From positions 1-27,179 of the IMG/VR virus record IMGVR_UViG_3300030430_004019: DNA of 27,179 bases; one strand, 5' to 3'. This document shows positions 1-27,179 of the stretch, one piece after another (the stretch's first letter is position 1; every line of letters starts with the position of its first letter). Made by a program: the position numbers and the translations under genes. The DNA is from a virus. The notes under the pieces were generated by a model. It saw only the letters and a program-made list of their open reading frames with translations, had not been told where the DNA came from and did no database searches.

Positions 1-378
1 GCCTCCGAATACATGATTGGGAATCCCCGAATCAAGATTGTAGGTAGTGTAGATTTCATTGGTAGGGACAGGGGAGGCGAGGTGTTCCTCGCGGACTACA
101 AGTGCAGGGCGAACTGCAAGGGTAAAGCTAAAGTATACGATAAGGATCTATATCAACTTGCGATTGAAGCATGGATGCTGAAAGAGGCAACGAATCCCGT
201 GCTTGACTACATACCAGGTTGTATTTCAGTATGCATTGACAGCGATACTTGCGAGCACTTCCATAAGGTGTGGAGCCCAGAGGAGATTCTGCATGGAATA
301 GAAGTTGCAAAGCTATGCAGTAAAATTTATTGGAAAACCAGAATGCTTAACAAAAATGATATACGTAAGAAAACATAA
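1..378 (+). CDS. PD-(D/E)XK exonuclease (RecB/Cas4-like), C-terminal part
   Basis: The reading frame is open from base 1, so the gene is cut by the window edge; the ATG at 13 is probably internal. Numbering from the first visible codon, the fragment shows the PD-(D/E)XK nuclease signature: D18 in GSVDFIG, then D32-Y-K34 in FLADYK, followed by a helix with Q52 (LYQLAIEAW). In this fold the acidic residues and lysine bind metal and cut DNA. In phages such nucleases commonly accompany an annealing protein, and an ERF-type annealer lies about 2.9 kb downstream in the same operon, so a role in recombination or DNA processing is inferred. The last codons overlap the next gene by about 23 bases. The family assignment rests on these motifs alone; a Cas4-like or lambda-exonuclease-like subtype cannot be separated without the N-terminus. 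Confidence 0.75.
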   Translation, partial: ASEYMIGNPRIKIVGSVDFIGRDRGGEVFLADYKCRANCKGKAKVYDKDLYQLAIEAWMLKEATNPVLDYIPGCISVCIDSDTCEHFHKVWSPEEILHGIEVAKLCSKIYWKTRMLNKNDIRKKT

Positions 379-610
379 GGACGCTATAGATTACATAAAC
401 GAAGCCTCAGATGATGCGATAATATTTCACGACCTTGACGATGCAATAGTAGGCATCAATCAGCACGGAGAGCTAGTGTACTCGTATGATAAGATGCACG
501 AAGTATTCATGCAGGATCATGGAATGACAGCCGAAGAGGCCGAAGAGTGGATAGACTACAACGTCATAGGAACTATGGCGGGTCGCGGGTTCCAAGTGCT
601 CTACACCTGA
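356..610 (+). CDS. Conserved small acidic phage protein of unknown function (84 aa)
   Basis: I chose the ATG at 356 because the frame upstream of it has only a TTG start and would overlap the nuclease gene further. The product is acidic, with a compact DDAIIFHDLDDAIVGI segment, a VYSYDKM motif and a C-terminal GMTAEEAEEWIDYNV helix. The pattern looks familiar from small phage proteins sitting among replication genes, but I know of no assigned function. The TGA stop at 608-610 overlaps the next ATG at 610 (TGATG), which suggests translational coupling. There is no clear Shine-Dalgarno sequence, and the start lies inside the end of the preceding gene. Confidence 0.8.
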   Translation: MIYVRKHKDAIDYINEASDDAIIFHDLDDAIVGINQHGELVYSYDKMHEVFMQDHGMTAEEAEEWIDYNVIGTMAGRGFQVLYT

Positions 611-801
611 TGCAGGAATACATCATCACCTACAGTAGGAGAGGTGTTGAGGGTCAAGTCATGCAAGCAACTAAATGGGCGCACGACGAGAAAACGGCTC
701 TCTCTTATCTTCTCAAAGCTAGACCAAGCAAGGATGGATCCTGTAATTTTAAAAGAGGCGGATCGGGTAAAATAATTTCAATTAAAGAAGTAAAAGAATA
801 A
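610..801 (+). CDS. Small basic hypothetical protein (63 aa)
   Basis: Start chosen at the ATG overlapping the previous stop (TGATG, 608-612). A longer version beginning at 547 would overlap the upstream gene by more than 60 bases and is less likely. The product starts MQEYIITYSRRGVEGQVMQA and has a basic C-terminal half with a KRGGSGK stretch. No domain was recognised. Its stop TAA (799-801) shares its last base with the helicase ATG at 801, so the two are coupled. It could be a helicase accessory factor from position alone, but the sequence gives no direct support. Confidence 0.65.
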   Translation: MQEYIITYSRRGVEGQVMQATKWAHDEKTALSYLLKARPSKDGSCNFKRGGSGKIISIKEVKE

Positions 802-2111
802 TGCAAGCACCAAAGAATACAGATGCCGAAGAGGCCGTGATCTGCTGTTGTCTGATGGATAACTCCGTCTACGATAGCATCAGTGCAACCGTGCAGGCAA
901 AAGACTTCTATTCTTATAGTAATGCTATTATATTTGAGGCAATAGCCGATCTAGCCAACAAGGGCGCAGGTTTTTCTGAGATCGAATTGTTCGAACTACT
1001 GACGCAACAGGGCATCGCAGAGAATGCAGGTGGCATCAGCAACATCATGCGTATCCAAAAAAAGGTTGATACGCCAATGCAGGTGCAGAATTACGCGAAG
1101 ATAATTCGTGAAAAGTCCAGGCTAAGAAAAATCATACGAGCTTCTAAGCAGTGCATAGAATCCGCCGAGGAGGATCAGGACGCGGATGAAATCATTGCAG
1201 AGATGGAAAAGCAATTGACTGACCTCATGCACAATGGATCCGATCAGGACTGCAGTATATCAAGTGCCGCGCAATCCTTAATCGAGGACTTCAAGAAGAT
1301 GCAAGACGGGACATACGTTACTAACTCCATGCCAACCTACATACAGCAACTAGATGAAAAGTTGAGTGCAGGTGGTATTTCAAATGGAGAGGTCATGGTG
1401 ATTGCGGCTCCAACATCCTGCGGTAAGACTTGCATAGCATTGAATATAGCTCTTCAGAATGGGGTGACACAGGGCAAGCCAGGGTTGTATTTTTCTTTCG
1501 AGATGCAGTCGAAATCACTGGCAAAGAGGATGATACAGACTTGCGCTGCCGTAAACCTTGACCGATTCAGGGACGGCGTGCTACCGCCTGAGAAGCAGGA
1601 ACGCGTATGGGAAGCAACGGAAAAGGTGCAGGCGTCAAAGATATACACGGAGCATTATGTGCGCAACGTCGAAGAACTCAGGTCGAAAGCTCGCATGCAT
1701 AAACGCAAGCATTTCATTGAATGGATTGTAATCGATTATCTGCAGTTAGTCCCTTGGGACAGTCGTATGAAGAAGCATGATGCAATAGCTGAGATCAGCC
1801 ATCAGATAAAACTTATGGCGATGGAGCTTGACTTGCCAATCATTCTGCTGGCACAAGTAAATAGAGAAGGAGCCAAAAGAGAAACTGGGCTTACCTTGCA
1901 CGATTTGAAAGATAGCGGAGATATTGAGAATGATGCAGATATTATTTTATTGTTATGGCCCAACGGCGAAGATACAAATGCCGCAAGGATGCACGACAAA
2001 CAGCACGGCTCTTACATATCAATAAAGTATAATGTAGCAAAACAGCGCGAAGGTGAACGCGACCAATACGGTAAATTCATATTCAAAAATTATATAGGAA
2101 GATTCAAATAA
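801..2111 (+). CDS. dnaB: Replicative DNA helicase, DnaB family (436 aa)
   Basis: The ring helicase unwinds the phage replication fork using nucleotide hydrolysis. Residues 1 to about 100 match a DnaB-like N-terminal domain (it begins NTDAEEAVICCCLMD, like the DAEEAVLG start of bacterial DnaB). The RecA-like ATPase core covers roughly 175-436: Walker A APTSCGKT with K209, a FSFEM segment near residue 232, Walker B WIVIDYLQL with D312, and an LAQVNREGAKR motif 3 region. Length is normal for a phage DnaB. There is no fused primase or Toprim domain, so priming is expected from a gene outside the window. The start overlaps the previous stop (TAATG). Followed after 9 bases by a coiled-coil gene. 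Confidence 0.96.
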   Translation: MQAPKNTDAEEAVICCCLMDNSVYDSISATVQAKDFYSYSNAIIFEAIADLANKGAGFSEIELFELLTQQGIAENAGGISNIMRIQKKVDTPMQVQNYAKIIREKSRLRKIIRASKQCIESAEEDQDADEIIAEMEKQLTDLMHNGSDQDCSISSAAQSLIEDFKKMQDGTYVTNSMPTYIQQLDEKLSAGGISNGEVMVIAAPTSCGKTCIALNIALQNGVTQGKPGLYFSFEMQSKSLAKRMIQTCAAVNLDRFRDGVLPPEKQERVWEATEKVQASKIYTEHYVRNVEELRSKARMHKRKHFIEWIVIDYLQLVPWDSRMKKHDAIAEISHQIKLMAMELDLPIILLAQVNREGAKRETGLTLHDLKDSGDIENDADIILLLWPNGEDTNAARMHDKQHGSYISIKYNVAKQREGERDQYGKFIFKNYIGRFK

Positions 2112-2120
2112 AATAATAAA

Positions 2121-2318
2121 ATGCCAAACAATAACAAAGAATCCATATTCAGGGTTAACTCAGAAGAAATTTTAAGTAGAGGGCTTCAAGCCATGACGCA
2201 ATCATGCGAGGCTCTTACCAAACAGAATGAACTACTGAACAAAGATATAGAAAATCTTAAGAAAAAAATTGACATGCTTCAGCACAGAATCTTGTCTAAC
2301 GCAGAAGAAAGGGAGTAA
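2121..2318 (+). CDS. Predicted coiled-coil mini-protein (65 aa)
   Basis: A short protein whose C-terminal two thirds (from about residue 28) is a heptad-like run rich in L, K, E and N (LTKQNELLNKDIENLKKKID), so a coiled coil is likely. No enzyme motif is present. It follows the helicase gene by 9 bases, and a second coiled-coil gene starts one base after its stop. The upstream sequence is A/T-rich (AATAAAATAATAAA) with no evident Shine-Dalgarno sequence. Function unknown; the pair could form a hetero-oligomer, but that is inference from adjacency. Confidence 0.7.
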   Translation: MPNNNKESIFRVNSEEILSRGLQAMTQSCEALTKQNELLNKDIENLKKKIDMLQHRILSNAEERE

Positions 2319-2319
2319 C

Positions 2320-2496
2320 ATGAGAGAGAACGACAAAGAAAGAATACAAACCAGGATAGATATGATACGTTCCGAGAGCCGAGTTCTTTCCTATAAAATA
2401 GAGCGCATGTTTGAACAGCGCAAAGAGCTATCAAACGAAAAGCGAAAACTAAAAGAACTCATTGCTAAGGAAGGCCAAGAAGATGCCTCTTCCTAG
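2320..2496 (+). CDS. Second predicted coiled-coil mini-protein (58 aa)
   Basis: Start chosen at the ATG at 2320, which has a good ribosome-binding sequence (AGAAAGGGAG) about 5 bases upstream. An earlier start at 2269 would overlap the preceding gene by 50 bases. The protein is almost entirely charged helix (RMFEQRKELSNEKRKLKELI), consistent with a coiled coil. The end overlaps the start of the diphosphohydrolase gene by 14 bases, so expression is probably coupled. No known family recognised. Confidence 0.7.
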   Translation: MRENDKERIQTRIDMIRSESRVLSYKIERMFEQRKELSNEKRKLKELIAKEGQEDASS

Positions 2497-2830
2497 CTCT
2501 GGTGAAATGTCGCATTTCGGGACTGGGGCTGTGCGCGATGCAATGCAGCACAAGGGATTGCCCAGTCAAATTCCAATGTCAGCGCTCAGGGCCGTTGCTC
2601 GCAGGTTTGAGGACGGCGCCGAAAAGTACGGACGCGACAATTGGAAAAAGGGCATCCCTCTATCTAGATACATTGATAGTATCTATAGGCACTTGTGGGA
2701 TTTTATGGACGGGGATGAGTCCGAGGATCATCTATCTGCAGTGATGTGGAATGCCATGTGCCTGTACGAAACGAAAGATAGGATTGATGAAGAAACTCTT
2801 CCAGAGTCTCTCAACGACATAGGATTGTAA
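2483..2830 (+). CDS. dATP/dGTP diphosphohydrolase-like protein (DUF5664 type, 115 aa)
   Basis: The protein contains the family pattern of all-alpha NTP pyrophosphohydrolase-like phage proteins: GAVRDAM near residue 15, RFEDGAEKYGRDNW at 41-54, GIPLSRYIDSIYRH at 57-70 and EDHLSAVMWN at 81-90. The conserved E, D, H and N residues are those expected to hold metal and nucleotide in MazG-like folds. I recall this family under the name dATP/dGTP diphosphohydrolase N-terminal domain (formerly DUF5664). Expected role: removing pyrophosphate from purine dNTPs and so shaping the nucleotide pool during replication. The ATG at 2483 follows AAGGAAGG by 8 bases; the only longer start is TTG at 2462. Stop and next ATG overlap (TAATG). 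Enzyme activity and exact substrate are inferred from the family. Confidence 0.8.
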   Translation: MPLPSSGEMSHFGTGAVRDAMQHKGLPSQIPMSALRAVARRFEDGAEKYGRDNWKKGIPLSRYIDSIYRHLWDFMDGDESEDHLSAVMWNAMCLYETKDRIDEETLPESLNDIGL

Positions 2831-3279
2831 TGCAATACATCAAGCAGAGCGATCTGAAGGATTGGAGAAATCAAAACAGCACCAACAAGTGCCCGATTAC
2901 CTCTGCTGATATGGAAGATTGCGTAGTGGATCACTCACACGATACAGGGAGAGTACGAGGGGTTCTGCATAGACAAAGCAATGTCCTGCTTGGAAAGATA
3001 GAGAATGCATGGAAGAGATACGTGCAGAAGAGCAGTGCAGTGCAGTTACCTGAAGCTCTCCGAAACATGGCGGACTACCTGGAGAAGGATGACTTGGACT
3101 TGTTGCATCCCTACGGTGCTACTCAACTCAGTAAAAAATTTGCAGTAAAAAAAATGCATGAACAGGAAAAAATTTTGCTTGACCTTGATTTGCATAAATC
3201 AGATATTACAGATCTGAACAGCGCGGAAAGAACCAAGCTATTCAGAAAAAAGATAACCGAAAATAAATATGAGTCATAA
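2830..3279 (+). CDS. Recombination endonuclease VII-like HNH nuclease (149 aa)
   Basis: A His-Me finger nuclease core lies at residues 21-55: CPIT, then VVDHSHDTGRVRGVL with D34, H35 and H37, then N51 and G55. This is the endonuclease VII pattern; in T4 that enzyme resolves branched DNA before packaging, using equivalent D, H, H and N residues. Zinc-binding cysteines seem degenerate: only C21 and C31 are present, and the usual second pair beside the catalytic N is RQSN here. The C-terminal half is helical and charged, without a recognised domain. The start overlaps the previous stop (TAATG) and the end overlaps the ERF gene by 11 bases. A branch-resolving or debranching role is inferred. Confidence 0.85.
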   Translation: MQYIKQSDLKDWRNQNSTNKCPITSADMEDCVVDHSHDTGRVRGVLHRQSNVLLGKIENAWKRYVQKSSAVQLPEALRNMADYLEKDDLDLLHPYGATQLSKKFAVKKMHEQEKILLDLDLHKSDITDLNSAERTKLFRKKITENKYES

Positions 3280-3721
3280 CATAAGACAAAAATTACAAGG
3301 GATACAAAGTTCCTTGAAAGCTCCGAAAGGGCAAACCAATAAGTTCGGAGGATACAAGTATCGCTCCTGTGAAGACATCCTAACTGCAGTAAAACCATTA
3401 CTTGCAGAGTGGAGTTGTTGTTTAATTATCTCCGACGAAATAATTGAGAAGGGTTCCAAGTTGTTCGTTGAAGCAACAGCAACCCTTTACGATAACGACA
3501 GTTCAGACATCCTAATTTCAAAGGGAGAGGCGGAGCACGCTGAAACAAAGAAGGGTATGGACCAAGCTCAGATTACTGGCTCGGCATCATCTTACGCTCG
3601 TAAGTATGCCCTCAATGGCTTGTTTGCAATCGACGATACAAAAGATGCAGACGCTACGAATACGCACGGAGCTACAACTCCGAACAAACCAGAACAAAAG
3701 AAAGTAGAAGATCTTTTCTAA
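3269..3721 (+). CDS. erf: ERF family single-strand annealing recombinase (150 aa)
   Basis: The protein has the ERF core signature: FGGYKYRSCEDILTAVKPLL at residues 26-45, then GMDQAQITGSASSYARKYAL at 96-115 followed by the acidic DDTKDAD. ERF proteins (P22 Erf and relatives) are ring-forming proteins that anneal complementary single strands in phage recombination. At 150 residues this is mainly the N-terminal core; the tail is a short linker ending KKVEDLF, an acidic-hydrophobic tip. It probably works with the exonuclease at the start of the window and the endonuclease VII-like gene just upstream, whose end it overlaps by 11 bases. Confidence 0.9.
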   Translation: MSHNIRQKLQGIQSSLKAPKGQTNKFGGYKYRSCEDILTAVKPLLAEWSCCLIISDEIIEKGSKLFVEATATLYDNDSSDILISKGEAEHAETKKGMDQAQITGSASSYARKYALNGLFAIDDTKDADATNTHGATTPNKPEQKKVEDLF

Positions 3722-3732
3722 CACACGTAAAT

Positions 3733-3951
3733 ATGGAATACGATAATACAAATGCAGGTGCATCCTTCAAGAACACCTATAAAAAGAAGGAATCACAACC
3801 AGACATGACAGGTACGCTTAACGTAGAAGGCGTTGATTACCGCATGTCGGGTTGGTTCAACGAGAGTGAAAAAGCGGGCAAATACATCAAATGGAAAGTT
3901 GCCAAGAAAGAAGAGGGTAGTTCGCCGAAAGACGAATCCTCTCCATTCTAA
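3733..3951 (+). CDS. Small phage protein with SSB-like C-terminal tip (72 aa)
   Basis: Residues 23-58 (QPDMTGTLNVEGVDYRMSGW, then GKYIKWKVA) form a short beta-rich module of a kind seen in small phage proteins near recombination genes. The tail is polar and ends in an acidic stretch plus PF (KDESSPF), resembling the DDDIPF tip by which single-strand-binding proteins recruit partners. It lies 11 bases after the ERF gene and is the last gene before the terminator at 3961-3993. A single-strand-DNA-binding role is attractive from tail and context, but the module is far shorter than a full OB fold, so this is inference. No clear Shine-Dalgarno sequence is present. Confidence 0.7.
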   Translation: MEYDNTNAGASFKNTYKKKESQPDMTGTLNVEGVDYRMSGWFNESEKAGKYIKWKVAKKEEGSSPKDESSPF

Positions 3952-3960
3952 AATGTATCC

Positions 3961-3993
3961 AAGCGGGGAGGAGTTTTCCTCCTCGCTTTTTTT
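3961..3993 (+). terminator. Rho-independent terminator after the recombination genes
   Basis: An 11-bp stem, AAGCGGGGAGG (3961-3971) with CCTCCTCGCTT (3978-3988), has one G-T wobble and a 6-base AGTTTT loop, and runs into an uninterrupted T tract ending at 3993. It begins 9 bases after the stop of the preceding gene. The next ATG lies only 3 bases after the T tract. Confidence 0.92.
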
Positions 3994-3996
3994 ACG

Positions 3997-4629
3997 ATGC
4001 CTAGAAATATTAATCTACCAAAAGCCAGGGTCTATATCAGAGAGGATATGTGGGGAGGTTCTCTGCACGCCTTCAAGGAAGCCTGGTTAGTTTCGGTCAG
4101 GGCTCTCAGGGGTAGACCTTTTTGTTTTCAAGTATGGGTGGACGATTGCTGTGCTTGCTACGACAAGGTGCGCCCCGACTGCCTGTATTGGAAGAAACCA
4201 GAGAAGGGGCACGAACCCTACGACCTGGTAGATATTCAAATGTGGGAATGCCTGAGCAATGATATTGAATTATTTCACAAAGCCCAGCTCGCAGATGTCC
4301 CCATGCTGGTCAACATGAGTGACGAAATGCCGCAGGGCAACTATTGGTTCACAATAGATTGCCTCCCAGAAAAACAGTCCCTGGGTTATCTGGATGTAGG
4401 CGATTCCGACATACTGGATGAGCACAAGGAGATGAACGTAGTACGCATGCAGAATGGTCAAATCGCAATATATCCAAATAATAGATTAAAGTGGATTCCT
4501 GAATCCTTGTCCACTGAGGAGGCAATAAAGAAAAAACCTAACTGGAAGGTTGCTGAGAATGCGGTCTGGGACAGGGAATGGTTAGAGCAACCGTATGAAT
4601 TGTACGGAAATTTAGATTGGAGTTATTAG
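3997..4629 (+). CDS. Hypothetical protein, W- and C-containing (210 aa)
   Basis: No family with a known function was recognised. The protein is rich in aromatic residues and has a cysteine group near residues 51-62 (DDCCACYDKVRPDC), followed by YWKKPEKG. A C-terminal module reads NGQIAIYPNNRLKWIPESL and KPNWKVA. No signal peptide or membrane segment is apparent. The ATG at 3997 is just 3 bases beyond the U-tract of the terminator at 3961-3993, leaving no room for a Shine-Dalgarno site outside the hairpin. The next in-frame ATG (4048) follows AGAGAGG closely and is an alternative start that would remove 17 residues. It must be expressed by read-through or by an unseen promoter. Confidence 0.75.
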   Translation: MPRNINLPKARVYIREDMWGGSLHAFKEAWLVSVRALRGRPFCFQVWVDDCCACYDKVRPDCLYWKKPEKGHEPYDLVDIQMWECLSNDIELFHKAQLADVPMLVNMSDEMPQGNYWFTIDCLPEKQSLGYLDVGDSDILDEHKEMNVVRMQNGQIAIYPNNRLKWIPESLSTEEAIKKKPNWKVAENAVWDREWLEQPYELYGNLDWSY

Positions 4630-4630
4630 A

Positions 4631-4843
4631 ATGGATGCTCAAGCAATGCGAAGTTGTATAAAATACTTCGAAAAAGTAACAATGAACGAAATCAAAAAAG
4701 CGCACAGATACGAGGACTGCGACAAAATAGAATTAACCGATTACGCTAAATGCTTAGTAGATAAAAACTCAAAAAGAAAGCGTTCTGGGTTGACAGGATA
4801 CGCGGAATACATTTTAAATAAAAATTGTAACAATAAGATCTAG
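4631..4843 (+). CDS. Small hypothetical protein (70 aa)
   Basis: Last gene of the rightward operon. It starts one base after the previous stop, with GGAG (4618-4621) about 9 bases upstream as a plausible ribosome-binding site. The product is a mixed-charge helical protein with YFEKVTMNEIKKAHRYEDCD, a KRKRSG basic patch and a GYAEYILNKN end. No domain recognised. It is followed by the 140-base convergent junction. Confidence 0.65.
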   Translation: MDAQAMRSCIKYFEKVTMNEIKKAHRYEDCDKIELTDYAKCLVDKNSKRKRSGLTGYAEYILNKNCNNKI

Positions 4844-4850
4844 TATTCGT

Positions 4851-4879
4851 TTTATTGTTCAATACAGTCATAGTATAAA
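4851..4879 (+). promoter_or_regulatory. Possible promoter of the junction RNA
   Basis: TATAAA at 4874-4879 matches 5 of 6 bases of a -10 box. At 17-base spacing the -35 position holds TTTATT (4851-4856), a weak match. Predicted transcription would begin around 4883-4886, exactly where the first stem of the structured element begins. That coincidence is the main support; the region is A/T-rich, so chance is possible. Confidence 0.35.
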
Positions 4880-4882
4880 AGA

Positions 4883-4940
4883 GTGAGGTAAGTCCGAGGG
4901 TAACCGAGGACGGGTATTATTCACCTTGTTTAAGCCTCAC
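4883..4940 (+). ncRNA. Candidate structured RNA (three-way junction) in the convergent junction
   Basis: A 58-base element folds by eye into a three-way junction. The closing stem is GTGAGG (4883-4888) with CCTCAC (4935-4940). The first arm is GTCC (4892-4895) with GGAC (4908-4911), a tandem G-A/G-A step (4896-4897 with 4906-4907), GG/CC, and a GTAA loop (4900-4903), which is a GNRA tetraloop. The second arm is GGT (4913-4915) with ACC (4923-4925), plus a G-T pair. Sheared G-A pairs and a GNRA loop exist only on the + strand; the - strand would have C-T mismatches instead. It is followed within 3 bases by a strong terminator. I could not match it to a known RNA class. No gene lies downstream on this strand, so a trans-acting RNA or 3'-end protective structure is more likely than a riboswitch. 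Confidence 0.45.
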
Positions 4941-4942
4941 GG

Positions 4943-4986
4943 AGCCTTCATCGACTTTTCCTATTTTGTCGGTGGGGGCTTTTTTA
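4943..4986 (+). terminator. Rho-independent terminator of the rightward operon
   Basis: A continuous 13-bp stem (4943-4955 with 4968-4980, including four G-T pairs, so it favours the + strand) closes a 12-base T-rich loop and is followed by a T tract to 4985. It ends the + transcripts just before they would run antisense into the late gene, whose stop codon is at 4984-4986. On the opposite strand the wobble pairs become mismatches and no U-tract follows, so it is not bidirectional. Confidence 0.92.
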
Positions 4987-7900
4987 TAGACTGCGCAGAA
5001 GTCTGCCGACTTCCTTGTTGATAACGCCCTTGCGTTTCATTTCAAAGAATAGAGCCCTGTTCCTGTGCGCTCCCATGCTCTTCAGGACGCGTACGCGCTC
5101 CAGTATGCTCATGTTCATCAGGAGCTTATCCTGAGGCGTTCTACCGCGCTTCTCGTCGTTTATACGGCGATTGTGCTCTCTTTGTAGGGACTCTGCCAGG
5201 AACCTGCTTTGAGCGTCTCCTGCGCGTAATTCACGTATCTCTGCAAGGGTTTCCGCCCTACTCTTACCTTCAGCGATTTCTGTGTACTGCTCTCCTAGGG
5301 TCTTCTGCACTCCGCGTTGGAATGGCTCGAAATCCATGCCCCGAACAATACGGAAGATATCCGTGCTGCGCACTCCAGCTTCACGCAGTAGATTGATGCG
5401 CTCTTCTTCTGTGTAGCCGAATGCCTTCAAGCGTTCGAAAGATTCTGCTATTCTGTTGAAGGACACCTCGGCCTGTTGCACGGCCCGTCGGTAAGATTGC
5501 TCTAATTGGTCTTGGCTTAATTGATCGGCCTTGTATTTGGCGTCAGTAGTGTAGGATCCTCTGGCGTTTGAGTAACCCTGCACGAACTCCTGCACCCTGA
5601 ACTTTGCCATTTGGTTGAAGTCAATTTTGGTCAATCTAGCGCCCATCTGCCGCATAAGTATTTCTTCCATGGAGTAATCCCCGAGCCCCCTGTAAGCCTT
5701 GAATAGCTTTGAACCTTCATTGTAAAAACCAGGTCTGAATGTTTCAAAGACGAACTCCTTGAGTAGTGCTCCAAATTTGGCGGCTCCCTCCTTGTCGGTT
5801 ATGACCTTTCCGTACACGTCCCTGTTGTCCAAGGATCTGTACAAGTTCTGACCAATGAAAGTACCTTCACCTACGAGATTATCTACAACTGCGCCCAGTG
5901 CGCTCTGCACGTTTTTTTCTGCGTCCGCTTCAATGAAAGGATTCTGCGCTTGAGCTATGGCGGACTTCACAAGTCCAGTGAACATAGTATGCGGGAATAG
6001 ATAACTTGTTGCTGCAGAAGTTCCTGTTTTTGTTTTTGGGTTGTAGGTGGCAACGATATCTTGGTTGCGCATGTAACTCGGTGAAAAGAACCTAAAGCTT
6101 TCCATGTCCCTGGGATCTACTCTGTCTCCCGCGTCCCCAGACATCTTTCCGATACGATCTCCAACAAAAGAAGACATTCCAAATGCAAGGCCTATGGTTG
6201 CACCTAAGGCAAGTAATCGCTTGAATCCTTCTGCTCTTAATTGATCCCTGGATGCCTCATTTAATTCAACACCGAACTTCTGCGCGAAGGCATCTCCGTC
6301 TATCATCCTTAATGCATGGTTAATTTGATTTCCTGTATTGCGAGCAAGCTCCAGCGTGAAGGTAACAAATGGAGGTAGTATACCAGCCCTGGATAGTTTC
6401 CTGCCCAGGGACCAGGTTCTGGCGTAGTTCTGGTAGGTGTCGTTGGTTATTTCAGCCGATATCCTTTTTATCTGATCTCTGGTTACGGAAAGAGAATCAC
6501 CTGCATTTAATATGTCAGTTAATCTCTTTTGGTTGTGCTTCCAGATTGTGAATCTAGTAGCGGTATCCGTAATACTATAAAGTTTACCAGCACCTGCAGT
6601 CAGTCCCCTTGCGATATCTCCTAACTGTCCGTTGTTGATTGCATCAGCAACTTCATTCGCAGCTATGGTAGCATTGCCGATTCCGTACTTGTACATCTCA
6701 GCCATATCGTTGGATATTTTTTCTCTGACGGCTGGGTCGCTTATTTTCTTTTGTCCCTTGCTGAGTTTTGCCCCTGAGTTATACAAAGAATGTATTTCTC
6801 TAAAAGCCAGACTTCCGCCTTCTTTATAGTTGGAAATATTACTTAAACTAGGTAATACCCCATTGCTGAACATGGAGGCTTGACCGCCTATAAAATTAAC
6901 CATGTAGGAAGGAGGATTAAATATAACCTTAGCCGCCTTAGAGCCAGTCACTCCAATGCCATAGATCTGAGCGAGGAGATTACTTGCTTCATCTGCGGCC
7001 TGCCTGCTGAAGCCAGTCTCGTACAATCTGCTTATGGCCTTTCCAGCTTCGTAGGGTATGTAGAGTTGATTGCCCTGTGCGTCAGTCCCCCGAGTGTACT
7101 TCGGGCTGAACTCAATGCTGTCTTCAGTTTTAACTGTGCTTATCAGACCAGCCTCTTCTAGTCCCTGCTTCAGTTTTACGTCGGACTCCATGTTAGCTAG
7201 ATGCCTTATGCTATCTCTAATTCTAAATCGGGCCTTCAGTCCACTAGCCAAGAATGCTTGGTCTACCTCTCCGAGGAAGGCCCTTTCTTTTGGTCCAGGG
7301 GCATGCCCATCTATTATCACCTCAAAACGACCAGGTAAAGAAACGAGTAAGTCCGCTTGCTTGCTTCGTCCAGTTCCTTTATCTTTTGCTTTTGCGAACA
7401 TGGACTTGATGTGCTTTAAGTGCCTGTTTGCTACCTTCTCTGCTTTTTCTGGGTCTGTCCCCTGCATGATACGAGAATCAGTAATTTCTTGCAGCACTTC
7501 CTCTTCAGAGACTTTATTCTGTACGAACTCTTTATTTGTGAAGGCTTTGTACTGCTGCGTATCAAATGACCTATGAACCTTCTCTGACAACGGTGCAAGC
7601 CTTTCAAGCACCGCTGCTTTCGCCTCTTCGGGCAAGAACTCAAGTTCATTAGAATTCTCCAGGATGGATTCTATTTCTTTAAGAACTTCTGTTTCTATCT
7701 TCCTGAATGATTGCAAGTCACCAGCGATGCCTTCGTCCAGCAAAGCATCCGAAAGAGGCATGCCGTCCAGGTAGTCATTTATGTCATCAGCTAGGTGCGG
7801 CTTCGCCATGATTGTCTTATCGATTGCATTCTGCAGCCTGGTCGACAGGGCTTCTGCTGATTGGATCCTGTCTGCAAAATTAAGGTAGTCCTCGCGGAAG

Positions 7901-8700
7901 TTGCGCACTCCCTTCAAAGCCTTAGTGGGAGCTATGAAACTTTTTATATCGGACAGCATTCTGGGGACTGGGTTCTGGCTACTTTGCAGTGCCTGCGCTG
8001 TACGCTCCCTGATCATTCTCTCTGCAGTTCTGTCCAGTTGTCTTTGCGTTATGGGTGCACCTACAGCATCCTGCAGTAATGCATTCAGATCTTCCTTGCC
8101 AACCTCTCCCTTCGCTATGATTTCATCAATCTCTTTCGGACTCTTTCCGATCAAAGTAGCAACCTTATCTGCATCCGAGAACTTGTACTGAGCCCTACCT
8201 ACGGCAGTGCCTAACAATCCACCAGTGCCAGCGGCTATGGCTACATCCAGAGGATTGAACTCTTGCTCGTCTATAGCATCTGCTATTGCTCGCTCTGAAC
8301 TCGCAAGAACAGCAGATTTAGCTGCATCTCTTACTACTGGGCTTGTCAACGGAGCCTTCACTCTCGTGAGCATATTGTTGACTACTCCGCCTCCAATCAT
8401 GCGACCTATGCTCAGGTCCTCTGTATCCTTGCCCTCTACCTTTTGAGCCAGTGCACTGCTTGCAGCTCCAGATAGGAACCTACCAAGGAACTGCATTCCT
8501 TGCTTTTTTGCTGCGTCAGGAATCTTTCTTCCTATGGCCTGCGTAAGTATTTCGCCCAGGATATTGCCGCCGATTTCAGTTACAGCAGATCCTGCAATCT
8601 GTGCACCTGTAATATCTGGCTCAAGTACAGTTATATCGTCCTGAAGCGCTGGCAAACCGCGACGTTCGCGCTCTTCTGCGGTGAATTCTCTAACTGCCAT
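4984..8700 (-). CDS. Large internal virion (ejection) protein, putative (1238 aa)
   Basis: The last gene of the late operon encodes a very long, mainly helical protein without a signal peptide. Small-residue and hydrophobic stretches occur near the N-terminus (IAGSAVTEIGGNILGEILTQ, about residues 34-53), around residue 160 (AIAAGTGGLLGTAVG), and near 825-850 (LALGATIGLAFGMSSFVG), typical of proteins ejected from the capsid that must cross a membrane. Long charged helices fill the rest, and the C-terminus is basic (EMKRKGVINKEVGRLLRSL). I see no lysozyme/transglycosylase or RNA-polymerase motif. Position at the end of the morphogenesis operon beside another large helical Ala/Gln-rich protein fits podovirus internal core proteins. 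The ejection function is inferred from size, composition and place, not from a recognised domain. Confidence 0.7.
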   Translation of the reverse strand: MAVREFTAEERERRGLPALQDDITVLEPDITGAQIAGSAVTEIGGNILGEILTQAIGRKIPDAAKKQGMQFLGRFLSGAASSALAQKVEGKDTEDLSIGRMIGGGVVNNMLTRVKAPLTSPVVRDAAKSAVLASSERAIADAIDEQEFNPLDVAIAAGTGGLLGTAVGRAQYKFSDADKVATLIGKSPKEIDEIIAKGEVGKEDLNALLQDAVGAPITQRQLDRTAERMIRERTAQALQSSQNPVPRMLSDIKSFIAPTKALKGVRNFREDYLNFADRIQSAEALSTRLQNAIDKTIMAKPHLADDINDYLDGMPLSDALLDEGIAGDLQSFRKIETEVLKEIESILENSNELEFLPEEAKAAVLERLAPLSEKVHRSFDTQQYKAFTNKEFVQNKVSEEEVLQEITDSRIMQGTDPEKAEKVANRHLKHIKSMFAKAKDKGTGRSKQADLLVSLPGRFEVIIDGHAPGPKERAFLGEVDQAFLASGLKARFRIRDSIRHLANMESDVKLKQGLEEAGLISTVKTEDSIEFSPKYTRGTDAQGNQLYIPYEAGKAISRLYETGFSRQAADEASNLLAQIYGIGVTGSKAAKVIFNPPSYMVNFIGGQASMFSNGVLPSLSNISNYKEGGSLAFREIHSLYNSGAKLSKGQKKISDPAVREKISNDMAEMYKYGIGNATIAANEVADAINNGQLGDIARGLTAGAGKLYSITDTATRFTIWKHNQKRLTDILNAGDSLSVTRDQIKRISAEITNDTYQNYARTWSLGRKLSRAGILPPFVTFTLELARNTGNQINHALRMIDGDAFAQKFGVELNEASRDQLRAEGFKRLLALGATIGLAFGMSSFVGDRIGKMSGDAGDRVDPRDMESFRFFSPSYMRNQDIVATYNPKTKTGTSAATSYLFPHTMFTGLVKSAIAQAQNPFIEADAEKNVQSALGAVVDNLVGEGTFIGQNLYRSLDNRDVYGKVITDKEGAAKFGALLKEFVFETFRPGFYNEGSKLFKAYRGLGDYSMEEILMRQMGARLTKIDFNQMAKFRVQEFVQGYSNARGSYTTDAKYKADQLSQDQLEQSYRRAVQQAEVSFNRIAESFERLKAFGYTEEERINLLREAGVRSTDIFRIVRGMDFEPFQRGVQKTLGEQYTEIAEGKSRAETLAEIRELRAGDAQSRFLAESLQREHNRRINDEKRGRTPQDKLLMNMSILERVRVLKSMGAHRNRALFFEMKRKGVINKEVGRLLRSL

Positions 8701-8703
8701 GTT

Positions 8704-10311
8704 TTATTGGTCTTCTTGATTTCTTATCTCTTGACGAGATCGACCCCCTTGTCCACGTGCTAGACGCGGCTTTTCTTCCTCTGTTGTTGGTGGAGGTGTG
8801 TATTTTCCTATTTTGCCATTTACATTAACATCATCTCCCTCTCGCAGATCTCCAGCTGCATACGCTGCGTCAGCAGCAGCATCATTTGGATATTTAGGAA
8901 TTGGTTTTATGTATCTGGGTATATTAGTTATCTCTGATATTGTATTAAGTATGTATTCGTCGTAATCTGGATCGTCTGGACTTAGTCCACTTTCCTCGGC
9001 CATTGCTTGAGCCTTCGCCCTTGCGTCTTTTATAATTTGAGCAGGATCTTCTGCGCCTCTGTCCCTTGCATCAATCCGCGATTGAGTATCTTGTCTATCA
9101 AGATCCTGATCTGCGTAATCTTGGTTGGTAAGAGGATCTATTCCCTCTATATCTTTTACCCTAGCAGCTTGATATTCAGCGTTGTTCGGGAAGAGTCTAC
9201 GAAGTTGCGAATCAGTATATTTTCTATTCTTCATGTTCTCCGATTGTATCTTTCTACTATCGGCAACACGACTGTCCCTTGCAGCTTGACTCTCTCCAGG
9301 CTGGCGATCATTCGCCTTAATTCTTTGATCTCTTTCTGCACTTGCATTGTCGTACGCACGGGTATCTTGCTGTTGTAGTGCCGTGGGTGCACTGAATCTA
9401 GATTGTAATATTGCTTTAGTTTCTGCTTCGCCCATAGGAGGAATTTTAGTGGGCGCTTGAGGTTCAGGGAATGCACCCTGAGCTAAGAAACGCTCCATTC
9501 CAGCATCTTGAACTGCCTTCACAACTGCAGGGTCAAGGGGCTCCCCAGTTTCCCTGTCTATGAACTGCATGGGCCCGAGTCCTGCTGGGACTTCTGCCGA
9601 GGTAACGGATTCTGGTATTGTAGGAGATTGTATTGCTTGCAAGGCATCAGGAGATAGACCAGGTGCTGCGGGAGCTGCAGGTATTGTAGGTACTGCAGGT
9701 GCCTCGGGAGCAAAGGCTCCTGGATAGAATTCTTTAGCTGCATCTATCAACCTCTGGCCCGACTCCTGTGCAGTAGGCAACGTACCAGGAACGACTTGAG
9801 GCGTGTCAGGTACGCTTTGAAGGGCGCTCTGCAGGTTATCCACCTTGTCGTCCTCCGTCATTGCTCCCTGCGCTTTCTGATCCGCTAGAGCTTGCAGCGT
9901 AGGAGCTGCAGTAAATGCTGATCGCTCTTCGGCCCCAGGAAACAATAAATTACCCACAGCTCCACCGATTTCCTCTCCAGTCCTTTCGCTTATACCTCTT
10001 CCTGTTGCCTCTCTTACAGCGGAATCAGCAACGGTATAAGCAAAAAGCGGCACGTTTGTTATCTTTGCAGCTTTGCCACCAACAGAAGTTAAATTTTTAG
10101 CTACACTTTGCAAATTTGGATTTTTCTGCAAGAAGTTACTAACAGAAGAAATAGCAGATTCTGGTGCAACTTTTTTTGCAAGTGCAGTTGCTCCAGCCCC
10201 CAAAAGAGCAGTGTCTAACAAGCCACTTGAGCTTTCTGAAAGCTGCGCAGCAATCTCTTCTGGTCTTCTATTTGTGCGCCCTTGATTAGTTCCTAAGATT
10301 TCATTTGCCAT
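8704..10311 (-). CDS. Putative internal virion protein, Ala/Pro/Gln-rich (535 aa)
   Basis: The N-terminal 110 residues hold hydrophobic/small-residue helices (LLDTALLGAGATALAKKV; PLFAYTVADSAV). Next comes a Pro/Ala linker near residues 200-220 (FAPEAPAVPTIPAAPAAPG). The rest is a long polar region rich in D, R, Q and A (for example QDTRAYDNASAERDQRIKAN), with a basic, Gly/Arg-rich end. Such low-complexity helical composition is common in virion core or ejection proteins. Its stop is 3 bases before the start of the 1238-residue gene, so the two are probably made and packaged together. A possible extended -10 box and a GAGAGGAC ribosome-binding sequence precede the ATG. No enzyme motif was recognised. 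Confidence 0.65.
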   Translation of the reverse strand: MANEILGTNQGRTNRRPEEIAAQLSESSSGLLDTALLGAGATALAKKVAPESAISSVSNFLQKNPNLQSVAKNLTSVGGKAAKITNVPLFAYTVADSAVREATGRGISERTGEEIGGAVGNLLFPGAEERSAFTAAPTLQALADQKAQGAMTEDDKVDNLQSALQSVPDTPQVVPGTLPTAQESGQRLIDAAKEFYPGAFAPEAPAVPTIPAAPAAPGLSPDALQAIQSPTIPESVTSAEVPAGLGPMQFIDRETGEPLDPAVVKAVQDAGMERFLAQGAFPEPQAPTKIPPMGEAETKAILQSRFSAPTALQQQDTRAYDNASAERDQRIKANDRQPGESQAARDSRVADSRKIQSENMKNRKYTDSQLRRLFPNNAEYQAARVKDIEGIDPLTNQDYADQDLDRQDTQSRIDARDRGAEDPAQIIKDARAKAQAMAEESGLSPDDPDYDEYILNTISEITNIPRYIKPIPKYPNDAAADAAYAAGDLREGDDVNVNGKIGKYTPPPTTEEEKPRLARGQGGRSRQEIRNQEDQ

Positions 10312-10336
10312 AATCGTCCTCTCATTGTATCATAAT
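10312..10336 (-). promoter_or_regulatory. Possible extended -10 promoter and RBS before the 535-aa gene
   Basis: Reading on the minus strand, the gap contains TTATGATACAATGAGAGGACGATT directly before the ATG: TGATACAAT resembles an extended -10 element (TGnTATAAT) and GAGAGGAC is a fair ribosome-binding sequence. No matching -35 box was found. The same arrangement recurs before the genes ending at 22948 and 24665. Confidence 0.35.
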
Positions 10337-10668
10337 TTGTTGCTTGTCTCTCCTTTATAATTCCACTTTCCCAAAGGGCACTTCTCGGTAGCTAATCCAT
10401 GCTTTAGCTTGGTGCAACCGCATCCTGGATGATTGCACTTCCCTAGCCCTACATTTCCGCTTTCGTCCCAGAGATGGCAGCCCCTGCACACGGACAACCT
10501 GTAATCCAGCTCATCCTTCTGCACCTTTACGCGCTGCCCAGTTAGCGCAGCCCTAGCAACCCTGAGAGCCGCTTTGTTAAGGTTCTTGGCCTGATCAATA
10601 ATATTAGGCGACCTGTGCGCATGCGCTAATAAAAAATTTTCTATTTTTTCTTTTTCTCCTTCTTTCAT
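10330..10668 (-). CDS. Small zinc-ribbon-like protein (112 aa)
   Basis: The C-terminal half carries six cysteines in the order C61-x2-C64-x13-C78-x4-C83-x-C85-x11-C97, ending CPLGKW. This is a metal-binding ribbon pattern I recognise from small phage and bacterial proteins of unknown function, where a CP-G-KW end is typical. The N-terminal half is a basic helix (NLNKAALRVARAALTGQRVKV). It starts one base after the stop of the 747-residue gene and ends 18 bases before the 535-residue gene, so it sits inside the virion-protein block. It could be a structural zinc module of the tail, an assembly factor or a regulator; nothing in the sequence decides between them. Confidence 0.7.
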   Translation of the reverse strand: MKEGEKEKIENFLLAHAHRSPNIIDQAKNLNKAALRVARAALTGQRVKVQKDELDYRLSVCRGCHLWDESGNVGLGKCNHPGCGCTKLKHGLATEKCPLGKWNYKGETSNKL

Positions 10669-10669
10669 A

Positions 10670-12913
10670 CTAGTTCGGTTGAGGGCAACTATCTTCGGAG
10701 TCCAGATCTACTACAGAAAAACAAGTAGTCCTCGTAACGCTTGCTGTATTGCCATCTTGGTCGCCCAGACTTATAGAGAGCGCAAGTTTCTTTTCAACTG
10801 TCCACTGGTCGTTTTCGTCGTACGGATTGTTGCATCTTGTATCTACTAATTCAGTTCTAGTTGTATGACTTAATATTGCCTTGGCTTCATCAGAATTATC
10901 TAATTCTGAAATTAAAAAATTTAAATAGCTCCTATGCGTTAGGGACTTTCTTTCATGTAATTGAATCGATGGAATTGTAGTAACATCAAACGTAATTTCA
11001 GTTAGATCTATATGCGACCTTGTGCTACCCGAGTAGTCAATGCTCTCGGTCAATGTCCCATCTCTGACTCCATCATCATAAGCGGGGTCATCTTCTGGTA
11101 CGCTTGTATTCGGAATAATTGTTACAGTATAATTAGATTCTGCTTCTACAGGGTCAGAAAGCACAATGCTGCTGCTTGCTGATCCTGTAACGGTTCCAGA
11201 AGTTGTAACTACACTGCTAAAATGTTCACCACTAGTATTTATAATATCTTCGCTTATTGTGGTGTTCGATGTAGCGGTTGAAGTAATCGATGAATGCGTT
11301 GCTGTTATTTCTCTAGTGATAGTGCCTTCGTTCGGATCTGAAGTTGCATCTACAGGATAAGTTATACCAACACCAACACTTGTAGTTCCGTCCTGGGCGC
11401 AATTGTCAGAACCTGCACCAATCGTAGCAGCGGTAGCGTCTCCACCACTGAATTCCACGAAGTCTTCCATGTCAGTGTCACCACTATCAGTTGTAATTGT
11501 CCTTACGCACTCACCAGTGGAATCGTCCCCCGTGTCAGTGGTTTCAACGGTAGTTATGCTTCCACCTCCTTCAAATTCTCCAGAGCTGTCCGACTCGGGA
11601 TCTGGATTGTCGGAACATGTTATAGATACACTTGAACTAGAAGAACTTACCGTCCCCGTTATTGTAGCCGTACCATCGTGCTCGAACGTAATACTATCGT
11701 CAAGTTCATCGTTGGGTTCACCTGTTGAGCAACCACCCAGGCCAAACCCCGTATTGCTAACATCAATATCTATTGTTATATTGGCAGTTTTGCTACTAGA
11801 ACTGCTAGTAGTCTTTGTACCGTATCTTTTTCCATCCGTTCCAACAAATCTAGCTGCATCCGTATATACGCATGCGCAAGGGCAAGTTGGAATTTGAGCA
11901 GCACCGCAACCATCTCCAAAAGTGCCAGTGCAGGGGCTACAATCAGCCGTCGGTAGAGCCTTTTTACTTTCGTTGGCCTTAGTCCCCTTTACCTCTATAT
12001 CGCAATCGGGAAGATTGCATACCGTTAAATGCTGGCAGACATGAATTTCTATGAAGGTGTTTTTTTCAGTGGGAGGCGCAATTGTTATAATTTCTCCAGC
12101 CGTTGCGGTTTTAACCGTGCCAGAATCTCCAGCGGGAAAATAATCATTTGATACCGTTCCGTCTTCTTCATACGAACCAGTTGCTTCTGTGTATACTGTA
12201 TCCTCAATGAACCTAACATACAATTGGCTTTTATTTATTCCGCTTTCGTCAACGAAATGCTTCGCTCTCCAGGGTTCTGTTTTTGGCATAGAACTTACAC
12301 TAGCCCCACTCCTGTTTTGAACTCCATCCGTCCCTGGAATTACATCGACGAATGTATTGTATTCTGGTATTTCGGTAGTATTAAATATGGTAAAATGATT
12401 GATAAGAGAACTAGCATTAGTGCTTAGTTTTTCGTCAGTATTCTCATCTTGAAAAGTAATTTCCGTGAATCTATTCGCAGTTGATCCGTCGCATTTAGTA
12501 TAAGTTCCCCCTGGCTCCGTCCTTCTGTTTGTTACGGTGTCCGAAGTGCATGAAGAACCATCCTCGATTGTAGTGCCTACCGAAACAAAGTTAACGTCTT
12601 TTTCTAGCTGAGTAAGTCCAGTAAATGGATCAATTTTAACATCAAGTCTTGCATCTGGTTTGTCTAAAGTCCACAGAACATCATCCTGTCCGCAATTTTG
12701 TTGAGTTGCCTGCAACCCACTAGTTTCACTGGTTTCTATTTTTTTAGTTAAGTATTTCTTTTTTTTTGCTGCAGTGTTCCCGTGCGGATCTCCATCGCAT
12801 TGCGTTTGAAATGGAGTATGACCCACCCTTTGAAGTTCTACATTTATATATATTACTTCTGCAACTGCATCGCATAAACTAAGAATAAGTTTATTCTCAG
12901 GTATAGAAGACAT
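10670..12913 (-). CDS. Large Ser/Thr-rich virion-like protein with Cys cluster (747 aa)
   Basis: The product is acidic, rich in S, T, G and D, with beta-strand-like segments throughout, as in tail spikes, fibers or other surface proteins. A region at about residues 289-348 has nine cysteines in some 60 residues (including DCSPC, GDGC and CPCAC), unusual for a cytoplasmically assembled phage protein. The second half has immunoglobulin-like or beta-sandwich-looking repeats (TATITGTVSSSSSSVSI; IITTSG-like segments). No depolymerase or peptidase motif was recognised. It lies between a 70-residue gene and the zinc-ribbon gene, downstream of the giant repeat protein, which suggests a tail or fiber component. 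There is no clear Shine-Dalgarno sequence; the 9-base gap is A/T only. Confidence 0.65.
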   Translation of the reverse strand: MSSIPENKLILSLCDAVAEVIYINVELQRVGHTPFQTQCDGDPHGNTAAKKKKYLTKKIETSETSGLQATQQNCGQDDVLWTLDKPDARLDVKIDPFTGLTQLEKDVNFVSVGTTIEDGSSCTSDTVTNRRTEPGGTYTKCDGSTANRFTEITFQDENTDEKLSTNASSLINHFTIFNTTEIPEYNTFVDVIPGTDGVQNRSGASVSSMPKTEPWRAKHFVDESGINKSQLYVRFIEDTVYTEATGSYEEDGTVSNDYFPAGDSGTVKTATAGEIITIAPPTEKNTFIEIHVCQHLTVCNLPDCDIEVKGTKANESKKALPTADCSPCTGTFGDGCGAAQIPTCPCACVYTDAARFVGTDGKRYGTKTTSSSSSKTANITIDIDVSNTGFGLGGCSTGEPNDELDDSITFEHDGTATITGTVSSSSSSVSITCSDNPDPESDSSGEFEGGGSITTVETTDTGDDSTGECVRTITTDSGDTDMEDFVEFSGGDATAATIGAGSDNCAQDGTTSVGVGITYPVDATSDPNEGTITREITATHSSITSTATSNTTISEDIINTSGEHFSSVVTTSGTVTGSASSSIVLSDPVEAESNYTVTIIPNTSVPEDDPAYDDGVRDGTLTESIDYSGSTRSHIDLTEITFDVTTIPSIQLHERKSLTHRSYLNFLISELDNSDEAKAILSHTTRTELVDTRCNNPYDENDQWTVEKKLALSISLGDQDGNTASVTRTTCFSVVDLDSEDSCPQPN

Positions 12914-12922
12914 AAATTAAAT

Positions 12923-13135
12923 TTAAACGATTAAACGGCCTTGAACGGACGCATCAACAGCAACTCCATTTATGCATAGCTCGGCAGTGAATGCTTCTTG
13001 CTGACCTCCTAAGCTAGGAGCAGATTCTATGTATACATCACTTGAAGAGATAGGCTCCCTAGGGAATGACCGTTGATTTTCATAAAAAGAATCCGCTTGA
13101 GGAATCCTAACAATTCTTTGCGTGTCCTGCATCAT
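12923..13135 (-). CDS. Small hypothetical protein of the tail block (70 aa)
   Basis: The product begins MMQDTQRIVRIPQADSFYEN and continues with beta-like segments (AFTAELCINGVAVDASVQGR). No family recognised. It sits in the 230-base interval between the 1895-residue repeat protein and the 747-residue protein, separated from them by 8 and 9 bases, and is clearly part of the same transcript. Two consecutive ATG codons offer alternative starts. It could be a small structural or chaperone-like partner of one of the two large proteins. Confidence 0.65.
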   Translation of the reverse strand: MMQDTQRIVRIPQADSFYENQRSFPREPISSSDVYIESAPSLGGQQEAFTAELCINGVAVDASVQGRLIV

Positions 13136-13143
13136 TATAAACC

Positions 13144-16100
13144 TTAAATACCTATTGATGTTGTTATAACTTCGTAATATTTAGCAGCAGATCCTTCCTG
13201 AAGGTCAACCAGCACAGGACGAACCTTTCTGCTAATGATTCCACTTTCTTTGTAAGAACTTGTTTTGTCATTTTCGTCAGATCCAGTAGCAACTAACTTT
13301 GTTACTCTACTAACAGTCTCCTCGGCTCTGCTAATAACATTTCCAGAAGCTACTGGTTGAGAGCTAGATATATATTCTATACTGCCTTCTTTGGTTTTAT
13401 CACCTTTAATGAAGTGCCCAGGATAGTTGGTTACACTTGTTTGCACTTTAAAATCAGCAACAAATCCAGTATCACTGTTAATATTGTTGGTTCCCGCCCC
13501 GATTGTAACGGTCGATCCTGGCCCTAATGAACGCTGAATATTAGTTGCAGTAACCGAGCAGGAAATTTTTCCCAGATCAAAAGCTATTTCACCAATCGGT
13601 GGAATTTCCCCACCTGACTCCACCTTTATTATTTCTACTTTAACATTTGCTTTTTTTCTTTCAATTCTTTTTGGCTGCACCTTTACAATAGCTATTTCTC
13701 CACTGTCACCGCCAGACGAAACAGTTTCTGTCTCCAGAGTAACCTCCCCTGGAACTTCTACTTCTATGTAATCTTCGTATTCTGTAGTTACCCCCGCTAT
13801 GTCTCCTTTTAGATAAGTTCTTGTATGCAATTCGTAGCCATCTTGTTTTTGCACTGATTCTCTAACTAGCCTTTCATCTCCAACTAATGCAGGCTCTGGA
13901 GTTGCAACGTGAACTTCGGTTATCTCTTGGCATGTTATGGGAAGACTGGGATCGGCGCTTGTAGTATTTGTAGATACCAGAGTTTCGGTTGTATTTGCTA
14001 CTACATATGTAAACCTTATTGTTCTTATGCCATCTACTTCAGAAATCTCTTCAGATATAAATCTTGCAGCGCCTATGGTGCTATATGAAATTCCCTCCAC
14101 GTCGTCAGGTTGAAATACATCGACGACCTCAATCGATAAACGATCTTCTCCTTTAGGCAGTGCTCCACCTTGTTTTCGTTCGACTCTTCTGGAAAGAACT
14201 GAATTTTTTTGAAGAAAGGTATACTTGTAAATTTCAACGCCTTCTTTACCCTGTACCTCTTCTCTTGCTATTTCATAATTGTCGCCCAATCCAAATTCAG
14301 CTGCGTCGCCTACATTGGGTGCTGTTTTAAATTTTTCAATAACAACAGCTTTTTGACTTCCTACCTTTTCAATGGACTTAGATATTATTGCGTCGTCCTT
14401 ATAGAAGGTAATTCTTTCGGTCTTAATGCCCCCCACGTTGGAGTCTTCTTGACTTATTGCAGTAAAACCACTTTCAGTTACATCGTCTTCAGGACTAAAT
14501 ACTTCTAAAACAACAACTTCAAGTGCACCCAGTTTATCTTCACTTCTAGAAAGAACTGCATCTTTTTGTAAAAAAGTATATTTGTAAATTTCAGCACCCT
14601 CTTTGCCCTCCTGCTCTTTTCTTGCTATTTCATAATTATCTCCCGATCCAAACGCAGCTGCGTCGCCTGTATTAGGCTCTGTCTGGAACCTTTCAATAAC
14701 AACAGCTTGTTGACTTTCTACTAGCTCAGCGGATTGAGATATTATTGCATTGTCTTTGTAGAAGGTAAGTCTTTGAGTCTTAATACCATCTACGTTAGAA
14801 TCCTCTCGACTTACTTCAGTAAAGCCGCCTTCAGTTATCTCGCCTTCAGGATCAAATATTTCCTTTACAATGGTTTCAAGTGAACCTAACTTGTCTTCAC
14901 TTTTAGAAAGCTCTGTGTTTTTTTGTAAAAAAGTGTACCTATAAATTTCAGCACCTTCTTTTCCCTCTTGCTCTTTTCTTGCTATTTCGTAATCATTGCC
15001 AGTTCCGAACTCAACTGCATCACTTTTAGTGGGCTTTGATTTGAACTTCTCAATTACAACAGCCTGTTGCCCGTTTACCAGGTCGGCAGTTTTAGATATA
15101 ATTGCGTCATCCTTGTAGAATGTGTACCTCTCAGTTTTTATCCCATCAACGTCTGAAACATCTCTGGACACTTCAGTAAAACCACCTTCAGTTATATCGC
15201 CATCAGATTTAAATATTTCGGTTACAATAGTTTCAAGTGAACCCAACTTGTCCTCGTTCCTAGATAGCACTGCGTTCGGCTTAAGGAAAGTGAAGCGCGT
15301 TGTAGGAATTCCTTGTACGTTAGATTTTTCAGTTTTTGCTAACTCATGTTGGCTTTCAGCGGGATCCGAGGTCGGATTGAATACTTCAGTTACTATTGCT
15401 AATTGACTACCTACCTTATCTTCAGAACGACTAAGCTCTGCGTCCCTTAAAAGAAAGGTGACTCTTTTTCTAATTACATTGTTTACGTCGGAGACTTCTT
15501 CCCGAGCTTTTACATAATCTCCTCCTGGTGGAACAACATCAGTGTCCCCAAGATGCTCAATAACAACTGCTTTCTGAGATCCAACAAAATCTTCCGTCCT
15601 GGATATTTCACCTGTGCCAGTAGCTTTTACGCTTCGGAATATAGTGAATCCGTTTTCTTGTCTTTCGGTGGACTCAATCTCAACCTCACCGTCAGCGTCT
15701 TCCTTAATTCCCAAGGATTCAACTGTAGTAATAATTAAAGCGCCTTTATTTCTCTCTTCTACCGTTTTGGATATTTCACCACTTCCAGTAGCCCTTACGC
15801 TTCGGAATATAGTGAAGCCATTTTCTTGCCTCTCAGTGGACTCAATCTCAATTGATGTGTCGGAGTCTGCACCCTCGTCTATTTTAGTTCCGAGGGACTC
15901 AATTGTAGTGATAGTTAACTTATCTTTATTTCTTTTCTCTACCGTTCTAGATATTTCACCTTCACCTGTAGCTTTTACGCTGCGAAATAAGGTGAATCCA
16001 TTCTCCTGCCTCTCGGTGCTTTCTAATTCAACATCACCGTCGGCTTCTATTTTAGTTGCCAAGGACTCAACGGTAGTAATAACTAAAGCACCTTTATTTC

Positions 16101-18831
16101 TTTCTTCTCTAGTTCTGGATATTTCACCTTGACCCGTAGCCCTTACGCTACGAAACAGAGTAAAACCATTTTCTTGTCTTTCGGTAGATTCCAGTTCAAC
16201 ATCTCCTGGCGCATCGACTTTAGTTCCAAGGGACTCAACTGTAGCAATAATTAAAGCACCTTTATTTCTCTCTTCTAAAGTTCTAGATATTTCGCCCTCA
16301 CCATCAGCAAATACGTTGCGGAACAGTCTAAATCCATTCTCTTCTCTGGTGGTGGCTTCAATCTCAACTCCACTGGCAGAACCAGCACTCCCCAAAGATT
16401 CTACGGTAGTTATAGTCAAAGCACCCTTATTACGAGTTTCAATAGTTCTAGATACTTCGCCTTCACCTGCAGCAAAGACATTTCTAAATAAGGTAAAGCC
16501 ATTCTCCTCTCTTGTAGTAGCTTCAATCTCAACTCCCTCTCCAGAACCAGCAGAACCAAGTGACTCGACGGTAATAATGGTTAGAGCACCATTGTTTCTA
16601 ATTTCAGTAGTGCGCGATACTTCTCCGCTTCCCGCTGCAAAAGTATTTCGGAATAAAGTGAATCCATTCTCTTCTCTACTTGTAGCTTCTATTTCCACTC
16701 CTTCCGCACTACCAGCACTACCTATGGACTCTATAGTGGTTATTATTAATGCACCCTTATTGCGAGTCTCAGTAGTACTAGATATTTGACCTTCGCCGCT
16801 GGCTCCTGTACTTCTGAATACGGTGAATCCATTTTCTTTTCTTTCAGTTAATTCTATTTCAACACCAGGAGCTTGCACCAAATCTCCGATGGACTCTACA
16901 GTAGTAATAGTTAGTTTACCTTGATTTCGAGTCTCGGTAGTTCTTAATATTTCTCCAGAACCTTCAGCGAATACTTTTCGGAATAAAATAAATCCGTCTT
17001 CTTCTCTTTGGGTTGATTCGATTTCTACTCCTGATTCAGTAACAGCAGATCCTAGACTCTCTACAGTAGTTATGGTGAGTTCACCTTGATTTCTTTTTTC
17101 TACAGTTCTAGATATTTCTCCTTCACCCAAAGCAAAAACATTACGGAACAGTGTAAATCCATTCTCTTCTCTTGTGGTAGCTTCAATTTGTGTACCATCT
17201 GCCGTACCAGCAGTGCCTAGACTTTCGACAGTAGTTATGGTAAGTTTGCCATTATTTCTATCTTCCGTACTTCTAGATATTTCGCCCTCACCTAGAGCAA
17301 ATACGTTTCGAAATAAGGTGTAACCGTCCTGCTTTTGAGTAGTGGCTTCAAGTTGCAATCCTTCTGCACTACCAGCAGAACCAAGGGATTCTACTGTCGT
17401 AATAGTTAGCTTGCCTTTATTTCTTTGTTCTGTCGTCCTAGATATTTCGCCTTCACCCTGGGCGAATACATTACGAAACAAAGTAAATCCATTTTCTTGC
17501 CTTTCGGTTGACTCTATTTCCTTTCCTGTTGCACTACCAGGAGAACCTAAAGATTCTACTGTTGTAATAATTAACAGGCCTTCATTTCTAGTTTCTGTAG
17601 TTCTGGATATTTCACCTTCGCCAGTAGCAGACACATCACGAAATAAAGTAAATCCATTCTCTTGCCTCTCAGTTGACTCAATTATAACTCCACTTGCTGC
17701 TGCCGATGAACCTAGTGCTTCGACAGTAACAATAGTTAATTTACCATTATTTCGAGTCTCGGTAGTTCTTGATATTTCTCCAGAACCATCAGCAAATACG
17801 TTACGGAACAAAGTGAATCCATCTTCTTCTCTTGTCGTGGCTTCAATTTCAACTCCTGACGCAGAACCTGCACTGCCTAAGGATTCTATAGTAGTTATTG
17901 TAAGTTTGCCGTTGTTTCGTTTTTCTGCACTCCTAGAAACTTCGCCAGAACCACTAGCAAATACAGCCCTTGTAGTTACTATAGCGCCGACGTTGGATTG
18001 CTGTTCGGATATCTTGACTCCACCAATTGTACTCACTGGAGTTCCGTTGAACACCTCTACGGTTTGTATTCTTACCTTTCCAGTAGAATTAGGTCCAGAT
18101 TGTCTTTCTTCTGTAGTGCTGGAAAGAACTGCACCATCCTTAAGAAAAGTAAAACGATTCGTCTGCAACCCATCAAAGTTGGACTCCTCCTTGCTTGCAA
18201 GTGAGTAATCTTCTGGAGTGTCGGGATCTGGCCCTATTGCTTCAATTACTATTGCTTTCTGGGATCCAACAAAATCTTCCGTCCTAGAAAGAGTGCCCTC
18301 TTCTACATAGGTAGCAATTACAGTTCTTGAGCTATCGGTGTCATCTATTTCATAAGCTGCTAGACGACAAGAAACTTCGGTCTCTTCATTTATCTGATGA
18401 CTAATAGCTGTTGTTCCTACAGTCTGCGAAAACTCGGTACCAGCAGCGGCTATACTTTCTCTTTGTACTCTTCTTAGACCACTTTCAGTAAATGATATCG
18501 TGTCATCTTTTACTTGAACAAAAGTAGAGCCAATAGTTTCGTAGGTGAACTGAACTAAATAACTCTCCCCATCTGGAATGGTCCTTGCATCGACAAGGCG
18601 CATATCTGTGTAAGTTGCGCCTGTTCTTGCTCCGATACCATCTATGGACATCTCTGCGTCCTGCAAGGTTCCGAAGGCCGCAAATATCCTGTTCTTGTTC
18701 GCGTTGTACCAGCTTTCCCTCGGATTGAGAGGACGTGCGTTAAAAATTAAACGGAAACGACCGTTCTGCAGCTGCTCTACGGTAGGCGCTGATACTAATT
18801 TTAAGCGATTTGTTCTGTGCGAAATTGACAT
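13144..18831 (-). CDS. Giant repeat-containing tail/fiber-like protein (1895 aa)
   Basis: The largest gene of the window, about a fifth of its length. The N-terminal region (about residues 1-290) is non-repetitive and probably anchors to the virion. It is followed by about 14 tandem units of 55-60 residues with the consensus ENGFTLFRNVFA-G-GEISRT, then RN-G-LTITTVESLG (about 290-1080). After that come three units of about 119 residues with TFYKDDAIISK, EIARKEQEGKEG and TFLQK-LSRSEDKLG motifs (about 1220-1580), and a distinct C-terminal region with SCSVTATNIQRS. Units are beta-rich and lack cysteine, like a long fibrous shaft. No peptidase, lyase or sialidase motif was recognised. Two or more repeat types share a core 'R-TFL-DA-LSRSEDK-G' pattern, suggesting growth by duplication. 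The role as long fiber or stalk is inferred. Confidence 0.75.
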   Translation of the reverse strand: MSISHRTNRLKLVSAPTVEQLQNGRFRLIFNARPLNPRESWYNANKNRIFAAFGTLQDAEMSIDGIGARTGATYTDMRLVDARTIPDGESYLVQFTYETIGSTFVQVKDDTISFTESGLRRVQRESIAAAGTEFSQTVGTTAISHQINEETEVSCRLAAYEIDDTDSSRTVIATYVEEGTLSRTEDFVGSQKAIVIEAIGPDPDTPEDYSLASKEESNFDGLQTNRFTFLKDGAVLSSTTEERQSGPNSTGKVRIQTVEVFNGTPVSTIGGVKISEQQSNVGAIVTTRAVFASGSGEVSRSAEKRNNGKLTITTIESLGSAGSASGVEIEATTREEDGFTLFRNVFADGSGEISRTTETRNNGKLTIVTVEALGSSAAASGVIIESTERQENGFTLFRDVSATGEGEISRTTETRNEGLLIITTVESLGSPGSATGKEIESTERQENGFTLFRNVFAQGEGEISRTTEQRNKGKLTITTVESLGSAGSAEGLQLEATTQKQDGYTLFRNVFALGEGEISRSTEDRNNGKLTITTVESLGTAGTADGTQIEATTREENGFTLFRNVFALGEGEISRTVEKRNQGELTITTVESLGSAVTESGVEIESTQREEDGFILFRKVFAEGSGEILRTTETRNQGKLTITTVESIGDLVQAPGVEIELTERKENGFTVFRSTGASGEGQISSTTETRNKGALIITTIESIGSAGSAEGVEIEATSREENGFTLFRNTFAAGSGEVSRTTEIRNNGALTIITVESLGSAGSGEGVEIEATTREENGFTLFRNVFAAGEGEVSRTIETRNKGALTITTVESLGSAGSASGVEIEATTREENGFRLFRNVFADGEGEISRTLEERNKGALIIATVESLGTKVDAPGDVELESTERQENGFTLFRSVRATGQGEISRTREERNKGALVITTVESLATKIEADGDVELESTERQENGFTLFRSVKATGEGEISRTVEKRNKDKLTITTIESLGTKIDEGADSDTSIEIESTERQENGFTIFRSVRATGSGEISKTVEERNKGALIITTVESLGIKEDADGEVEIESTERQENGFTIFRSVKATGTGEISRTEDFVGSQKAVVIEHLGDTDVVPPGGDYVKAREEVSDVNNVIRKRVTFLLRDAELSRSEDKVGSQLAIVTEVFNPTSDPAESQHELAKTEKSNVQGIPTTRFTFLKPNAVLSRNEDKLGSLETIVTEIFKSDGDITEGGFTEVSRDVSDVDGIKTERYTFYKDDAIISKTADLVNGQQAVVIEKFKSKPTKSDAVEFGTGNDYEIARKEQEGKEGAEIYRYTFLQKNTELSKSEDKLGSLETIVKEIFDPEGEITEGGFTEVSREDSNVDGIKTQRLTFYKDNAIISQSAELVESQQAVVIERFQTEPNTGDAAAFGSGDNYEIARKEQEGKEGAEIYKYTFLQKDAVLSRSEDKLGALEVVVLEVFSPEDDVTESGFTAISQEDSNVGGIKTERITFYKDDAIISKSIEKVGSQKAVVIEKFKTAPNVGDAAEFGLGDNYEIAREEVQGKEGVEIYKYTFLQKNSVLSRRVERKQGGALPKGEDRLSIEVVDVFQPDDVEGISYSTIGAARFISEEISEVDGIRTIRFTYVVANTTETLVSTNTTSADPSLPITCQEITEVHVATPEPALVGDERLVRESVQKQDGYELHTRTYLKGDIAGVTTEYEDYIEVEVPGEVTLETETVSSGGDSGEIAIVKVQPKRIERKKANVKVEIIKVESGGEIPPIGEIAFDLGKISCSVTATNIQRSLGPGSTVTIGAGTNNINSDTGFVADFKVQTSVTNYPGHFIKGDKTKEGSIEYISSSQPVASGNVISRAEETVSRVTKLVATGSDENDKTSSYKESGIISRKVRPVLVDLQEGSAAKYYEVITTSIGI
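14095..15165 (-). repeat. Three tandem 357-bp (119-residue) coding repeats
   Basis: Equivalent codons for the TFLQK segment occur at + strand positions 14221, 14578 and 14935, exactly 357 bases apart. Each unit contains TFYKD, VVIE-F, NYEIAR-E, GKEG-EIY-YTFLQK and LSRSEDKLG-like segments. The third unit diverges at its C-terminal end. Confidence 0.85.
15590..17965 (-). repeat. Array of about 14 tandem 165-bp (55-residue) coding repeats
   Basis: The codons for the ENGF motif occur on the + strand at 15647, 15815, 15995, 16163, 16331, 16496, 16661, 16826, 16991, 17156, 17321, 17486, 17651 and 17816. From 16331 to 17816 every interval is exactly 165 bases; the four at the low-coordinate end are 168, 180, 168 and 168, all multiples of three. 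The protein units are highly alike while their codons differ widely at silent positions. Confidence 0.95.
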
Positions 18832-18843
18832 ACTTATTGCATC

Positions 18844-19155
18844 TTAGGGTTCTCGCATGGTTCTGTCAAAGAAACTTCTGTAGGCTCTTTCAGTTTCAGG
18901 GGATACGGTTTTGCCTCCGAGTTTTTTACCTTGTGCAAAATCTAGGATTTCTTTCAACAATTGATCTGTATCCTTGTCGCTCGCCTTTTTGCCCTGCGAG
19001 CCCAGAAGAAGTTTTTCTTCCTCCTTGTAATCGAACTTTAACTGCTCACCCTTGCTTCTGCCTGCACCCGAAGAACCCCCCGATAATTTTGGTTTGTTTT
19101 TATCGGCAACCTTAGTTAGCTTATTCAGGGCGCTAGCAAGAGCCTTGCTTTTCAT
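18844..19155 (-). CDS. Small Lys-rich protein, last of the small-gene cluster (103 aa)
   Basis: Begins MKSKALASALNKLTKVADKN, continues with a Gly/Ser linker (KLSGGSSGAGRSKGEQ) and ends with charged helices (DTDQLLKEILDFAQGKKLGG; PETERAYRSFFDRTMREP). It is less basic than its neighbours and has a more normal helical C-terminus. The ATG overlaps the previous stop (TAATG, 19153-19157). It lies just before the giant repeat protein gene. No family recognised; a virion-associated role is inferred from position. Confidence 0.75.
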   Translation of the reverse strand: MKSKALASALNKLTKVADKNKPKLSGGSSGAGRSKGEQLKFDYKEEEKLLLGSQGKKASDKDTDQLLKEILDFAQGKKLGGKTVSPETERAYRSFFDRTMREP

Positions 19156-19349
19156 TACTTCAGATTTTGTCTAGCGAATGCCCTCTTTGCGGAGTCATCC
19201 ATTCTTTCTAGTGGGCTTTGAGGTTTCATACCAGTGATTCTACCTACTTCCTCCCTGCGCATTTGACCAGGGGTCGGACGAGGCTTCATCATTTTTTTAA
19301 TGCCTTTAACGCCGTATTCTACGGCTGATTGAAGTGCTTTACCTTTCAT
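19155..19349 (-). CDS. Small basic protein (64 aa)
   Basis: Start chosen at the ATG at 19349, one base after the previous stop; the longer frame would need a GTG start 51 bases upstream, inside the preceding gene. Sequence features are MKGKALQSAVEYGVKGIKKM, PRPTPGQMRREE and DDSAKRAFARQNLK. It is rich in K, R and M and lacks cysteine. Its first residues resemble those of the 103-residue neighbour (MKGKALQSA versus MKSKALASA), so the two may share an N-terminal recognition or processing signal. Function unknown. Confidence 0.7.
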   Translation of the reverse strand: MKGKALQSAVEYGVKGIKKMMKPRPTPGQMRREEVGRITGMKPQSPLERMDDSAKRAFARQNLK

Positions 19350-19350
19350 A

Positions 19351-19869
19351 TTATTTCTTTCCTTTCTTGTACTTCCTGTAAGCTGCAGCTTCTTTGCCAC
19401 GAAGCCGATTAATTTGAAATGGAGTCATGCGGTCGAATTTACTTTTTGTAGTTTTCTTTGCTACTTTCTTAGCTGGCTTATTTTCAGGGCCAAGGGGTTT
19501 CTTGGGCTTGGGGGTTATGGCCTTATTGTAAGCCGACCTTAACCCCGCAACATCGAATGCTTTTCCCGTTGCCTTAGATTTTGGTGCAGGTTTAGGCTTT
19601 GGTTTTGGAGCCTGAGCTTTTGACTTGGATTCGACGCGGCTAGCAGCAACGCCAGTTGCAGTTGATCCAGTTGCAACTCCAGTTCCAGCTGCAGTGCCCT
19701 TGTATATATTTTTAGCAGTCTTTTGGGCTCCCTTTCTAATCCGATTGCGAGCCGCCCTAGCCCTTGGGTTCGACGGACTAACTCCAGCCTTGAGCTCTCT
19801 GCTTCTTGCTATTTTATCAACAAGTTTTTTGTTTGCTTTTTTAGCAATATTTGCAATGAGTTTTCTCAT
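19351..19869 (-). CDS. Lys/Ala/Pro-rich histone H1-like protein (172 aa)
   Basis: Very basic, low-complexity protein. Residues 1-60 are basic helix (LIANIAKKANKKLVDKIARS); an Ala/Gly/Thr stretch follows (GTAAGTGVATGSTATGVAA), then a K-P alternating tract (APKPKPKPAPKSKATGK near 90-105) and a C-terminal basic tail ending AAAYRKYKKGKK. The composition resembles linker histone tails and bacterial AlgP- or HC-type nucleoid proteins, suggesting non-specific DNA binding. It belongs to a run of nine small genes and is the longest of them. A DNA-condensing or internal virion role is inferred; no folded domain is recognised. Confidence 0.75.
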   Translation of the reverse strand: MRKLIANIAKKANKKLVDKIARSRELKAGVSPSNPRARAARNRIRKGAQKTAKNIYKGTAAGTGVATGSTATGVAASRVESKSKAQAPKPKPKPAPKSKATGKAFDVAGLRSAYNKAITPKPKKPLGPENKPAKKVAKKTTKSKFDRMTPFQINRLRGKEAAAYRKYKKGKK

Positions 19870-19871
19870 AA

Positions 19872-20078
19872 TTAATCAATTTCTTTGCGCTTAAATTTTT
19901 GATAATTTTCTTCCAGTTGTTTTGCTCTTTTTGGCCCGTACATCTTTTTTAGACCCTCTGGTTTGTGCTTCATCCCAAGCACGCCCCTATTGTAATTATA
20001 ATTGCGCTGAGTAAGAATATCTACTATTTCGCTGTCTTTTAGACCGCGTGTAGCTGCTTGTATAATCTTTTTTCTCAT
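19872..20078 (-). CDS. Small basic protein (68 aa)
   Basis: Begins MRKKIIQAATRGLKDSEIVD and contains LGMKHKPEGLKKMYGPKRAKQ. It is strongly basic and starts with MRK like the two genes flanking it. It may contain a short helix-turn-helix-like N-terminal stretch (GLKDSEIVDILTQRNYNYNR), so DNA binding is possible, but that is only a visual impression. It is two bases from the next gene and 9 bases from the previous one. No known family. Confidence 0.7.
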   Translation of the reverse strand: MRKKIIQAATRGLKDSEIVDILTQRNYNYNRGVLGMKHKPEGLKKMYGPKRAKQLEENYQKFKRKEID

Positions 20079-20087
20079 TATTTGAAT

Positions 20088-20324
20088 TTAACATTTCCAT
20101 CTGCGAAGGGCAAGAGCTTTCCTGGTTGGCCTACCCTTAGAATCCCGCATTGGACCTTTTACGCCCTTCATTCTAGCACAAAAACTCCGTCTACGAGCTG
20201 CCCTCTTGCCTTTGGGGTTTTTCTCAGTAACGGGGGGTTTTAGGTTGGCTCCCGTTTTGCGCTTGAAGTAAGCGCGACCAGCAGCAGTAAGCCCTCCTTT
20301 TTTACTCTTGTGCTCTTTCCTCAT
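20088..20324 (-). CDS. Basic virion-type protein, DUF6321-like (78 aa)
   Basis: The sequence follows a pattern I associate with DUF6321: GGLTAAGRAYFKRKTGANLK, then AARRRSFCARMKGVKGPM and KGRPTRKALALRRWKC. K plus R make up 28 of 78 residues. Two cysteines (C49 and C78) sit in the conserved blocks and could form a disulfide or metal site. As I recall, relatives occur in many tailed phages and also in large eukaryotic DNA viruses, always as small basic proteins of unknown role. The ATG overlaps the previous stop (ATGA). DNA packing in the virion is a reasonable inference. Confidence 0.8.
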   Translation of the reverse strand: MRKEHKSKKGGLTAAGRAYFKRKTGANLKPPVTEKNPKGKRAARRRSFCARMKGVKGPMRDSKGRPTRKALALRRWKC

Positions 20325-20563
20325 CAGCTTCTGACTTTTGCTTTCCTAGTATTTGAGACAACCGTTTTTCCGCGTGCTCCTGCTCTTTTCTTTTTACGTG
20401 CTGTTGTAGCTCTCTCAGCTTGCGATAAGCTAAGAGCCTTTCTCTTAGGGAGGCAACGGTCAGGGTTTTTCTTATCCTTCGACGTTCCGCAAGGGCCCTT
20501 AATCTTTCCATCAGTCCCTATACGAACCCATTGTTGATCTCTCCATTGTTTTAATTGACCCAT
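20324..20563 (-). CDS. Basic conserved phage protein (79 aa)
   Basis: The N-terminal half reads WRDQQWVRIGTDGKIKGPCG followed by C37 (C25 and C37 are the only cysteines). The C-terminal half is a run of SLSQAERATTARKKKRAG and KTVVSNTRKAKVRS. K plus R make 24 of 79 residues. The 'WVRIGTDGKI-G-CG' beta segment followed by an extended basic tail suggests a small folded head with a nucleic-acid-binding arm. It overlaps both neighbours (TAATG at its start, ATGA at its end). The type is familiar from marine phages, without assigned function. Confidence 0.8.
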   Translation of the reverse strand: MGQLKQWRDQQWVRIGTDGKIKGPCGTSKDKKNPDRCLPKRKALSLSQAERATTARKKKRAGARGKTVVSNTRKAKVRS

Positions 20564-20742
20564 TAGCGCACTTTCTTTCTGCTAGATTTACCCTTCTTTG
20601 CGCCTTTTGCGTAGTTGGGATCCTTGCAGTATTTGGATGCAGCCATATTCGCATAAGCACTTGGATAAGTGTCAAATGTACGTCTAGCCCAGGCTTTGCC
20701 TGCTGGACAGATCTTACCTCCGCTTTTTGCTTTTTTTGCCAT
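20563..20742 (-). CDS. Basic conserved phage mini-protein (59 aa)
   Basis: Translation of the minus strand from the ATG at 20742 gives MAKKAKSGGKICPAGKAWAR, a central TFDTYPSAYANMAASKYCKD and a basic tail GAKKGKSSRKKVR. K plus R are 17 of 59 residues; C12 and C39 are the only cysteines. The 'CPAGKAWA--TF--YPSAYAN-AASKYCKDP' block looks like a conserved small domain seen in other phages. The first 29 bases overlap the end of the 43-residue gene upstream, and its stop overlaps the next ATG (TAATG). The start is preceded by AAGGAAC in the coding sequence of the upstream gene. Confidence 0.8.
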   Translation of the reverse strand: MAKKAKSGGKICPAGKAWARRTFDTYPSAYANMAASKYCKDPNYAKGAKKGKSSRKKVR

Positions 20743-20845
20743 TTTTGTTCCTTAGTTTTTTAAAATCAGCACCAGTGATTTTATTATGCGGGGGTGCAAC
20801 CCTAGCTATTTTCTTCTGCTTTGGACTGTATTTTTTGATGGGCAT
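20714..20845 (-). CDS. Very basic mini-protein (43 aa)
   Basis: The sequence begins MPIKKYSPKQKKIARVAPPH, continues NKITGADFKKLRNKN and ends GKKSKKRR. K plus R are 17 of 43 residues. The 'KIARVAPPHNKITGADFKKLR' block looks conserved and folded, while the tail is a typical nucleic-acid-binding end. Its ATG overlaps the stop of the 28-residue gene (TAATG) and its last 29 bases lie inside the next gene. Too short for many gene callers; the tight coupling and conserved-looking core support it as real. Confidence 0.72.
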   Translation of the reverse strand: MPIKKYSPKQKKIARVAPPHNKITGADFKKLRNKNGKKSKKRR

Positions 20846-20931
20846 TATTTACACTTTCCTTTTTTGTTCATTTTTTTCTTTTTGGGTGGGCGACCCACTT
20901 TACTTCCATATGTTCCTTTTCCTTTTGGCAT
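20845..20931 (-). CDS. AT-hook-like micro-protein (28 aa)
   Basis: A 28-residue reading frame starting MPKGKGTYGSKVGRPPKKKK and ending in further lysines. K plus R are 12 of 28. The GRPPKKKK segment resembles an AT-hook, the GRP core that lies in the minor groove of A/T-rich DNA with basic flanks. It starts 3 bases after the membrane-protein gene and its stop overlaps the next ATG (TAATG). It is first in the run of small genes. Its length makes it easy to miss, but the context of coupled basic genes favours it being translated. Confidence 0.65.
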   Translation of the reverse strand: MPKGKGTYGSKVGRPPKKKKMNKKGKCK

Positions 20932-20934
20932 TAT

Positions 20935-21090
20935 TTAATCCTTTCTTTTATTGTGGAAATCAAACAGAACTTTGACTTTTTCCGTAAGAGCTTCGATATT
21001 GTAGTGCATACGGGCCAGCACAACAATAAGCGTAATAATGCCGATTGACACAGGCCACAACGATGCGATGATTTGCAGTATTTCATTCAT
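20935..21090 (-). CDS. Small single-pass membrane protein (51 aa), possible lysis component
   Basis: The minus strand from the ATG at 21090 encodes MNEILQIIASLWPVSIGIIT followed by LIVVLARM, a membrane segment at about residues 5-27. A basic helical tail follows (YNIEALTEKVKVLFDFHNKRKD). The start overlaps the stop of the putative holin gene (ATGA). This layout of a short membrane gene coupled to a holin-like gene is compatible with an antiholin, spanin-like or accessory lysis protein, but nothing specific identifies it. Confidence 0.65.
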   Translation of the reverse strand: MNEILQIIASLWPVSIGIITLIVVLARMHYNIEALTEKVKVLFDFHNKRKD

Positions 21091-21482
21091 TTAATGGTTG
21101 AGGATCCAAAATAGAATCCGACGATTGCTAAAACTGTTTGACGAATCTCTGGAAGAATCAAGTAGCCGTTAAGGGTTTGATATTTGACTCCTCCAAATAA
21201 TCCAAAGAAACCTTTAGACTCCTGCCCTACTGTAACACCCTCTGGGCTGTGCGCCAATATAAATGGGGCTATAACGACCGCAAACAGGACGGTGCATACT
21301 ATGACCCTCCTAACCCACTCTCCGCCCCTTGTGGAGGCTTTCTGGTGGCTTTCGTCGGCTGCAGCTTGCTTCTTGAGCATGGAGTCCACAGTGCCTTGCT
21401 GATTAGCTACAAGCTGTCCAATCAGTTTGAAGATAAAGCCAGAAGCGCTTCCGCCCAGCATAGCTATTAATTCAGTTGTCAT
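21087..21482 (-). CDS. Putative holin, three hydrophobic segments (131 aa)
   Basis: Hydrophobic segments are near residues 5-26 (LGGSASGFIFKLIGQLV), 57-78 (VRRVIVCTVLFAVVIAPFIL) and 107-128 (ILPEIRQTVLAIVGFYFGSS), separated by a charged Lys/Asp/Glu loop and an FFGLFGG linker. Size and topology fit a class of phage membrane proteins usually annotated as holins, which open the inner membrane at the end of infection. The gene is coupled by ATGA overlaps to membrane-protein genes on both sides. No endolysin is visible in the window. An alternative is a non-lytic membrane protein. Confidence 0.6.
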   Translation of the reverse strand: MTTELIAMLGGSASGFIFKLIGQLVANQQGTVDSMLKKQAAADESHQKASTRGGEWVRRVIVCTVLFAVVIAPFILAHSPEGVTVGQESKGFFGLFGGVKYQTLNGYLILPEIRQTVLAIVGFYFGSSTIK

Positions 21483-21640
21483 TTGATATCTTTGATTAAT
21501 TTGTAAATTGAAAGTCCTAAGAAGACGAAGGTCATTATACCAACAACTAGACTAACAACGCTGTTAATACTTTGCAGCCCCATACAGGCAAAAAATCCAG
21601 TTGATCCTACAGTTCCTCTAAGCATAGTATCCATAATCAT
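21479..21640 (-). CDS. Small membrane protein (53 aa), possible lysis component
   Basis: From the ATG at 21640 the minus strand encodes MIMDTMLRGTVGSTGFFACM and then a membrane segment (SVVSLVVGIMTFVFLGLSIY, about residues 27-46) with a short basic tail KLIKDIK. GAGG lies 5 bases upstream of the first ATG; a second ATG at 21634 would give a product starting MDTML and has about 11-base spacing. The stop overlaps the next ATG (ATGA). Only one clear membrane segment is present, with a second weak one at residues 11-22. First of three consecutive membrane-protein genes. Confidence 0.65.
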   Translation of the reverse strand: MIMDTMLRGTVGSTGFFACMGLQSINSVVSLVVGIMTFVFLGLSIYKLIKDIK

Positions 21641-21877
21641 TTAGTCCTCATTGGGTACAGGTGTATAAGAGTCAACGGTTGATGCCCTTTCGGAATCATC
21701 GAGGTCGTAGTCCGTTACGTCCAACGCCCACATATTGTCAATGGTTTCTTCAGGGTAAGTAAGCCAGCGTGTGCCTATGCCATTATCCTCGATCCAGTAA
21801 TCAAAGCCAATCTCCTTGCCTTCTTCGTCGGCTCGCTCTATGGCAGCCTCCTTGCTTGCGTATATTAAATAGAGCAT
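21641..21877 (-). CDS. Small acidic phage protein (78 aa)
   Basis: The sequence has YLIYASKEAAIERADEEGKE, then TRWLTYPEETIDNMWALDVT and an acidic tail ending PVPNED. The 'T-W-TYPEET-D-WALDVTDY' segment is familiar from small proteins adjacent to marine phage virion genes; no function is assigned that I know. The ATG overlaps the previous stop (TAATG) and the next gene begins immediately after its stop, so it links the virion-protein genes to the membrane-protein genes. Confidence 0.75.
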   Translation of the reverse strand: MLYLIYASKEAAIERADEEGKEIGFDYWIEDNGIGTRWLTYPEETIDNMWALDVTDYDLDDSERASTVDSYTPVPNED

Positions 21878-22686
21878 TATGATAGGGTTATTCCGTATTC
21901 TGTAGCGATGTTAGTTTCGAGAGAAGAGCGTTTGGCTGTTTGATTGGAATCATAGATAATTAATTCTTTAATCGAACCGTCTATCTTACTTCCCGCGCCT
22001 CCAATACTGCCAGCCTTAAAAGCGGCTGACTCTGTAAATGTGTCAGATGCCGTTCCATTTGTAAAAAATGTGCCAGTGTCAGATGCTCTTATAAATGAAA
22101 GCAAAGTATCTTGGTCAGCAGATATAGTTGCATTTAAAGCAGGCTGTCTTGCTGACTGACCATTTGCTCTAAAAAAGCCTCGTGTAGCTGATGCCTTACC
22201 AAAACCCTCTCCAGTTTGTACGCCTTGCCCTGATATTATTCTATCCTGCCCAGCCGCATCATCAAAGTTTGCAACTGAGAAAATAGAAATGTCACTTTCA
22301 TTTAGTGCAGTAAAATCTAACTCGTGATTTGATCCATCAAATTCTAATTCATTTAATAAAGTTCCAGAACTTACAATTTTGGGCTGTTTAGAATCAGTTG
22401 CTTGAACGGCATCCCTGCTGCCTGATTGGTCATACCATTTGGATACAAAGCCATCATTGCCAGAACCTACAAAGCTAACTAACGCTCCTGAGTTTATTTC
22501 AGAAACAGTAAAATCCTGTTCGATATCATCACTTGATCTGCGAACACGCACAGCCCTAGGATCGCTACCAGTAAGGCTACGGAGGCTGTATGCCGCCGCA
22601 GGATTAGGAGCAATCTGCGTGATGCTCTCTCCTACTTGGTTCAGCCTTCTCTGCCGACCCAGGGCTGAATCAAGGCTAATGTGCAT
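21877..22686 (-). CDS. LamG/Con-A-like virion protein (269 aa)
   Basis: After a short helical N-terminus (RRLNQVGESITQIAPNPAAA) comes AYSLRSLTGSDPRAVRVRRS with SDDIEQDFT, then GALVSFVGSGNDGFVSKWYD followed by QSG, a pattern seen in phage proteins related to the catalytic-domain fold of arabinofuranosidase B and other concanavalin-like jelly rolls. The second half (residues 110-269) looks like a LamG beta sandwich (DISIFSVANFDDAAGQDRII; DGSIKELIIYDSNQT). Probable job: surface or tail-tip carbohydrate contact, from fold similarity only. I see no catalytic pair I could assign. One base separates it from the preceding 86-residue gene. Confidence 0.7.
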   Translation of the reverse strand: MHISLDSALGRQRRLNQVGESITQIAPNPAAAYSLRSLTGSDPRAVRVRRSSDDIEQDFTVSEINSGALVSFVGSGNDGFVSKWYDQSGSRDAVQATDSKQPKIVSSGTLLNELEFDGSNHELDFTALNESDISIFSVANFDDAAGQDRIISGQGVQTGEGFGKASATRGFFRANGQSARQPALNATISADQDTLLSFIRASDTGTFFTNGTASDTFTESAAFKAGSIGGAGSKIDGSIKELIIYDSNQTAKRSSLETNIATEYGITLS

Positions 22687-22687
22687 A

Positions 22688-22948
22688 TTAGACCTTGTGT
22701 AGTTGCACTAAGCCACTAGTTACGGTAACAGATGAAAATTGACCGTATATTATAGTGCCAGCACCAAAAGTTTTTCCAGTAAAAGCAGTATGAGTGGTCT
22801 GATCCACGTTGCTAGATACTACAGCACCCAGAGTAGTGTCCTGTAAAATTTGTATAGCTCCAAAGCTACCTGCAGTGGTGGTAATGCCATTTGCTAGAAC
22901 TGAACCTGCGGAGCTAAACTCCAGTGCGTTGTTTCTTGATTTTGCCAT
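22688..22948 (-). CDS. Small virion-like protein (86 aa)
   Basis: A beta-rich Gly/Thr/Ser/Val protein (GSVLANGITTTAGSFGAIQI; TGKTFGAGTIIYGQFSSVTV) with few charged residues after the basic N-terminus MAKSRNN. The composition is that of small structural or head-fiber-like phage proteins. It lies between the paralogous adaptor-like gene and the LamG-like gene. The upstream gap has an extended -10-like sequence and no Shine-Dalgarno sequence. No domain recognised with certainty. Confidence 0.65.
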   Translation of the reverse strand: MAKSRNNALEFSSAGSVLANGITTTAGSFGAIQILQDTTLGAVVSSNVDQTTHTAFTGKTFGAGTIIYGQFSSVTVTSGLVQLHKV

Positions 22949-22967
22949 AATCGTGTATTATATCATA
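22949..22967 (-). promoter_or_regulatory. Extended -10 promoter-like sequence before the 86-aa gene
   Basis: The minus strand reads TATGATATAATACACGATT directly before the ATG. TGATATAAT is a perfect extended -10 element (TGnTATAAT; TATAAT at 22962-22957). There is no -35 match at normal spacing. Initiation 7-9 bases downstream would place the RNA start at or within two bases of the start codon, giving a leaderless or nearly leaderless mRNA. Confidence 0.45.
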
Positions 22968-22975
22968 TGTGGTTA

Positions 22976-23887
22976 TTATCGGGACTGCCGATTAACGTAA
23001 GTAGAAAATTTTTGTGTAATCACATTTCTATTGGAGTACATATCTAGCTTCATTAGCTCTCGATCTAGCATCTTAGTTGCTGCTTCGTCAGCTACAATAG
23101 CTTTTTCTGTTTGACCATCGCCGGTGTAAAAATCAGATAAAACTGTGTAGGTTATGTAGTCAAAAAACTCAGAGGGTACATCTGTGCTTGTTTCTGTATA
23201 AGTTGCTGAGTAAGCCTTTTTATAAGTTACAAATAATGTTTCTTGAGAGTTGCTGGATACGTTTAATATATTAGCACCTTCTGAGTCAACATAATAATCA
23301 AACTCAAGCGCTGAGTTCTCTAAGAAAGCCCGGTTTCTATGAATTCTAATAAATTGACCTACAGCACTTTTGTTTGTCTCCGTAAATGGAATTAGACTTC
23401 TTCTTGTTACAGAGAAAGCTCCGCTATTGTTGTTACTCCAAACAAGGACATCGTAAGGATTAGCTTTCTTCTCTGTGTCCTGTTCTTCATGCCTTGTCAC
23501 ACCTCCGCTTACACTGTATGTTCCGTCTCCAGCAAGAGTAGCAGTAGAAGCACTTGTTACTTTCCAGGTCGTTCCGTCCCTGAATACATGAACTGCCGTG
23601 CTGTCAACTAATTGATATACATTAGCTCCGCTTGTGTCTTGACCCAAAATTTCATAATTTCCATTTACTGTAGAAGTAGTAGAATTAGCAACATTTAAAG
23701 AATACAGACTTCTTTCTTCGGATGATATTAAATATCTAGGCCAAACAGGAGACGAATCATAAGCTCTCCGAACAGCCCGATTTAGGGACTGCTCAAAGAA
23801 GAAGTTGTCCATCTCCGTCATACTCTCCAAGCCAGCAATGGCTTGAAAAGATTTACGGACATCAACCAGGCTGACGTCGGAAGGCAT
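22976..23887 (-). CDS. Adaptor/connector-like virion protein, paralog 2 (303 aa)
   Basis: The N-terminal 60 residues (DVRKSFQAIAGLESMTEMDN; FFFEQSLNRAVRRAYDSSPV) and the C-terminal part (FFDYITYTVLSDFYTGDGQT; EKAIVADEAATKMLDRELMK) align by eye with the preceding 256-residue protein, so the two are paralogs. This copy has an extra middle region of roughly 45 residues with beta segments (TSTVNGNYEILGQDTSGANV). Position between capsid and tail genes, plus the helix-beta-helix layout, suggests a head-tail adaptor, tail-tube or connector protein. The specific role is not established from sequence. Confidence 0.65.
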   Translation of the reverse strand: MPSDVSLVDVRKSFQAIAGLESMTEMDNFFFEQSLNRAVRRAYDSSPVWPRYLISSEERSLYSLNVANSTTSTVNGNYEILGQDTSGANVYQLVDSTAVHVFRDGTTWKVTSASTATLAGDGTYSVSGGVTRHEEQDTEKKANPYDVLVWSNNNSGAFSVTRRSLIPFTETNKSAVGQFIRIHRNRAFLENSALEFDYYVDSEGANILNVSSNSQETLFVTYKKAYSATYTETSTDVPSEFFDYITYTVLSDFYTGDGQTEKAIVADEAATKMLDRELMKLDMYSNRNVITQKFSTYVNRQSR

Positions 23888-23894
23888 TGATTAG

Positions 23895-24665
23895 TTACTG
23901 AACGTTATTGTTCAGCATTACTTCGTTTTGATTTAACGGAGTACCACCAGCTTGTAGGTTATGACGGCGGAATTGAGTCTGAGGGCGGTACTGAAGAATA
24001 TCGTGACGGAACTGACGGCTTTGATTTCTTACAATGTCAATCTCTTGACGAAGAATCATTTCAGCATTCTGATCCTCTACTTGTGCCTTATCGGTCTGTC
24101 CATCTCCACGAAGGAAGTCTGCATACGCTCCGAATGCCATGTACTCAAAGAATCGAAATGGAACATTAGCAGTATCACCACTAGCATCTCCGTAGAATCC
24201 TGTTGTTCCTGAATCATCTTTTACGACTGTTTCAACATCTTTTCTGTAAGTAACAAAAACATTAATTGAGTTTAATGCCGTTGGATTAATTATTTTAACA
24301 GAAGGTTTACCGCCTGCATTTAACAGGGACACATAAGTATATTCTTCTGGATAACGAGAAGACTTAGGGTCAGTCTTATGGATTCTAAACACAACATCTG
24401 CATCGTTAGCTAATTTTTGAATATTAGTATGAGGATTAGCTACATCAAATGTCTGTATTGTGTTGTCATTTACAGTAGCCAAATCTATTTGTTCACCTAC
24501 TACGGTAAAGTCAGGCCACGGATAACGCTGATAAGCCGTTCTAAAACGTCTGTTAATTGCTTGTCGGAAGAAGCTAGCGTCCGTTGTTTCCAGGGACTGC
24601 AAGCCTGCTATTGATTTGAACCTTTCTTGTAGGTTTGTGTATGTTTCTGTAGGATAGTTTGCCAT
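23895..24665 (-). CDS. Adaptor/connector-like virion protein, paralog 1 (256 aa)
   Basis: N-terminal motif TNLQERFKSIAGLQSLETTD followed by ASFFRQAINRRFRTAYQRYP; middle beta region with KIINPTALNSINVFVTYRKD; C-terminal FRFFEYMAFGAYADFLRGDG with QTDKAQVEDQNAEMILRQE. These match the neighbouring 303-residue protein in order and spacing. The first helix pair resembles small phage head-tail connector proteins. An extended -10-like sequence (TGCTATAAT) ends 6 bases before the ATG. Function as adaptor or tail-tube ring is inferred from position downstream of the capsid genes. Confidence 0.65.
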   Translation of the reverse strand: MANYPTETYTNLQERFKSIAGLQSLETTDASFFRQAINRRFRTAYQRYPWPDFTVVGEQIDLATVNDNTIQTFDVANPHTNIQKLANDADVVFRIHKTDPKSSRYPEEYTYVSLLNAGGKPSVKIINPTALNSINVFVTYRKDVETVVKDDSGTTGFYGDASGDTANVPFRFFEYMAFGAYADFLRGDGQTDKAQVEDQNAEMILRQEIDIVRNQSRQFRHDILQYRPQTQFRRHNLQAGGTPLNQNEVMLNNNVQ

Positions 24666-24681
24666 GGAACGATTATAGCAT
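24666..24681 (-). promoter_or_regulatory. Extended -10 promoter-like sequence before the 256-aa gene
   Basis: The minus strand reads ATGCTATAATCGTTCC directly before the ATG. TGCTATAAT is a perfect extended -10 element (TATAAT at 24677-24672), with no -35 match at 17-base spacing. The expected start point falls on the A of the start codon, so any transcript from here would be leaderless. There is no Shine-Dalgarno sequence in the gap. Confidence 0.45.
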
Positions 24682-24685
24682 AGGG

Positions 24686-24994
24686 TTATATTTTGTTTGG
24701 ACTAAGTTCTGGGAACTTCTTATTGTAGTATTTTAAAAATTCTTTTGAATGCACAGTCTTTTGACCGTACTTCTTAATTAGTCGAAAGTATTCTCTTGGC
24801 GGAATACTAGCAACTGGTTTGCCAAGTGTAGGGTGAGTAGTCCCCTTCAGTGCCTGGGCTTCTTTGGCTGCACCTGCAACCCGTTGTTTTTCTGTCTGTC
24901 TCTCTAGCTTAAAACCATTCGCGATCTCCTTCATGAAGGCACGATCAATCTCGCCATCAGAGTAGCGTTTTAATTTAGGGACAATTATTTCCAT
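24686..24994 (-). CDS. Small basic hypothetical protein (102 aa)
   Basis: Sequence features: LKRYSDGEIDRAFMKEIANG, then a Lys/Gln/Ala helix, and a C-terminal module PPREYFRLIKKYGQKTVHSK with EFLKYYNKKFPELSPNKI. This last module is a small helical domain seen repeatedly in hypothetical proteins of marine phages, without a known role. The ATG at 24994 is only three bases after the U-tract of the terminator at 24998-25023, so no ribosome-binding site fits between. The next ATG is 60 bases downstream. Located between the capsid block and the adaptor-like genes. Confidence 0.7.
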   Translation of the reverse strand: MEIIVPKLKRYSDGEIDRAFMKEIANGFKLERQTEKQRVAGAAKEAQALKGTTHPTLGKPVASIPPREYFRLIKKYGQKTVHSKEFLKYYNKKFPELSPNKI

Positions 24995-24997
24995 ATT

Positions 24998-25023
24998 AAA
25001 AAGGCGGGGGGCTTTTGCCCCCC
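24998..25023 (-). terminator. Rho-independent terminator after the capsid/decoration genes
   Basis: On the minus strand GGGGGGC, loop AAAA and GCCCCCC form a perfect 7-bp stem, followed by GCC and TTTTT. It lies 13 bases after the stop of the 146-residue gene and would cut off most transcripts after capsid and decoration genes, raising their dose relative to the downstream tail genes. Confidence 0.85.
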
Positions 25024-25036
25024 AACCAGTATTTAA

Positions 25037-25477
25037 TTAAGCGTCCAGTCTTTTAATATCTAGTAGAACTTTAAGCTCACCCGCTGTTGCATCAGCCATA
25101 GCACCAGAACCAGGAGTTCCAGTAATAACTATGTTGCCTGATCCAGTAAACACAGCGCGATCTTTAGTTGTTCCATCTAACTGATCTCCAGAATTAGCTA
25201 CAGCTCCAGTAGAATTTATAGCTAAAGCGTCAATAAGACCATCGATATCATTTACACCAGATCCAGAATCTGAACCAACATCTAGTGTTGCTGATCCAAT
25301 TCCAGCAAAAGCCGTAGTGACTTTTACTGCTGCGCCAACGCAAACATCTCCAGCTGCTACAGGAATACTAATAGTAGTAGTAGTGTTACCAGCAGCAACA
25401 GTAAAGTCGCTTGGCTTTACATCTATTTGATCGGTATAGCTAGAAGTTCCAGCTTCATTTACGGTTAAACGTGCCAT
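25037..25477 (-). CDS. Putative capsid decoration/head protein (146 aa)
   Basis: A beta-rich protein of A, G, T, S, V and D, with segments FTVAAGNTTTTISIPVAAGD, VTTAFAGIGSATLDVGSDSG and GELKVLLDIKRLDA. Alternating hydrophobic/polar strands suggest a beta sandwich or barrel. It immediately follows the major capsid gene and precedes a terminator, the usual place for a decoration, cement or head-fiber protein. AAAGGAG lies 10 bases before the ATG, one of the best ribosome-binding sites in the late operon, consistent with abundant expression. No family name recognised. Confidence 0.65.
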   Translation of the reverse strand: MARLTVNEAGTSSYTDQIDVKPSDFTVAAGNTTTTISIPVAAGDVCVGAAVKVTTAFAGIGSATLDVGSDSGSGVNDIDGLIDALAINSTGAVANSGDQLDGTTKDRAVFTGSGNIVITGTPGSGAMADATAGELKVLLDIKRLDA

Positions 25478-25503
25478 AATATTATATCTCCTTTAGTTAA
25501 GGG

Positions 25504-26502
25504 TTAGCTAGTGATCTTACCGTGAGCGCCTGGGTGGTAAACACCTAGTGTCAACGCACAATCAACGAAACCACGCTCACCGCCACCAAGATTTGGTAGG
25601 CGAGTGCTTCCCATGGGGATAAGCTCGTGAATGCCGTAGTACTCAGGGTTAACTACATAACCTGTGTAGTTAGCTGGAGTAGTAGTTGGCATACAGTCAG
25701 GGTTAGCGTTAACAACAGAGACTACACCGTGGTCGGACTCATACAAGTCAACGGATAGTTTAATTGTACCGCTGTTACCATCGTAGTTAACAGAACGAAC
25801 ACCAGCATTTGTTCCATCTGCTACATTAACGCCAAAGCGAGCGAAGTCGCTAATGTCTTGACGAAGAGCAACGTCGGCAACAAGCATAAGATTATTGGTG
25901 TTACCAGTGACCTTGAATATAGATGAGATTAGCCCGTTTAGTGCGCTTTCAGTGAAGTTAGTTCCTGCATCAACAATGCTGTCACCAGGTGTACGGTAAT
26001 CAGAAGGGATATTTGCAGAAGTTGCTGCATCTTGAAGCCAGTCACCTAAACCTTGAAGGGCGTTAGATGTGCCAGCACCGTTTTCTGTAGCTTGAGTATT
26101 GTTAGAAGCAATAGTTGCTTCAATGTCGCGCTTTAGTTCGCGGATAGCCTTTGCCTCGGCTTGAGCGATTTTAGCAGGACCAACAGAATCAACTGCTTCT
26201 TGCAGATCAGAAACCATGTAGTCACGACGGAATTTTTGAACACGATTGCCAAGACGAGCGCGACCAGCAAATTTGTCAGTGAAGGCTGCAACGTCAGAAC
26301 CTTCTGCAATACCTGAAGTTACAGGGGCAGAAAGACTGTCAACAGTCCACTCAACAAATGTTGAGGAGGCACGCTCTTTATTAGCAGACGAAAGGATAGG
26401 AGTTTCTTCAGGCGCAAGAATAGTCAAGACGTCAGTCAAGTCCTCGCGGTTAGAAACAGCCGATCCTGTATTTGTAGTATCGAATGTATTTGAGAATGAC
26501 AT
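25504..26502 (-). CDS. Major capsid protein, HK97-fold (SU10/DUF5309-like, 332 aa)
   Basis: The sequence starts MSFSNTFDTTNTGSAVSNRE with DLTDVLTILAPEETPILSSA, the characteristic opening of a capsid family where a short N-arm is followed by 'L---L--LAP-ETP'. A helix QAEAKAIRELKRDIEATIAS matches the long spine helix; a beta-rich domain follows, with LMLVADVALRQDISDFAR and a C-terminal YGIHELIPMGSTRLPNLGGG region. Length is normal for a compact HK97-fold capsid without a separate protease domain. A putative scaffold gene lies immediately upstream and a decoration-like gene downstream. There is no strong Shine-Dalgarno sequence before the ATG; the leader is A/T-rich. Confidence 0.88.
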   Translation of the reverse strand: MSFSNTFDTTNTGSAVSNREDLTDVLTILAPEETPILSSANKERASSTFVEWTVDSLSAPVTSGIAEGSDVAAFTDKFAGRARLGNRVQKFRRDYMVSDLQEAVDSVGPAKIAQAEAKAIRELKRDIEATIASNNTQATENGAGTSNALQGLGDWLQDAATSANIPSDYRTPGDSIVDAGTNFTESALNGLISSIFKVTGNTNNLMLVADVALRQDISDFARFGVNVADGTNAGVRSVNYDGNSGTIKLSVDLYESDHGVVSVVNANPDCMPTTTPANYTGYVVNPEYYGIHELIPMGSTRLPNLGGGERGFVDCALTLGVYHPGAHGKITS

Positions 26503-26528
26503 TTTATTTAATTATTAATGAGTTATAG

Positions 26529-27179
26529 TTAACGGCGCGAAGCCATTTGTAGTTTTCTAAGTGCGGCAAAATCACGAGCGTTACCCGATTTTTTAAACTG
26601 ACTTTGCAAGTCCTTGAGTGCCTTTGCGGTTCTTGATGGGGACGTAGCAGCGTTTGCATTACTTGTTGTCGCACCCTTAGGTGGTGTAAGTTTCATGCTT
26701 GGCTTGCTTTCGACTACGGGTTTACGACCGTAGATACTGTTTGCTGCATGAGCGAACCAGTAATCTAGCTGACCCGCAACATCCGGAGCTTCTTTTGCCA
26801 CGATCTCTTTCATCTTTTGAAAACGAGCATCGTTAACTGTAGCTTCGTATTGTTTGCGGACGTCATTGTCTTCACCCTCTAGCCAGGGTAGCTCTTCTTT
26901 CGCTCTCTGCTTGAAAGCAACTTCCATATCCGCAGCATGTTGTTTAGCTTGCAATTTAGAAAGTTGATCAGGAAGAAAGGTCTTCTGAGCCTTACGCGCC
27001 TGTAGTAGAGATTTACGGACTTCTGCCTTGGTCATTTCTTTGCCTTCGATCTCAGTAATGACATCGTCAGCCGCATAATCAGCACCTTCAAAAAGAAGGT
27101 CTTCAGCCCAGTTGACTATTTGCTCTACCTCTTCGGCCTTAGCTTGAAGGCTCTCGATAGAATCTAAATCCCCAAATGG
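26529..27179 (-). CDS. Putative scaffolding protein, N-terminus outside the window
   Basis: The frame remains open to the right edge, so at least 48 residues precede the internal Met at 27035; the visible part is 216 residues. It is charged and helical, with an acidic beginning (AEDLLFEGADYAADDVITEI), long Lys/Gln/Glu helices (KEMTKAEVRKSLLQARKAQK) and a Thr/Ser/Pro/Ala linker before a basic C-terminal helix (TAKALKDLQSQFKKSGNARD). Acidic helical body plus basic C-terminal helix, located directly upstream of the capsid gene, is the classic scaffold arrangement; in P22-type phages the basic C-terminal helix binds capsid protein. Assignment is by position and composition. Confidence 0.7.
   Translation of the reverse strand, partial: PFGDLDSIESLQAKAEEVEQIVNWAEDLLFEGADYAADDVITEIEGKEMTKAEVRKSLLQARKAQKTFLPDQLSKLQAKQHAADMEVAFKQRAKEELPWLEGEDNDVRKQYEATVNDARFQKMKEIVAKEAPDVAGQLDYWFAHAANSIYGRKPVVESKPSMKLTPPKGATTSNANAATSPSRTAKALKDLQSQFKKSGNARDFAALRKLQMASRR

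Follow-up and report, generated by a model that had tools for sequence, protein, structure and literature searches.

A conserved three-way-junction RNA in related phages, usually placed where the early operon ends

Several described RNAs are close enough in form to serve as points of reference for a structured element in a phage genome. The packaging RNA of the phi29 type is a phage RNA based on a three-way junction, and the coat-protein operator of MS2 is a hairpin in which a stem, a 5' single-base bulge and two further pairs lead to an ANYA tetraloop. Candidate structured RNAs from metagenomes were reportedly presented by Weinberg et al. in 2010. Trans-acting small RNAs of phages include PreS/LPR1 of lambda and VpdS of vibriophage VP882, which, in the excerpts of the sources used here, promote phage replication and pair with host mRNAs with the involvement of Hfq (PMC12197685; PMC13250501). 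The phage small RNAs covered in the same excerpt of the review are for the most part individual examples found in laboratory hosts (PMC12197685).

The locus considered here lies on an IMG/VR virus contig of 27 kb, which was analysed over its full length of 27,179 nucleotides and is called the window. An RNA element is found on its + strand between the end of the early genes and the end of the late genes. A preliminary description had proposed an undescribed small RNA at this place, with its own promoter, a three-way junction and a terminator. We regard it as nearly certain that this RNA exists and is conserved.

The RNA and its setting in the window

The early genes of the window run rightward up to 4843 and comprise those for a DnaB-like helicase, endonuclease VII, an Erf annealing protein and a single-strand binding protein, a ferredoxin/PurM-like gene and ORF70. 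The late genes run leftward, and the last of them terminates at 4984. Table 1 lists the features around these converging ends.

Table 1. Features at the junction of early and late genes, in window coordinates
Feature	Position	Strand	Basis and remarks
ORF70, small protein, final early-operon gene	4631-4843	+	ORF list; neighbour 5' of the RNA, kept throughout the window lineage
Candidate promoter TTGACA-N17-TTTAAA, in ORF70 codons	4790-4818	+	Predicted from sequence; weak -10
A+U-rich hairpin AACAAUAA...UUAUUGUU across the ORF70 stop	4829-4859	+	Alignment of relatives
TATAAA box, promoter of the preliminary description	4874-4879	+	Present in the window; not conserved as such
P1 5' strand GUGAGG	4883-4888	+	Fold and alignment; inner GG invariant
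J1/2 UAA	4889-4891	+	Alignment; UAA, UGA or AAA across the family
P2 arm GUCC-GA-GG-GUAA-CC-GA-GGAC	4892-4911	+	Fold and alignment; GA/GA internal loop variable
GNRA tetraloop GUAA of P2	4900-4903	+	Fold and alignment
P3 arm GGGU-AUUAUUC-ACCU, loop AUUAUUC	4912-4926	+	Alignment
J3/1 joining strand, 8 nt	4927-4934	+	Alignment; fourth U and sixth A invariant
P1 3' strand CCUCAC	4935-4940	+	Fold and alignment; inner CC invariant
Intrinsic terminator immediately 3' of P1	4941-4985	+	Fold and terminator scan
Convergent late gene, 1238 aa; stop codon adjoins terminator	4984-8700	-	ORF list and homologs

It was found that positions 4883-4940 form a three-way junction leading into an intrinsic terminator, and the minimum free energy structure was identical to the one proposed in the preliminary description, with every part in its place. 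The energy of the window element was -44.3 kcal/mol (z = -4.64), and none of 200 shuffles was as good. The terminator supplies much of this energy, and chance was therefore assessed through homologs instead. The terminator stem occupies 4941-4982 and the T run 4980-4985; the terminator is present as first described, but the 13 bp given for it was too short, since up to 15 bp can pair.

ORF70 is kept in the relatives L002-L016 and L068, and no PHROGs match to it was found. An LTxYAxxxxxK-like motif occurs twice in it, and the second pair of LT codons is TTGACA, a -35 box. L068 is without the ferredoxin/PurM-like gene (3997-4629 in the window), yet ORF70 and the RNA are retained. A strong terminator is located at 3961-3988, 3' of the gene for the single-strand binding protein, and the ferredoxin-ORF70-RNA segment downstream may thus form a transcription unit of its own. 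The A+U-rich hairpin across the ORF70 stop has changed bases and still forms a hairpin in L065 and L016; it is weak in L002.

A family defined by its junction

The 1238-aa gene has a close relative in nine IMG/VR contigs, all nine of which carry the RNA; L068, a tenth contig, holds just the end of that gene and has the RNA as well. Among the seven nearest relatives compared, identity was 84-100% for the 58-nt junction, 70-95% for ORF70 and 59-100% for the linker. Phage C75C1 (OQ984151) has a late protein of only 27% identity. Its RNA, at 12835-12766 on the minus strand, keeps this layout, and almost all of the stem positions carry other bases (UUUAGG-UAA-GCUGUA(U)GA-GUAA-UCUGCAGC-GGGUCAG...CUGACCU-AAUUGACU-CCUAAA, then a terminator).

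A protein-profile scan gave 50 loci. Those with a late gene 38-47% identical (L078-L091) carry the RNA, and at loci with 23-29% identity a different RNA stands at the same place in some and no RNA was found in others. A pattern scan yielded extra copies of known members, and a second pattern, which targets the bulged form, yielded additional contigs. L030, L031 and the L108-L111 group were picked up with a covariance model, L108-L111 scoring weakly until a second model was built; L030, L031 and L111, all detected by the first model (R1), were absent from its building set. In total, the family numbers about 45 IMG/VR phage contigs and Phage C75C1, a count that is a lower bound and biased toward the search patterns used. 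The carriers are related viruses, mostly marine, and absence of the RNA from a fragmentary contig does not show that the virus lacks it. Each of ten member records searched whole holds a single copy (10/10). With the second model (R2), members scored at least 45.9 bits and everything else at most 16.9 bits, nearly all of the scored members having belonged to its building set. The window sequence (4883-4940), itself a building sequence, scores 74.2 bits with R1 and 67.3 bits with R2, and it has the P1 inner GG/CC, the 3-nt J1/2, the GNRA-capped P2, the P3 and the 8-nt J3/1 with fixed U and A that define the family. A site in L169 that matches the bulged-form pattern was discarded as a chance match.

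Among 84,980 genomes of bacteria and archaea, a pattern scan gave 14 matches, all of which were rejected as chance by their fold (best, 16.9 bits with R2), and R2 found no match over 143 genomes of one class, which is weak evidence because stricter filters were used without a positive control; the bacterial negative thus covers one pattern scan and those 143 genomes. By DNA similarity, the phage collection gave short chance matches only to the window locus, and the sole match to L159 was C75C1. Among named phages reached via neighbour proteins, C75C1 was the sole carrier of the RNA in the matched records examined, which are part of all matches.

The claim that the RNA is undescribed is borne out by Rfam 15, in which no family reaches its gathering score with the window, L072, L165 or further members. 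Around the window site nothing appeared even at E = 10, and the sole gathering match in the member scans was a tRNA elsewhere in L085. The segment GAGGUAAGUCC, which has some resemblance to RNase P, is without an Rfam match, and an RNase P-like identity was rejected.

For comparison of the members, 31 were hand-aligned under guidance of the structure, and each row was checked against its locus. The P1 inner GG/CC is fixed in all 31 rows, J1/2 always measures 3 nt (UAA, UGA or AAA) and J2/3 is absent or a single base. The GNRA loop of the preliminary description recurs in every row, as GUAA but for GUGA in L080/L089. J3/1 has a constant length of 8 nt, in which the fourth base is always U and the sixth always A, and the P3 loop is U-rich, with UUUAUY in most lineages. 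The tandem G-A step that had been singled out in P2 is not conserved: close relatives have A-A/G-A or A-A/A-A, L016 has A-U pairs and a bulged A instead, and distant members have a single bulge. It was ruled out as a family motif by both the close-relative and the 31-row alignments. A loop-loop pairing of GUAA with UUAU was also dropped, as it fits the window and some others and fails in L079-L084.

The compensatory changes that the preliminary description had called for were found, as pairs covary over distant relatives. In a model-fitted alignment, which leans to the model, both sides have changed in 12 of the 15 pairs, the covariation score is 0.674 (0.245 ± 0.021 when shuffled, at most 0.151 when slid) and 92% of cells are paired versus 69% after shuffling. 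When RNAalifold was run unguided on a MAFFT alignment, its consensus showed the same three arms. A phylogeny-preserving null in the manner of R-scape was also applied to the hand alignment through our own implementation, in which inferred column substitutions were placed randomly on the tree in 150 simulations. The top three of all column pairs belong to the structure; E was below the resolution of 150 simulations for P1 3-72, 0.013 for P2 12-29 and 0.06 for P2 13-28, and no pair outside the structure had E < 0.2. The remaining pairs of the structure, those of P3 especially, fell individually short of significance under this null. The base stem of P2 is paired in 123 of 124 cells (its first pair being GC, UA or AU), the third and fourth positions of P1 are paired in 31/31 as GC, AU, UA or CG, and the pair closing the GNRA loop is GC or AU in 31/31. 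Where longer P3 arms occur, their extra pairs are paired wherever they exist. Conservation as coding sequence is excluded by the one-base bulges, the 1-nt indels and loops that vary in length from 6 to 13 nt.

The genomic place of the RNA is also shared. It is flanked by the early operon and an oppositely read, related late gene in the window lineage, L078-L091, C75C1, L159 and L165, the same convergent site being used although the late gene is merely 23-47% identical. In L164 and L158, the late gene could not be linked to the 1238-aa protein by tblastn, which suggests that the RNA goes with the early operon. It had been claimed that no gene lies downstream; this is true of most members and fails in L030/L031, where the RNA follows DnaB-ORF142 and precedes a ferredoxin-like gene. 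In the L108/L111/L157/L164 and L030/L031 lineages, the upstream ORF ends within the RNA and overlaps its 5' half, and in several lineages the stop codon of that ORF is the UAA within the GUAA loop (L111 2641-2662, L031 3881-3902 and similar). Relatives of the ferredoxin-like gene in L033 and L035 finish on a plain terminator without the RNA.

A different conserved RNA was observed at the same junction in L093-L096, L098-L100, L103, L106 and L107, close to where the early operon ends (in L094, for instance, just past 9511 on the minus strand). Its sequence reads GAGUAAGUCGUGAGUGCUYCRG...GUYAGCC...CCACGACGCURAC, in which GUCGUG/CACGAC and GUCAGC/GCUGAC interleave as a pseudoknot. The second of these has undergone a compensatory change to GUUAGC/GCUAAC in L095, L096 and L107. 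No Rfam match at the gathering threshold was obtained for the members scanned.

Terminators and candidate promoters

The terminator is kept across the family, as a simple scan finds one in 29 of the 31 members, the window included; the same scan found no convincing terminator in L031 and L160. The gap between P1 and the terminator is 0-1 nt in nearly all members, 13 nt in L165 and 16 nt in L030.

The promoter assignment fared less well. A sigma-70 scan found none at the TATAAA box, which is replaced by TGTAAT, TGTAAC or AATAAT in some relatives, and the alignment of relatives led to its rejection as the family promoter. A mini-hairpin, CCCUAUCAGGG, stands directly 5' of the junction in most close relatives (L003, L012, L011, L065, L005, L002) and has been lost in the window (4880-4883), so that the spacing from TATAAA to the stem is particular to the window.

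For the more general idea of an own promoter, a candidate pattern exists in the L078-L089 lineage, and a recognisable promoter is not present in every lineage. Most of L078-L089 have TTGACA (TTGACT in two) 33-34 nt before the first aligned P1 base and TAAAAA/TACAAA-like sequences 16-17 nt beyond it, a spacing that would be expected for a transcription start near P1. The pattern is outside any ORF in L078; TTGACA is found at 49 in L082 and is missing from that place in L085, and in other lineages the pattern is absent or shifted. The TTGACA-N17-TTTAAA of the window lineage is identical in all members compared and lies 93-106 nt upstream of the RNA, followed by the A+U-rich hairpin. Most TTGACA copies double as Leu-Thr codons of the upstream ORF. 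The initial interpretation as a whole therefore stands for the undescribed structured RNA, the compensatory changes, the GNRA loop and the terminator, and not for the tandem G-A step and TATAAA.

Possible functions and relation to described RNAs

A covarying family across phages whose late genes are 23-47% identical or unlinked, in most cases placed where the early operon ends, indicates that one particular RNA shape is needed by some phages. With about even confidence, we read it as a phage-encoded structured small RNA that has a conserved three-way-junction fold and acts in trans. Such an RNA would be its own short transcript or would arise by cleavage or termination at the 3' end of the early replication operon, with its own 3' end set by the terminator adjoining the closing stem. 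It would act by binding a phage or host protein, and the U-rich P3 loop, which is exposed, would offer a second contact; compared with protein binding, pairing to one fixed phage mRNA seems disfavoured. The arms are free to change while the junction nucleotides, the GNRA loop and the joining strand are fixed, which suggests that the folded core is selected, and it is for this reason that trans action via protein binding is proposed. Judging from this conservation pattern, the folded core is probably the functional part and bound by protein. In C75C1 and the window, pairing of the P3 loop, joining strand and linker with phage translation starts was not enriched, which leaves the trans idea without direct target support; the pairing partner may be a host mRNA. 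The placement of the RNA before a gene in L030/L031 counts against a stand-alone or 3'-UTR small RNA. A further suggestion, made tentatively, is that of a new class of small phage RNA with a protein- or ligand-binding junction core, which would be produced as early transcription ends and would alter a host or phage machine such as the polymerase, ribosome, an RNase or a defence protein. Since the complete deposited genome of C75C1 carries the RNA, its role is directly testable.

The main alternative, possible if doubtful, is a cis-acting 3'-end element that shields the early-operon mRNA from 3'-to-5' exonucleases or boosts termination before the late genes. The location 3' of the early genes, the directly adjoining terminator of most members, the convergent late operon behind and the overlap with the upstream ORF in several lineages all agree with this. 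The overlap itself is equally compatible with a 3'-UTR element and with a separate RNA. However, L033 and L035 make do with a plain strong terminator at their comparable junction, and protection needs neither invariant single-stranded nucleotides nor a GNRA loop. In addition, the terminator-like hairpin is at least 13 nt off in L165, L030 and L031, and the promoter pattern of L078-L089 is aimed at P1.

A ligand-sensing, riboswitch-like attenuator, in which the junction would bind a small molecule and so set the adjoining terminator, is improbable. A conserved core with variable arms and a terminator alongside has the look of an aptamer and expression platform, and in L030/L031 the RNA is indeed upstream of the ferredoxin-like gene. 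With that exception, the RNA is not the 5' leader of a regulated gene in the window or most members, where downstream there is no sense gene, just late-gene antisense. P1 and the terminator share no bases, so that alternative pairing is not evident, and no Rfam riboswitch matches.

A role in replication or packaging, as a primer, origin RNA or analogue of the phi29 packaging RNA, is very improbable. The three-way junction, the single copy per genome and the adjacent replication genes of most lineages would suit it, but no Rfam match and no terminase neighbour were seen, and a primer is less probable given the strong terminator. The skew change at the site tracks gene direction alone, and skew was set aside as uninformative for an origin. 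That there is no functional RNA, the sequence being kept by chance or shared descent around a terminator, is barely credible: terminators by themselves yield a good fold z-score, but this reading is contradicted by covariation beyond the tree-preserving null, by arms rewritten across lineages with late genes 23-47% identical and by the 1-nt indels.

Compared with the systems described above, the trans-acting RNA that we favour has partial likenesses to each. It has the three-way junction in common with the phi29-type packaging RNA and differs in its other arms, its site of early/late convergence and its lack of an Rfam match. The bulged form of P2 shows the same order of stem, 5' single-base bulge, two pairs and tetraloop as the MS2 operator, which is a lead only; unlike that operator, the family has a GNRA rather than an ANYA loop, and its hairpin is embedded in a junction. 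Like the candidates of Weinberg et al. 2010, it is a structured RNA of unknown function, mainly on metagenomic contigs; it is set apart from them in that no Rfam 15 family matches its members at the gathering score. It would resemble PreS and VpdS, as excerpted here, in being a short RNA encoded by the phage genome. The descriptions of PreS and VpdS in these excerpts are not of families held together by covarying structure, whereas here the junction core is conserved across very distant phages.
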